Shown: piece by piece, positions 1 to 56,694 of the stretch
How positions within the stretch are numbered: the first letter of the stretch is position 1
Layout of the letters: every line of letters starts with the position of its first letter
Origin: Sulfuricurvum sp.
Lineage (GTDB): Bacteria; Campylobacterota; Campylobacteria; Campylobacterales; Sulfurimonadaceae
NCBI GenBank assembly: GCA_024637215.1
Contig: JAGXFM010000049.1
Coordinates: 1-56,694, forward strand
Direction: 5' to 3'
DNA length: 56,694 bases
Position numbers and translations under genes: made by a program
The notes under the pieces: generated by a model
What the model was told of the DNA's origin: nothing
Databases searched by the model: none
The model's input: the letters and a program-made list of their open reading frames with translations, nothing else

Positions 1-46
1 CCGCTTGTGCTTCTGCTGCCGCTTGTGCTTCTGCTGCCGCTTGTGC
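1..46. repeat. 18-bp tandem repeat inside adhesin gene
   Basis: The first 46 bases are two and a half copies of an identical 18-bp unit. Read on the minus strand it codes for the repeated hexapeptide AEAQAA. The contig stops inside the array, so the true copy number is unknown. Such Ala/Gln/Glu-rich segments often follow the N-terminal module of large RTX or Bap-type adhesins. Confidence 0.9.
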
Positions 47-586
47 AGTGTCAATACTTTCCACTGCAGGTGCTTCCAGCACGTCTGATACGACTGTCTC
101 TACAGTAGTATCAATAGAAGCATTTTCCGATTCCACAGCTCCTGATTTATTTGCAATAGTAGTTGCATTTGGATTAACAGCAATCGGTGTTTCTATGGCT
201 ATCGCATCGTTATCCACAAATGCCCGTGCGATAAAATGCTCCGGCTCAATCGATCCATTAAGCACTTCAGGTTCGATATGACTAACATTCCACTCATTGG
301 ATTCAATCACTGCGGCAATGTGTTCTGGCTCGACTTGCACATCTTCCAGATTGGCAACTTCTTTCGAAATAACACTCTCACTGAGTGTAATTACTTCATC
401 CCCACCGACCACGAGCTTATCCCCATTAACTAATTCGATCTCAAGTTCTCCGCTTCCGCCGTGTCCTTGAATTACATCATCTTCGAAAAGGAGTGTCCCC
501 GGTGCAAGAATTTTTAATGTTCCATCCCCTGCTTTGACAATATATTCTCCATCCATACGGGTTACTTCACCAATTGCTTTTGACAT
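2..586 (-). CDS. Large repeat adhesin, N-terminal retention module (partial)
   Basis: Partial gene: it begins with ATG at 586 and runs off the left edge without a stop, giving 195 visible residues. The first 80 residues look like the N-terminal module of LapA/BapA-type giant adhesins exported by type I secretion: a β-rich stretch around residues 10–70 with GDGTLKILAPG and GDKLVVGGDE, followed by an acidic region. In LapA the module keeps the adhesin in the outer membrane until LapG cuts after a di-alanine. Here IAAV (residues 90–93) is one possible di-alanine site, but the later AEAQAA repeats also hold several. The preceding secretion genes on the same strand fit this role. No LapG or LapD is visible in the window. 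The family assignment is from pattern memory, not a search. Confidence 0.72.
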   Translation of the reverse strand, partial: MSKAIGEVTRMDGEYIVKAGDGTLKILAPGTLLFEDDVIQGHGGSGELEIELVNGDKLVVGGDEVITLSESVISKEVANLEDVQVEPEHIAAVIESNEWNVSHIEPEVLNGSIEPEHFIARAFVDNDAIAIETPIAVNPNATTIANKSGAVESENASIDTTVETVVSDVLEAPAVESIDTAQAAAEAQAAAEAQA

Positions 587-619
587 AATAGGCTCCATCT
601 AGGAATTTTTTAGTGTCCC

Positions 620-628
620 ATTATTCCA
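620..628 (-). promoter_or_regulatory. Possible extended -10 promoter of the adhesin gene
   Basis: On the minus strand TGG is followed by AATAAT, one base from TATAAT, 34 bases before the adhesin ATG. Campylobacterota sigma-70 promoters often rely on an extended -10 with a T-rich upstream region, and a T-rich tract lies just upstream here. It suggests that the adhesin can be transcribed separately from the export operon. Confidence 0.4.
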
Positions 629-649
629 CATCAAAAAAGAAAGAGCAAT

Positions 650-663
650 TGTCCGATCGGACA
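650..663. promoter_or_regulatory. Perfect 14-bp palindrome between unknown gene and adhesin
   Basis: TGTCCGATCGGACA reads the same on both strands. It lies just after the stop of the 263-aa gene and about 25 bases upstream of the possible adhesin -10 box. On the minus strand a T-rich tract follows after about six bases. It could be an operator for the adhesin promoter or the stem of a weak terminator. Confidence 0.4.
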
Positions 664-666
664 GTT

Positions 667-1458
667 TTACATATCGGAGAGTACGCTGCTATACAGTTCT
701 TTGAGTTCATAGACCACATGGTAATAAAGAAGATATTTATTTTTAAGCTCATGCGCTTGGAATGAGGGATTTATAATGTATAAGATGCGGTCGATTTGGC
801 TATTGATCGTCAGTTCCAAAGTAATATCTTGTTGAGATTTTGCAAATTTAATCAATCCTAAAAGGGCGATATAAATGATATAAAAATTATCCACTATTTT
901 TTGAATCATCTTATCGCTGTCATACTCTATACGATTGTTAATGTTCACTAATGCAACTTCAACATCCCCTAATGCATCCTTTGCCCATTTATATTTGGAT
1001 TTTGAGACATACAACTGGTACCATCGTCTTTTTTTCTCTTGTTGTATAAATTTTTTGAGAACATCATGAAGCTTTTCACCATAGTGTTTCATCTCAATGA
1101 GTTTGATTAAATTATTTTCACTGATTGTCAAACAAACATCATCTCCCTCTTTAAAAGGAGCCAAAAATTCAATATGATGGGAGATAAAAGCTTCGATTTG
1201 GCGGCACAGCTCATCGGGTGCGGCCTCGACATCTATATGACACATAAACGATAAAACACTCTGCAGGTGCTCATTGTCGGATTCAGATAACTCCGCTTGG
1301 CACATCGCTATGATCCCATTAAATACCCGTATTGCCAAAATAGTCACTTCGGGAGCCGGTTCCTCTTTAGCTTCAATTTTTTGAGCCACAAAGGGGGAAA
1401 CTTCACTCACATAATGGGCAATAGTTTTCTGGAGATTCTCTTTTAGCTCTTTATTCAT
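667..1458 (-). CDS. Unknown protein of the adhesin export locus
   Basis: I do not recognise this 263-aa protein. It has no signal peptide and no clear membrane helix; it looks like a soluble, mainly helical protein, with a hydrophobic stretch near FYIIYIALLGLIKFA in the C-terminal third. The start is taken at the ATG at 1458, which overlaps the stop of the upstream regulator by 8 bases and has AAGAGAG before it, instead of the more upstream ATG at 1485. It sits between the LuxR-type regulator and the adhesin in the same direction, so a role in controlling or assisting adhesin export or retention is an inference from position only. Confidence 0.75.
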   Translation of the reverse strand: MNKELKENLQKTIAHYVSEVSPFVAQKIEAKEEPAPEVTILAIRVFNGIIAMCQAELSESDNEHLQSVLSFMCHIDVEAAPDELCRQIEAFISHHIEFLAPFKEGDDVCLTISENNLIKLIEMKHYGEKLHDVLKKFIQQEKKRRWYQLYVSKSKYKWAKDALGDVEVALVNINNRIEYDSDKMIQKIVDNFYIIYIALLGLIKFAKSQQDITLELTINSQIDRILYIINPSFQAHELKNKYLLYYHVVYELKELYSSVLSDM

Positions 1459-2074
1459 GATCTCTCTTTTTAAACCATAACGCAAGACTCACCCGATCAT
1501 TCATTCCCAATTTTTTATAACATGACAAAAGATGCGATTTGACGGTTCTCTCCGTGATCTCCAACGATTGCGCAATTTGATGATTACTCAATCCTTTAGC
1601 AACGTATCGACCGATCTCCTGCTCACGTGCACTGAGTGTGTCAAATGTCTCTGTTGACCCCTCCGTTACATCTCCTCTATAATCAATATGACGGATAAAA
1701 TCATTCATAAATCCCGTATCAAACCAGTTTCCGCCGGAAGCAAGAACATGCAGTGCATTCTCCAAATTGAGTGAACCCAAATGGAGATTGGCATACCCGC
1801 GTACCCCCATCCGCAAAAGTGGATATCCCTCTTCAAAGGTGGGGATAGAGGTGAGCACCAACATCGGATACGGATACTCTTTTAAAAATTTCCCTAAATC
1901 TTGAAATGTCATCTGCAAGGATTGGATATCGACGATCACAATACACGATGTATTCTCTACCGCTTCTACGTTTACCTCATCAAAAGAGACCCACGAATAG
2001 CCAAAACCTGTGAGTTTTTCTCCAAAAGTCTTCGTAAAAGTTTTGGAACTACTTACCAAAATTATGTGAAACAT
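1451..2074 (-). CDS. LuxR/NarL-type regulator with degenerate receiver
   Basis: The 207-aa protein has an N-terminal receiver-like domain (about residues 1–120) and a C-terminal LuxR/GerE helix-turn-helix (about 145–205, with LSAREQEIGRYVAKG and ITERTVKSHL). The receiver keeps an aspartate in VIVDIQ near residue 49. The acidic pair that binds Mg2+ in normal receivers is missing: the first strand reads ILVSSS. Phosphorylation in the usual way is therefore doubtful. This resembles the CsgD/VpsT group of biofilm regulators in layout, a comparison by architecture only. The ATG follows directly on the TAG of the HlyD gene, so it is translated as part of the export operon. Confidence 0.85.
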   Translation of the reverse strand: MFHIILVSSSKTFTKTFGEKLTGFGYSWVSFDEVNVEAVENTSCIVIVDIQSLQMTFQDLGKFLKEYPYPMLVLTSIPTFEEGYPLLRMGVRGYANLHLGSLNLENALHVLASGGNWFDTGFMNDFIRHIDYRGDVTEGSTETFDTLSAREQEIGRYVAKGLSNHQIAQSLEITERTVKSHLLSCYKKLGMNDRVSLALWFKKRDHE

Positions 2075-3409
2075 CTATTTTTCCGTTAATGCGTTTTGAC
2101 GCGCTTTAATAATCGGCTTCATCAAATACTGCAAAATAGTCTTTTTACCGGTTAGGATATCCACATTGGCAGTCATCCCCGGCATAATCGTCACTTTTGC
2201 AAGTTTAGAATTGATTGCCAATTTTTGATTAATTTTGATTTTAACCAGATAATAACTCTCTTGTTTTTGCTGATCGACAATGGTATCGGAACTGATTTGA
2301 TACACTTCCCCTACCATACCGCCATAAATCGAAAAATCGTACGCCGAAAACTTTACAATTGCTTTTTGATTCGGATGGAGAAACGCTATATCGGAGGGCT
2401 TAATTTTTGTCTCAATCAATAAACTATCTTCCGTCGGAACAATCTCGGCAATATCCATCCCAGGTCGCACGACTCCTCCAACCGTATTGATAAACATTTG
2501 CTTCATTATCCCGGTAACCGGAGCAATAATCTCGGAACGATTCATTTGATCGGAGAGGGGGACAGAACTCGTATCAATACGCCCTAACTCTGCATGCACC
2601 TCATTCAACTCTTGCTTTGCTCTGTTTTGATAATCGATTTTTTCTTGGATCATCTTCTCTTTTAACTCAGCAATAGCATGTTCCAAACGGGAAATCGAGT
2701 TTCGAGCCTCTTCAAACTGCTGTTCGACACTGCTCCGCTCTCGTTGGATTTTCCAATAATCGGATTTTGATTCAACCCCTTCTTGGAGCATACTTTTGGA
2801 TAATGATTCCTCTTTTCTAACCACGTCACGCGCTTCACCTAAAAGCTTTACCTTTGATTTTGCATCGGAAAGCTCCGATAAACGCTGATTGATTTGTTCA
2901 TTTAAAATATTAATTTTACTAATCAGCAAACTACGATTCGTGTGAAATGCCGACTCTTCTTGCTCAATATACCCGTTCAGATTCTCGCGTTCCGCCTCAT
3001 TCACTGAAAAATTTTCCATCGACGACTCTGCTTGAAGACGATATTGTTTCGATTTCAGTTCATGAGACTGGATACGATTCCCCCTAAATTCACTTTTGGG
3101 TTTTGTATCGCTCAAACGAATCAATAACTCCCCTTTTTTGACCCTGTCTCCCTCACTGACATAAATTTGCTCAACAATCCCCCCCTCGAGATTTTGAATC
3201 ACTTGCAGATGGGTTGAGGGGATCACTTTTCCATCCCCTTTGGTAATCTCATCGACTTCTGCAATACTCATCCAAATCAACGTTCCACTAACCATCGCTA
3301 AAACAGACCATAAAAAGATACGTGAAGATTTTGCCGTATTACGATTGGCAGCCATCGAGAGGCTCGACATGTACTCTAAATCAGAATCATCGAACATTTG
3401 ACGTTTCAT
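2075..3409 (-). CDS. HlyD-family adaptor of type I secretion system
   Basis: Membrane fusion protein of 444 aa that links the inner-membrane ABC exporter to the TolC-type outer-membrane channel. There is one N-terminal membrane helix at about residues 30–50 (IFLWSVLAMVSGTLIWMSI). It is followed by a lipoyl-like half (LQVIQNLEGGIVEQIYVSEGD), a long coiled coil (about 120–290), the second lipoyl half (RSEIIAPVTGIMKQ) and a β-barrel region. This is the HlyD/LapC/AprE arrangement. Its ATG overlaps the stop codon of the ABC gene by one base. Confidence 0.93.
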   Translation of the reverse strand: MKRQMFDDSDLEYMSSLSMAANRNTAKSSRIFLWSVLAMVSGTLIWMSIAEVDEITKGDGKVIPSTHLQVIQNLEGGIVEQIYVSEGDRVKKGELLIRLSDTKPKSEFRGNRIQSHELKSKQYRLQAESSMENFSVNEAERENLNGYIEQEESAFHTNRSLLISKINILNEQINQRLSELSDAKSKVKLLGEARDVVRKEESLSKSMLQEGVESKSDYWKIQRERSSVEQQFEEARNSISRLEHAIAELKEKMIQEKIDYQNRAKQELNEVHAELGRIDTSSVPLSDQMNRSEIIAPVTGIMKQMFINTVGGVVRPGMDIAEIVPTEDSLLIETKIKPSDIAFLHPNQKAIVKFSAYDFSIYGGMVGEVYQISSDTIVDQQKQESYYLVKIKINQKLAINSKLAKVTIMPGMTANVDILTGKKTILQYLMKPIIKARQNALTEK

Positions 3410-5556
3410 TATTTGCCTCCTGAGAGTTTTTTAAGCACGTCTTCTTTTGGACCGTCTGCCACGATTTTACCCTCTTCAACAACAATCATCCTATCGACTA
3501 AATCCAGTAATGATGTTTTGTGGGTTACCAAAATAACCGTTTTTTCTATAAAAGCCTCTTTCAGATTTCGTATTATTTTCTCCTCGGTTAAAGAGTCCAT
3601 CATACTGGTCGGCTCATCCAACAGGATAACCGGAACATCCGCAATAATGGCACGAGCAATCGCGATACTTTGACGTTGTCCACCCGATATCGATTCACCT
3701 CTCTCGCCGACATTCATTTCAAAACCTCTCGGATGACGATTGACAAAATCTTCCACGCCGCTGATCTTAGCCGCACGGAAAATCATCCGCTCATCGGCGG
3801 AGGGATCACGGTAAATCATGTTATCCCGCACTGTCCCTTTCATCAGTGAAATGTCCTGAGGAACATAACCGATACTTTTACGCAAATCGATCGGATCGAT
3901 CTGGAACATATCGACTCCATCGACCAATACCGATCCTTCACTGACACTGTAAAGTCCTAAAATAATTTTTTCAATGGTAGATTTACCCGATCCGATTCGT
4001 CCGACTATCCCTACTTTTTCCCCTGCGCGGATTTTAAAACTGACGTTTTTCAACGAGTATTTATCTTCATCGGGATAGTGAAAAGAGACATTTTTAAATT
4101 CAATATCCCCTTTTAATCCGACACGTTTCAAAAACTCCGTTCCATTGGGGTGTTCTACCGGCATAGAGATGATTTTACTCAGAGTATCATAAGAGCTTTT
4201 GACATTTTGATAACTCGAGATCAGTGCCGCAACCTGCCCCATCGGTGCCATGGCACGTGATGTCAACATCACAATCGCGATCAATGCCCCCATCGTCATC
4301 AAACGATCTTGAATCATATAAACACCGGCAACAATGAGCATAACCGTCGTGAGCTGTGTCAAAAATGAGGTTACGGTAGGGATCGATGCCGTTAATAATT
4401 TGGATTTGAGACTAACATTAGCAATATGTCCATTTGCCTCTTCCCATTCCCACTGAGATCGCCCATTGGCTCCCATCGTCTTAATCGTCTCAAGGTTCAT
4501 CAAACTCTCAATCAAAACACTGTTTTTATTGGCTGATGCTTTATGGGTCGCTTCAATACTCTTTTGCAATGATGGTTTGATGGCGACCGTATAAAGCAAG
4601 ATCAACAATCCCATAAAAATCGGGATAAATACCATCAACCCGCCGAGCATCCATATTATGATCAAAAAGATAACTAAAAAAGGCATATCCACCAATACCG
4701 TCAGCGTAGACGAAGAGATAAAACCCCTGACAGAATCAAAATCACGCAAATTATTAGCAAAAGATCCAACCGATTTTGGACGTGCTTCGAGCTTCATGTC
4801 GAGCACTTTCTCAAAAAGGATGGAAGACATAATCACATCACTTTTTTTAGCCGCAATTTCGAGATAATAGTTTCGGGTAAACTTCATTAACGCTTCTAAA
4901 ACATAGACTAAAGCAATACCGCTTGCCAAAACCCACATCGTCTCCATCGCATCATTAGGGATAACACGGTCATACACATTCATCGTAAACAATGGACTGG
5001 CGATAAGACCGATGTTGATAATGAGTGAAGCAAGAATAACATCTCGATAAATAAAGCGAGACATCCATAATGTCCCCCAAAACCAATGTCCCGTTGTATG
5101 TTCGGTCGCTTTTTGGGATCGTTTTTCAAGAGCATACTCTTTTTTCAGATAAAAAACATACCCGATATACTCACTTTCGAGCTGTCCGATATCGACCCAT
5201 GTTACGGATTCATCCAATTCGGGCAAAATAATTTTAGCCTGTTTGCCATCAGCACTAAAAGATTCCAAAATACAAGCACGCTTACCGTTTAGAACCAAAA
5301 TAGCAGGAAGAACGAGTGGAGAGATCTCAGAGAGCCGTTTATGGGCTATGCGACTGGTTAATCCGGCTTTACGTGCAGCACGTGAAAAAAGTCCTTTAGA
5401 GCTATTGGGTGCGAAAAGTTCCGGAGTACTTTCTCCCGGTTTTAAAGGCAAATCAGAGGTTAATACTTCCGCACTAAAAGGGGTATGATACAACTTAGTA
5501 AAAAGAACCAAACACTTTAATAACGGATCGGTTTTATCATCATAGTGCTGACTCAT
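3409..5556 (-). CDS. LapB-type type I secretion ABC exporter
   Basis: Inner-membrane ABC transporter of 715 aa that energises adhesin export. Residues about 8–140 form a peptidase-C39-like domain in which I see no catalytic Cys-His pair, as in the LapB/HlyB class that binds but does not cleave substrate. Residues about 165–440 are the membrane domain. The nucleotide-binding domain has Walker A GRIGSGKST (519–527), signature ISGGQ (623–627), Walker B VILLDEP (643–649) and the H-loop histidine at 679. The Walker A is intact. It is followed by the HlyD gene with a one-base overlap and preceded by the TolC gene 25 bases away. Confidence 0.93.
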   Translation of the reverse strand: MSQHYDDKTDPLLKCLVLFTKLYHTPFSAEVLTSDLPLKPGESTPELFAPNSSKGLFSRAARKAGLTSRIAHKRLSEISPLVLPAILVLNGKRACILESFSADGKQAKIILPELDESVTWVDIGQLESEYIGYVFYLKKEYALEKRSQKATEHTTGHWFWGTLWMSRFIYRDVILASLIINIGLIASPLFTMNVYDRVIPNDAMETMWVLASGIALVYVLEALMKFTRNYYLEIAAKKSDVIMSSILFEKVLDMKLEARPKSVGSFANNLRDFDSVRGFISSSTLTVLVDMPFLVIFLIIIWMLGGLMVFIPIFMGLLILLYTVAIKPSLQKSIEATHKASANKNSVLIESLMNLETIKTMGANGRSQWEWEEANGHIANVSLKSKLLTASIPTVTSFLTQLTTVMLIVAGVYMIQDRLMTMGALIAIVMLTSRAMAPMGQVAALISSYQNVKSSYDTLSKIISMPVEHPNGTEFLKRVGLKGDIEFKNVSFHYPDEDKYSLKNVSFKIRAGEKVGIVGRIGSGKSTIEKIILGLYSVSEGSVLVDGVDMFQIDPIDLRKSIGYVPQDISLMKGTVRDNMIYRDPSADERMIFRAAKISGVEDFVNRHPRGFEMNVGERGESISGGQRQSIAIARAIIADVPVILLDEPTSMMDSLTEEKIIRNLKEAFIEKTVILVTHKTSLLDLVDRMIVVEEGKIVADGPKEDVLKKLSGGK

Positions 5557-5581
5557 GCAATGCCTCTTTCTATTGGTTTCA

Positions 5582-7399
5582 TCATTTTGTTTTTGTGCGG
5601 TTGAGGATAATTCCCAACTCTTTGAGACGCTCGTCTAATGATTTAGCTTTTTCACTCGGAGATACCGACGGTTCTCTCTTAACCTCAGTAGCACTTGAGA
5701 TTGTGTTTGACGGAAGATATCGTTCTCCTAACGCTCGGTACTCTTTTGCCTTTTGCAAATGGGCCGTAGACAACTCTTTGAGAAGAGAGCGATTCTTCCA
5801 ATACGCGGCTTTCTCTTTATTGAGCGAAGTTCCAATCCCTTTTTCATACAAAATAGCCACTGTTTTTTGAGCCTCTTTCTCTCCCAAACGTGCTGCTTTT
5901 AAATAGTTTTCATACCCTTTTTGCGGATCAGAAGCTATCGTCAAAGAGACAACCTCAGGAGCGTCGATCTGGACATTTTCGCTACCCTTGATAAATGGAA
6001 TCGTTGCGATGAGAGGGTACACTCCTAAGGATGGAGCGTTCATATTGTTTATCGGCTCTTTCTCTGGATACAGAAGCGCATTTTTAGTCTGCTGAGGGGA
6101 TTGAATATCTAGCTGAAAATAAGGGATTAACTCATTGGATGCAGATAGTACACGGAAAAAAGAGTAGAGAAGTTCATACTCATTTTCTATCGCTTTACGA
6201 CGCGCCGTATTGTATTCATCTTCCGATTCCAAAAGATCGATCAAGCTTCGTCTTCCCAATTCAAACTCTTCTTGATAAAAATTTGTTTTTTCAAAACTTG
6301 CATCGCGATAAACATCTAAAAAAGGTTTTTGACGTTCAAATACAGCGTACGCGTTATATGCCTTTGCCATTTTTTCTATGACATCACGCTCAAACGAGCG
6401 ACGCTGTTCGATTGCATTAGAGGCCTCGCTTAAACTCCGCATCACTCGTGCTTCATCACTCCCGCCATTGTAGAGGTTATAACTGAGCGTCACCATTGCG
6501 GCAGCCGTTTTATCGATATTACCGGTACCATTAGCGTTATCGTACGAGCGCGCATTCATTTCAGCATCTACTTTCGGATAATAGTTGCTCCGCTCCATAC
6601 TAATAGCGTGCTTGGAACTCTCTATCTGGGATCGACTAATCAAAAGTGCCGGATTTTTTTGGATCGCTTTATCCAATGCCTCCTCCAAAGTAGAGGGGAG
6701 AGCCAAAGGGGACATAGAGGGTTTAACTAATGTATTACTTTTCGGATAATACCCCATAACACTGCGTAAAATAGCTGCCGCATCGTTATAATTATTATCT
6801 TGTGTCAACGTATTGACATAACTGAGTGCCAATTTTGATAACACCTCTTTGTGATCGGCTATCCTGCCGCTACCACTTTGCGTTTTAAGGGTAATCTTTT
6901 GATACATTTTTTCATGTGTTTTGACATTTTCTTGCTCGACATCTAACAATTCATCCGCTTTCAATACGTCTAAATAGCTTTTGATCAACCGTAGGGAGAG
7001 ATCATTTATTTTCTCTTCCAATTCATACGATTTCATTTGAATATTATGCTTCTTTTGCGCTATTTCTGAATCGGTAGCAAATCCTGAAAAAAGGTTCTGA
7101 GTCAGCGTGATACTCGTATTGAGTGTATTAAAATCACGATTTGAAAACTCTGTCATTTGGGTATTAGCCCTCTCTTGTGCGATACTGCTTCGGAGATTTA
7201 TTTTCGGTAAAAATCCAGACCTAGCGATCTGAATCTCATGATGAGCAGATGCGATTTCTTGGCGTTTTTGGAGAATACCGGGATGGTTCTCTACCATACT
7301 CTCCAATGCAGATTTTAGATCAACCCCATTCGCACTCACTGAGCCTACCAATATAAAAACGATAAATACTCTTTTAATTACAACGGTATGGCTCATCAT
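5582..7399 (-). CDS. TolC-family outer-membrane channel with C-terminal Sel1-like extension
   Basis: The 605-aa protein starts with a signal peptide (VFIVFILVGSVSANG). It has two outer-membrane efflux repeats, about residues 25–230 and 240–430, as in TolC/LapE, so it should form the outer-membrane duct of this secretion system. TolC proteins are usually about 420–500 residues. Here about 170 residues follow the second repeat, including a segment from about residue 497 (LKAARLGEKEAQKTVAILYE followed by KGIG) that matches a Sel1/TPR-like repeat. The tail is probably periplasmic and could bind a partner. It is the first gene of the operon. The end of the extension is charged and low in complexity. 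Confidence 0.88.
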   Translation of the reverse strand: MMSHTVVIKRVFIVFILVGSVSANGVDLKSALESMVENHPGILQKRQEIASAHHEIQIARSGFLPKINLRSSIAQERANTQMTEFSNRDFNTLNTSITLTQNLFSGFATDSEIAQKKHNIQMKSYELEEKINDLSLRLIKSYLDVLKADELLDVEQENVKTHEKMYQKITLKTQSGSGRIADHKEVLSKLALSYVNTLTQDNNYNDAAAILRSVMGYYPKSNTLVKPSMSPLALPSTLEEALDKAIQKNPALLISRSQIESSKHAISMERSNYYPKVDAEMNARSYDNANGTGNIDKTAAAMVTLSYNLYNGGSDEARVMRSLSEASNAIEQRRSFERDVIEKMAKAYNAYAVFERQKPFLDVYRDASFEKTNFYQEEFELGRRSLIDLLESEDEYNTARRKAIENEYELLYSFFRVLSASNELIPYFQLDIQSPQQTKNALLYPEKEPINNMNAPSLGVYPLIATIPFIKGSENVQIDAPEVVSLTIASDPQKGYENYLKAARLGEKEAQKTVAILYEKGIGTSLNKEKAAYWKNRSLLKELSTAHLQKAKEYRALGERYLPSNTISSATEVKREPSVSPSEKAKSLDERLKELGIILNRTKTK

Positions 7400-7412
7400 T
7401 TGATACCTTATA

Positions 7413-7446
7413 TTTTACCATGTTGACAAAAAAAAACATGTTAAAA
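7413..7446. promoter_or_regulatory. Inverted repeat in leader of the secretion operon
   Basis: Two 12-base arms, TTTTACCATGTT (7413–7424) and AACATGTTAAAA (7435–7446), pair at 11 of 12 positions around a 10-base A-rich spacer. The repeat lies between the predicted -10 box and the TolC start codon, so it is either an operator just downstream of the transcription start or an RNA hairpin in the leader. Confidence 0.5.
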
Positions 7447-7461
7447 TTTATTAGCTAACTG

Positions 7462-7470
7462 ATTATAACA
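7462..7470 (-). promoter_or_regulatory. Extended -10 promoter of the secretion operon
   Basis: On the minus strand TGT is followed directly by a perfect TATAAT. It lies 63 bases upstream of the TolC ATG in an AT-rich gap after serA. This is the extended -10 form common in Campylobacterota sigma-70 promoters. No strong -35 is visible. Confidence 0.6.
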
Positions 7471-7573
7471 TAGCAATATCTAAATATGAGCAAAAGTTGA
7501 TAAAAAAGGGGAGGGATTTCGGTTTTATTACAAAATACTAATAAAAGTGATTATTTTTACTTAAAAATGTTTC

Positions 7574-7595
7574 TTCCCATACTCAGATATGGAAA
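7574..7595 (-). terminator. Possible terminator after serA
   Basis: An 8-bp stem (TTTCCATA pairing with TATGGGAA, one G-T pair) with a 6-base loop lies 13 bases after the serA stop. It is followed on the minus strand by ACATTTTT, a weak T-run a few bases away. It would separate serA from the secretion operon. Confidence 0.4.
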
Positions 7596-7608
7596 GAATA
7601 GTAGAAGA

Positions 7609-9198
7609 TTAAATACGAGCGTAAGAGACGCTAATACACGCGTTGAGAGAGGATAGTTCTTTAAGAGTTTTATCATTAACCGCAGAATCAACGATAATAA
7701 CGGCAAGAGCTTCACCGCTTTTATTACGACCCAAACGGAAATCGGCGATGTTTACTTCATGTGCGGCAAGGAGTGTACCCACTTGACCGATAACCCCCGG
7801 AACGTCGGTATTTTTGAAAAGGATCATGTTCCCTTTCGGTTCAACATCGACACCGAAACCGTTGATATCTACGATACGTTGAACGTCATCACCGAACATC
7901 GTTGCACTGATTTCGATAACATCTTTGTCTGTTGTCACACGAACCGTTACAAGGTTTTTATAAACAGGGCTTCCCGGAAGTGATTCGGTCTCTACTTTAA
8001 TCCCGCGCTCAGAAGCGACGAAATCGGCATTAACGTAGTTGATCGTATCTCCTGAAATATCCGCTAAAGCACCGACGGTCACGAACGTTGCCAAAGAAGT
8101 GACATACTCGGCAATATCGCCGCGTCCGCTGACTTTGATCGAAACGATAGGCGCTTTATTGATTTGAGATGCCAAAAAGCCGATTTTTTGTCCCATTTCC
8201 AAGAACGGTTTAACAAATGCAGGGATTTTTGTCTCATCGATCGGCAAATTCATTGCATGAGGATACGCTATCCCTTTGGCCGCTTCGATCGCTTGTTGAG
8301 CTGCTTCTACCCCGATATTATATTGTGATTCATACGTATTGGCACCCAAATGGGGAGAAACACAGATGTTATCCAAATCAAGAAGTTTATGGTCTATTGC
8401 CGGTTCTTTGTTGAATACATCAATCCCCGCAAAACGGATTTTACCCGATTTAAGACCCTCATAAAGAGCCTCCTCATCGTACAATCCGCCGCGCGCACAG
8501 TTGATAAGAACCACACCGTCTTTCATTTTTGCGATTTCATCCGCACCGATCATACCGACGGTCTCTTTGTTTTTGGGAGTATGGATCGTGATGATATCAC
8601 ACGCTAAAATATCGTCAAAATTAGTCGTGTATTTTACACCGACATCGGTCGCTTTAGAGGGGTGGATATACGGGTCATACGCGATAACGTCCATCTCAAA
8701 CGCTTTCGATCGGATCCCGACACGGCTTCCGATATTTCCGAAACCGATAACACCGAGTTTTTTCCCCTTAAGCTCATACCCGTACCATTTCTCACGTTTC
8801 CAAATACGTTGATTTTTCAAATGATCATGAGAGTACGGGAACATACGCATACATGAGAGCATATGGGTCATTGTAAGCTCAACCGCGGCAATGGTATTGG
8901 CGGTAGGGACGTTCATAACGATAATCCCCTCTTTCGAACATCCCGGAATATCAACGTTATCGACACCGACACCGGCACGAACAATCGCTTTCATTTTCCC
9001 TTTAACCGCATTGATAAATTTATCGTCTACATCGGTAGAACTACGGGTAATAGCGACATCAGCATCTTTGATAACATCTAAAAGCGCTGTTTTATCCATA
9101 TCAGCCGCAAAAATCATCTCGATCCGCTCATCACGACGAAGAATATTAAGTCCCTCTTCATGAATATGATCGCATACGACAATTTTAAATTTTTCCAT
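7609..9198 (-). CDS. serA: D-3-phosphoglycerate dehydrogenase
   Basis: First enzyme of serine synthesis; it oxidises 3-phosphoglycerate to 3-phosphohydroxypyruvate with NAD. The 529-aa length is that of the long SerA class. The substrate and Rossmann domains cover about 1–310, with GFGNIG (152–157) binding NAD, the ARGG arginine and the SPHLGANT histidine. An intervening ASB domain covers about 320–450, and a C-terminal ACT domain (NTDVPGVIGQVGTLLAAHEV) can sense serine. It is the last gene of a conserved block with the upstream membrane protein and rpsA; its ATG overlaps the preceding stop by one base. Confidence 0.97.
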   Translation of the reverse strand: MEKFKIVVCDHIHEEGLNILRRDERIEMIFAADMDKTALLDVIKDADVAITRSSTDVDDKFINAVKGKMKAIVRAGVGVDNVDIPGCSKEGIIVMNVPTANTIAAVELTMTHMLSCMRMFPYSHDHLKNQRIWKREKWYGYELKGKKLGVIGFGNIGSRVGIRSKAFEMDVIAYDPYIHPSKATDVGVKYTTNFDDILACDIITIHTPKNKETVGMIGADEIAKMKDGVVLINCARGGLYDEEALYEGLKSGKIRFAGIDVFNKEPAIDHKLLDLDNICVSPHLGANTYESQYNIGVEAAQQAIEAAKGIAYPHAMNLPIDETKIPAFVKPFLEMGQKIGFLASQINKAPIVSIKVSGRGDIAEYVTSLATFVTVGALADISGDTINYVNADFVASERGIKVETESLPGSPVYKNLVTVRVTTDKDVIEISATMFGDDVQRIVDINGFGVDVEPKGNMILFKNTDVPGVIGQVGTLLAAHEVNIADFRLGRNKSGEALAVIIVDSAVNDKTLKELSSLNACISVSYARI

Positions 9199-9683
9199 TA
9201 TTTTTCCTCTGTGTAGGGCGACAACGTCGCCGTGATTTGGTAGGTTTTTAGTTTTGTTACAAGAGATTGCAGTTGAAATTGATCGGTCGAATCAATCGTA
9301 AGGATCATCATATCCTCTTGGTTTTGCATTACATAGGGGAGCGTACTTTTTTTCAGCTCTTCTTTCGCTTGTAAAAGTTCATCCGAACTCTTTGGCTTTA
9401 CGGTGAGTCTGTAGAGTTCTAAAGCCGTATTTTCTCCACCCATATCAAGCTTCAAAGTGATTTCATTAACGGGATAAAAATATCCACTCTCTTTCGTACT
9501 GGAAAAATGGCTAATCCAACTTCCAATTTTTTCTTCGAGTCCCTCAGAGGAGATCACATCATTTTCATTTTCACCGGAACTAATTTTTGGTGCGGACGGA
9601 TTAATCTGCACCAAAAATAAGACGATGAAAAGTGCTACCGCAAAGGCTATAAGGGGGAACAGCCAAAAAGCAGCACGTCGCAT
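9198..9683 (-). CDS. Conserved single-pass membrane protein
   Basis: The 161-aa protein has one N-terminal membrane helix (WLFPLIAFAVALFIVLFLV, residues about 7–25), followed by a region expected to be periplasmic. No known domain is recognised. In C. jejuni a small protein also sits between serA and rpsA (Cj0892c by my memory), so the position appears conserved in the class. It overlaps serA by one base and lies 5 bases after the rpsA stop, so co-translation is likely. The function is unknown. Confidence 0.8.
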   Translation of the reverse strand: MRRAAFWLFPLIAFAVALFIVLFLVQINPSAPKISSGENENDVISSEGLEEKIGSWISHFSSTKESGYFYPVNEITLKLDMGGENTALELYRLTVKPKSSDELLQAKEELKKSTLPYVMQNQEDMMILTIDSTDQFQLQSLVTKLKTYQITATLSPYTEEK

Positions 9684-9688
9684 TGAAT

Positions 9689-11344
9689 TTATTTCAATTG
9701 GTCTTTAATCAAATCACCAAGACTGTGAGCGTCATTGTCATTGATTTCGTCCAACATTTTTTGATCATTAAGGCGCTCTAGTTTTTTCACTGAAAGACGG
9801 ATACGATCACGTTTTGCATCGATAACTAAAATAGCCGCTTCAATGGTTTGACCGATTTCAAGCTCTTCAGCGATTAGGGGATAAAGGTCTTCATTACGGA
9901 TAAGAGCATCTACGCCCCCTTCCAATGAAACGAATACACCGAAATCTTTCACATCACGAACTGTCGCTTGAACTACTTCATTCATTTTATGACTTGTTGC
10001 GAATTGATCAATCGGGCTCTCTTCAAGTGATTTACGGTTCAAAGAAATTTTCTCATCATCACCATTGATTTTTGCAATTTTTACTTCGATTTCGTCACCG
10101 ATAGTAAGGGTCTCTTTACATTTGACATTTTTATCCCATGAAAGATCTTGATTGTGCAATAACCCCTCAACTCCGCCAACTTTAACAAAAGCACCGAAAT
10201 CAGTCAATGACGTGATGATACCTGTGACAACATCACCCTCTTTGAATTTTTTGGTAAACTCTTCAAAAGGTTTCGGTTGAAGACGTTTGTACGATACACG
10301 CAATTTGTGTGTTTTAGAGTTGATTTCGATAACTTCAACATCGATCTCTTGACCGACAGTGAGGTAGTCTTTAGGGTGTTTAATGTTTTTATCCCAAGTG
10401 ATTTCAGAGATGTGAAGGAAACCTTCGATGTCATTTCCGAGGTCAACAAAAATACCGTACGGCTCGATATTGCTAACCGTAACAGTAATAGTATCACCCT
10501 CTTCCAACGCCTCTTCAACTTCTTGCCATGGATCGGATTGAACCGCTTTGATGGAGAGAGATAAATGACGTTTGTCTTTATCGTATGAAATTGCTTTTAC
10601 GTTGACAACATCACCCTCTTTGTAAAGTTTTGATGGATTAACAGGCCCTTTGTAGCTGATTTCATTATAATGAACCAACCCGTCAATTCCGCCGACATCA
10701 ACAAACATACCGTAGCTGGTGATCTTTTTGACGGTACCTTGAATAACTTTATCCTCTTCCATCAACGCATCGATGACTTCTTTCTTACGCTTACGCTCAT
10801 CATTGAAAAGCTTGCGACGAGAAACAACGATTGACGCTTCAGCTGCGTCAACTTTAACGACTTGTGCCTTGATCGTTTTACCGACAACTTGATCGGTCTC
10901 TTTAAACGCGGCAAGTGAGCGTGGAAGGAAGAAATGGACATCGTCCGCTTCCAAAAGGTAGCCCCCTTTGTTTTTCTTCGTCACCAATGCTTCGATCACG
11001 ATGGATTCGAAATCTTCTTTGTGTGCATTGATAAATGCGAGCGTTTTCTCTTGCTCAAGCACTTTTTTGTACGAAATTTTTGGGCGCTCATTGTAGTGAC
11101 CCATTACCATAACCATAATTTTATCGCCGACGTTAAAAAGAAGTTTTCCCTCAGCGTCACGAATTTCATCCAGTGAAAGAATCCCTTCGAGTTTTTCACC
11201 GACGCCTACCAACGCGCGGTTGTCACTCTCTTGAATTTCTACTACTTCACCTTCTGTAATGCGTGTAGATTCTTGCTCTTTGAAAGATGCCTCTAACATC
11301 TCAGCAAAATTTTCTTCTTCGAACGATTCGTTATCGAAAGCCAT
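9689..11344 (-). CDS. rpsA: 30S ribosomal protein S1
   Basis: S1 helps mRNA bind to the small ribosomal subunit. The 551-aa protein carries six S1 (OB-fold) domains in tandem, visible from repeated patterns such as GTVKKITSYGMFVDVGGIDG, SNIEPYGIFVDLGNDIEG, TSLTDFGAFVKVGGVEG and RDVKDFGVFVSLEGGVD. The first two N-terminal domains are more divergent, as usual. Length and domain count match S1 of Gram-negative bacteria. It has its own likely promoter just upstream and heads the group with the membrane protein and serA. Confidence 0.97.
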   Translation of the reverse strand: MAFDNESFEEENFAEMLEASFKEQESTRITEGEVVEIQESDNRALVGVGEKLEGILSLDEIRDAEGKLLFNVGDKIMVMVMGHYNERPKISYKKVLEQEKTLAFINAHKEDFESIVIEALVTKKNKGGYLLEADDVHFFLPRSLAAFKETDQVVGKTIKAQVVKVDAAEASIVVSRRKLFNDERKRKKEVIDALMEEDKVIQGTVKKITSYGMFVDVGGIDGLVHYNEISYKGPVNPSKLYKEGDVVNVKAISYDKDKRHLSLSIKAVQSDPWQEVEEALEEGDTITVTVSNIEPYGIFVDLGNDIEGFLHISEITWDKNIKHPKDYLTVGQEIDVEVIEINSKTHKLRVSYKRLQPKPFEEFTKKFKEGDVVTGIITSLTDFGAFVKVGGVEGLLHNQDLSWDKNVKCKETLTIGDEIEVKIAKINGDDEKISLNRKSLEESPIDQFATSHKMNEVVQATVRDVKDFGVFVSLEGGVDALIRNEDLYPLIAEELEIGQTIEAAILVIDAKRDRIRLSVKKLERLNDQKMLDEINDNDAHSLGDLIKDQLK

Positions 11345-11373
11345 GCCTATCCCTTGTAACTAAAAATTGGCTG

Positions 11374-11379
11374 ATTATA
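11374..11379 (-). promoter_or_regulatory. rpsA -10 promoter box
   Basis: A perfect TATAAT on the minus strand lies 30 bases upstream of the rpsA ATG, with a run of six T about five bases further upstream. No classic -35 is visible, as is common in Campylobacterota. Confidence 0.6.
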
Positions 11380-11402
11380 GCGAAAAAATGCTTGTTTTGA
11401 GA

Positions 11403-11420
11403 TTAGGATTTTTATCCTAA
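11403..11420. terminator. Hairpin after hemerythrin gene
   Basis: Perfect 7-bp arms TTAGGAT and ATCCTAA enclose four bases, 5 bases after the hemerythrin stop and just upstream of the rpsA promoter. There is no immediate T-run on the minus strand, so it could be a weak terminator or an RNA processing site. Confidence 0.4.
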
Positions 11421-11425
11421 CTGCT

Positions 11426-11860
11426 CTAAAGATCTACAATACAGTCATCGATAAACTCACTTTTTTGAGAAACGGTATAAAGTTTTATTTTCGTATCTTC
11501 CTCAATAATGTGATCAATAAGTGCTTTTTTAATAATAAATTTGAGTTTTGTTTGGATCATCGTAATTGTGGGAGATCGGGTTACGGAGGCATTAACGAAC
11601 TCGATAATTTCGGCGTGTAGTTTCTGATGATACTTATACTCCGGGAACCCTATACGACGCATATAGGCTTCTTCATCACGAAAATGTTCCCGCATATAAC
11701 TGCTAAGTTCTCCTAAAATCGCCTTGAGTTCCTCTTTGTCTGAGTTTACCGAATCAAGCGCCGCAATTCGCGCCACAATCTCAAAAAGATACTGATGTTG
11801 ATCGTCAATCGTTGCTATACCCAATCGATATTTTTCATTCCATTCTAATCCGTTGGCCAT
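11426..11860 (-). CDS. Bacteriohemerythrin
   Basis: Small oxygen-binding four-helix protein of 144 aa with a di-iron site. All seven usual ligands can be seen with normal spacing: H22, H59, E63, H78, H82, H117 and D122. It has no signal peptide and no partner domain, so it is a free cytoplasmic hemerythrin. Such proteins store or deliver O2, or scavenge it, in microaerophiles. It interrupts the rpsA–ispH junction of an otherwise conserved block and its own hairpin follows, so it was probably inserted there as a unit; that is an inference. Confidence 0.93.
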   Translation of the reverse strand: MANGLEWNEKYRLGIATIDDQHQYLFEIVARIAALDSVNSDKEELKAILGELSSYMREHFRDEEAYMRRIGFPEYKYHQKLHAEIIEFVNASVTRSPTITMIQTKLKFIIKKALIDHIIEEDTKIKLYTVSQKSEFIDDCIVDL

Positions 11861-11917
11861 GTGACACTCTCTCTTCTTAATTTCGATTCGAACTGCTTTT
11901 TGAGTACGGCGTTTACC

Positions 11918-12748
11918 TTAATTATTGATCTTTTCAATAGCGGTGATTACATCATTAATAATCCAATCAGGGGTAGAGGCTCCTGCGCTGATGCCGCAAA
12001 AATTTTTGCCGTTAAACCACTCCGTCTGTAAATCTTCTTGGCTCTCAATATGATAACTGTCAGGACAATACTCTTTAGCGATCGAATGAAGTTGTTTGGT
12101 GTTTGAAGAGTTCTTACCCCCGATAACAATCATTACATCAGCTTGCTGTGCCAATTTTCGTACGGCATCTTGGTTATCAAACGTTGCATTGCAAATCGTA
12201 TTAAAAACACGTACTTCTTTATGCGTTGCCATCAATTTTCCGACGATTTGCTGATACTCTTCTACCTTACGGGTGGTTTGGGCTACCGTTGCTACTTTTT
12301 CCCGTAATCGCAAAAGATCAATCTCATCGGGGCTGTTGACAACATAAACATGCTCTTTGGCGTAGCTTTTTACCCCTTTAATTTCTGGGTGGGCCTCATC
12401 GCCGAAAATGACGATATCATACCCTTGAGAGCTCATCTCTTCACAAATTTGTTGCGGCTTGGTCACATACGGACAGGTTGCATCCACAACATTCACTTTA
12501 CGCTCATGCAATAAGGTCAACTCTTGTTTGGGGATACCATGCGTACGAATAACGGCAATATCACCCGCTTTAAACGTATCAAGATTTTCACTGAGGGCAA
12601 CATTGAAATCGTTCTTTAATCGATCGATCTCATTGGCATTATGGATTAAGGGTCCATAAGTAGAGGAATTTCGGTTCTCTTCGGCAATTTTGATCGCCCG
12701 CTTCACTCCAAAACAAAACCCGTAACTCTCTGCAAGGGCGATTTTCAT
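11918..12748 (-). CDS. ispH: 4-hydroxy-3-methylbut-2-enyl diphosphate reductase
   Basis: Last enzyme of the MEP isoprenoid pathway; it makes IPP and DMAPP with an iron-sulphur cluster. The three cluster cysteines are visible: C12 in [10 protein letters not shown]92 in DATCPYV and C186 in NTICNATF. The length of 276 aa is typical. Its ATG overlaps the aroA stop by 4 bases, so the two are translationally coupled. Isoprenoid supply connects to the polyprenyl synthase further along the window. Confidence 0.97.
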
Positions 12749-14022
12749 TTCTCAACCTTGCCGCACATTCCCAAAAGTTCAAAAAAGTTAGGAAATGAGG
12801 TGTTGATACACTCGATATCTTCCACTTTCATGCCGCATTTAAGTCCTGCTATTAAAAAACTCATTGCGATGCGATGGTCTCCGTAACTGTTCACTACAGC
12901 CGATTTTAACTCTCCGCCCTTTACCGCATAACCATCCGAATACTCTTCAGTCTCAATCCCGCAAAGATTCAGATTATCAACAACCGTTTTAATACGGTCG
13001 GACTCTTTGACCCGTAACTCTTCGGCATTTTTAATAACGCTTTTCCCCTCCGCACACGCCATAGCGATGGAGAGTGCCGGAAGTTCATCAATCAGCCATG
13101 CGATGTTATCTTCTACTACAACGGCTTTTAGAGGAGCATACTCGACGGCAATCGTGCCGATCGGTTCATACCGCTCATCTTCCAAAGAATAGGTGATTTT
13201 AGCCCCCATCCGTTCCAGTACTTTAAACGCTTCGATACGGGTCGGATTAAGGGTAACCCCTTCGATAATGGCCGAAGATTCCGGAGTGATCGCCGCCGCT
13301 ACCGCAAAGAAAAAAGCACTAGAGGGATCAGCGGGAACACGAATATGAAGAGGCTGAAGAGGTTTCTCCAACGGCCAAATCTTCGTTTCTAGTCCGTTAA
13401 TCTCAACACGGGCACCCATCCCGCGTAACATCCGTTCCGTATGGTCACGGCTCAGCTCAGGTTCTTTAAACGTACACACGCCGTTTGAACGAAGCGCGGC
13501 AAGCATCATCGCACTTTTCACCTGTGCCGACGCAATCGGAGAAGTATAATCGAATGCTTTTAGCGATGCTCCGCGAATCGATAAAGGGGCAAGATCGCCG
13601 TTATTACGCCCATCGAGTTTGGCTCCGATAGAGCGCAAAGGTTGAGTTACCCGTTTCATCGGTCGACGTTTAAGGTATTCATCTCCCGTGAGGATAAAGT
13701 GCCCCTCTGCTGAACTAAGAAGTCCGCAAAACAGTCTCATCCCCGTCCCCGAATTACCGCAATCGAGAATTTCGGAACTCTCTTGTATTCCGTGTGAACG
13801 AATCGTGATAACCGAACCGTCATCCGTAATTTCAGCACCTAAATGGCCTACAATTTTAAGGGTATTCAGGGTGTCTTCCGCGCGGAGAAAATTCTCAATT
13901 CGGCTCTCACCTTCCGCCAAAATCGCGAACATAGCCGAGCGATGAGAAATCGATTTATCCGGCGCTATTGAATCACTTTTAAACCCGAACGCTTTTGCGG
14001 GATAAACCTTGGCAGACATCAT
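12745..14022 (-). CDS. aroA: 3-phosphoshikimate 1-carboxyvinyltransferase (EPSP synthase)
   Basis: Shikimate pathway enzyme that joins PEP and shikimate-3-phosphate. It is 425 aa. [10 protein letters not shown] near the N-terminus, GNSGTGMRL around residue 90, and the conserved segments [19 protein letters not shown] and KESDRI mark the two-domain fold and active site. The chain is full length. It overlaps pheT and ispH by 4 bases at either end. Chorismate made through this step can also feed the futalosine menaquinone route, whose decarboxylase lies at 20.2 kb. Confidence 0.97.
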
Positions 14023-16349
14023 CGCAAACCTGCCCCCAACTCATCACGAAGACCGCTGAGTATCCACTCCATGGCGGCATTGATATCCTCTTCTTCAAGT
14101 GTTTTTTCATCGGATTGGAGGACAAAACGGAGGGTTAAGCTCATTTGATCACCCAAACTCTCCGAAATATAACGATCTACCGGATAGAACCGTCGAATTT
14201 GTACCGACGCATGTTTTTCAATAACCGCTTTAATACTCTCATACGTCACCGATTTAGCAATCAAAATACTCAAATCTCTAAATGATGCCTGATATTTTGA
14301 ATAGGGTTGAGCTTCAACGAGCCCATACGGAAGGGAATCGGTTTTAAGTTCACACATAAATGTTTGAGAGAGATCAAATTCCTCTTCTACCGACGGATGA
14401 AGACGGAAAATTTCCCCTGCCTCCTCACCGTTAATCATCACTTTTGCACATACATAAGGGTGAGCCAAAGAATGCAACGGCGTATGCTGTACCAATTCAA
14501 ATGATCCGACTATATCCGCTATCAATTGTGTAAAAGTACTAAAATCGATAACCGAAGGTTTGCCTGCATTCGCAATTTTATCACCCTCTAGCGGACCTGA
14601 AACAATAAATCCAAAGCGTTTAGATTCATTACGATTCGTATCAAAAACCATCCCTGTTTCAAACAGAGCAATTTTCTTTTGATTCACTTTCACATTGGCG
14701 GAGGCGGAATTCAAAAGTCCTACCAGCAAGGTCGGACGAAGCGTATCAAAAGTCGCCGTAATTGGGTTTAAAAGCTCTTTAGAAACATCCGTACACCCAA
14801 ATCCAAATTTCTCAACCTGTACACGTTCGTTAAAAACGAAATGAACAGCTTCGTAAAATCCGCTTTGAGCCGCGCGATGTCGGTACATACGGCTCTTTTT
14901 ATATTCGGAGAGATCATTGCTCATTTGATTCGCTTCCGCAAAAACGAGCGGTTTTGAGGGGATATTATCAATTCCGACAATACGAACAATCTCTTCAACA
15001 ATATCTTGCTTATTCACAATATCGTGGCGGAACTTAGGGACGGAAATCGCGAAATTAGACCCTTTGGTTTTACCCAAATCCATCCCTAGATTTTTAAAGA
15101 TCTGCGTTATACGGGTTTTATCAATCTTAAGACCGATAAATGATTCAAACTCCGCTTCATCCATACTAATAATACGCGGTTCATACGTTGTATTTAGTTC
15201 AATATTCCCCCCGTAAACTTGTGAAGGTGAATACTTTTCAAACAATTCCGCTGCATAGCGAATACCGATCTCTATTTTCGGTTCGCTTCCGCGTGATGTA
15301 CGGTAATAATGAGGACAGCTCGGAACTTTTTTCTCTCCCATTTTTTTAGCGATCACATCGGGAGCGATGTAGCTCGCTTCAATAATAGCCAATCCTTCAA
15401 ATGCGGTAAAATGAGACTCTTTTTCCTGAGAAACACCGATAACAGAGACTTTCTCTTTCCCGTATAAAGAGGCATATCCGTTTTCATCATTTTCAAGGGT
15501 AATTATCCCTTTATTCTCACCGTCACCGAATTTATTAAACGGATAAGCTCGTAAAATAACTCCCGTACTTTGTGTCGCGTAGAACAACAACGCGTCGACT
15601 GCGGTGGTGTAGACTTGCTCAATGATTGCCAAACGAAGTGCAATAATTAAAGGGACACGCAGCTCTTTAACCTCTACCGCACCGAATAAAAGATCACTAC
15701 TGAAAGTTTCAGTATGCTGTAACTGCAAGATCCGTCCGATACCCAAGCGCCCCTCTTGTTCATCTTTAACATTTTTTTCTCGAAGAGGGCGTGCCAATGC
15801 GGCACGTAGATCGCGTGCAATACCGTGAATGCTTAGACAGTCGCCGCGATTGGCGGTCAGTTCAATCTCGATAACATCATCATTGAATACACCGTATTCA
15901 TTGAGATTTTTACCCTTTACCAATTCGCCGATGCTTTCATCGAGGATCATAATCCCCTCACCCATAGAGGGAAGTCCAATCTCTTTAGCAGAGCAGATCA
16001 TACCGTGAGAATCAACACCTCGGAGTTTTGCCTCTTTGATTTTAAGACCGCCGGGAAGTTCCGCACCGACCGTAGCCAGCGCTATATATATACCTGCACG
16101 AACATTCGAAGCCCCGCATACGATTTGACGCACTTCGTTCCCGATATTGACTTGACATACATTGAGTTTATCGGCATCAGGATGTTTTTCACACGCTTCG
16201 ACATAACCGATTACAACGCCCTCAGCCACACGTATAACATCATGCCGATCTACTTCCAAACCGATCGAATTTAATGTTTTAAGCAACTGTTCCGTGCTTA
16301 CTTCACTAAGATCGATCCATTCGTTTAACCAATTTTTTGTTACGATCAT
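14019..16349 (-). CDS. pheT: Phenylalanyl-tRNA synthetase beta subunit
   Basis: The 776-aa β chain of the (αβ)2 PheRS. The N-terminal tRNA-binding (EMAP-like) domain covers about 40–150 ([20 protein letters not shown]). It is followed by the B3/B4 editing region, the B5 domain (about 400–470), the catalytic-like core, and a C-terminal FDX-ACB anticodon-binding domain ([19 protein letters not shown]). The ATG overlaps the pheS stop by 4 bases and its stop overlaps aroA. The B3/B4 part appears somewhat short and divergent, but no frame break is seen. Confidence 0.96.
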
Positions 16350-17338
16350 CTAAACTGCTCCAATAATCTCGTATCTCCCTCAAATAAAGAGCGTAAATCA
16401 CCGATTCGGTGGATGAGCATCGCAAACCGCTCAACCCCTAAACCGAACGCATAACCGCTGACATTCTCATAGCCGACCGCTTTAAAAACATTCGGATCAA
16501 CAATCCCGCATCCGAGGACTTCGAGCCATCCGGTTTTCGAACAAACGCGGCACCCTTCCCCGCCACAGAAAATACAGCTGATGTCCACTTCGGCTGATGG
16601 CTCCGTAAACGGGAAAAAACTCGGTCGAAAACGAACTTCGACATCTCCGAACATCGTTTTCAGAAAATCTTCGAGGATAAATTTTAGATTGGCGAAAGAG
16701 ACCTTCCCCGCCTCTTCAACCACCAATCCCTCAACCTGATGAAACATCGGTGTATGGGTGATATCATAGTCACGTCGAAATACCGCACCCGGAGCGATCA
16801 TCCGAATCGGAGGCTTCGTTGAGAGCATCGTTCGGATTTGTACCGGAGAGGTATGGGTACGCAACAGCATTGAGTCTTTGAAATAAAAAGTATCCTGCAT
16901 ATCACGGGCAGGATGGTATTTAGGGAGGTTTAACGCTTCAAAATTGTGAAAATCATCTTCTACCATCGGTCCCGTTTGTACCGAGAAATTCATGGCAACA
17001 AAGTATTCTACGATTCGATCCATTGTCTCCATAACGGGATGAAGCGATCCGCGCTCACTGCTGGGCGAATACAAACTGACATCAATCGCTTCTGATTTCA
17101 TCGTCTCTTGTAAATGTTCCATCGCTAAAAAAAGTTTGCGATCGAGCAACAGAGCGTTCAATCCCTCTTTGTGGATATTGAGCTCTTTCGCAAATCCCCC
17201 TTTTTCCGCATCGGGGACATCTTTCATACGGGCAAACTCAGCGTTCATTATCCCTTTTTTTCCGAAAACGGCGATCCGTATCTCTTCGATTTTATCAATC
17301 GTATCGGCCGATTTTATAGCGTCATACCACTCTTGCAA
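16346..17338 (-). CDS. pheS: Phenylalanyl-tRNA synthetase alpha subunit (TTG start)
   Basis: Catalytic α chain (330 aa) with the class II motifs ([38 protein letters not shown]) and an N-terminal coiled-coil arm. A Cys-rich loop ([13 protein letters not shown]) in the catalytic domain is common in the family. The start is a TTG at 17338: GGAGA (17346–17350) lies 7 bases upstream of it. An ATG 15 bases further upstream is out of frame and overlaps that ribosome binding site. It is the first gene of the pheS–pheT–aroA–ispH run. Confidence 0.95.
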
Positions 17339-17359
17339 AATAGAGTCTCCATTGATGGT

Positions 17360-17410
17360 TTTCTGAAAGCTTTAAAACATGTTAACATTATTTCTGAAAG
17401 TGCTTTCAAT
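17360..17410. promoter_or_regulatory. Direct repeats and palindromes upstream of pheS
   Basis: TTTCTGAAAG occurs at 17360–17369 and again at 17391–17400, exactly 31 bp apart (three helical turns). The second copy extends into the palindrome TGAAAGTGCTTTCA (17394–17407). Between them lies AACATGTT (17376–17383). These sites lie between pheS and the divergent HIT gene and could be operator half sites or leader structure for pheS. Confidence 0.35.
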
Positions 17411-17466
17411 TTAGAGTATATTGTAGTCAAAACTCTTTTATAATTAGCTTCAAGGGACAAACCATG

Positions 17467-17475
17467 TGCTACAAT
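17467..17475 (+). promoter_or_regulatory. Extended -10 promoter of the HIT gene
   Basis: TGC followed by TACAAT lies 22 bases upstream of the HIT ATG; a ribosome binding site AAAGAGG lies between them. This is an extended -10 form with one mismatch to TATAAT. Confidence 0.55.
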
Positions 17476-17497
17476 AGCATTAAAAAAGAGGTTTAGC

Positions 17498-17854
17498 ATG
17501 TGCATTTTCTGTAAAATTATTAACAAAGAAATTCCCTCAAATACCGTTGCTGAAAATGAAGAATTTTATGCGTTTCATGATATCAATCCGAAAGCTCCCG
17601 TTCACGTTTTAGCGATCCCGAAAGTCCATTATCAAAGTTTTAACGATATTCCCGGGGATGTTATGGGGAGAATGGCAACATTTATGCAAGAGGTAGCGAA
17701 AGCATGCGGAATTGACGAGAGCGGATACCGAATTATCAGTAATATCGGAGAAAACGGCGGACAGGAAGTAGGACATCTCCATTTTCATATCCTCGGCGGA
17801 GCGAAGCTCAAATGGGGTCATTTTGCCGATGCTGATCCTAAGGATTTCTTTTAA
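17498..17854 (+). CDS. HIT-family nucleotide hydrolase (HinT-like)
   Basis: A 118-aa protein of the histidine triad family, which hydrolyses adenosine phosphoramidates and similar nucleotides. The triad HLHFH is at 93–97, and CIFC at 2–5 is the N-terminal Cys pair seen in many HinT proteins. Length and motif order match HinT. It is divergent from pheS, as the HIT gene is in C. jejuni by memory. Its last codons form one arm of a hairpin shared with the convergent OsmC gene. Confidence 0.95.
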   Translation: MCIFCKIINKEIPSNTVAENEEFYAFHDINPKAPVHVLAIPKVHYQSFNDIPGDVMGRMATFMQEVAKACGIDESGYRIISNIGENGGQEVGHLHFHILGGAKLKWGHFADADPKDFF

Positions 17855-17862
17855 TCCTTAGG
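17837..17862. terminator. Hairpin overlapping both convergent gene ends
   Basis: CCTAAGGATT (17837–17846) and AATCCTTAGG (17853–17862) are perfect 10-base arms around a 6-base T-rich loop. The HIT stop codon and the OsmC stop codon both lie inside the structure. No T-run follows on either strand. It probably acts as a two-way transcription end or transcript-stabilising hairpin. Confidence 0.6.
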
Positions 17863-18322
17863 CATTACACCCTTGCAATGCACCGAAATCGACGGCACTT
17901 CCACCGCCGCTAATCATCTCTTCGTTTTCACGAATCACCTTGCCGTTATGGACAATCGTGTAGGTAATTGCCGTCGTATCACGGATAGTATTGATTGTCG
18001 AACAATAGGTCTCTAAACTCGCCATTACCCAGCGCGCCGCCAATGTATCATCCGCATTCGATTCAAAACGGTATTCGAGATGCAGCGTATTAAATTTACG
18101 CGGAGCTTCCTCATTACGAACCACTTCACCGCTTACTTCGAGATTTTTTACCTCATACCCTTGTTGTTTCGGCAACATGATCACGTCCGTCGCACTGCAC
18201 GTGATAATCCCGCTTAAAAAATACTCAATCGGAGAGATTTGCGGACAATCGATAATAAAACTGCTTTTTTCGGTTTTCGCCTCAAATTTCATCTCACTCT
18301 GGTGACTAACAATAATTTTCAT
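17858..18322 (-). CDS. OsmC/Ohr-family protein
   Basis: A 154-aa protein of the OsmC family, thiol peroxidases that reduce organic hydroperoxides. The two redox cysteines are at 42 (IITCSATD) and 107 (ETYCSTIN), with the usual spacing and helix context. The C-terminal 30 residues ([18 protein letters not shown] onward) are an extra tail. The ATG overlaps the argH stop by 4 bases, so it is translated together with argH. Confidence 0.88.
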
Positions 18323-19704
18323 TTCACATCCTTAAGATAATGATCAAAATAAATAATTTGCTCCAATGTACGGATTTCAGCCGTACCGCCTTGTGATATT
18401 CGGGCATTCATAGAGTGCTCAATCCCCAAATAAGCCATTACGTCTTCTTGGATTCGCTCATCAATGGCACGAAGTTCTGCATAGTCAATATCGCTCAAAT
18501 CAATTCCGAGCACTTCGGCACGAGCAACGGCGCGTCCGGTAATATGGTGCGCTTCACGAAACGGAACACCGCAATGTTCGACGAGATAATCAGCTAAATC
18601 CGTGGCACTGAGATGCCCGAGTTTGCATGCCCTTAGCATATTCTGAGGCTTAATCGTCATGGTTTTAAGTGCCGCTCGTAAGATTTCAAGAGAGATTTCA
18701 GCCGTTTCAACACTGTCAAATACCCCCTCTTTATCTTCTTGGGTATCTTTATTATAAGCTAACGGCAACCCTTTCATTACGGTCAAAAGCCCTATCAAAT
18801 TGCCAAAAACCCGACCCGTTTTACCGCGAAGAAGTTCAGGGACATCGGGGTTTTTCTTTTGCGGCATAATCGATGAGCCGGTCGAATATTCATCGGAGAG
18901 TTCAACAAAACGAAATTCATAGCTCGACCAGAGGATAATCTCTTCGGCTAAACGGGAGATATGCATCATTAACGTTGAAATATTAAATAAAATTTCGAGT
19001 GCAAAATCACGATCGCTGACCGTATCGAGACAGTTAATACTTACCGAATCAAATCCGAGCATTTGAGCGGTCATTTCACGGTTTATATTGTGCGGTGTGC
19101 CTGCCAGTGCGGCACATCCGATCGGAGAGATATTATTACGTTCAACAGAGCTCTCAAAGCGCTCAATATCACGTTTGAACATTGAAGCATACGCAAGTAG
19201 GTGAAAGGCAAAATTAATCGGCTGAGCGTGCTGTAAATGGGTCATTCCCGGAAGCAACGTCGTGGTATGATCTCGTGAAATATCTACAACCACTTCCATC
19301 AATGCTTTTATCTGTTCGACAATCTCACGATTTTTACGGAGTACATAGCGGCGAAAATCAAGGGCCACTTGATCGTTACGGCTGCGCGCGGTATGAAGTT
19401 TTTTTCCCGCTTCACCGATAATAGCGGTAAGCCGTTTTTCAATCGCCATATGGAGATCTTCATCCCCGATCTTCCATTCAAATGCACCGGATTCTATTTC
19501 ACGTAACACTTGTCCCATTCCCGCTTCGATCGAAGTGCACTCTTCTTCCGTTAAGATCCCTTGATGGGCTAGCATTTTAGCGTGTGCGACTGAGCCTTCG
19601 ATATCTTCACGGTAAAGTTTTTGATCAAACATGATTGAAGCATTAAATTTTTCCAAAAGGGTTGACGCATCTTGTGTGAAACGTCCTGACCACATCTTTT
19701 CCAT
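18319..19704 (-). CDS. argH: Argininosuccinate lyase
   Basis: Last step of arginine synthesis; it splits argininosuccinate into arginine and fumarate. It is 461 aa, the usual length for the fumarase/aspartase superfamily. The superfamily signature [12 protein letters not shown] is present near residue 275, as are the ArgH segments WSGRFTQDA at the start, TARSRNDQ, and [10 protein letters not shown]. The -10-like TAAAAT (minus strand) lies about 35 bases upstream. It is followed by OsmC with a 4-base overlap. Confidence 0.97.
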
Positions 19705-19791
19705 GGTATCTCCGAATAATAATAAAAGTGGCGTATTTTAGCGAAGTTTGGTTTAGAGGAACGTCACCCGTTAAAGTAGCGGGAGGTTAAT

Positions 19792-20127
19792 TTAATCACA
19801 GGCAGGTACATTACCGCTATCGGATCCGTATCGAACTAAAAAGTCTTCGAGATGGTGCGCATTTTTTGTGTATCTGCGATCTTTAAAATACTCCCATGAC
19901 CCTTGTGCTTTTTTGGAGGAGAGATGGATATCGGCCAGTGCTTCGCCATTATTTTCCATCAGTTTTTCCCATACGCGCTGTTTTTTCGATCCGGCTAATG
20001 ATTGACCGCCGCCGTGGCAGATTTTGCAGGTATCTATATAAATTTTTTGCCCTTTGTAGGTCGCTGCATTAAGAAAAGTAGAGCCGACCAAAAGTGTCAC
20101 TGCTACAGTCGCATTAAACGTACCCAT
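19792..20127 (-). CDS. Periplasmic mono-haem cytochrome c
   Basis: Small 111-aa protein with a signal peptide (VAVTLLVGSTFLNA) and one haem-binding motif, CKICH at 34–38. The fold looks like a short class I cytochrome c (GQKIYIDTCKICHGGG). The sixth ligand is not clear; no methionine lies in the usual place, though K/H residues are available. The C-terminus (GNVPACD) has an extra cysteine. It should carry electrons in the periplasm. It stands alone between argH and the UbiD gene. Confidence 0.85.
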   Translation of the reverse strand: MGTFNATVAVTLLVGSTFLNAATYKGQKIYIDTCKICHGGGQSLAGSKKQRVWEKLMENNGEALADIHLSSKKAQGSWEYFKDRRYTKNAHHLEDFLVRYGSDSGNVPACD

Positions 20128-20208
20128 CGGACTTTATTTTCCCTGTTTATATAATATATCTATCAGATAAATATTACATTAGTGCTTCTAACAAATTGCT
20201 TAAGTATA

Positions 20209-20227
20209 TTCCCCTAAATTAGGGGAA
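20209..20227. terminator. Hairpin after the UbiD-type gene
   Basis: TTCCCCTAA and TTAGGGGAA are perfect 9-base arms around one central base, 9 bases after the UbiD stop. In RNA a 7-bp stem with a 5-base loop is realistic. No T-run follows on the minus strand, so its strength as a terminator is uncertain. Confidence 0.5.
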
Positions 20228-20235
20228 ATAAAGGG

Positions 20236-22056
20236 TTACAACTGATATTTTTTTTCTAATTTCGGATCCAAATCCCAAAGCGAAAACGCTTTTAGTCGTT
20301 CCACTACCGAAGGGGTACATTCGACATCTCCCGGCCATTCTCGTTCAAATCCGTCTACTTCAGTTTTCATGGTTCCGTCTATCGCTACAATAGAGTCTGA
20401 ATAGTATAAATCACGTGAGGCATCAATATTATTACTTACACGCCAAAGGAGCATATACGGGTTGTGAATATCATTCTTTGCTTCATCTACAAATATGACG
20501 ATACGCAAAAATGAGCTTAATTTTTCTAAAGCGTTAAAACACTCTTTTAAAGAACGGTTTTTTTGAACACTGACAACGGTAATCGGGTTAGCCGTATGGC
20601 GCATATATTGAGTTGCTCCGACTACTTCAGGTAAGATTGCGCGCAATTTTTCGACCATTAGCGAACTCTCTATCGACTCCGGAGCAACGGGAGAGTACGA
20701 TGCGGTAAAATCAATCCCCAGTTTGCCGCCGACTAATGATTCAGGGCTTGAATGATCCAAAGCATCGGTGATCCCTTCAGAGACAAAAAGACATTTAGGG
20801 ATAAACCGGTTTAGAGCGTAGGCGATAAGCGCTTCATAATTGGTAAGTTTTGGGGCATCTTCACCGAAAAATAGGGCGTGTTTGACAAAACTCATTTGTC
20901 CCGATCCCCAAAAGATATGCATAAATTGCTTTGCATGCCCTTTGTATAACGGTTTCATTTTTGCCAAAATAAGGTTATGAAATACTCCGTTTTCCGGCAT
21001 ATGGTAATCGATCAAATCAGCTGCATTGGTTTTAAGAAGCGGTAAAAAGACCCGTTCGGTCGCCCATCCCATATATTTGTCTTCCAAAGGGGGTTTCCCG
21101 ACAACGGTTGCTAAATAATAAGGCTTTTTACAGCTCGTTATCGCACTCACTTCCAATTGCGGATAGTGTTCTTTCAAAGTATAATAGCCGGTATGATCCC
21201 CAAAAGGTCCCTCTAATCGAAGTTTCTCAGTATCAACCCACCCCTCGATGACAAAATCAACATCTTCCGGGATAAAAAGCGGAGTCGTTAGCGATTCCAC
21301 CAACTTTGGAGACTCCTTTTTGATTAAACCGTACAAAAGAAGTTCATTAACACCGTAAGGAAGAGGTGCGGTAGCGCACCATGTATAGAGAGGATCCCCA
21401 CCGATGGCGATGGACACAGGCATCTTTTTGCCCGCCCTGCTATACTGATCGAAAAAGTGGGAAGAATCTTTGTGGATTTGCCAGTGCATCCCCAAATGAT
21501 TTTTGTCATAAACCTGCAAACGATACATTCCCAAATTTACCATTTCACCGTCTAAACTCTGAGTATAAACCTGTCCCATGGTAATAAACGGTCCGCCGTC
21601 TTCTTCCCATGTGGTAAGAATCGGTAAATCGTACAAATTTACTTCCTCACCTTGATAGACGATCTCTTGACAGCTTCCACGTGTTTTAAGTTTCTTAGGA
21701 AAGATATCTTTCATCGCAAACAAATCACCGAGCATGCCGATTTTCTCTTTGAAACTTTGAGGCGGTTTCATATGGAGAAGCTTTTCGATCTCACTCGCCA
21801 CCCCTTCTACATCACGCCCAAATAAGAGCTCAGTACGGCGGAAGGATCCGAAAAGATTCATAACCACAGGTGTCTCAAACTTTTGTCCCGTAGCTTTATC
21901 GACGGGATGGGTAAAAAGAAGTGCTTTTCCCCCATGCTCTTTTTTTACTTCGGCATATGCCAAGTGGGGAATTTCGAGTTTAATATCCAAAGGGGTATCG
22001 ATAATACGCAATTCCCCTTTTTCATGAAGTAGATCGATTGTTTTTTCTAATGTCAC
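20236..22056 (-). CDS. UbiD-family decarboxylase, likely menaquinone biosynthesis
   Basis: The 606-aa protein matches the long UbiD class found in Campylobacterota and actinobacteria and linked to the futalosine menaquinone pathway (MqnL/SCO4490 type). UbiD enzymes remove a carboxyl from aromatic substrates with prenylated FMN. Visible UbiD segments are EIEKLLHMKPP, GPFITMGQVYT, MHWQIHKDSSHFF, IAIGGDPLYTW and LEGPFGDHTGYY. It is the last gene of the long minus-strand run and lies 3 bases after hemC. The prFMN synthase UbiX is not in this window. Confidence 0.88.
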   Translation of the reverse strand: MTLEKTIDLLHEKGELRIIDTPLDIKLEIPHLAYAEVKKEHGGKALLFTHPVDKATGQKFETPVVMNLFGSFRRTELLFGRDVEGVASEIEKLLHMKPPQSFKEKIGMLGDLFAMKDIFPKKLKTRGSCQEIVYQGEEVNLYDLPILTTWEEDGGPFITMGQVYTQSLDGEMVNLGMYRLQVYDKNHLGMHWQIHKDSSHFFDQYSRAGKKMPVSIAIGGDPLYTWCATAPLPYGVNELLLYGLIKKESPKLVESLTTPLFIPEDVDFVIEGWVDTEKLRLEGPFGDHTGYYTLKEHYPQLEVSAITSCKKPYYLATVVGKPPLEDKYMGWATERVFLPLLKTNAADLIDYHMPENGVFHNLILAKMKPLYKGHAKQFMHIFWGSGQMSFVKHALFFGEDAPKLTNYEALIAYALNRFIPKCLFVSEGITDALDHSSPESLVGGKLGIDFTASYSPVAPESIESSLMVEKLRAILPEVVGATQYMRHTANPITVVSVQKNRSLKECFNALEKLSSFLRIVIFVDEAKNDIHNPYMLLWRVSNNIDASRDLYYSDSIVAIDGTMKTEVDGFEREWPGDVECTPSVVERLKAFSLWDLDPKLEKKYQL

Positions 22057-22059
22057 AGA

Positions 22060-23001
22060 TTAACCCTTATTCGCCATAGTTTCGGCACGTTGTAATAATT
22101 CAATTGCCCCTTGTGCGATCAAACGCTCTGCCATAGCTTTGCCGACACGTTTTGTTTGTTGTTTTGTAACCGTAATCGTATCTCCCATCACCTCAGAGCC
22201 GTCCGGCATCCCAAGCGTTGATCGTACAACTACATCCCCGTTCTCCTGAACCCGAGCACTTACACCGATCGGAACCTGACAGCCGCCTTGCAACGTATCA
22301 ACAAACTCCCGTTCAATCGTTGTCTCGATACGGCTATCGGCATCTTCCAAAAAGGCGGCTATTTCCAATACCCAAGGCTCATTCACGGTTTCGATTCCTA
22401 ACGCCCCCTGCCCCATAGCCGGAAGCATCTCATCCAAAGAGATCGGGTAAAAATACTCTACCAAATCGCGAAAACCTAAACGGTTTATCCCTGCGGCAGC
22501 GAGGATAATGGCATCAAATTCCCCCTCTTTTAGTTTTCGGATACGGGTATCCACATTACCGCGTAAATCTTTAATCACTAAATCAGGACGTTGTTTTACT
22601 AGCTGCATACGACGACGTAGTGAAGAGGTACCGACAACCGCCCCTTGAGGAAGCGACATAATATCCGGATATTTTTCACTCAGCATCGCATCGCGTACAT
22701 CTTCTCGCAGGGTAATCGCCGAGAGCAATAACCCCTCTGGCATAACGGTCGGAACGTCTTTGAGCGAATGAACCGCCATTTGCGCTTCACCGCGTAGCAT
22801 CGACTCCTCGATCTCTTTGAGAAACAGCCCTTTACCACCGATTTTAGCTAAAGGGACATCCAAAATCTTATCCCCGGAAGTAATGATAATTTTTAGCTCC
22901 ACTTCAACATCGCTAAATTGTGATTCAATAACCGATTTAATATGGTTAGATTGCCAGAGGGCAAGTTTGCTTCCGCGTGTTGCGATGGTGAGTTTTTTCA
23001 T
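22060..23001 (-). CDS. hemC: Hydroxymethylbilane synthase (porphobilinogen deaminase)
   Basis: Condenses four porphobilinogen units in tetrapyrrole synthesis. It is 313 aa. The cysteine that carries the dipyrromethane cofactor is C241 in GGCQVPIGVSA. The N-terminal ATRGSKLALWQ, and HSLKDVPT and TSSLRRRMQL, are typical. hemA lies 3 kb upstream in the same run, so two haem-pathway genes are co-oriented here. Confidence 0.97.
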   Translation of the reverse strand: MKKLTIATRGSKLALWQSNHIKSVIESQFSDVEVELKIIITSGDKILDVPLAKIGGKGLFLKEIEESMLRGEAQMAVHSLKDVPTVMPEGLLLSAITLREDVRDAMLSEKYPDIMSLPQGAVVGTSSLRRRMQLVKQRPDLVIKDLRGNVDTRIRKLKEGEFDAIILAAAGINRLGFRDLVEYFYPISLDEMLPAMGQGALGIETVNEPWVLEIAAFLEDADSRIETTIEREFVDTLQGGCQVPIGVSARVQENGDVVVRSTLGMPDGSEVMGDTITVTKQQTKRVGKAMAERLIAQGAIELLQRAETMANKG

Positions 23002-23004
23002 GAA

Positions 23005-23847
23005 TTACTTAACCTTAATCTCTTTATATTTGTTTTTTGAAGCGTCTTTTTGTCCGTTAAAAAAGACAGTTGGTGTTCCGACGACCATCATTGATTGCGC
23101 TACCTTTTGATCATAGTCAAATTGCTTCATAACGGAAGAGCGGCGGATATCATTGATACCAATTTTAGTTCCGAACGTTTTATTAAAGGCATTAAGAATT
23201 TTTTGATCATCTTTTTCATTCGGATTAATATCCACTTTGTATAAGCGCAAAACAGTATTATCGACACCCTCTTCCTCAGCGGCAATGGCTGCTTTGGTCA
23301 AGGTTACCGCAGCGGGGTGAAGACCGCTTAGCGGAAAATGGTAATAATACAGGGCAAAGGTTTTAGGATACTTCGCCATATACGAGATTGCATCAGGGAC
23401 ATAACGTCGGCAAAACGGGCAAAGAGGATCAGAAAAAATAGCCACTTTATAGGTGGCATCTGATTCACCGCTGATACGATTGGATTTGGTATAAAATGCA
23501 TTATTAAAATCCGGAGCAACCGTATCATTATACCGTTCACCCGTTTTTAAGTTAATCAACTCAGGGGCGATTACACTGCCGCTGACGAAATAGGTTCCAT
23601 TTTGGTTAATATGACGGGTCTCTCCCCCTTGTTTCACATCGGCTTCAATACTCATAAAATAAGCTTGCCATCCACTCATTGTGGGGAGATTTTTTTTACC
23701 GCTCACCTCAATTTGCAAATTGGTAATATTCGGATTATTGCCGATCCCTTTTTTCAAAAAGGTGACAACTTCGGCATCCGTTGCCGCCATTAGACTAACG
23801 GAGAGAAGTAGTGTGCTCGATAATTTCAGCATCAATGACATGATCAT
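23005..23847 (-). CDS. Periplasmic thioredoxin-fold protein (DsbC/DsbG-like)
   Basis: The 280-aa protein has a signal peptide ([17 protein letters not shown]), an N-terminal region of about 100 residues, and a C-terminal thioredoxin fold with the active site CPFC (143–146) and the cis-proline loop VGTPTVF around 259. It should reduce or isomerise disulphides in the periplasm. The N-terminal part could be a dimerisation domain as in DsbC. Its 5' end overlaps the FxsA gene by 53 bases; later in-frame ATGs (23841, 23832) still overlap. Confidence 0.87.
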   Translation of the reverse strand: MIMSLMLKLSSTLLLSVSLMAATDAEVVTFLKKGIGNNPNITNLQIEVSGKKNLPTMSGWQAYFMSIEADVKQGGETRHINQNGTYFVSGSVIAPELINLKTGERYNDTVAPDFNNAFYTKSNRISGESDATYKVAIFSDPLCPFCRRYVPDAISYMAKYPKTFALYYYHFPLSGLHPAAVTLTKAAIAAEEEGVDNTVLRLYKVDINPNEKDDQKILNAFNKTFGTKIGINDIRRSSVMKQFDYDQKVAQSMMVVGTPTVFFNGQKDASKNKYKEIKVK

Positions 23848-24217
23848 CCTTTCGTGTGGTTTGAGTGTGGTTATTGTCTGTAGGGTATTTTCGCGTAAAA
23901 CGGTTAATAAACAACGTTCCTAAAAGAGAAAACTGCATTAAAATACCAATCAAATCGGATAAAAATCCCGGCAAAATCAGAAGAATCGCCCCCAACAGTC
24001 CCATAATATTTCGATTCGAAAATCCTTGCATATCGATCTGTCGTGTTCGGAGAGCATCAAGATTCTCACTCAGCGCGTGACGGAAATTCATTAAAATAAA
24101 AATCCCGAGAAATCCGCTTCCGAGGATCTCTAAAAAGGTGGCTAACCCGCCTATTGTGGAGGCAATCTCTATAGTAAGAAAAACTTCTGCAAACAGGTAG
24201 ATCAAAAAATAGATCAT
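23795..24217 (-). CDS. FxsA-family membrane protein
   Basis: The 140-aa protein has three to four hydrophobic segments, including [34 protein letters not shown] and [20 protein letters not shown]. The last one, with PGFLSDLIG, is the hallmark of the FxsA/YtzA family; E. coli FxsA relieves exclusion of phage T7 by F. The role in this group is not known. It overlaps the proS stop by 4 bases and the next gene by 53 bases. Confidence 0.85.
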
Positions 24218-25917
24218 TGTCGAAGTTCCTCAATTTTACTAAGAACATCCGTTGCGTTGACGGTTATAATTTCACGTGTGCTGCGAATCATAATTTGTAC
24301 CAAACCGTTTTCCAGCTCTTTTCCAACGATTATCGTAAAGGGAAATCCGATCAACTCTGCATCCGACATTTTAAATCCAAACCGCTCTTTACGATCATCA
24401 AGCATTGTTTCTATACCACGTTTTTGTAACGTCGTATACAACTCTTCTGCGTATGCCATATGGGACTCTTCTTTGATATTGGAAACCATAACATTGACAA
24501 GATACGGAGCCGTAGCATGGGTCCAAATGCACCCTTTTTCATCATGATGCTGCTCAATAACGGCTGCAACAAGACGACTGACTCCCATACCGTAGGTTCC
24601 CATGATAAACGGCTGAGCGCGTCCGTTTTCATCCAAAAATTCAGCTTTAAGCGGTGCGGAGTAGACCGTACCGAGTTTGAAAATATGCCCTACTTCAATC
24701 CCTTTGGTATGGAGTATTTTTCCCCCGCAGTGAGGACATCCATCCCCCTCCTGAACACTCACCAAATCGGCGAATTGGGCTTCCTTCATAACACTGAGAT
24801 CAACTCCGACAAAATGGTAATCCGCTTCATTCGCACCGCAAATCATTGTAGTGGCACCGTGCGTATCGTTATCCATGACAATACGAATTTTATCTTGATC
24901 AAGCGGCCCGATAAATCCTGGAACCAAACCGATTTCAGTGAGTTCCGCTTCGGTTGCATCGACGAGATCGATCGCACCGACACTGTTACGCGCCTTGACC
25001 TCTTGAAATTCATCGCATCCACGAATAAAGAAACAAACCAATTCACTGCTCTCGGTATACACAGCACGTTGAACTACGGCTTTAAGGGTATAGTACGGAT
25101 CAACATGAAAAAAGTTACTCAAATCGTCAATAGATTTAATATCAGGTGTTTTAAAACGGGCAAAATCGGCATTCGGAGCTTCGGGGATAGTGCTTCGTGG
25201 AGCACGGCGTGCCGCTTCGACATTGGCACCGTATTCACACGTATCACAAACGGCCAAGGTATCTTCACCGCTTCCGGCTAACACCATCAACTCTTTTGAT
25301 CCCGTCCCGCCGATGGCACCGCTGTCAGCTTCGACGATACGAAACTGCAATCCCAAACGCTCCAATATCCGTTTATATGCCGCTTCCATTGCATCAAATT
25401 CACGATCCAAATCTTCAGTTGTCGAGTGGAAACTGTAACCGTCTTTCATCACAAATTCACGTCCGCGCATAAGACCGAATCTCGGACGGGCCTCGTCACG
25501 AAATTTGGTTTTGATCTGGTACAAATTAATCGGAAGCTGTTTATAACTATTAACTCGATTACGGACGATATTCACCATCATCTCTTCGTGGGTCGGCCCG
25601 AGGACAAAAAGGTTCTCTTTACGGTCACGGAAACGGAGAAGCTCTTTACCGAACTTTTCAATCCGTCCGCTCTCTTGCCACAACTCAGCAGGGGTAACAA
25701 AACTGAGATCGACCTCTTGCGCATCACACGCGGCCATCTCTTCATTGATAATATTTTCGATTTTACGAAGTACCCGTTTTCCCAACGGCAAAAAATTATA
25801 CAATCCTGCCGCTACCTGAGTCACAAACCCTGCACGGGAGAGATAGATATGGCTAGGAAGCTGTGCATCTTTCGGAGATTCTTTAGTGGTTGGGATATAG
25901 GCTTTGCTAAAACGCAT
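24214..25917 (-). CDS. proS: Prolyl-tRNA synthetase
   Basis: Charges tRNA-Pro. The 567-aa enzyme is of the bacterial type with an editing insertion (INS) between class II motifs 2 and 3, about residues 220–400. Motif 2 ([19 protein letters not shown]), motif 3 ([18 protein letters not shown]) and a C-terminal anticodon-binding domain are present. [13 protein letters not shown] segment opens the insertion. It shares its start base with the hemA stop and its end with FxsA, so all are likely translated from one message. Confidence 0.97.
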
Positions 25918-27209
25918 TATTTTCCTTTAGGGTAATAGGTACAGGAGTTTTGAGAGAGATCATCCCCCTCTTCTTGATTCATCAAAAAGCTCATTGACTC
26001 GATCAGGGCATCAACCCGCATCGGATCGGAACCGTCACGCATCCGTTTGGCAAAAGGGTGCAAGAATCGTTTCAAGGCTTGAAGCGTTGCTTTATGTACG
26101 GCATGTTCATATTCTTTAGGAATATAGCCGCTATCCATGACACGCATTGATTCTCTCAATGCCGCATCGGAAGCACGAAGGTACATATTTTTAATCAACG
26201 GCTCGACAGAGAGCGTTTTGAGCCACTCGAAAAAACCTACAACGTGTCGGCGAATAATAACGTAGGAAAGTTTTGCTTCATCTTCACGGAGTGCAATATT
26301 TTCACTTACGATCTCTTTAAGATCATCAACGTAGAAAAGACGAATGGACCAAAGCTCGGGATCACATTCGATATCGCGCGGAACCGCCATATCAAACCAG
26401 TAACGCTCAAACCCACAAGGCTTAATCATCTCTTCGGTAATGATCGGCGTTAGTGATCCCGTTGCCGTAAATAACAGTTCATGTTCATTGATAGCATAGG
26501 CGATCTCCTCATACGATCGAACACGTGCGTTGCACTCTAATGCTATCGCTTCGGCTTTTTCAAAGGTACGGTTCATCACCGTCACATCAACCCCTTGGGC
26601 ACTTAGATGCTTACAGGTAATCACCGACATCTCTCCCGAACCGATAACGAGTGCTTTTTTCCCGCTCACATCCCCGAGCGACTCTTTTACTTTCGCAACG
26701 GCGACGCTAGCAATCGAAACCGGTTTGGACGAGATATTGGTTGCATTACGCACTTCGGCGGCACATTTAAACGCATAGCTCATTGCCCGACCGATTTTCT
26801 GTGCCGAGAAGCCGTTATCAACAGAGAGTTTATACGCATCTTTGAGCTGACCGGCAATCTGTGTCTCTCCGACCACCATCGAATCAAGTGAACTTGCCAC
26901 ACTAAAAAGGTGGTGAATTCCCCCCTCATCGTCAAATACATCGGCACGCTCATGCAACTCATGAGGGGTGAGGCCTGAATGGTTTGTTAAAAGGGAAAAA
27001 ACCGCTTCTATCGCTAATTCCGTTTCGTTGCAACTGCATACAATCTCAACGCGATTGCACGTGGAGAGGATCATCGATTCACTGATGTGGGAATTTGAAT
27101 TGAGTTCACGCATCCCGTTTAGGCGGGCCATATCATCAACAAAAGCAAGTTTTTCCCGTATTGCCAGTGTCGAGTTTTTATGCGAAAAACTAACAATCAA
27201 ATAGTGCAT
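25917..27209 (-). CDS. hemA: Glutamyl-tRNA reductase
   Basis: First enzyme of the C5 route to 5-aminolevulinate; it reduces glutamyl-tRNA with NADPH. It is 430 aa. The catalytic cysteine C51 lies in [24 protein letters not shown] and the NADPH motif GSGEMS around 190 are conserved. A C-terminal dimerisation domain follows. It overlaps proS and the prenyl synthase gene by one base each. Confidence 0.97.
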
Positions 27210-28099
27210 TAATGACTTCTTTGAATCACAGATTCGATGATAGCACGTAACGCGACATCTTCCCCGATGGCTTCAATCGCTTCATCACACAGAGCTCTTG
27301 CATGGGTGTAAGAGCTCTCAATAATTTTGAATTCATCCATTTTTGAACGAATCCACCTTTTTTCCTCATTATCCAAAACTTTTCCATGACTGGCGATTAA
27401 GCGTTGTTTTTCTTGCTCATTCAACCGCTCATACAGATCAATGTAGGGCAATGTTACTTTTCCTTCAGAAAAATCATTCAGAGAGGGTTTTCCGAGGGTA
27501 GCCTCATCTGCGGTGATATCAAGAATATCATCGACGATTTGAAACGCCAATCCCAAGTTTTTGCCATAGGTAAGATGTGCCTGAGCATCTTTCCCCGCCA
27601 ACACTGCCGCACTGTATGCACAGGCCTCGATGAGCGTTGCCGTTTTGAGATAGAGCATTTTGAGATAAAGATCACGGTCGGTGTTAAAGCTCTCCGCCAT
27701 TGCGACATCCATCATCTCTCCGACCGAAAGACGGGTAACCGATTCGGCAACGGCGCGGGAGATAACAGGATCAAATGCGGTAAGAGAGCTAAACGCTTTG
27801 GAATAGAGAATATCGCCAAGCATAATGGCTGTTTTAGACCCCTGTGTCGCATTCACCGAGGGGACACCTCGACGAAGCTGTGCTTCGTCGATTACATCAT
27901 CATGAAGTAAACTTGCCGCATGAATCAGCTCTACAATTGCACCGAGTAACGGTGCGGTAGAGGCTTCGGGTGCAATGGTTAAAATGAGTCTTGCCCGTAA
28001 CCGTTTCCCTCCTGAGAGTTTTTGAAACAGTTCTGTGGCGTAAGGATAATCGACCTCATCGATCAGTTTGCTAATAAGGGTTTCTACAATTTTCAACAT
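27209..28099 (-). CDS. Polyprenyl diphosphate synthase
   Basis: The 296-aa trans-prenyl synthase extends isoprenoid chains from IPP, most likely for the menaquinone side chain. The first aspartate-rich motif DDVID is at 67–71 and the second is in FQIVDDILD. The basic GGKRLR loop near residue 31 is present. The neighbours (haem and menaquinone genes) favour an octa- or heptaprenyl quinone role; chain length cannot be read from the sequence by eye. Confidence 0.92.
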   Translation of the reverse strand: MLKIVETLISKLIDEVDYPYATELFQKLSGGKRLRARLILTIAPEASTAPLLGAIVELIHAASLLHDDVIDEAQLRRGVPSVNATQGSKTAIMLGDILYSKAFSSLTAFDPVISRAVAESVTRLSVGEMMDVAMAESFNTDRDLYLKMLYLKTATLIEACAYSAAVLAGKDAQAHLTYGKNLGLAFQIVDDILDITADEATLGKPSLNDFSEGKVTLPYIDLYERLNEQEKQRLIASHGKVLDNEEKRWIRSKMDEFKIIESSYTHARALCDEAIEAIGEDVALRAIIESVIQRSH

Positions 28100-28109
28100 A
28101 CCAAATTAA

Positions 28110-28520
28110 TCACTTCTTTGTTAAATAATCCAACACGATTCGATTCTCTTTATCAACCAACAAAAGATCCATCTGTGCCGTTGCGTTAGCCTCATCGAAT
28201 TTTTTAAAAACGACAATCACGTACGGAACATCTCTTTGCGTTCGGTTCGCACTTAAGAGGACTTTTCGAAAGCTTTGATTGGTATGTCCGACGTAGAGAA
28301 CATGCTGTCCTACATACCGATCAAAACTCTCATGAACGATCAAAGCCTTATCCGTATAAAGCGTCCATCGAAAATTCAATATCCGCTCTTGCCCTTCACT
28401 CTTAACGAGAACTTTGACCAACTCATCTTTTTTGAGAATAAAACTTTTCGCTTCTCGCCACGGGGCAGCATCCAAAAAGGATAGCCCGCTTACAATCAAG
28501 AATACGAAAAAATATTTCAA
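28110..28520 (-). CDS. Small exported protein, unknown function
   Basis: The 136-aa protein has a clear signal peptide (YFFVFLIVSGLSFLDA) and a mostly β mature part with no cysteine. I recognise no domain. It lies 3 bases after the DUF2018 gene and 10 bases before the prenyl synthase in the same direction. A small exported protein holds the same place in C. jejuni by memory, so it appears conserved in the class. Confidence 0.75.
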   Translation of the reverse strand: MKYFFVFLIVSGLSFLDAAPWREAKSFILKKDELVKVLVKSEGQERILNFRWTLYTDKALIVHESFDRYVGQHVLYVGHTNQSFRKVLLSANRTQRDVPYVIVVFKKFDEANATAQMDLLLVDKENRIVLDYLTKK

Positions 28521-28522
28521 GA

Positions 28523-28807
28523 CTACTCGTTTTGAGTCAATACGTTTCCGACCGAAATGATGTAAAGGTTTTTTGCCATCATATCGATCTCGTCCGCACG
28601 TTCGAATTGAACGTTCTGAATCACTCGATCAATCCCCTCTTCTCCATGAGCTTCTTGTAACAAAAGCTCCATAGCCGCCATACGCGCCATCAAACGCTCC
28701 AACTCATTATGAACCAAATCGCGATTTGCGTTAAAAACGATATCTAAAAACTTACTTTTCGGCGAACCTTGGAAAATATCGTCTTCGTCTTCAAACAGAT
28801 TATACAT
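28523..28807 (-). CDS. DUF2018 protein (HP0242-like)
   Basis: The 94-aa all-helical protein matches the Helicobacter pylori HP0242 type as I recall it: F(E)G(S/N)P near the N-terminus, HNELERLMARMAAMELLL in the middle, and a SVGNVL(T)QNE ending. HP0242 forms an intertwined dimer with a pseudoknotted fold; its cellular role is not known. No cysteines or signal peptide are present. It precedes the exported protein by 3 bases. Confidence 0.85.
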   Translation of the reverse strand: MYNLFEDEDDIFQGSPKSKFLDIVFNANRDLVHNELERLMARMAAMELLLQEAHGEEGIDRVIQNVQFERADEIDMMAKNLYIISVGNVLTQNE

Positions 28808-28856
28808 TGTATCTCCAAAGTATCAATTTAAGTCGGCGATTATACCACCACAATTC

Positions 28857-31800
28857 TTATTTGATTCGATAAATAACACTGTAAAGGAGCGGAACATAGA
28901 TCAGATTCAGGAGTGTTGCCCATGCCAATCCAAATCCCAGCGATATCGCCATCGGCTGTAAAATTTGTGCTTGACCGCTGGCAAAAAAGATCAAACTCGA
29001 AAGTCCTAGAACCGTCGTAATCGACGTCATCAATATCGGTCGAAGACGCGTTTTGGCAAGCTCTATAAGTTCACCTTTATCCCGCGCTCTTTGGATAAAC
29101 TGCACCATCAATAATCCGTCATTCACGACCACCCCCACTAGTCCTACGGTTCCGATGAGTCCCGGCATCGTCATATTTAGCCCCATAATCCAATGTCCCG
29201 CATATACCCCTAAAAGAGAGAGAGGGATAACACTCAAAACGATCAATGACTTCACAAATGAGTCAAATAGCCATACCAATGCGATAAAAATAAGTACTAT
29301 CGCCATGATCGCGGCTTGAGACATCTCCCGTTTGGTTTTCGCATTCTCCTGCTCCTCCCCTTTGACATTGACCTTATACCCCTTGTTTTTTAACGCTTCA
29401 ATACTCGGTGCCAATAACATCATGACGTCACTAGAGGTTACCATATCTTTATCGATCGAAGCAAATACGCTGCGTATCCGTTTACCGTCCTCTTTGTTGA
29501 GGGTAACATAGCCTCTTGTATAGATAAAATCACACACCTCTTTTAGAGCGACTTGTTCGGTTCCGACCACAATAGGGAAATTTTCCAGTGAAGATAGGGC
29601 ATCTTTCTCTTTCCCTTCGATGCGGATGCGGATCAGTCCGTTTTCATTAAACATTTTAGAATATTCCGCTTTGAGATAATAGGAGCGTAACTGTACATTT
29701 AAAGCCCCCTCGTCCAAACCGAGTTGTTTGCCGTAGCCGTTAACCCGCAGTTTCACTTCCCGCTCACCTGCATCTGCATTATCTCCGATACTATGAACCC
29801 CCTGTATTGTTTTCAGTTTGGATTCAAGTTGTCGTATCCCTTGTACTAACTCAGCCTCATTTTTCCCTGCCAACGTAATTTCAACATCATGAGCAATGAC
29901 CCCTGTCCCCGGAATCGTCGTAATAAGTTCATCGAAAAGAGGTTTATCCCCAATTTTTTGGATGACATAAGGGTGAATAATTTTAGAAACTTCATCTCCG
30001 ATACGATCAGCATCACGCCCTCGGCTCATACCAGAATCGTCGTATTCAAGACTGAGATAGGGGTTAATATAACGGTCGAAAAAATTGACCGGAGCACGTT
30101 CATGCAGATCGATAAAAATATGGAAAAGGTTGTCTCCGAGTTCCGCTTTGTTTTTTGAGTCGAGCCGCATCCCTATCACCGATGTGACGGAAGCAACCTC
30201 TTCTTTGGGAAGTTTGGCAATAAGATCTTTCTCAATAGAGGCTAGCATCGCTTCTGTTGCTTCAAGATCATTATTAATATCGACTTTTCCGGTCACATAC
30301 ACTTGCGTAACGTCAAATTTCGGAAAAAGCTGAAATTTTGTATATTTTACAAATAAAACTTCGACCGTCAAAATAAGAACAACCATCAAAGCCAATGTCA
30401 TTTTAGGACGATGCAATACCCGCACTAAAACTTTGGCAAACCACCCGTAAAGACTTTCCCAAATGGTGTGAGAAACATGATCCTCTTTTCTAACTCTTAA
30501 AAAATCATGCGCATGAAGCGGAAGAAAATAAAAGGCTTCAAACAAAGAGCTTATAAGCAAAATTGAGATCATAATGGGAAGAATTTTAATAAAAGTGCCC
30601 ATCTCACCACTCATCATCAGCAGCGGTAAAAAGGCAAAAATGGTAGTCATTGTAGCCGCCACTACGGCAGGAAACATCTCCATCGCCCCTTTGATCGTCG
30701 CTTCACGTCGGTTTAACCCCTCTTCCATGTGGCGATAAATATTCTCTGCGACAACAATCGCTTCATCGACTAACATCCCTAACGCAATTAATGCTCCCAG
30801 AAGTGAAAGCATATTGAGACTGTACCCGATCATTTGTGTCGCAATGAGACCGATCATAAAACTCAAAGGTATCCCCATCGCGACAACCAAGGCAATACCC
30901 CGATTTACAAAGATAAGCATGGCAAAAAAGACTAACACTAAACCAAAAACAATATTCGAAAAAACGGTATTCAGACGATTTTTGATCCATACAGAGGTAT
31001 CGGTATAAATCTCAAATTCCAAATGAGGATATTTTTCATCATAATGGGCTAACTTTTCACGAATCTGTTTCACAATTTCGATGGCGTTACCACTTTTAGC
31101 TTTAGTGATATTAAGCGAAATATTGCGCATTCCGTTGAAATGCGATAGTTCTGAGCCGTCACTCAACTCAAAACTGATCGTAGCAATATCCCCTAAACGT
31201 ACTTGAGCGTTTCCGACACTGATCAAAGTGTCACGAATCGCTTCAGGCTCTTTTTCACCGTTATAGGTACTGATATAAAGGTGATTTTTTGCCTCTTTGA
31301 TGGTTCCGATCGGAAAAATAGAGCTCAAATTGCTCAAAGCGGCAACGACACTGCTTTGACTTAAACCGTACGCTTCGATTTTTTGCTCATCCAAACGAAT
31401 GACCAATTCATCATCGGCATCTCCGCGAACGGTAATTTCACTCAAATCCTTAAGTTCTGAGAGGTCACTTTTGAGCTCTTCGGCACGGGCCAATAACTCT
31501 TCGGTTTTAACATCTCCGGCAATAGCGATCAAGACCAAAGGAATCGTCTCTTCTTGAATTTTTGCCGTCGGTTCATTCATATCGGTGGGAAGATCCCGCT
31601 TGGTAAGGGCAATAATGTCTTTAACATCGTTAAGCACTTTATTGTTATTGGAACCGGGTTTAATATCTGCGATAATGCTAAAGACACCATTTTTGATCGT
31701 AGAAGTTACCGTGTCGAGTTCATTTACATTTTTGAGATCGTCTTCGAGCGACTGTACTACCATATTATCCAGAACATCCGCACTCGTACCGGCATAAGCC

Positions 31801-31952
31801 CCGTTAATCGTAATCTTATCCATCTGCATCGGCGGAAATATCTCTTTGGAGATATTAATGTAGGCAAAAATAGAGACTAACGCGATAAAAAATAAAAAAA
31901 GATGATTCAATAAAGGTTTATCGAGAGCAAACTCGAGGAAGCGGCGTAGCAT
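28857..31952 (-). CDS. RND-superfamily efflux transporter
   Basis: The 1031-aa inner-membrane transporter has the AcrB/HAE duplicated layout: a membrane helix at the N-terminus (about 14–34), a large periplasmic loop, five or six helices (about 330–500), a second loop, and the final helices (about 880–1030). The proton-relay region LGALIALGMLVDEAIVVAENI is clear. No adaptor or TolC-type partner lies beside it, so it either works with components elsewhere or belongs to the subgroup that acts alone. It follows the FtsL-like gene by 11 bases. Confidence 0.93.
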   Translation of the reverse strand: MLRRFLEFALDKPLLNHLFLFFIALVSIFAYINISKEIFPPMQMDKITINGAYAGTSADVLDNMVVQSLEDDLKNVNELDTVTSTIKNGVFSIIADIKPGSNNNKVLNDVKDIIALTKRDLPTDMNEPTAKIQEETIPLVLIAIAGDVKTEELLARAEELKSDLSELKDLSEITVRGDADDELVIRLDEQKIEAYGLSQSSVVAALSNLSSIFPIGTIKEAKNHLYISTYNGEKEPEAIRDTLISVGNAQVRLGDIATISFELSDGSELSHFNGMRNISLNITKAKSGNAIEIVKQIREKLAHYDEKYPHLEFEIYTDTSVWIKNRLNTVFSNIVFGLVLVFFAMLIFVNRGIALVVAMGIPLSFMIGLIATQMIGYSLNMLSLLGALIALGMLVDEAIVVAENIYRHMEEGLNRREATIKGAMEMFPAVVAATMTTIFAFLPLLMMSGEMGTFIKILPIMISILLISSLFEAFYFLPLHAHDFLRVRKEDHVSHTIWESLYGWFAKVLVRVLHRPKMTLALMVVLILTVEVLFVKYTKFQLFPKFDVTQVYVTGKVDINNDLEATEAMLASIEKDLIAKLPKEEVASVTSVIGMRLDSKNKAELGDNLFHIFIDLHERAPVNFFDRYINPYLSLEYDDSGMSRGRDADRIGDEVSKIIHPYVIQKIGDKPLFDELITTIPGTGVIAHDVEITLAGKNEAELVQGIRQLESKLKTIQGVHSIGDNADAGEREVKLRVNGYGKQLGLDEGALNVQLRSYYLKAEYSKMFNENGLIRIRIEGKEKDALSSLENFPIVVGTEQVALKEVCDFIYTRGYVTLNKEDGKRIRSVFASIDKDMVTSSDVMMLLAPSIEALKNKGYKVNVKGEEQENAKTKREMSQAAIMAIVLIFIALVWLFDSFVKSLIVLSVIPLSLLGVYAGHWIMGLNMTMPGLIGTVGLVGVVVNDGLLMVQFIQRARDKGELIELAKTRLRPILMTSITTVLGLSSLIFFASGQAQILQPMAISLGFGLAWATLLNLIYVPLLYSVIYRIK

Positions 31953-31963
31953 AATGGTTACTC

Positions 31964-32242
31964 CTAGAAAAGGGTATCTAACACCTGACTTTTGTATTTC
32001 ATGGACTCGACTTTTGCTTTGATGAGTCGGTTCTCTTCTTGTAGGGCATCATGTTCATGACTGAGAGTAGAAATATCACGGCTTTTAAAATAAATTTGAG
32101 TATTGATAAATATTTTAGGAAACACAATCATCAAAACCAAAAAAATTCCGACAAAAACATTTCGCAGAAAAACTGGCCCCATTGAATCATCAGGGCTGAT
32201 AATATGCTGTGTCTCTTCTAAGATATCGAGTTTATCGCTCAT
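31964..32242 (-). CDS. FtsL-like small division protein
   Basis: The 92-aa protein has one membrane helix (about 25–45, FLRNVFVGIFLVLMIVFPKI) followed by a leucine-rich coiled coil (ISTLSHEHDALQEENRLIKA). This is the shape of FtsL, and it follows rsmH by 6 bases, the place of ftsL in division clusters. Sequence identity in FtsL is low, so the assignment rests on shape and position. Confidence 0.7.
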   Translation of the reverse strand: MSDKLDILEETQHIISPDDSMGPVFLRNVFVGIFLVLMIVFPKIFINTQIYFKSRDISTLSHEHDALQEENRLIKAKVESMKYKSQVLDTLF

Positions 32243-32248
32243 TGTGTA

Positions 32249-33172
32249 TCAATCTCTTCGTATTTCAAAAATTCGTAATTTTGCACTTCGACTCCGGGAG
32301 TTGGCGCGAAGCTCATCGTCCTTAGCACTCAGCGGTTTTTTCGTAATCACTTTACCGATAGCATTTTTATTGCCGCAGGTACAACGCATCGCATCATCGG
32401 GACAGATGCAGTTTTTCCCCCATCTAGTAAAACGGTTTTTTACAATCCGATCTTCGAGGGAGTGAAACGTAATAATCGCAACACGAAGAGCCTTAATCGT
32501 TGATGTTTCTATCGCATCAAGCAATCGGGTCAATTCGCCCAGTTCATCGTTTACTTCAATCCGTATCGCCTGCATCACAAGGGTCGAGGGGTGGATCTTT
32601 TTACCCTTCGGCATCAAATGAAAAATTGCGTTCGAGAGCTCTTTTGCCGAAGCAAACGGACGGCGCTGAACAATCGTCTCCGCCACTTTTCGAGCATTGC
32701 TCACTTCGCCGTATTCACGTAAAATGGTCTCTAATGCGCTCTGTGAATACTCATTGACAACCTCTGAAGCACTTAAAGACGCATCCGGATTCATCCGCAT
32801 ATCAAGCGTATCACTCTCGTATGAAAATCCCCGTTCGCGTTGATCCAGCTGCAGTGACGAAACCCCTATATCGGCTAAAATCCCGCAAATATTTTCCCCT
32901 TTTTCGGCAATAATATCGGAGATAACCTCTGAAAAACGTCCACGGCGTATGTCTACACGGTTCCCGTAAGATTCAAGACGTTTCGAAGAAAAAGCAATGG
33001 CAGTAGGATCTTGATCTATTCCGATCAATACTAACGAAGGATTATTCTCCAACAACAGCGAAGTGTGCCCACCGTATCCCATGGTGCAATCGATAACAAT
33101 CCCCTCTTTACATGGCGCGAAAGCTTCAACCACTTCACGATAAAGGACAGGGATATGGGGTATTTCTTGCAC
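32249..33172 (-). CDS. rsmH: 16S rRNA m4C1402 methyltransferase
   Basis: RsmH (MraW) methylates C1402 of 16S rRNA using SAM. Visible motifs are HIPVLYREVVEAF at the start, the SAM loop DCTMGYGGHTSLLLE, GILADIGVSSLQLDQRERGF, and SLEDRIVKNRF near the end. I take the start as GTG at 33172, which has AAAGG 7 bases upstream and gives the usual MxxxPHIPVL beginning. The ATG at 33199 overlaps a perfect TATAAT and is less likely. It leads the long minus-strand run that ends with the UbiD gene. Confidence 0.93.
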   Translation of the reverse strand: MQEIPHIPVLYREVVEAFAPCKEGIVIDCTMGYGGHTSLLLENNPSLVLIGIDQDPTAIAFSSKRLESYGNRVDIRRGRFSEVISDIIAEKGENICGILADIGVSSLQLDQRERGFSYESDTLDMRMNPDASLSASEVVNEYSQSALETILREYGEVSNARKVAETIVQRRPFASAKELSNAIFHLMPKGKKIHPSTLVMQAIRIEVNDELGELTRLLDAIETSTIKALRVAIITFHSLEDRIVKNRFTRWGKNCICPDDAMRCTCGNKNAIGKVITKKPLSAKDDELRANSRSRSAKLRIFEIRRD

Positions 33173-33197
33173 ACGGCAACCTTTGCTTTTTTGTACC

Positions 33198-33203
33198 ATT
33201 ATA
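33198..33203 (-). promoter_or_regulatory. rsmH -10 promoter box
   Basis: A perfect TATAAT on the minus strand lies 25 bases upstream of the favoured GTG start of rsmH. Its last two bases form part of the more upstream in-frame ATG. Confidence 0.5.
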
Positions 33204-33238
33204 ATAACTAATACTCACTAACATATTGATTAAAAGTA

Positions 33239-33247
33239 TGTTAAAAT
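33239..33247 (+). promoter_or_regulatory. Extended -10 close to start codon of the aldolase-like gene
   Basis: TGT followed by TAAAAT ends only 7 bases before the ATG at 33255. Transcription from it would begin at or next to the start codon, giving a leaderless or nearly leaderless message. No ribosome binding site precedes that ATG. Confidence 0.4.
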
Positions 33248-33254
33248 CCTTTTT

Positions 33255-33845
33255 ATGGATAAACAATACGTCAAACATCAACTTGCCACTTTCGCCCTTT
33301 CAATGTTTCGAAAAGATTTTTTCGGCATTTATCACGGCTCTTTATCGGCTAAACTTGATACCAATCTCTTCACAATCAATACAAAAAGTGCTATTTTTGA
33401 CTCCATCCGCGAAGAGAGTCTGATCGATCTGTTTTACAACAAAGACTATCGTTGGAAAGATGCCAGTATCGATGCATCAATCCATCAGGGAATTTATCGC
33501 CAAATCTCCGATGCAAAGTACATTACGTTTACTATGCCTCCGTTTACAACCGCTTTTTCACTCAACCACTCGATCATTATCCCCAAAGATTATTTCGGAT
33601 TTAAAGAATTCGGCAAAATCACCATTTACGATCCGAAAAAATTTGACGACTGGTATGAGCGGGCAGTGAGTGAAATTCCGCAATACTTTCAACAAAACAA
33701 TACCGCAATCATGGTAATCCGAGGGTATGGGGTTTATGCATTTAGCCGCGATATCCACTCGATGGTACGACAACTCTCTATTTTGGAGCGGAGCTGCCGT
33801 ATTTTAATGCTCGATCATTCTCAGGCTCGATTAGATATCGATTGA
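33255..33845 (+). CDS. Class II aldolase/adducin-like protein
   Basis: The 196-aa protein resembles the short class II aldolase/adducin fold: an N-terminal FFGIYHGSLSAKLD segment, a middle TMPPFTTAF region, and MVIRGYGVYAFSRDI near the end, comparable to the GHGVYAWG strand of the family. The zinc histidines of true aldolases are not evident, so it may not be an aldolase. Its 3' end overlaps the convergent bioA by 15 bases. It is divergent from rsmH. Confidence 0.7.
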   Translation: MDKQYVKHQLATFALSMFRKDFFGIYHGSLSAKLDTNLFTINTKSAIFDSIREESLIDLFYNKDYRWKDASIDASIHQGIYRQISDAKYITFTMPPFTTAFSLNHSIIIPKDYFGFKEFGKITIYDPKKFDDWYERAVSEIPQYFQQNNTAIMVIRGYGVYAFSRDIHSMVRQLSILERSCRILMLDHSQARLDID

Positions 33846-35132
33846 TTCTATTGCCTTTTCAATTGCACTAAATACCGTTTTCAGTTCATCGTGTGTAATC
33901 ACATACGGAGTCATTACATAGATAACACTCCCTAACGGTCGTATCAACACTCCGTTTTTCATACAATGTTGATGGATTTTTAGCCCTATACGCTCGGATG
34001 GCTCAAACCCCTCCAGCTCAATCGCCGCGATCATCCCGCACTGGCGTACCTCTTTGACTTTCAAAAACTTCTCAAACCGTTTTAATTCTTGCGCTATCAG
34101 ATCCATCGTAACACGGTTGTTTTTAATAACATCATCCGATTCAAAAATATCCAAAGTGGCATTGGCGGCGGCACAGGCAAGTGCATTACCCGTATAACTG
34201 TGTGAGTGCAGAAAAGAACGTGATGGATTGTAGTCACAATAAAAGGACCCGTACACCGCCTCAGTCGTTAAAACAACCGACAGAGGCAAATATCCGCCGG
34301 TCAGCCCTTTTGAGAGGATTAAAAAATCGGGTGTTATATCCGCTTGCTCACATGCAAACATACTCCCCGTCCGACCAAAACCGACCAAAATCTCATCGGC
34401 AATAAAATGGACTCCGTAGCGTTCACACAACCGTTTCGTCTCGCTCAAAAAGATCGGGTGATACATCTTCATCCCACCGGCTCCCTGAACTAACGGTTCA
34501 ACGATCAATGCCGCTATCTCGTGACCTCGTTCTTGGAGTAACTTTTCGAACGATTTGGCCGCTTCTTGTGCCGCTTCAATACTCTGATTTTTAGGTGATG
34601 GAGTTTGTAGAGATTGAATGAGCAGCGGCTCGTACGTCTCTTTATAAAGTGCCACGTCTCCAACCGAAAGTGCCCCCAAGGTCTCTCCGTGATAGCTCTC
34701 AGAAAGAGAGACGAATAAACCTCTCTCCTGAGCTTTGTTTTTATGGGAATGATAGGACATTTTCAGGGCTACTTCGATCGCACTGGAACCGTTGTCGGCA
34801 TAAAAACAACGCGTTAGCCCCTCAGGTGAGAGTTTTACCAACCGTTCCGATAATCGGACAATCCCCTCATGGGTAAATCCTGCCAAAATAACATGTTCAA
34901 GTGTTGAGAGCTGTTCTATTACTTTTGCATTGATGTAAGGGTTACAATGACCGAACAGGTTAACCCACCAACTGCTAATCGCATCAATCGTACGATTCCC
35001 CTCAAAATCTTCTAAATATACACCGTCCCCTTTGGCTATCGGAACAATCGGAATCGTCTCATGATCTTTCATCTGAGTACACGGATGCCATAAAACGTTT
35101 AGATCTCGTGACGATATCTCTCTATTATTCAT
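33831..35132 (-). CDS. bioA: Adenosylmethionine-8-amino-7-oxononanoate aminotransferase
   Basis: BioA converts KAPA to DAPA in biotin synthesis, using SAM as amino donor and PLP. It is 433 aa. The start WHPCTQMKDH is typical for BioA and separates it from other class III transaminases. ISSWWVNLFGHCNP, the PLP lysine in LSKGLTGGYLPLS and SRSFLHSHSYTGNALACA are present. It lies between genes that form a division cluster in relatives, and its last codons overlap the aldolase-like gene. Confidence 0.96.
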   Translation of the reverse strand: MNNREISSRDLNVLWHPCTQMKDHETIPIVPIAKGDGVYLEDFEGNRTIDAISSWWVNLFGHCNPYINAKVIEQLSTLEHVILAGFTHEGIVRLSERLVKLSPEGLTRCFYADNGSSAIEVALKMSYHSHKNKAQERGLFVSLSESYHGETLGALSVGDVALYKETYEPLLIQSLQTPSPKNQSIEAAQEAAKSFEKLLQERGHEIAALIVEPLVQGAGGMKMYHPIFLSETKRLCERYGVHFIADEILVGFGRTGSMFACEQADITPDFLILSKGLTGGYLPLSVVLTTEAVYGSFYCDYNPSRSFLHSHSYTGNALACAAANATLDIFESDDVIKNNRVTMDLIAQELKRFEKFLKVKEVRQCGMIAAIELEGFEPSERIGLKIHQHCMKNGVLIRPLGSVIYVMTPYVITHDELKTVFSAIEKAIESIDI

Positions 35133-35250
35133 GAAAAACCTCTAAATTTACATTATTTTCTGATAACATCTGTTAGTTATGTATTATTTTCATCCAAGTT
35201 TAATGCTAATGTGAATAGAATATCTGAATTTTACAATAGGATCGTTTAAT

Positions 35251-36717
35251 ATGATTACTTGGATGCAACGCCATCGCAAATACTTGGTCGTTACGATTTG
35301 GATCTCCACGATCGCTTTTATCGGTGCGGGATTCGTCGGATGGGGACAATATAGCTATGGGGACAAAGCCGGCTCCGTCGCTAAAGTTGGCGACATTTCG
35401 ATTACCTCTGCCGAACTGCAACAAAGTTATTCTAATCTTTTTAACCAATACAATCAACTTTTCCAAGGAAAGCTTGATGAAAAACAGGCACAGCAATTTG
35501 GACTTCAACGTCAAGCGCTTCGCCAATTGGTAAATCAAGCATTAATTCTCAATCTAGCCAAAAGTTATGGGCTCATCATCTCCGATAAAGAGCTTCTGAC
35601 AATTATCAAATCTCAACCTGCCTTTGCAAAAGAGGGAAATTTTGATAAAACACTTTATGCTGACGTATTAAAACAAAATCATTTAACGATCAAAGAGTAT
35701 GAAGAGTCGATGAGAAAAGAGCTTTTAATCCAAAAAACGCTTTATCTTTTAGCCTCAGGAAATAAAGCGATTGAAGAGAAAGCTATCACGAGCGCATTGG
35801 GCGTATCCGATAAAATTAACTATAAAGTTCTTACTCCGGCTATGATCTCTTTAGTCCCAAATGAAGCAGAGCTCAAAACACTCTGGGAAAAACGATCCGG
35901 TGAATTTAAAACTTCTCCGAGTTATGATATCAGTTATGTAACGCAAACACCGATTAGTGTATCACCTACACCCAATGAAATTAACGATTATTATGAGATG
36001 AACCGTCAAATGCTCAAAGACGCTACCGGTAAAATCCTTACACTCAGCGAAGCACATACAACGATAATTGCAGCCTTAAATGATAAAGCAACGGAGAAAG
36101 AAGCACTTCGTCTTTATATCGATTATAAAAAGGGTGCGCTTCAATCAGGGGTTGTACCGAAGAAAACAACGATCACTATTTCGTCATCAACCTTTTCACC
36201 TGAACTTACCAAAGAGGTCATGACCCTAAATGATCAAAAACCATTCCTCAAGCCGCGTAAAATTGGAAATGATTACATCATCGTAAAACTCGAAAAATCA
36301 AATCCTGAACGTATCAAAACGTATGAAGAGGCAAAAACAGATGTTATTGCACTGTATATGGCAGAAGCGAAAAAAACCAAACTTCAAGAGTTAGCTCAAA
36401 ACAGCTATAAAACATTCAGCGGCACATCTTCTGATTTCCTTACCCGTAACGACGGTGCTAAAATAGCAGGTTTGAGCACACCTGAAGGATCTGAATTTTT
36501 GACTAAATTGTTTGCATCCAAACAAAAACAAGGTTTTATTACTTTGGAGAGCGGAAATGTTATTATTTATAACGTTTTGGAACAAAAGTTGCTTCAAGAT
36601 AAAAGATTAGCGGATGGAAATGCCGTACTTAAGCTCAAAGGGAGTTTGTTGGATCAAGGGCTAATTAAAGCACTTGAGAGCAAATACCCAGTTGAAATCT
36701 ATGTAGAGGGGATTTGA
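35251..36717 (+). CDS. SurA-N/PpiD-like periplasmic chaperone
   Basis: Membrane-anchored chaperone of 488 aa. One helix (about 11–30, YLVVTIWISTIAFIGAGFVG) is followed by a SurA-N-type helical region (about 40–170) and a parvulin-like region that is hard to see (about 230–350). This is the PpiD layout, and PpiD helps proteins that emerge from the Sec channel. Isomerase activity cannot be claimed because conserved parvulin residues are not clear. It ends one base before ftsA, the order found in C. jejuni by memory. A TACAAT lies at 35232–35237. Confidence 0.88.
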   Translation: MITWMQRHRKYLVVTIWISTIAFIGAGFVGWGQYSYGDKAGSVAKVGDISITSAELQQSYSNLFNQYNQLFQGKLDEKQAQQFGLQRQALRQLVNQALILNLAKSYGLIISDKELLTIIKSQPAFAKEGNFDKTLYADVLKQNHLTIKEYEESMRKELLIQKTLYLLASGNKAIEEKAITSALGVSDKINYKVLTPAMISLVPNEAELKTLWEKRSGEFKTSPSYDISYVTQTPISVSPTPNEINDYYEMNRQMLKDATGKILTLSEAHTTIIAALNDKATEKEALRLYIDYKKGALQSGVVPKKTTITISSSTFSPELTKEVMTLNDQKPFLKPRKIGNDYIIVKLEKSNPERIKTYEEAKTDVIALYMAEAKKTKLQELAQNSYKTFSGTSSDFLTRNDGAKIAGLSTPEGSEFLTKLFASKQKQGFITLESGNVIIYNVLEQKLLQDKRLADGNAVLKLKGSLLDQGLIKALESKYPVEIYVEGI

Positions 36718-36718
36718 T

Positions 36719-38128
36719 TTGAAACGAACCGTTTTAGCCATTGATATCGGCTCAACCAAAGTTTGTGCACTCATCGCGGAAATCGATGATGATAACAATG
36801 CACAAATAATCGGAGCCGGTATCTCAAAAGCACAAGGGCTTCGAAAAGGGAGTATCACCAACATTGAGCTTGCATCCAAATCCATTAAAAGTGCCCTCAA
36901 TGATGCCAAACGAGTAGCGGGGACTGAACTTCGCAGTGCCATCGTCACCATTTCCGGTGCCTACACTAAAAGCCTCAATTCCAGCGGTATTGTCAACATT
37001 CCAAATAAAGAGATTACTCTCAATGAAATTCAACGTGTTATGCATACCTCCCTCTACAATGCAAACATCCCCAATGAATTTGAAGTCTTGCATGCCCTCC
37101 CGTATAACTTTAAAGTAGACGATCAAGATTTTATAGAAGATCCTCTAGGGATGAATGCGGCGCGTTTGGAAGTTGAAACCCATATTATCACCACACAAAA
37201 ATCAAATCTTAACAACTTACGCAAAGCAGTCAAAGCTGCCGGTGTCGATGTCGAGAGTGTGGTACTCAGCGGTTATGCCTCGGCTATCGCCGTTCTCAAT
37301 GGTGATGAAAAAGAACTGGGTGCCGCCGTTGTCGATATGGGTGGGAATACAAGTAATATCGTAATCCACTCGGGTCATGCTATCCGATATAACGACTTTT
37401 TAGGTGTCGGTACCAATCATATTACCAATGACCTCTCTATGGCATTGCACACCCCTTTGCATACGGCGGACAGTGTCAAAATCAGTTACGGTTCACTCTA
37501 TGCGCCGAGCAATGATTTAATTGAACTCCCTGTCATCGGTGATGAAACCTCAAGTCATGAAGTCTCACTCGAAGTGGTCCATAACGTTATTTATGCTCGA
37601 GTCGAAGAGACGTTGATGATTATTGCCCAATCGATTGAAAAAAGCGGTCTCAAAGAACACATGGGAGCCGGAGTTGTCCTCACCGGTGGATTTACCAAAA
37701 TCGAAGGGTTGCGGGAACTCGCCGTTGCGATACTCGATAATATGCCGGTACGTCTCGCAAAACCTACCGATGTCGGCGGTCTTTTTGATACCCTTCGAGA
37801 TCCTTCGTATTCGGGAGCTGTCGGATTAATTAAATATATGGCGGATGGCTATACCCCTTATGAAATAGACGTTAATCGTCGTATGCGCCATGCCAGCGAA
37901 GACGCAACCGCAACACATACCGGAGCGTTTCCGGATGAAGCGCCGAAATTTGAGCCTATTACGCCAACCGCCCCTATTCCTACACCGACGGCACCAACTC
38001 CGCCGGTCAAGGAAGAGAAACATACGGAAGCTGCAAAAATGGTCAATATCGGCTCCAATAAGTCAGGTCAAAACGATCAACCCAACCCTATTTCCAAGTT
38101 TTGGAATTGGGCAACTCAACTATTTTAA
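36719..38128 (+). CDS. ftsA: Cell division protein FtsA (TTG start)
   Basis: Actin-like protein that ties FtsZ to the membrane. It is 469 aa. The ATPase motifs are visible: LAIDIGSTKVCALI at the N-terminus, VVDMGGNTSNIV (phosphate 2) and GVVLTGGFTKIEG (adenosine). A Pro/Thr-rich linker (about 390–440) leads to a C-terminal amphipathic helix (PISKFWNWATQLF) for membrane binding. The TTG start is supported by AGAGGGG ending 7 bases upstream. It is followed by ftsZ after 18 bases. Confidence 0.97.
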   Translation: MKRTVLAIDIGSTKVCALIAEIDDDNNAQIIGAGISKAQGLRKGSITNIELASKSIKSALNDAKRVAGTELRSAIVTISGAYTKSLNSSGIVNIPNKEITLNEIQRVMHTSLYNANIPNEFEVLHALPYNFKVDDQDFIEDPLGMNAARLEVETHIITTQKSNLNNLRKAVKAAGVDVESVVLSGYASAIAVLNGDEKELGAAVVDMGGNTSNIVIHSGHAIRYNDFLGVGTNHITNDLSMALHTPLHTADSVKISYGSLYAPSNDLIELPVIGDETSSHEVSLEVVHNVIYARVEETLMIIAQSIEKSGLKEHMGAGVVLTGGFTKIEGLRELAVAILDNMPVRLAKPTDVGGLFDTLRDPSYSGAVGLIKYMADGYTPYEIDVNRRMRHASEDATATHTGAFPDEAPKFEPITPTAPIPTPTAPTPPVKEEKHTEAAKMVNIGSNKSGQNDQPNPISKFWNWATQLF

Positions 38129-38146
38129 TCACGTCAAGGAGCAAGC

Positions 38147-39289
38147 ATGGAACCATTTTCAATTGAAGAATCAACAACACTCACCGGAGCACGTATCGTA
38201 GCAGTCGGAGTCGGCGGCGGCGGCGGTAATATGATCGGATATATGCTTAAAGAGCAAATTCCTGGAATTGAACTGATCATCGCCAATACCGATGCTCAAG
38301 TTTTAGAACAAGGTTCAGCCGCAACTAAAATCCAACTTGGTGCAAAACTTACCAAAGGTTTGGGTGCAGGGATGAAACCCGAAGTCGGCAAAGAATCGGC
38401 ATTGGAAAGCTATGAAGATTTAGCACGTGCCCTAGCAGGTGCGGATATCGTTTTCGTAGCAGCAGGTCTTGGCGGCGGAACCGGTACGGGTGCTGCTCCG
38501 ATCATCGCTAAATGTGCCAAAGATGTCGGCGCATTGACCATCGCGGTTGTGACAAAACCTTTCTCATTTGAAGGTAAAAAACGTCTCAAATTGGCTGAAG
38601 ACGGTCTTCAAGAGTTGAAAAATGAATCCGATTGTATCGTCGTTATCCCGAACGATAAGCTCCTCTCTATCATCGATCCGAAACTCGGTATCAAAGAGAG
38701 CTTTAAAATTGTTGACAGCGTACTTGCTCGCGCGGTTAGCGGAACATCGGGTGTTATCCTTGCCAGCGGCGACAACGACATCAATCTTGACTTCGCCGAC
38801 TTACAAACGGTTATGAGCCACCGCGGTTTGGCACTTATGGGTGTGGGTGAATACAAAGGTGAAAATGCGGCCTACGAAGCGATCAAAAATGCTATCGAAT
38901 CTCCGCTTTTGGACAATATGTCCGTTAACGGCGCACTCGGTGTATTGGTTCACTTCAGTATGCACCCTGAGTTTCCGTTTATGGAACTCTCTGCCGCTAT
39001 GGACGTTGTCCATAACAGCGTTGATGAATCGGCTGACGTTATTTTCGGTACGACGACCGATGAGTCATTGGCAAAAGATTTTATCCGCATCACCCTCGTA
39101 GCAACCGGATTCGAGAAAAAAGCGGCCATGGGAATCAATAACTGTGAATTTGAAAACAAAGAAGCGGCTACTGCAGCGGCTACTGTTGCAAAACCGCGCG
39201 TTGTTATCCGCCCGGCTATGGTTGCTAACGGTGACTATACCGAAGACTTCCTAGACGTACCGACGTTTATGCGTCAACAAAGAGACTAA
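38147..39289 (+). CDS. ftsZ: Cell division protein FtsZ
   Basis: Tubulin-like GTPase that builds the division ring. It is 380 aa with the nucleotide motifs [14 protein letters not shown] and the tubulin signature [13 protein letters not shown]. The C-terminal tail [13 protein letters not shown] is the conserved peptide that binds FtsA and other partners. AAGGAG lies 7 bases upstream of the ATG. Glycine-rich loop 1 has five glycines in a row. Confidence 0.98.
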
Positions 39290-39300
39290 CCTCTCTTTCC

Positions 39301-39591
39301 ATGCTCTCCTCTGACACGCTCATAAAGGCCAAAACGCTCCTTGGTCTGAGCGACAAAGCTACCCTCTCCGACATCAAAACCCGCTACAAAAATATGATGC
39401 AACAATGGCACCCCGACAAACACCCTGATGATACCGATACGGCTCACGCGATGAGTACCCAAATCAATGAAGCGTATGCCCTCTTATTGGAGTATTGTTC
39501 CAAATATGAATTTAATTTTGATGAAGAGCATCTGAGGGAGAAGACCCTCACTCCGCAGGAGTGGTGGACGAAGAAGTTTGGGGGGAGATAA
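39301..39591 (+). CDS. J-domain protein (DnaJ-like)
   Basis: The 96-aa protein is a single J domain (about 8–65) with the HPD motif in WHPDKHPDD and a short C-terminal tail ending QEWWTKKFGG. It should stimulate an Hsp70 (DnaK) ATPase; the client is unknown. It lies 11 bases after the ftsZ stop on the same strand and is probably co-transcribed. There is no membrane helix or zinc finger. Confidence 0.88.
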   Translation: MLSSDTLIKAKTLLGLSDKATLSDIKTRYKNMMQQWHPDKHPDDTDTAHAMSTQINEAYALLLEYCSKYEFNFDEEHLREKTLTPQEWWTKKFGGR

Positions 39592-39607
39592 GAGGACAAA
39601 GCCTCTC

Positions 39608-39660
39608 TTTCCCTCGTTCCCAATGTCCTCGTTACGAATGCAGACTAATGTTATACACTC
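39608..39660. repeat. 53-bp direct repeat, left copy
   Basis: Matches 40256–40308 in the same orientation with three mismatches over 53 bases. Inside it, a GTTCCCAATG stem can pair imperfectly with the bases around GTTACGAAT over a TCCT loop, so each copy is REP-like. The two copies flank the 188-aa accessory gene. Confidence 0.85.
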
Positions 39661-39719
39661 TAACGAAAAACCAATAAATGTCCTAACTGTCATTCATTGG
39701 CTACAAAGTTTTGTTATAC
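39659..39719 (-). terminator. Terminator, with attC-like alternative reading
   Basis: On the minus strand CCAATGAATG and CATTTATTGG form a 10-bp stem (one mismatch) with a 10-base loop, followed directly by TTTTT: a good intrinsic terminator for the 178-aa gene. Outer arms TAACAAAA and TTTTCGTTA also pair with one extra base, and the gene's TAA stop lies inside the outer arm. That arrangement of about 60 bases resembles an integron attC site, but an unpaired 8-base side makes this uncertain. Confidence 0.55.
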
Positions 39720-40247
39720 GTTATTCTTCTTTAGTTCACGAAAATACGTAATAATTGGACTGTCGTGTTTAGCTTTTGTTATTTGTTTAAACAAATCATT
39801 TAATTCTTCAATACCTGACTCTGCTTTTATCATTTTTTTTGCCTCTAAAACAGATATTTTAAAATTTTTGAGTTGTACTTTTTTAGATTCTTTGTCTGCA
39901 TCAATAATGTCACCAGTTCCAACAAAAGCAGCGCCAATGTGAACTGTGATGTCTTCATTAATGTAAAGCTGGTTGATGTCACAATATTCCATTACCTCTA
40001 ATCCAGCTTTAAAGCATGCTTCGTGAGCCATATCTTTTGTTATTTCTTCTATAACCTCAATATTTTCAATTAGCTCAGTTACAAGCGATGATTTCTCATG
40101 CACAAGCAACATAAGTTTTTCGTATATTTCAAGGCGCTTATCAAAGACCTTGCTTGAATAGTTTTCTATTCTATTCGTTTTTCTAAAATGTTCATTTAGT
40201 AGTAATCCAATAAGTATTCCAGCTAAACCAATTAATGCTTCAGTCAT
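39714..40247 (-). CDS. Accessory membrane-anchored protein, unknown
   Basis: I do not recognise this protein. From the ATG at 40247 (MTEALIGLAGILIGLLLNEH) it has 177–178 residues: one N-terminal membrane helix and a long helical, probably cytoplasmic part (KRLEIYEKLMLLVHEKSSLV). A GGAAAGG-like purine stretch precedes this ATG; the longer frame from 40280 would begin in the repeat. Base content is more AT-rich than the neighbours. The gene is enclosed by 53-bp direct repeats and ends in a hairpin, which marks it as an inserted unit. Small proteins with this shape occur in mobile accessory regions. Confidence 0.65.
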   Translation of the reverse strand: MTEALIGLAGILIGLLLNEHFRKTNRIENYSSKVFDKRLEIYEKLMLLVHEKSSLVTELIENIEVIEEITKDMAHEACFKAGLEVMEYCDINQLYINEDITVHIGAAFVGTGDIIDADKESKKVQLKNFKISVLEAKKMIKAESGIEELNDLFKQITKAKHDSPIITYFRELKKNNV

Positions 40248-40255
40248 TTTTTTCC

Positions 40256-40308
40256 TTTCCCTCGTTCCCAATGTCCTCATTAGGAATGCAGACTAATGCT
40301 ATACACTC
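40256..40308. repeat. 53-bp direct repeat, right copy
   Basis: Second copy of the repeat at 39608–39660, with the same orientation and three differences. The start-to-start distance is 648 bases, so recombination between copies would remove exactly the accessory gene. Confidence 0.85.
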
Positions 40309-40408
40309 ACAAAGTGGAGCTTAGTAGCAAGAAAATGGATACCTAATCTATTTATTTGTTAAAAGATAATAGTTAAATATAGCTTTAGAGGGGATAAAGG
40401 GGGAATGG

Positions 40409-40465
40409 ATTCCGTGTCGTGGCACGGAATGACGGGATAGGTGGATTCTCGATCTGATCGAGAAT
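40409..40465. repeat. Two REP-like palindromes in tandem
   Basis: Two units of the form GGATTC–stem–GAATGACGG follow one another. The first has 8-bp arms (ATTCCGTG/CACGGAAT, 40409–40430) and the second 9-bp arms (ATTCTCGAT/ATCGAGAAT, 40445–40465). Stem bases differ between units while the flanks agree, as in dispersed palindromic repeats. They follow the stop of the ABC gene and could end its transcript. Confidence 0.75.
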
Positions 40466-40475
40466 GACGGAGACG

Positions 40476-41228
40476 TTAATGAAACGCTATCGGCCCTTCG
40501 GAGCGTGCATGGATGAATTGTTGAACGACGGCATTGGATGAATTTTTAAAACTCTCTTTATCTCCCGATTCGACGATCACACCATCAAAGAGCATCGCAT
40601 AATTATCCCCCGCTTTAAAACTCTCCGCGATATCATGACTGATGAGGATAGAGGTCATACCGATCTCTTCACGAAGACGGCAGATCATTTGGGTGATAAA
40701 ATCGCTCGTTACGGGATCAAGCCCCGAAGTCGGCTCATCGTATAAAATAACTTCCGGTTCCAGTGCGAGAGTACGCGCTAGCCCTACCCGCTTACGCATC
40801 CCGCCGCTGAGCTCTTCAGGGTAGAGAGATTTTACGATTGCAGGGTCAAGCCCTACCATCGTGAGCTTTTCATCGATTTTATATTCCAGTTCTTTTAGGG
40901 AAAGATTTTGATGCTCACGCATCGGAAATGCAACGTTTTCACGGATATTCATACTATCAAAAAGTGCACCGCTTTGAAACAAGAATCCGACCTTGGTTCG
41001 GATGGAGCGCAAGGTCGTCTCATCGGCGTTATCCACCCGTATTCCATCGACGGTGATACTCCCCGCATCAGGTTTCAAAAGTCCGACGATATGTTTGATA
41101 ATCGTTGATTTTCCACCGCCGGAGACACCGAAAATGACCGTTGTTTTCCCTTTTTCGATCTCCAAATTTATCCCGCGTAGAATCTCGCGCTTACCAAAAC
41201 TTTTAGTGACATTCTCAAAGCGTATCAT
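40476..41228 (-). CDS. ABC transporter ATP-binding protein, MlaF-like
   Basis: The 250-aa ATPase has Walker A GVSGGGKST (about 34–42), signature LSGGMRKRVGLARTL and Walker B VILYDEPTSGLDP. The LYDEPTSGLDP form and the total length match MlaF, the ATPase of the phospholipid transport system that keeps outer-membrane asymmetry. The MlaE permease and MlaD protein are not next to it. The second serine of Walker A is replaced by glycine (GGGKST instead of GSGKST), which should still be functional. It overlaps the DUF4149 gene by 4 bases. Confidence 0.85.
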   Translation of the reverse strand: MIRFENVTKSFGKREILRGINLEIEKGKTTVIFGVSGGGKSTIIKHIVGLLKPDAGSITVDGIRVDNADETTLRSIRTKVGFLFQSGALFDSMNIRENVAFPMREHQNLSLKELEYKIDEKLTMVGLDPAIVKSLYPEELSGGMRKRVGLARTLALEPEVILYDEPTSGLDPVTSDFITQMICRLREEIGMTSILISHDIAESFKAGDNYAMLFDGVIVESGDKESFKNSSNAVVQQFIHARSEGPIAFH

Positions 41229-41704
41229 TTTTTCACTACCATTAAATAAGCTCGTCGGATAAATAGAATCAATAGCATCAAGAGAAGAATTTTAAAATCG
41301 ATCTCGCTTGCTTTGTGCAATACTTCAAATGATTCATCGATTGCCGCTTCTCCGCGCGCTTGATATTCCAAAATCTTAGGAGTATATACGGCACTAAATA
41401 AGAGGAGTGTTCCGATCGAACCTAATGCACTTAGAATAGCTATTTTGTCTATTTGCATCACTTTATAGCGAGAAACTTCATAGAGGGCAATAACCCCCGC
41501 CATAAAATAGCCCCAATAACTAAAACGGTGAAAGATTTCTCCCATAATTTTTCCCTCTTCATAACGGGATAAAAGAGGCAACGTCAGATAGATTTCAGAG
41601 TGGAAAACAACGGCGGCAACAAACACGCCTAGAACTAAAACAGCTCCTGCACTCATTGCAATCAATAATAAATAGATAACATCCACTAAAGCTTTTTTAT
41701 TCAT
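41225..41704 (-). CDS. DUF4149-like membrane protein
   Basis: The 159-aa protein has four hydrophobic helices: about 9–33, 59–75, 88–107 and 137–155. The pattern, with conserved FHRFSYWGY in the second helix and a periplasmic loop after the third, fits the DUF4149 family as I know it. No function is established. It overlaps prmC by 8 bases and the ABC gene by 4, so all three are read together. Confidence 0.75.
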   Translation of the reverse strand: MNKKALVDVIYLLLIAMSAGAVLVLGVFVAAVVFHSEIYLTLPLLSRYEEGKIMGEIFHRFSYWGYFMAGVIALYEVSRYKVMQIDKIAILSALGSIGTLLLFSAVYTPKILEYQARGEAAIDESFEVLHKASEIDFKILLLMLLILFIRRAYLMVVKK

Positions 41705-42530
41705 GAATAGCCTTTAATACAAATCCTCGATCAAACGAGGCGTAATCGGTATAAAAATCCAAAGATTGTAGTGCAAAATTTTTAAGATCCTCTTGCACTT
41801 TTACACGTTGATCATAACCCATCTCACACACAAAGGTCGGAATACGGCGCAAATAGACCTCATCCAATAAGCGCTGAATGATCTCATCACCGATTTCCCC
41901 TCCAAAAAGGGCGTTTTGCGGCTCATAAGAGAGATTTTTTTCCAATGGTGCCTCGTGAGCGATATAGGGGGGATTTGAGACCAATAAATCGATTTTTTCA
42001 TCCACGCACGAGAGTAAATCTCCCTCCCGAAGTTCAATCCGATCGTTTAACCCGAATATGTCGATATTACGCCGAGCAACAGCCAGTGCACGCGGTGAAA
42101 TATCAACGGCAATAAAACGGGCATTAGGATAATGAAGCGCAAGCATAATCGAAATAATCCCGCTTCCTACCCCTACTTCAACAATGGTAATCATCTTATC
42201 AAGGTTCACACGGGCTAATATCTCATCGATCAAATGTTCCGTTTCCGGACGAGGGATCAAAGCCCCCTCATCGATATAAAATTCACGACTGTAAAAACTG
42301 ACTCGATTAGTTAAATACTCAAGCGGTACGTTAGCTCTTCGCTTCGCTATCCATTCCAAAAGCTTTGGATCATTTTCATCGATCAAATCCTCTTGATGAG
42401 TAATAAAATAGAGCTGATCTTTATCTAAATAGGCTATAAGGAGAAGTTCCGCCTCACGGTGGGGGGATTCGACCACTTCGCGTAAACACTCCGTGATATG
42501 CTCATACAGTTCTTTTAATCTTTTGGACAT
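41697..42530 (-). CDS. prmC: Release factor N5-glutamine methyltransferase
   Basis: PrmC (HemK) methylates the GGQ glutamine of release factors RF1 and RF2 using SAM. The 277-aa protein has a helical N-terminal domain, LIPRPETEHLID before the SAM domain, the SAM loop IVEVGVGSGIISI, and the catalytic motif LVSNPPYIAHEAP. It overlaps the upstream protease gene by 16 bases. Confidence 0.96.
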   Translation of the reverse strand: MSKRLKELYEHITECLREVVESPHREAELLLIAYLDKDQLYFITHQEDLIDENDPKLLEWIAKRRANVPLEYLTNRVSFYSREFYIDEGALIPRPETEHLIDEILARVNLDKMITIVEVGVGSGIISIMLALHYPNARFIAVDISPRALAVARRNIDIFGLNDRIELREGDLLSCVDEKIDLLVSNPPYIAHEAPLEKNLSYEPQNALFGGEIGDEIIQRLLDEVYLRRIPTFVCEMGYDQRVKVQEDLKNFALQSLDFYTDYASFDRGFVLKAIHE

Positions 42531-43759
42531 GGATCGGCATATCCCTCATGATCATTAATACGGATATCGTATCCAAGTACACGCAATCGATCCACCACCG
42601 GAGGATGGGTAGTGTGAAAAAAGCGATAAAGCGGATGTGATAACGGAAAGCTTTTGTTCTCTGCCACCAGTTTTTTCAATGCATTAACGAGATGCTCCGC
42701 TCCCCCGAGTTCCGCTCCGCGACGATCGGCTTCATACTCGTTATGACGACTCATAATTCCCATTAAAGGCATCATTACAAAGCTTACTACCGGTAAAAGG
42801 AGGAGAAAGAGCATCATAATAATATGCGGGCTTTGTGCTACCCCAAGCTCCATATACAGTGTTTCAGGAAGATTTCCGAAAATGGCAAACATTCCAAACA
42901 ACATCACCCCTACCATCGCAATATTTTTGTACAGATCACCGTGTGCGAAATGCCCCAGTTCATGCCCCAATACGGCGACAAGCTCATTCGGGGAAAGTTT
43001 TTGGATCAAGGTGTCAAATAATATAACCCGTTTTGACTTCCCAAGTCCTCCAAAATAGGCATTCAACCGTGCATCACGTTTACTCGCATCGCTGATAAAG
43101 ACGCCACTGCTAACGAAGCCTGTTTTTGCCATCAACTCTTCGATTTTTTCGCGTAACTCCTCATTTTCCAGCGGTGTCACTTTGTCAAAAAAGAGGGCAC
43201 GTATGGTCGGAAAAAACATATTGACCGCAATAACAACGGCCATAATAAAGACAAAGCTCCATAACCACCATAACGCACTGGAGGTAATAATCATCGAAAC
43301 GATCCAAACCATAAAACTACCGATAACAAGGGTTAAAAGGGTACTAACAAGAGTATCTTTGACAAACTGCCCTGTAGATGAACGGTTAAATCCATACTTA
43401 GCATCGATTTTGAATTTCGCAATCCATCCAAACGGCAGCATAACAAGACCATTGATTACAATAAGCCCCATCACGGCAATAATTGTTTGTGTTAGTGGAG
43501 TTTGGGAAATTAAAGCAGAGTCAAGCCATGCCATCATTCCACCGATCCAAAGGAGAAAGAGTCCGTATTCAACAAACGTCTCCATCATCCCGAGTTTTTC
43601 TTTGGCGACTGCATAATTAGCGGCATCAAGATACTCACGCTCACCCATGAGTACCGCACCGTTGCGTTTGATACGATTAATATAACCGATTTGCATGATG
43701 CTGACATATAAACGGATAAGTATATAAAGCGAATAAACTCCAATAAGGGTCGTAATCAT
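42515..43759 (-). CDS. M48-family membrane metalloprotease (Ste24-like)
   Basis: The 414-aa zinc protease is embedded in the inner membrane. It has the zinc motif HELGH (266–270) and a third ligand in EYEADRRGAELGG. Several membrane helices lie before the motif (about 1–25, 60–110, 135–185) and two after it. The arrangement is that of the Ste24/CAAX-protease class rather than short HtpX. In bacteria such enzymes take part in membrane protein quality control; the substrate here is unknown. Confidence 0.92.
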   Translation of the reverse strand: MITTLIGVYSLYILIRLYVSIMQIGYINRIKRNGAVLMGEREYLDAANYAVAKEKLGMMETFVEYGLFLLWIGGMMAWLDSALISQTPLTQTIIAVMGLIVINGLVMLPFGWIAKFKIDAKYGFNRSSTGQFVKDTLVSTLLTLVIGSFMVWIVSMIITSSALWWLWSFVFIMAVVIAVNMFFPTIRALFFDKVTPLENEELREKIEELMAKTGFVSSGVFISDASKRDARLNAYFGGLGKSKRVILFDTLIQKLSPNELVAVLGHELGHFAHGDLYKNIAMVGVMLFGMFAIFGNLPETLYMELGVAQSPHIIMMLFLLLLPVVSFVMMPLMGIMSRHNEYEADRRGAELGGAEHLVNALKKLVAENKSFPLSHPLYRFFHTTHPPVVDRLRVLGYDIRINDHEGYADPCPKD

Positions 43760-43793
43760 AAAATTCCTTGATTAAAAAACGGGAATTTTACCA

Positions 43794-43991
43794 TTATTTA
43801 ACTGGAACTTTCCCGATACTTTCACTGACGGGAAGGGTATCATCCGTACTTCCGTAATACAATTTTGCCGTAACAAAAATTGAACCAATGAGCAAACCGC
43901 TGATTATAACTGCCCATACAACCCGTTTTTTTGATCCCTTAAGGGTATTATAGTCCTCGATAGAACTTAGTGTCGGTTCATTATCTTGCAT
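43794..43991 (-). CDS. Small single-pass membrane protein
   Basis: The 65-aa protein has one membrane helix (about 25–45, VVWAVIISGLLIGSIFVTAKL), a charged N-terminus and a short outer tail. AAGGAGA lies 6 bases before the ATG, which supports a real gene. It precedes the protease gene in the same direction by 34 bases, so a link to that protease is possible but unproven. Confidence 0.7.
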   Translation of the reverse strand: MQDNEPTLSSIEDYNTLKGSKKRVVWAVIISGLLIGSIFVTAKLYYGSTDDTLPVSESIGKVPVK

Positions 43992-44121
43992 GGAAATTCT
44001 CCTTCAATTTGGTATTCGAATATAGTAACCATATTACCAAATAAACGGTTAATGAATCTCCTCTACCTTGACGTTTTAAGTTTAATTATTAGTTTATTTA
44101 AGCGTCAATATTGAGAAATAG

Positions 44122-46179
44122 TTACCAGCGACCCTCAAGGGTAACGAGAAAATGAAATTTTGAGTTCTCTTGATCGACTTGTGTTTCATTAAGAACCCCT
44201 GTAACGTAGCGTTTTGAGGTAGTAGTGATGGTAGAAGAGGTAATATTTTTAAGATTTAGCCCCACTTTGTAGGTATCATCCAGTCGTTTGGTTGCATACA
44301 AATCCAATGTTCCGTATCCTTCTTGAGATTCTGCAACCCCGCTTGCATCGATGGGGTCATCATATCCCCCTACATAACGGTATGCGGCACCATAGGTGAG
44401 GCGATAGGTTTGAAGTCTGTGATCGATTCCGATATTGTAAAGATAATCGCTTGTCCCTTTGATCGTTCGCTTGACTCCGTCAGTCATAAGAGAGGAGTGT
44501 TGAAATGTTGCATTACCGAATATTCCCAAACCGCTCACGTAGGTGTCAAGCGACTTTTTGAGTTCAAATTCTAGGCTCGCAAGTTTCCCTTTGCCTGCAT
44601 TTTCAGGACGTTCCACATATCGGGTACCGTTCCATGTTGTCAATTTTTCGATCTTATCATCGATTACGCGGTAAAACCCTCCGACACTCACAATCCCTTT
44701 GTCCTCAAAAAAGTGCTCATAGCGCAGTTCATAGCTCAGTGCTTCCTCCTCTTTGAGGTTGGGGTTACCGGTGACATCGGGATGATTAAGGTCATTTTGA
44801 ACCAGTGAACTGTCAACCGTCGAGGAAAGCTCTGCTAAACGGGGGAGCTTGACCGTTTTAGAGATACTTGCGCGGAGGTTATCCTCCGGTGATAGGCGAT
44901 AGAGGGCATGGATTGACGGAGCCCAATAATCAATCGTCTTATCTGTTTCAAACTGGCGCTGCGTTACTTCATATCGAATACCCGGAGTAATGAGCATGGT
45001 ATCACTCACCGTAATCTCATCTTGGATATAGAATGCCCCTTTGTTTTCGCGCAAAGAGCTCTCTTCTATGGAAGTGAGTGTTCCATTGGTTAGCTTCGTC
45101 ACATCATCGTGTTGAGTTAAGCGTTTGATATCTGTCCCGGCTTTGATAAAATGGTCACCCTGCACACGCGAATAACTCCCGTCCACACCGAAAACACGAA
45201 ACGAGTTTTTATCTTTTTGATCTGATTTTGTAGCGCTTTGAAGGGTGGTTTGATCCCCCTCTTGGTCATTTTCATGCCATTTTAACTTCCACTCAACCAA
45301 TTCTGTTCCGGAGAGATGGTGTTCCCCTTTTAATTTCGTAAAAATCGTTATCCCTTCGCCCTCATTATGCGTATGGATGGTACGATCGGCAACGGATGAG
45401 CCGTTGCTGTAGCGATTTTCAACAGAATCATTATTGCTATCATTCAACCCTAATGAGCCGTCAAATGTGTATTTTGATTTGGTCGTCGGGGAATACAGTA
45501 TTTTCGTATTTAGGTTGATCCCTCGGTATCGTCCTCGGTTTTCATTCATCTCCGTACTGTACCCTCCCAAAGAAGTTATACGGGTTTCACCATCATCCGC
45601 TTGTGAATTATCGGAGAGCGTTGCATTAATCACATAGGAGATCTCTCCGGATTTCCCCTCATTTTGAACGTATAATGAACCCATCGGTTCTTCATTATAA
45701 GCACCACCTGTGAGCTTAGCCGTGGTTTTTCCATCCGCTTTTGGTTTTTTCAAAACAATATTAACGATCCCGCCCATCGCTTCAGCGCTGTATTCGGCAG
45801 AACCGTTACTCATCACTTCGACCCGATCAATCATATCAGGGGATATCTGTTCTAACGGACTTCCTCCGCGTCGGGATGTCGTGGAAACCTCTTCGCCGTC
45901 AATCAGAACTTTAGTATACCCTTTCCCAGGAGCACCTTTTTTCCCTTTTCCTGCACTAATGGTTACCCCTGGAGTTCGCTTGAGCATCTCTAGGGCATTC
46001 ATATCACCGTACTGCGTGAGTTCTTCACCTTGTATGATCCGTTTGGCAATCGAGTTATCTTTACGTTCTTCGATTACACTATAGTGATCTTCCACTTCGA
46101 TTTTATCGAGCTGAAGTATTTCCTGCGCACAGGCAAGGGAGAGGGTACAGGTAAAAAGGATGAGGGGACGTCGTAACAC
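44122..46179 (-). CDS. TonB-dependent outer-membrane receptor (GTG start)
   Basis: The 685-aa receptor takes up an iron compound through the outer membrane with energy from TonB. It has a signal peptide (LILFTCTLSLACA) and a TonB-box-like stretch (LQLDKIEVE) near residue 25. The plug domain covers about 40–150 (GDMNALEMLKRTPGVTIS; DRVEVMSNGSAEYSAEAMGG), and a 22-strand barrel ends in the aromatic W. The start is GTG with AAGGAA 4 bases upstream. It lies downstream of a HemP-like gene with Fur-box-like sites, so haem or siderophore is the likely ligand; which one cannot be told. Confidence 0.92.
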   Translation of the reverse strand: MLRRPLILFTCTLSLACAQEILQLDKIEVEDHYSVIEERKDNSIAKRIIQGEELTQYGDMNALEMLKRTPGVTISAGKGKKGAPGKGYTKVLIDGEEVSTTSRRGGSPLEQISPDMIDRVEVMSNGSAEYSAEAMGGIVNIVLKKPKADGKTTAKLTGGAYNEEPMGSLYVQNEGKSGEISYVINATLSDNSQADDGETRITSLGGYSTEMNENRGRYRGINLNTKILYSPTTKSKYTFDGSLGLNDSNNDSVENRYSNGSSVADRTIHTHNEGEGITIFTKLKGEHHLSGTELVEWKLKWHENDQEGDQTTLQSATKSDQKDKNSFRVFGVDGSYSRVQGDHFIKAGTDIKRLTQHDDVTKLTNGTLTSIEESSLRENKGAFYIQDEITVSDTMLITPGIRYEVTQRQFETDKTIDYWAPSIHALYRLSPEDNLRASISKTVKLPRLAELSSTVDSSLVQNDLNHPDVTGNPNLKEEEALSYELRYEHFFEDKGIVSVGGFYRVIDDKIEKLTTWNGTRYVERPENAGKGKLASLEFELKKSLDTYVSGLGIFGNATFQHSSLMTDGVKRTIKGTSDYLYNIGIDHRLQTYRLTYGAAYRYVGGYDDPIDASGVAESQEGYGTLDLYATKRLDDTYKVGLNLKNITSSTITTTSKRYVTGVLNETQVDQENSKFHFLVTLEGRW

Positions 46180-46195
46180 TTTATTCCTTGGAGAG

Positions 46196-46214
46196 TCGGT
46201 GCGTCATGCACCGA
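46196..46214. promoter_or_regulatory. Hairpin between HemP-like gene and receptor
   Basis: Perfect 7-bp arms TCGGTGC and GCACCGA enclose five bases, directly after the HemP-like stop and 17 bases before the receptor start. There is no T-run, so it is better explained as a processing or stability element that sets different levels of the two genes. Confidence 0.5.
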
Positions 46215-46382
46215 TTATTTAGTGAGAATGAGCTTATTACCTTTGGTAATTCTCAAGGTATAGGTTTCATTACCGTGAACGATGCGAATCGCATTTTCAT
46301 TTTTAAAAAGCTCTTTAGACTCTATAACGACGCCATTATACTCAGATGATGATGACGAAACAATTACTTTATCTTCTAACAC
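46215..46382 (-). CDS. hemP: HemP/HmuP-like small protein
   Basis: A 55-aa frame starting at GTG 46382 ends in YTLRITKGNKLILTK, the hallmark of the HemP family (LRLTxxxKLILTK), with IESKELFKNENAIRIVHGNE before it. HemP proteins accompany haem uptake loci and can affect transcription of the receptor. GGAG lies 9 bases before the GTG. The frame has no ATG, and an in-frame stop lies 33 bases upstream. A better ribosome binding site belongs to an overlapping leader frame. Either HemP is coupled to that leader, or the gene carries a frameshift near its 5' end. Confidence 0.75.
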   Translation of the reverse strand: MLEDKVIVSSSSSEYNGVVIESKELFKNENAIRIVHGNETYTLRITKGNKLILTK

Positions 46383-46453
46383 GCGCGTCCACTCCGTATG
46401 AGACGATGTATTGAACTATCTGCTAAGCATTTTGGTGCTTGTTTGGATTTCAT
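46376..46453 (-). CDS. 25-aa leader frame ahead of HemP
   Basis: The ATG at 46453 has an ideal AAGGAGT 5 bases upstream and opens a 25-codon frame (MKSKQAPKCLADSS...) whose TAG lies 2 bases past the HemP GTG, so the two frames overlap by 7 bases. It is the first frame after the promoter. It may be a real leader peptide for coupled translation, or the true 5' end of hemP separated by a frame change. Confidence 0.45.
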   Translation of the reverse strand: MKSKQAPKCLADSSIHRLIRSGRAC

Positions 46454-46467
46454 AAGAGACTCCTTTA

Positions 46468-46489
46468 TGATAACTATTCGCAATTATTA
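46468..46489. promoter_or_regulatory. Second Fur-like site over the -10 box
   Basis: An imperfect palindrome with outer arms TAATAAT and GTTATCA covers the -10 box and the start region of the hemP promoter. It resembles half sites of Fur boxes with a wider centre. A Fur protein bound here would block polymerase. Confidence 0.4.
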
Positions 46490-46511
46490 CGTTTTTTGAC
46501 TCATTTGTCAA
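46483..46511 (-). promoter_or_regulatory. Sigma-70 promoter of hemP–receptor operon
   Basis: A perfect TTGACA (46506–46511) and AATAAT (46483–46488) are separated by 17 bases on the minus strand. This is the closest match to the consensus in the window, and such strong promoters are often held down by a repressor. Confidence 0.7.
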
Positions 46512-46514
46512 TAG

Positions 46515-46529
46515 TGATAAGCATTATTA
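46515..46529. promoter_or_regulatory. Fur box upstream of hemP promoter
   Basis: TGATAAGCATTATTA matches the Campylobacter/Helicobacter Fur consensus TAATAATnATTATTA at 12 of the 14 defined positions. It ends 3 bases upstream of the -35 box of the hemP promoter. Iron repression of the operon is the natural reading. Confidence 0.6.
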
Positions 46530-46580
46530 CAATTAAGGAGAGAGAAAAGCTACAAGTGGTGAAGAGAATTCATTAAAGCT

Positions 46581-46612
46581 AAAAAATTTTATTTCGGGAA
46601 AGAATCCCGAAA
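46581..46612 (-). terminator. Intrinsic terminator of the ferritin gene
   Basis: TTTCGGGA and TCCCGAAA form a perfect 8-bp stem with a 5-base loop, beginning 7 bases after the ferritin stop. AAAATTTTTT follows on the minus strand. This is the clearest intrinsic terminator in the window. Confidence 0.85.
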
Positions 46613-46619
46613 ATCGAAG

Positions 46620-47120
46620 TTATACGACTTTTTGAGACATTTTTCCGATCTCTTTATCGACGAGATACAATCCGCGACCATCCAGTCCAACTATATCCAT
46701 CATATCCAGAATCGAACGGAACAAATGTTCCTCTTCATGCTGTTCAGCAACATACCATTGTAAGAAATTAAATGTTGAATAATCTTTTTCCGCCAAACAC
46801 GCTTCGACAAGAGCGTTAATTTTTGCCGTGATGAATTTTTCATGCTCAAATGTTTTTTCAAACACATCTTTGATCGACGAAAATTCACAAGACGGTTCAG
46901 CCAATGCACCGATACGTGCCATGGCACCCGTCTCGTTGACATACGTAAAAAGTTTACGCATATGGGCGTGTTCATCATCACTGTGCGCTTCAAGAAATTT
47001 TGCTGAACCACTTAGTTTTTGATGGCCACACCATGAACTCATAGCAAGATAGAGATTGGCAGAGTAATCTTCGAGGGCGATTTGTTCGTTGAGTAATTTG
47101 AGGATGTTAGGTTTTAACAT
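46620..47120 (-). CDS. Ferritin
   Basis: The 166-aa ferritin stores iron in a 24-mer shell. The ferroxidase residues E17, E50 and H53 are visible in LEDYSANLY and HSDDEHAHM, and QHEEEHLF around 130 completes the site, as in E. coli FtnA. There are no haem-binding methionine features that would mark bacterioferritin. It has its own extended -10 promoter and terminator, so it is a single-gene unit beside the receptor operon. Confidence 0.96.
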   Translation of the reverse strand: MLKPNILKLLNEQIALEDYSANLYLAMSSWCGHQKLSGSAKFLEAHSDDEHAHMRKLFTYVNETGAMARIGALAEPSCEFSSIKDVFEKTFEHEKFITAKINALVEACLAEKDYSTFNFLQWYVAEQHEEEHLFRSILDMMDIVGLDGRGLYLVDKEIGKMSQKVV

Positions 47121-47180
47121 AGTCAGCTCCTATTGGATATTTTGCTGGCTAATTGCAGTTGCGTTGGCTTGCGTAGAAAA

Positions 47181-47208
47181 AGTATAGCACAAAACGCTTT
47201 ACTTGCAA
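47181..47208 (-). promoter_or_regulatory. Ferritin promoter
   Basis: TGC followed by TATACT (47181–47189) gives an extended -10, with TTGCAA (47203–47208) 16 bases upstream as -35. The -35 overlaps the end of the DUF2325 gene. The untranslated leader would be about 50 bases. Confidence 0.65.
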
Positions 47209-47531
47209 CCTCCGTTGCACGGGACACTGTTTCCTTTATTTTGGCGAATTCCCTCTACCATCTGTGTGATTTGACACTCACTGCATCCGCTCATCCCTTT
47301 GACGCAAATAAACGGAATATCGCATTTTTTGGCTTGACGTTTGAAATGATCCATAGAATTATGTTTTAAAAAATCCGTCATCATAATAATCATGTCGGTA
47401 TCCTGGGGAAGCTGTTTATGAGAAGTTGAGTTACGGCGACTGTCCCAATGGTGAGTTTTGGTCGCGCCGAGTGTTGCTAAAAGTGATTGCAGACGTATGA
47501 TTTTATCTCCGCCGATAACAAGTACTGACAT
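47199..47531 (-). CDS. DUF2325 protein
   Basis: The 110-aa protein begins with a Rossmann-like strand MSVLVIGGDKI and has HHWDSRR, DMIIMMTDFLKHN and a Cys-rich end (GCSECQ, PCNGGC). This pattern fits the DUF2325 family, whose function is not established to my knowledge; the cysteines suggest metal or redox sensing. Its promoter region is shared with the desulforubrerythrin gene, and two inverted repeats lie there. AAAGGA lies 8 bases before the ATG. Confidence 0.8.
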   Translation of the reverse strand: MSVLVIGGDKIIRLQSLLATLGATKTHHWDSRRNSTSHKQLPQDTDMIIMMTDFLKHNSMDHFKRQAKKCDIPFICVKGMSGCSECQITQMVEGIRQNKGNSVPCNGGCK

Positions 47532-47545
47532 CAGAAAATCCTTTA

Positions 47546-47562
47546 TTGATAATTTATATCAA
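47546..47562. promoter_or_regulatory. Operator-like inverted repeat 1
   Basis: TTGATA-N5-TATCAA, perfect 6-bp arms, centred at 47554, 15 bases before the DUF2325 start. A second copy of the same motif lies 52 bp away. In this position binding would block the DUF2325 gene. Confidence 0.6.
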
Positions 47563-47596
47563 AATACTATCCCTATTATCCTTAAAGTTTTATGAT

Positions 47597-47615
47597 ATTG
47601 ATAAATGATATCAAT
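47597..47615. promoter_or_regulatory. Operator-like inverted repeat 2
   Basis: ATTGATA-N5-TATCAAT, perfect 7-bp arms, centred at 47606. It shares core and spacing with the copy at 47546–47562. It lies upstream of a TGC-TACCAT extended -10-like site (47645–47653) of the desulforubrerythrin gene. The spacing differs from FNR (TTGAT-N4-ATCAA) and from Fur/PerR boxes. Confidence 0.6.
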
Positions 47616-47684
47616 TATATCTTTTCTATTTATTCTCCTTTTTGTGCTACCATTTACGAATACTATGCAAATTAAGGAGTAATG

Positions 47685-48332
47685 ATGCGTCAATACGAAA
47701 CCTATCACTGTAACACCTGCGGTAATGAAGTCGAAGTCCAAAATGTCGGAGGGGGAACTCTCGTCTGCTGCGGCAAAGAGATGGAGATGATTACCCAGAG
47801 CCTTACGGCAGTGAACCTTATGAAAGCATTTGGCGGTGAGAGTATGGCACGCAACAAATATGAGCTATTTGCCGATATCGCCCGTGATGAGGGGTGGCAT
47901 GCGGTAGAGCGCCATTTCCGTGAAGCGGCGTATAATGAGATGTACCACGCCCGTGCGCAGTACAAAGAATACCATAAACTCATTCATGGGTGTGAGGTTG
48001 ATGCAACCGCTGCAAATCTCGATACCGCGATGGGTGGAGAGAACTACGAACACACCGTTATGTATCCCGGATTTAGTGAAATCGCTAAAGCAGAGGGACA
48101 TAATGATCTCGCACGATTATTTACCGCTATCGGCAAAGTCGAAGTGGAACACGAACGTGAATACGCCGCACTCAAAGAGGCACTAATCGCCGATGGCTTT
48201 TTTAGCAGCGAAGAGGAAGAGATTTGGGTCTGTGAAGTGTGCGGACATATCCATCGAGGTAAAAAACCGCCTGTGGCCTGCCCTCTGTGCAAAGTAGGAC
48301 GAGAATATTTTAAACGGGAACATTTAGATTAA
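47685..48332 (+). CDS. rrc: Desulforubrerythrin (Rrc-type)
   Basis: The 215-aa protein has three metal domains: an N-terminal desulforedoxin-like domain (C9, C12, C28, C29), a central rubrerythrin di-iron four-helix domain (about 40–170, with NKYELFADIARDEGWHAVERH and KVEVEHEREY), and a C-terminal rubredoxin domain (WVCEVCGHIH and ACPLCKVG). This is the layout of C. jejuni Rrc, which reduces hydrogen peroxide. The second of two adjacent ATGs is chosen because AAGGAG then lies 5 bases away. Confidence 0.93.
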   Translation: MRQYETYHCNTCGNEVEVQNVGGGTLVCCGKEMEMITQSLTAVNLMKAFGGESMARNKYELFADIARDEGWHAVERHFREAAYNEMYHARAQYKEYHKLIHGCEVDATAANLDTAMGGENYEHTVMYPGFSEIAKAEGHNDLARLFTAIGKVEVEHEREYAALKEALIADGFFSSEEEEIWVCEVCGHIHRGKKPPVACPLCKVGREYFKREHLD

Positions 48333-48336
48333 TTTT

Positions 48337-48353
48337 ATCCCCTTTTTGGGGAT
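48337..48353 (+). promoter_or_regulatory. Intercistronic hairpin after rrc
   Basis: ATCCCC and GGGGAT pair perfectly around five T, 4 bases after the rrc stop and just before the GGAGG of the next small gene. It could be an attenuator, a stability hairpin or a control on the small gene's translation. Confidence 0.5.
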
Positions 48354-48365
48354 GCGGAGGTTATT

Positions 48366-48524
48366 ATGAAAACACTATGCAAACTCAAAAAAAATGAATT
48401 GGCAACCGATTTCAAAAAAATTATCAAGATTGTCAGTAAGCCAAAATTTATCTGTGAGAAATGTGCACGGGTCGCCAAAGAAAAAAAGTATCTCTGTGAG
48501 CCGAAGAGTATGAAAAGCGATTAA
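48366..48524 (+). CDS. 52-aa cysteine-motif protein
   Basis: A 52-aa basic protein with CEKC at 30–33 and further cysteines at 5 and 44, which suggests a small zinc ribbon or redox protein. GGAGG lies 5 bases before the ATG, so it is well set for translation. It follows rrc on the same strand by 33 bases and is probably transcribed with it. I recall similar short Cys proteins in Campylobacterota but know no function. Its stop overlaps the 3' end of the convergent broken gene. Confidence 0.75.
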   Translation: MKTLCKLKKNELATDFKKIIKIVSKPKFICEKCARVAKEKKYLCEPKSMKSD

Positions 48525-49286
48525 ATCTCGGTTTTCATCTTTTCAACATTCTCACCATTTTTCGGTAATAAATCTTTAGCAGAGAATACTATAAATGCTA
48601 AAAATGAAAAAGCTTTATACGCATTAATTTTAGTCCCATAGTCAAGATGGTTTTGATCTCCATGAAGAATACCGCTTCTATTTGGTCCATGCTTTTTATC
48701 ATTGTCCGTACTTTGAGTAATGTTTGATATAAGCTGAATCTTCGTATCTGTATTTGCTTTGTGCATTTCGTAAATTTCCACAACAAGATTAAAAAACCAA
48801 TCACGCATATACTTATAATTATTTTCATCTATTATGTCATGCTTATCACAAATTAATTTTGGTGCTTTGCCTTTACCATGCTCTCTTTGAGTAAAAAAAT
48901 ATCCATATTCTTCATTACTTATTCAATCTGCTTGAATAAGAAACAAAGGAATACAAGCAATATAATTTTCTACTTTAAATAAATCAAAAGCATTCTGTAG
49001 AATATCTTTACGATTTTCACAAGCAATCAAAATCTTTTCAACAATGTCATCAAAGTTTTCATCTATCCTTTGAATCATATGTTTTATAAGCATCTTCCTC
49101 GTGGATAAATGAATATGTTGCCCAATTAGGGTACCATCCAATTTTTACCATTTCAGTAATACGTATTTTTTCTTTTTCTTTCCATTCATTAAAGGATTCA
49201 GCGAATGACTTTGTAGCAATATTTAATATTTCACCGATTTCTTCAACAAATACATAAATACTTTTTAATACTTTAAAGAAATCCAT
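48521..49286 (-). pseudogene. Broken gene with HEPN-like Rx4H motif
   Basis: Three minus-strand pieces form one protein once joined. From ATG 49286 (MDFFKVLKSIYVFVEEIGEI) the frame is lost near 49060–49090 and continues in another frame (DENFDDIVEKILIACENRKD), then meets an in-frame TGA at 48923–48925. After that it stays open to 48521 (SNEEYGYFFTQREHG; MRDWFFNLVVEIYE; NRSGILHGDQNHLDYG). The intact form would be about 250 aa. RSGILH fits the HEPN Rx4H motif, found in RNases of defence and toxin systems. The DNA is AT-rich, unlike the neighbours, and lies beside a toxin–antitoxin pair. Confidence 0.75.
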
Positions 49287-49325
49287 ACTTATATCCTATA
49301 GCAATAGGCTTCATGCATTCTATCT

Positions 49326-49601
49326 TCACTTTTTTCTCTGCTTCCATTCGTTCTGATTGAAAATTCCTAAAATTATGATATTTTCGTCATCAATCACATA
49401 AGGAATCGTATAACCTTTATATACCAGTTCCCGACTCTCATTTTTAGCATTTCTCCCTTTACGGGGATTTTCTATCAAGCTGTCGATCAACATTTGAAGC
49501 TCACGATTAAACTTTTTAGCGGCGGTTCGTTTATCCTGAGCGATAAAGGCGAGGACTCCCTTTAATTCATCTTTGAATTGATCGCTTCTTACCGTTGTCA
49601 A
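49326..49601 (-). CDS. ParE/RelE-family toxin
   Basis: The 91-aa protein is a type II toxin of the RelE/ParE fold: N-terminal helices (SDQFKDELKGVLAFIAQDKR), then ENPRKGRNAKNESRELVYKGYTIPYVIDDENIIILG split over strands typical of the family. The fold binds either the ribosome (RelE) or gyrase (ParE); which one cannot be told. It starts with TTG 2 bases after the antitoxin stop, so the pair is coupled. Confidence 0.85.
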   Translation of the reverse strand: MTTVRSDQFKDELKGVLAFIAQDKRTAAKKFNRELQMLIDSLIENPRKGRNAKNESRELVYKGYTIPYVIDDENIIILGIFNQNEWKQRKK

Positions 49602-49603
49602 AC

Positions 49604-49822
49604 TTACGCAACCGTATCGATAAAATCGTCCATCTCATCCCAAAAAGCTTGATCAAGCGGAGCCGTTTTCATATTTCCCGATTTGTATTCTTCGATACGT
49701 TTTTGGACTTCATCGGAATACCACGGTGTTGTAGCTTCTTCGATTTTGACTGCTTCTTTTGGGAGGGTTTTTAAAAAGGTGATGACTTGATCGGTGAAAC
49801 TATCGTTGATCGTAACTGTCAT
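49604..49822 (-). CDS. Antitoxin of the ParE/RelE pair
   Basis: The 72-aa acidic protein precedes the toxin, as expected for a type II antitoxin. Its N-terminal MTVTINDSFTDQVITFLKTL could be the β-strand and helix of a DNA-binding domain, and the C-terminal part (QAFWDEMDDFIDTV) the toxin-binding helix. A GGGGG stretch lies 5 bases before the ATG, and a TACAAT box lies about 30 bases upstream. Confidence 0.75.
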   Translation of the reverse strand: MTVTINDSFTDQVITFLKTLPKEAVKIEEATTPWYSDEVQKRIEEYKSGNMKTAPLDQAFWDEMDDFIDTVA

Positions 49823-49931
49823 TGCTTCCCCCTTGATTTTTGTATGCCATATTGTACTACTCTAATAAACAAAATCGGCTAAATAATTAAAATTGGTTTT
49901 CTAAGATTAAATGATAAAAGAGGAATGTATT

Positions 49932-49963
49932 CCGTTACCCTTCGACTAGCTCAGGGCGAACGG
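49932..49963. repeat. REP-like palindrome after the rhodanese gene
   Basis: CCGTT/AACGG outer arms and ACCC/GGG inner pairing enclose CTTCGACTAGCTCAGG, a motif widely dispersed in bacterial intergenic DNA as I recall. It follows the rhodanese stop on the minus strand. Confidence 0.55.
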
Positions 49964-49974
49964 AAGCGGAGAGA

Positions 49975-50859
49975 TTACTTTTTAAACATCTCATATCGGT
50001 ATTGAGTCATCGGGGTATCTTCGCGGTTCCCCCACTCTTTCATCGATGCATCATACAGCCGGACATTTTTGTATCCGAGAACTCCGCTGAGGACGAAATA
50101 GTTAAACGACGTCTCTAACCCTCCCGTACAATAGACCAGAACCTCTTTATTCTTATCCAAGCTGTACCCCTCTTTAAAAACACTCTCTAACATCCCTATG
50201 GGTTTTAGCATATACTCTTTGTCCACCGAATAGTTCCATGAGTAACTCATCCCCCCTTTGATATGACCGTTGCGTTTTACCGTCGGAGTCGGAGTAACCC
50301 CTAAATACATGTCAGACGGTCGGGCATCGATCATCGGGAGTTTTCCAAGATGGCTTTTAACATAACTGATATCGGCGATTTTAGCGGAGTCGATTTTAGC
50401 TTTAAACGCAGTCGGTTTGATAGAGGGTTCCGCTTGTGTCAATTCCAGTTTAGTGTTTTTCCATGTTTTTAATCCGCCATCTAAGAGTGCAACATTCTTA
50501 ATACCGTGATAGTTCAATGCCCAGTAGATATAACTGGTTTTCAAGACGTCTTTAGGATCGTTAATCGGTGCATAGAGGACGACCTCGCTTTTCTCATCAA
50601 TCCCTAAACGACTCATCTCTTTTTCAATCTCTTCCACAGAGCGGATTGAGAGAAAAGTACCGTTATCAAAACGCCATTTTTCAATCGTTGTATGTGCCGC
50701 GTTGGGGATGTGTTCCAAGGTATAAAGATCACCTTCTGAGACTTCGATGATTCGGAGATTACTCTCATTTTTGTGTTCATTGAGCCACTGTGCGGTAACG
50801 AGTGGATCAATCGCCAATAGTGTTGCGGCGGCACCAATCAAGGTTGCTAGGATTTTCAT
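49975..50859 (-). CDS. Periplasmic two-domain rhodanese (sulfurtransferase)
   Basis: The 294-aa protein has a signal peptide (MKILATLIGAAATLLA) and two rhodanese domains, about 18–140 and 155–285. The first is probably inactive, as its loop reads LYAPINDP with no cysteine. The second has the active loop VYCTGGLETS with the catalytic cysteine. Such enzymes move sulphane sulphur to thiols or cyanide; a periplasmic form fits a sulphur-metabolising Campylobacterota. It stands alone between the toxin pair and the divergent efflux operon. Confidence 0.9.
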   Translation of the reverse strand: MKILATLIGAAATLLAIDPLVTAQWLNEHKNESNLRIIEVSEGDLYTLEHIPNAAHTTIEKWRFDNGTFLSIRSVEEIEKEMSRLGIDEKSEVVLYAPINDPKDVLKTSYIYWALNYHGIKNVALLDGGLKTWKNTKLELTQAEPSIKPTAFKAKIDSAKIADISYVKSHLGKLPMIDARPSDMYLGVTPTPTVKRNGHIKGGMSYSWNYSVDKEYMLKPIGMLESVFKEGYSLDKNKEVLVYCTGGLETSFNYFVLSGVLGYKNVRLYDASMKEWGNREDTPMTQYRYEMFKK

Positions 50860-51004
50860 AATTTTCCTTTTTTAATAATCTTATCTATCATAGAAGCTTT
50901 TCACTTAAGAGATAATACTTTTCTTTTATTAACTTTTTTTCACCGTTTATATTTCATTGACACCGTTTACTCTATTGTTACCAAAAATGGAATACTATCA
51001 TGGT

Positions 51005-52210
51005 ATGAAAAAACGATACGTAATGACACTCCCATTTATTCTCATTATCAACCTTTTGGGCAACGATTCCCTCCTCTCTGAAGAGAAACGTGAGCTATTA
51101 CGTCAACAGCAATCTGTTTATGAGTCTGAACATGAAAAGCTCCGATACAACTGGATAGCCCCTATCAATCTCAATAGCACCTACAGCTACGATAAAAGTG
51201 CGCAAGGCGATTACCACAGTGACACGCAATCTGTCTCAGCATCCCTTTCCCAAGATGTTTTCCGATCCGGCGGGATAACCTATCAAATCGCGTATGCCGA
51301 TGCAAAACAAGAGAGCGAGATATTAGCGCTTCAAAAACAAATTGCTACGTACAATCAAGACCTTTTTATCGCTTTGCTGAATTTTAAAAAAAATCTCATT
51401 TTACGAGAACAAAGCCAAAAACGTCTTAACAATAAAGAGATCGAAGTCTTTATCAAACGGCAGCTTTATGACGCCGGAAAAGTTGATATTACGGAGTTAA
51501 ATAATGCTTTAATGGAAAAGAGCAGTGAACTGAAAACCATCGCCTCTCTCAAATACTCTCTCGCCGAACAACGGTTTGAAATAGCGAAAATCAGCAATAT
51601 TACTCCGGAAGATTTTACCCTTCCCCGTTTTGACCTCATAGGAAAAGAGCAATTTTTAGCATATCAACTCGATTTGCGATACGTCCGTTCCCAAACAAAA
51701 GTTCTTAAAAACCTCGCGGGGGTAACTTCTAGCCAATATCTCCCCACACTCTCTCTCAATGCGGATATCGGTTACCGCAAATACGATCCCAAAGAACTGA
51801 GCGGGAGCTATAACGGGAACTATTATGCGACGGGGGTTCAGCTCACATTACCTTTAGCCTATAATGCATCGGCTACCATCCAAGAAGCACAAGCAACGTA
51901 CCTCAAAGAGAGTGCCAATGCCGCCGACAAACATAGAGAATTGGAGGCAACGTATACCCAAATCATTGAAAAAATCGAAAGCTACCGAGAATACAATGCC
52001 ATCACGTCGCAAAACCTCACCCTTTATGATGATCTTCTGCAGGCCATCCAAGCGGGGGTCAATGTCGGAACGAAGACGGGTTATGATCTCCAAACGCTCC
52101 AAAACACAAAAGCAATCGAAGAGTTAGAGATCAAAGTCAATGAGATCAATATCCAAATCCTCCTTGCGCAACTCCATTTTGCCCTTAACCCCTCCAAGGA
52201 ACTTTTATGA
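51005..52210 (+). CDS. TolC-family channel of the MacAB-type pump
   Basis: The outer-membrane efflux protein of about 400 aa begins with MKKRYVMTLPFILIINLLG, a signal-peptide-like segment, so the ATG at 51005 is chosen over the in-frame TTG at 50957, which lies in a TTGACA sequence. Two helical coiled-coil repeats (about 60–200 and 240–390) fit TolC. No ribosome binding site is obvious. It overlaps the macA gene by 4 bases and starts the pump operon. It differs from the secretion TolC at 5.6 kb, which has the Sel1 extension. Confidence 0.88.
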   Translation: MKKRYVMTLPFILIINLLGNDSLLSEEKRELLRQQQSVYESEHEKLRYNWIAPINLNSTYSYDKSAQGDYHSDTQSVSASLSQDVFRSGGITYQIAYADAKQESEILALQKQIATYNQDLFIALLNFKKNLILREQSQKRLNNKEIEVFIKRQLYDAGKVDITELNNALMEKSSELKTIASLKYSLAEQRFEIAKISNITPEDFTLPRFDLIGKEQFLAYQLDLRYVRSQTKVLKNLAGVTSSQYLPTLSLNADIGYRKYDPKELSGSYNGNYYATGVQLTLPLAYNASATIQEAQATYLKESANAADKHRELEATYTQIIEKIESYREYNAITSQNLTLYDDLLQAIQAGVNVGTKTGYDLQTLQNTKAIEELEIKVNEINIQILLAQLHFALNPSKELL

Positions 52211-53418
52211 ACCCCTCTACCGATTCCATAGAACAAACACTCGGGCTTAATACTCCGAAACCGTCTTCCCTTAGAAAATACATCCTAATCGCTCTCCCCA
52301 TCACCCTTTTGATTGCAGGAGGTTGGTTTTGGATGAAAAGTACTCAGAGCGAAAAAATCGAATACCTAACAACCTCCGCAACAATAAAAGAACTGACCAC
52401 CACCGTATCGGCAACAGGAAATCTGGAGCCGACCAATACCATTGATGTGGGGATCGAAGTCTCCGGAACCATCACGGACGTTCTCGTCGATTACAATGAT
52501 CGGGTTAAGACGGGCCAGCTGATGGCGCGCCTGGATACGACGAAACTCACCTCCAAAGTGACCAGTTCCAAAGCCGCTTTGCTTCGCTATAAAGCCAACA
52601 TCTCCGCCGCTAAAGCAACACTTGCAAACGCTCAAAATGAATGGGAACGCTCTCATAAAATGTACACCTCAACCGGAGGAAACTACCCCTCCAAAAAAGA
52701 GGTAGACGAAGCCGATAATGCTCTACTCTCAGCCAAAGCGGGAGTCGATGCCGCGTATGCTCAATCAGCACAGGCGAGTGCCGAGTTGGAAGCGGATGAA
52801 GATAATCTCCGCAAAGCCGTCGTTGTCTCACCGGTTGATGGAATCGTATTGGAACGCAAAGTAGAACCGGGACAAACCGTTGTCGCCTCTATGCAAACAC
52901 CGATTTTGTTTACAATGGCTAAAAGTCTCGATATGATGAAAGTGATCGTCAGTGTCGATGAAGCGGATATCGGCGAAGTCAAAGAGAATCAAAAAGTGAC
53001 CTTTAACGTCGATGCCTATCCAAACCGCCAGTTTCATGGAATCATTACCCAACTTCGTCTGAACTCTCAGATGGTCAACGGTGTTGTTACTTATGATGCC
53101 GTCGTCGAAGTACCAAACCCTGATCTCAATCTTCGACCGGGGATGACCGCAACGGCTCAGATTATTACGGGAGTTCTCTCCAACGTCCTGACTGTTCCTA
53201 ATGCTGCTTTGCGTTTTATCCCTCCAACTGAAAAAGGTACGCAAGAAAAAACTCCCTCTTCCCTCAACACAAACGGAAAAGGGCTATGGGTACTTCGGGA
53301 TAAAAAACCGCTTAGATTAGCGGTCGAAGTAGGGAAAAGTGATGGGATATCAACCGTCATACACGCTCCAAAACTTAACACTGCCGATGCAATCATCATC
53401 GGTATAAAAGAACATTAA
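52207..53418 (+). CDS. macA: MacA-like membrane fusion protein
   Basis: The 403-aa adaptor has one N-terminal membrane helix (YILIALPITLLIAGGWFWM, about 25–43). It is followed by a lipoyl half (NLEPTNTIDVGIEVSG), a helical hairpin (about 110–195), the second lipoyl half (VVSPVDGIVLERKVEPGQTV) and β-barrel domains. This is the MacA layout. It links the ABC transporter to the TolC channel. The gene lies between the channel gene and the ATPase with overlaps or gaps of only 2–4 bases. Confidence 0.92.
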   Translation: MNPSTDSIEQTLGLNTPKPSSLRKYILIALPITLLIAGGWFWMKSTQSEKIEYLTTSATIKELTTTVSATGNLEPTNTIDVGIEVSGTITDVLVDYNDRVKTGQLMARLDTTKLTSKVTSSKAALLRYKANISAAKATLANAQNEWERSHKMYTSTGGNYPSKKEVDEADNALLSAKAGVDAAYAQSAQASAELEADEDNLRKAVVVSPVDGIVLERKVEPGQTVVASMQTPILFTMAKSLDMMKVIVSVDEADIGEVKENQKVTFNVDAYPNRQFHGIITQLRLNSQMVNGVVTYDAVVEVPNPDLNLRPGMTATAQIITGVLSNVLTVPNAALRFIPPTEKGTQEKTPSSLNTNGKGLWVLRDKKPLRLAVEVGKSDGISTVIHAPKLNTADAIIIGIKEH

Positions 53419-53420
53419 CG

Positions 53421-54107
53421 ATGGCTTCGCTCATCCGTTTTAGCAATGTTACAAAATCTTACGGTAAGGGAGAAGCAACCGCATATGCCCTGCGCGGTGT
53501 TGATATAGAAATTAACAGTGGCGAGTTTGTCGCTATTATGGGGCCCAGCGGTTCAGGAAAATCGACGGCGATGAATATTATCGGATGCCTTGATACCCCG
53601 ACGCAAGGAGAATATCTTTTTCAGGAAATTGATGTCGGCACCCTTTCACGCGATCAGCGGGCTTTGCTACGACGCCACTACATCGGGTTTATTTTTCAAG
53701 GGTTCAATCTTCTTGGAAAAACTTCCGCCGTCGAAAATGTCGAACTTCCCCTTCTCTACCGTGGCTTTCCTGCCCACGTTCGGAGAGAAAAAGCACTTGA
53801 AGCACTCAAAAGTGTCGGATTGGAGCACGTCGCGCACCATACTCCGGGTGAACTCTCCGGCGGACAACAGCAACGTGTCGCCATCGCCCGTGCTATCGTT
53901 ACAGACCCTCTTCTCCTCCTCGCGGACGAACCGACCGGAAATCTCGACAGTGCCAAAAGTATTGAGGTGATGGAACTCTTACAATCGTTTAATCGCGATA
54001 AAGGGATTACGATCATCATGGTAACCCATGAAGATGATATGGCGTCGTATGCAGAGCGGACGATCCATTTTCGTGACGGTTTAATTGATCAGGTAGATCA
54101 CCGATGA
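53421..54107 (+). CDS. MacB-type ATPase (separate polypeptide)
   Basis: The 228-aa ATPase has Walker A GPSGSGKST (about 41–49), signature LSGGQQQRVAIARAI, Walker B LLLADEPTGNLD and an H-loop in MVTHEDD. In E. coli MacB the ATPase and the permease are one chain; here the ATPase is its own gene and overlaps the permease gene by 4 bases, as in LolD- and FtsE-like systems. All motifs are intact. Confidence 0.93.
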   Translation: MASLIRFSNVTKSYGKGEATAYALRGVDIEINSGEFVAIMGPSGSGKSTAMNIIGCLDTPTQGEYLFQEIDVGTLSRDQRALLRRHYIGFIFQGFNLLGKTSAVENVELPLLYRGFPAHVRREKALEALKSVGLEHVAHHTPGELSGGQQQRVAIARAIVTDPLLLLADEPTGNLDSAKSIEVMELLQSFNRDKGITIIMVTHEDDMASYAERTIHFRDGLIDQVDHR

Positions 54108-55315
54108 TTTGGAATGCCTTTATCTTAGCACTAAGAGAGATACGCCGTAGCGCCATGCGCTCGATTCTAACAACACTGGGGATTGTGATCGGGGTAGCAT
54201 CGGTTATCGCAATGGTAATGCTAGGAGATGCCACCACCGCATATGTCTCCAACAGTATCTCCAAACTGGGGACGAATATGCTGATCCTCCGCCCCGGGCA
54301 AGATCGCAAAGGACCGCGCAGTGAAGATACTACGGCAAAACGTTTTACTCATGATGACGTGCAAGCGATTCACAGAGAAATCAGTGATATTCGAGGAGTC
54401 GCTCCGATAGGTTCTAAAGGGGTACAAGCCGTCTATGGAAACCAAAACTACTCTACCACAATCGATGGCAGCGATAATGACTACTTCACCGTTAAAGATT
54501 GGGTTTTTGCATCGGGGCGAATATTTACCCCCGCAGAGTTGCAAGCGGGAAAATCGGTTTGTATTATTGGAGAGACGGTACATAAAGAACTTTTTGGTGA
54601 GCAAGATCCTATCGGTGCTTCGATCCGACTGGGAAGTTTTTCGTGCCAAGTGATCGGACTGCTCAACTCTAAAGGCTCTTCAATGTTCGGAATGGATCAG
54701 GATGATATTATCGTTGTTCCGATTCGACTTCTCCAGCGGCGCGTTAGCGGAAACCAAGAGATATCAATGATTCTCGTCTCCGCCTCGTCGCCAGCCGTGA
54801 TCGAAAATGTTAAAGCCTCACTCACCGCCCTCTTTCAAGAGCGCCGCCGTATCAAAATGGGAGAAGAAGACGATTTTAGCGTTCGCGATATGCGTGAAAT
54901 GGTACAAACCCTCACCTCGACTACAAAAATGCTGACCCTTCTTTTGGGTGCCGTCGCGACCATCAGCCTCCTCGTCGGAGGGATTGGGATTATGAATATC
55001 ATGCTAGTCTCCGTCACCGAGCGAACGAGAGAAATAGGAATACGCCTCGCCATCGGAGCATTGGAGCGTGAAGTATTACTCCAATTTTTGGTTGAAGCAA
55101 TCGTCCTCTCCTCACTAGGAGGGGTGATCGGAGTCGTTTTAGGGCTCAGTTTCGGGATTGGAATCAGTCTCTTTTTTGATCTTCCACTGGTATTTAACAC
55201 CTCCATTGTCCTTATTGCTTTTTTATTCTCAACGTTGGTAGGAATTGTTTTCGGCTATTTCCCTGCACGCAAAGCGGCCCGACTTAACCCTATCGATGCT
55301 TTACGGTATGAATAA
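54104..55315 (+). CDS. MacB-type permease (FtsX-like)
   Basis: The 403-aa permease has a first helix at about 20–45 (ILTTLGIVIGVASVIAMVML), a periplasmic MacB core domain (about 50–245) and three C-terminal helices (about 280–395; FtsX-like VGGIGIMNIMLVSVTERTRE). It forms the membrane part of a mechanotransmission pump that drives periplasmic substrates through TolC, here split from its ATPase. Substrate unknown; macrolides, peptides or lipid-like compounds are known for the family. The gene ends the operon. Confidence 0.93.
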   Translation: MIWNAFILALREIRRSAMRSILTTLGIVIGVASVIAMVMLGDATTAYVSNSISKLGTNMLILRPGQDRKGPRSEDTTAKRFTHDDVQAIHREISDIRGVAPIGSKGVQAVYGNQNYSTTIDGSDNDYFTVKDWVFASGRIFTPAELQAGKSVCIIGETVHKELFGEQDPIGASIRLGSFSCQVIGLLNSKGSSMFGMDQDDIIVVPIRLLQRRVSGNQEISMILVSASSPAVIENVKASLTALFQERRRIKMGEEDDFSVRDMREMVQTLTSTTKMLTLLLGAVATISLLVGGIGIMNIMLVSVTERTREIGIRLAIGALEREVLLQFLVEAIVLSSLGGVIGVVLGLSFGIGISLFFDLPLVFNTSIVLIAFLFSTLVGIVFGYFPARKAARLNPIDALRYE

Positions 55316-55354
55316 AATGTCGATATTACTTTACACAGATGAAAAGGAGTTATG

Positions 55355-55918
55355 ATGCAAGTCGGAACCGGAACATCGATTAATCCCTACACTCAAAGCG
55401 GCATGGCATTAAGCGAAAAAGAGACACAGGAATTCAAATCCAAGATCCAAAGCGGTGAGATATCGGGAAAAACTCTCTCTCAAGCCTATCTGGTCGAATA
55501 CTCTCTTAAAATTGAGCGTTATTCTTCGAACAATCTCCAAGCCCAAAGTGCTCCGTTTGATATTGCCAAAGTGAAAGATATCCTTAGCTCCATCGATTTT
55601 GAAGCAATCGGCTATACCGGTAAAGCGATTGCCGATATGACCCCCGACGAAGCCAAAGCGTTAGTGAGCGAAGAAGGATATTTCGGCGTCACCCAGACAT
55701 CGGACCGCTTAGCTAACTTCGTATTAAGCGGCGGAGGTGATGATGTCGAACGTCTTCAAGCGGGAAGGGAAGGGATTATTAGCGGATTCAATGAAGCTGA
55801 AAAAATGTGGGGAGGTAAACTTCCCGATATTTCCTATGAGACCCTTGAAAAAGCTCTTGCAAAAATCGATGAGAAAATCACCGCGCTCGGCGGTAAAATT
55901 TTAGATACAACGGTATAA
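55355..55918 (+). CDS. Conserved Campylobacterota protein, unknown
   Basis: The 187-aa soluble protein has no signal peptide. I do not recognise a domain with certainty; similar proteins in this class have been labelled hydrogenase-4 component G, a name I doubt here because no hydrogenase genes are near. Features are a serine-rich start (GTGTSINPYTQSGMALSEKE), GYTGKAIADMTPDEAKALVS and a helical end. The second of two adjacent ATGs is chosen because AAGGAG then lies 5 bases upstream. Confidence 0.7.
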   Translation: MQVGTGTSINPYTQSGMALSEKETQEFKSKIQSGEISGKTLSQAYLVEYSLKIERYSSNNLQAQSAPFDIAKVKDILSSIDFEAIGYTGKAIADMTPDEAKALVSEEGYFGVTQTSDRLANFVLSGGGDDVERLQAGREGIISGFNEAEKMWGGKLPDISYETLEKALAKIDEKITALGGKILDTTV

Positions 55919-55924
55919 GCTACT

Positions 55925-55954
55925 GATCCTTTTGGCATAGCGACCAAAGGGATC
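55925..55954 (+). terminator. Hairpin after the 187-aa protein gene
   Basis: GATCCTTTTGG and CCAAAGGGATC form an 11-bp stem (one T-G pair) with an 8-base loop, beginning 6 bases after the stop codon. No T-run follows; TAAAAATT follows. It may end or stabilise the transcript. Confidence 0.55.
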
Positions 55955-55996
55955 TAAAAATTACTCCTAATTACCCAGAATCACTTCATCGAAACG

Positions 55997-56005
55997 TGTT
56001 ATAAT
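55997..56005 (+). promoter_or_regulatory. Extended -10 promoter of CHASE-sensor gene
   Basis: TGT followed by a perfect TATAAT lies 46 bases before the ATG at 56052. It has the same form as the box at 7462–7470. Confidence 0.6.
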
Positions 56006-56051
56006 ATTCAATTATTACCCTATTGATGAGGGTATGGGTGTAAGGTTTTTT

Positions 56052-56675
56052 ATGACTACGGTTTCTTCCTCTTCTCCTCCGTCTCCAACACATAACTATC
56101 GTCTCAATGAATGGAGTATAGGGATACTTGTTTTCTGTATTACCACGCTTATATCTGCAGGGATAATTTGGCATTTTGATGATATGCATATCGAGAAGAC
56201 AAAGCATAAGGTCAAAGCTATCTCCGACAAAAATATATTCTATTTACATAAAAATATCGATCAAATCATGGCCCTTAGCTATCTTATCGCTTCCACCGTT
56301 TTGGAAGACGGAAGTGTCAATAATTTTGAATTTATTGCCGAAAAAGTTATTGCCCATTACCCCTTGGTTTCTGAAATAGCCCTTGCACCCGAAGGTATCA
56401 TTAATCGTGCGATCCCTCTTCACGGAAACGAAAAAGCAATCGGGTTCAATCTGTTCACCGATCCACAACAACAGGCTGAAGCATTCATGGCACGCGAAAG
56501 CGGAAAACTTACCCTCGCAGGACCCTTGCAATTAGTGCAAGGGGGAGAGGGAATTGTCGGACGTATGCCTATTTTTAGAGGTGCCGATAAAAAATTTTGG
56601 GGATTTGTCCTTATCGTTATCCCTTTTCCCGAAATTCTTCAGATAAATACGTTACAAACCCTCTCTCTCAACGGA
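56052..56675 (+). CDS. CHASE-domain membrane sensor (truncated at contig end)
   Basis: The frame from ATG 56052 is open to the window end, giving about 208 genuine residues. One N-terminal membrane helix (about 19–40, WSIGILVFCITTLISAGIIW) is followed by a periplasmic CHASE domain: LVSEIALAPEGIINRAIPL, IGFNLFTDPQQQAEAF, LAGPLQLVQGGEGIVGRMPI and WGFVLIVIPF. CHASE domains sense small molecules and sit ahead of histidine kinase, GGDEF or EAL modules, which are missing here. Residues coded after 56675 come from adapter sequence. Confidence 0.85.
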
Positions 56676-56694
56676 CTGTCTCTTATACACATCT
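56676..56694 (+). other. Untrimmed Nextera/Tn5 mosaic-end adapter
   Basis: The last 19 bases, CTGTCTCTTATACACATCT, are exactly the Tn5 mosaic-end sequence used as sequencing adapter in Nextera libraries. They reach the very last base of the window. This is library sequence, not genomic DNA. Confidence 0.97.

Follow-up and report, generated by a model that had tools for sequence, protein, structure and literature searches.

Features at the terminus of contig C69

The window, that is, the whole stretch of 56,694 bases that was analysed, is the complete contig C69 (G000:C69:1-56694) of a draft genome of 1,824,260 bases in 80 contigs, with a listed completeness of 83.95%. An open reading frame (ORF) that starts at 56034 and contains a second in-frame ATG at 56052 remains open to the end of the contig. 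The contig closes with a 19-mer, CTGTCTCTTATACACATCT, which occupies 56676-56694 (19/19 bases) and includes the final base of the window. As the window is the entire contig C69, the 19-mer marks a genuine contig terminus, not a boundary created by cutting out the window. The features are listed in Table 1.

Table 1. Features assigned at the right-hand end of the window.
Feature	Position	Strand	Evidence
Genuine 5' part (codons 1-214) of the probable CHASE-PAS-GAF-GGDEF-EAL gene	56034..56675	+	Open ORF; Pfam CHASE; relatives; C54
Tn5/Nextera mosaic end, in 5'-AGATGTGTATAAGAGACAG orientation; adapter read-through, non-genomic	56676..56694	-	Exact match and outward copies in the genome
Six artificial codons (LSLIHI), adapter-derived	56676..56693	+	ORF translation; frame-1 translation of the adapter starts with LSLIHI

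The sequence-only reading had identified the final 19 bases as the Nextera transposase mosaic end, and direct comparison bore this out: the terminal 19-mer is the exact reverse complement of the 19-base Tn5/Nextera mosaic end, with 0 mismatches. It was the sole match at up to 3 mismatches when both strands of all 56,694 bases were searched, and no match was found in 100 dinucleotide shuffles of the window. This copy is flush with the contig end and carries no adapter tail of its own. The 19-mer also encodes the final six residues of the ORF, LSLIHI. Within the ORF, Pfam CHASE (PF03924) matched residues 125-207 (E = 1.2e-13; model positions 69-163 of 189). When 55100-56675 was used as a megablast query, nothing in the phage records matched it.

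At the opposite end of the contig, an 18-base tandem repeat (2.6 copies of the unit CCGCTTGTGCTTCTGCTG) occupies positions 1-46. The repeat lies inside a minus-strand frame at 2-598 (199 aa), which is open at the contig end and showed no Pfam match at an E-value of 0.001. The exact unit did not recur in the 200 terminal bases of any of the 159 other contig ends. The start of C69 may be a contig break on this tandem repeat.

Continuation of the gene on contig C54

The 214 genuine residues of the CHASE gene were used as a query against 60 genomes, and matches were found in 23 of the 60, our own genome included. The best 15 loci outside our own genome (L022-L036) are open frames of 639-1215 aa. 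The weaker loci comprise an 881-aa frame in G055, a gene split over two contigs in G025 (155 + 864 aa) and, for the remainder, short partial matches to the query. Four relatives are 60-63% identical to the part of the gene that lies in the window.

We then took the 400 aa of L024 that follow the junction and searched them in our own genome. Among 15 matches, the strongest lay on the minus strand of contig C54, with 64% identity over query residues 1-399 (E = 4.4e-179); the next-best match began only at query residue 198. C54 comprises 18,550 bases, and the match starts at base 18548, two bases from the contig end. These two end bases, GA, are the same as the last two bases of the window before the adapter, and the junction overlap between C69 and C54 is limited to them. 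After this GA, C54 starts with the codon that follows codon 214 (GGA, 56673-56675). On C54, the frame stays open for 838 aa and encodes PAS, GAF, GGDEF and EAL domains (L160 184-2697 on the minus strand of C54); that is, the CHASE domain is followed by output domains on the C54 part, which is the arrangement of a CHASE sensor.

We also compared the two pieces, that of the window and that of C54, with the 15 relatives one at a time. In 11 of them, the window piece ended at a residue n and the C54 piece started at n+1, with no residue missing. In two (L028 and L032), the window alignment stopped 6-7 residues short and the length of the junction differed by 3 residues. In the last two (L035 and L036), the best C54 alignment started at residue 401 and is uninformative on the junction.

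The rest of the gene is found at the end of C54; therefore, the CHASE gene was truncated by the assembly. The join of C69 and C54 rests on protein homology and on a single full-length candidate in the genome, rather than on DNA overlap. The natural gene most likely encodes some 1050 residues with the architecture CHASE-PAS-GAF-GGDEF-EAL. Judging from its domains, we take the product to be an enzyme that probably functions in cyclic-di-GMP turnover and has an extracytoplasmic sensor. A protein of this architecture is present in part of the genus.

Copies of the 19-mer in the draft genome

An exact search of the draft genome returned 20 copies of the 19-mer across 19 contigs (C69 and 18 others), and the control, the same pattern read backwards, returned 0 copies in our own genome. 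All 20 copies point outward and lie 0-18 bases from a contig terminus. A tail of CCGAGCCCACGAGAC after the 19-mer is designated the i7 side of the adapter and a tail of GACGCTGCCGACGA the i5 side. Five copies are flush with the contig end (C8, C22, C37, C69 and C76), and the other 15 extend beyond the 19-mer, 11 into an i5-side tail and 4 into an i7-side tail. The extension measures 8-18 bases in 12 of these 15 copies and only 1-3 bases in the remaining three. In C20 and at the start of C73, the whole 14-base i5-side tail is present and is followed by TATG in both, which would fit the index of a single library at this position.

The portion of PMC6122167 that gives the trimming adapters for Nextera XT has both of them starting with this 19-mer, after which one continues with CCGAGCCCACGAGAC (here the i7 side) and the other with GACGCTGCCGACGA (here the i5 side). 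PMC8269240 describes a cloning vector whose tandem mosaic ends consist of this 19-mer, given in either orientation.

We also surveyed 200 bases at every one of the 160 contig ends. Besides the 20 ends with a full copy, four of the remaining 140 finished on exact prefixes of the 19-mer (9, 16, 17 and 17 bases), and three control words gave end prefixes of at most 5 bases. No additional copies at up to 4 mismatches were found in the last 70 bases of the contig ends. In total, 24 of the 160 ends bear adapter sequence. The other 136 show none; therefore, the adapter is not the sole cause of the breaks in this assembly.

Overlaps between contig ends were also compared. The 38 bases that immediately precede the adapter in C38, C40 and C76 recur at adapter-free ends of C59, C25 and C77, respectively, and these three contigs continue past the common 38 bases with different sequence and without the 19-mer. 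The constant length of 38 bases in three cases fits a de Bruijn graph in which two branches leave a single node. Shorter common ends were found for C53/C24 (11 bases) and C31/C33 (10 bases) and may be due to chance. No exact overlap of 10 bases or more with another contig end was seen for the remaining 15 adapter ends, to which C69 belongs.

Among the adapter-free ends, four pairs overlap exactly over 113-141 bases (C66 start/C77 start, C75 end/C7 start, C3 start/C9 start and C34 end/C56 start), and these may be neighbouring contigs that were left unjoined. C7 and C12 are both 8244 bases long, but the 200 bases at their ends differ whichever way they are oriented.

Origin of the terminal 19 bases and alternative explanations

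The match to the mosaic end is exact over 19/19 bases, the copies stand outward at contig termini, adapter tails are present where contigs extend past the 19-mer, and the genome continues with other sequence. The terminal 19-mer is an ordinary laboratory artefact and not bacterial DNA. The 19 bases are almost certainly a 3' read-through of Nextera (Tn5 tagmentation) adapter left on the contig, with the gene continuing on C54. The sequencing read would have been longer than its DNA fragment and would have run past the end of the fragment into the mosaic end, and the adapter would have stayed on the read before assembly through missing or incomplete trimming. The assembler would then have ended the contig on the adapter, presumably where the assembly graph forked at the border between genome and adapter. 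In the organism, position 56675 would run, without a mosaic end, into the sequence that was assembled as C54.

The further claims of the sequence-only reading agree with these results. It had called the 19-mer a leftover adapter, and all 20 genome copies stand outward at ends, with 15 of the 20 running into Nextera-specific sequence. It had placed the end of the genome sequence at 56675, where codon 214 aligns with the relatives and C54 starts with the next codon, and it had attributed the truncation of the CHASE gene to assembly, which is supported by the remainder of the same gene beginning at the C54 end. Its view that the last codons are artificial also holds, as LSLIHI is translated from the adapter.

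A genuine insertion would offer another explanation, in which the CHASE gene is disrupted at 56675 by the end of an engineered mini-Tn5 or of a natural Tn5/IS50, a repeat on which the contig then breaks off. In favour of this, mosaic ends are the termini of a transposon, repeats do terminate contigs, and the 20 copies, taken alone, are compatible with a repeated element. However, 15 of the 15 copies that extend run into i5-side or i7-side adapter and not into a transposon body. The gene resumes on C54 with no missing residue in 11 of the 15 comparisons, and for three other copies the 38-base flank runs on, without the 19-mer, on another contig. In addition, a pattern search of 60 genomes, including our own, found the 19-mer in 0 of the 59 other related genomes. 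We therefore regard an insertion at this position as highly improbable. For the copies with long adapter tails, a transposon insertion was refuted.

The 19-mer could also have been a chance or native chromosomal sequence, in which case the gene would encode a naturally short protein ending in ...NGLSLIHI. The frame is open through all 19 bases, and MAFFT sets LSLIHI over the LTRIHP/ITRIHP of the four relatives, so that I and H look like invariant columns. However, the 19-mer arose in 0 of the 100 shuffles, its copies in our own genome lie exclusively outward at contig ends, the best 15 related loci stay open for 639-1215 aa, and the residues that belong at the junction are found on C54. A native origin is thus very unlikely, and the alignment of LSLIHI is an adapter remnant imitating homology. 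A literature search found no paper on the artefact peptide SLIHISEPTR. That some of the sampled cells carry a synthetic insertion flanked by mosaic ends here, besides the intact gene represented by C54, is less probable still, and we give it next to no weight.

Adapter read-through, as the preferred explanation, has a bearing on data hygiene only: C69 needs trimming at 56675, with removal of 56676-56694. LSLIHI should not be read as a C-terminus, since in alignments it is able to pass for homology. The practical gain is that what looked like a short CHASE protein can most likely be read as the N-terminal part of a complete CHASE-PAS-GAF-GGDEF-EAL protein.

Comparison with Nextera adapters and other public assemblies

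We scanned the GTDB contig collection for the exact 19-mer and found at least 119 stretches that contain it, several of them from shared sequencing projects; thus, the artefact is not peculiar to the genome of C69. Among the matches listed (119 stretches), there were 133 copies, and 121 of these lay no more than 60 bases from the outward-facing end of their stretch. Among these listed near-end copies, 119 of the 121 were flush (20) or carried an i5-side (59) or i7-side (40) tail, and the other two (L078 and L131) had another continuation. L078 and L131 are haloarchaeal contigs (Natronococcus and Halorubrum), in which CTGA follows the 19-mer near the contig end without a Nextera tail.

The other 12 of the 133 listed copies lay further in. 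Seven of the 12 meet N within 1-4 bases, four carry a Nextera tail (two of them on one contig), and one (L112) continues with other sequence. The stretches in which a run of N follows the 19-mer within 1-4 bases are actinobacterial scaffolds (L050, L082, L103, L119, L135, L148 and L159). That is, adapter remnants flank scaffold gaps too, as observed in these seven scaffolds. Our literature search turned up no study that deals specifically with mosaic-end remnants in public assemblies, although such a study may exist.

The copy at the end of C69 is identical to the 19-mer of the Nextera/Nextera XT read-through adapter and stands outward at a contig end. In contrast to the Nextera adapter, the C69 copy halts at the last base of the 19-mer; hence, whether it belongs to the i5 or the i7 side is not readable from it. 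Adapter remnants in other public drafts are mostly flush or Nextera-tailed at ends, similar to the copies in the genome of C69, whereas some of them (12 of the 133 copies listed) occupy an inner position, unlike the end-bound copies of the C69 genome.
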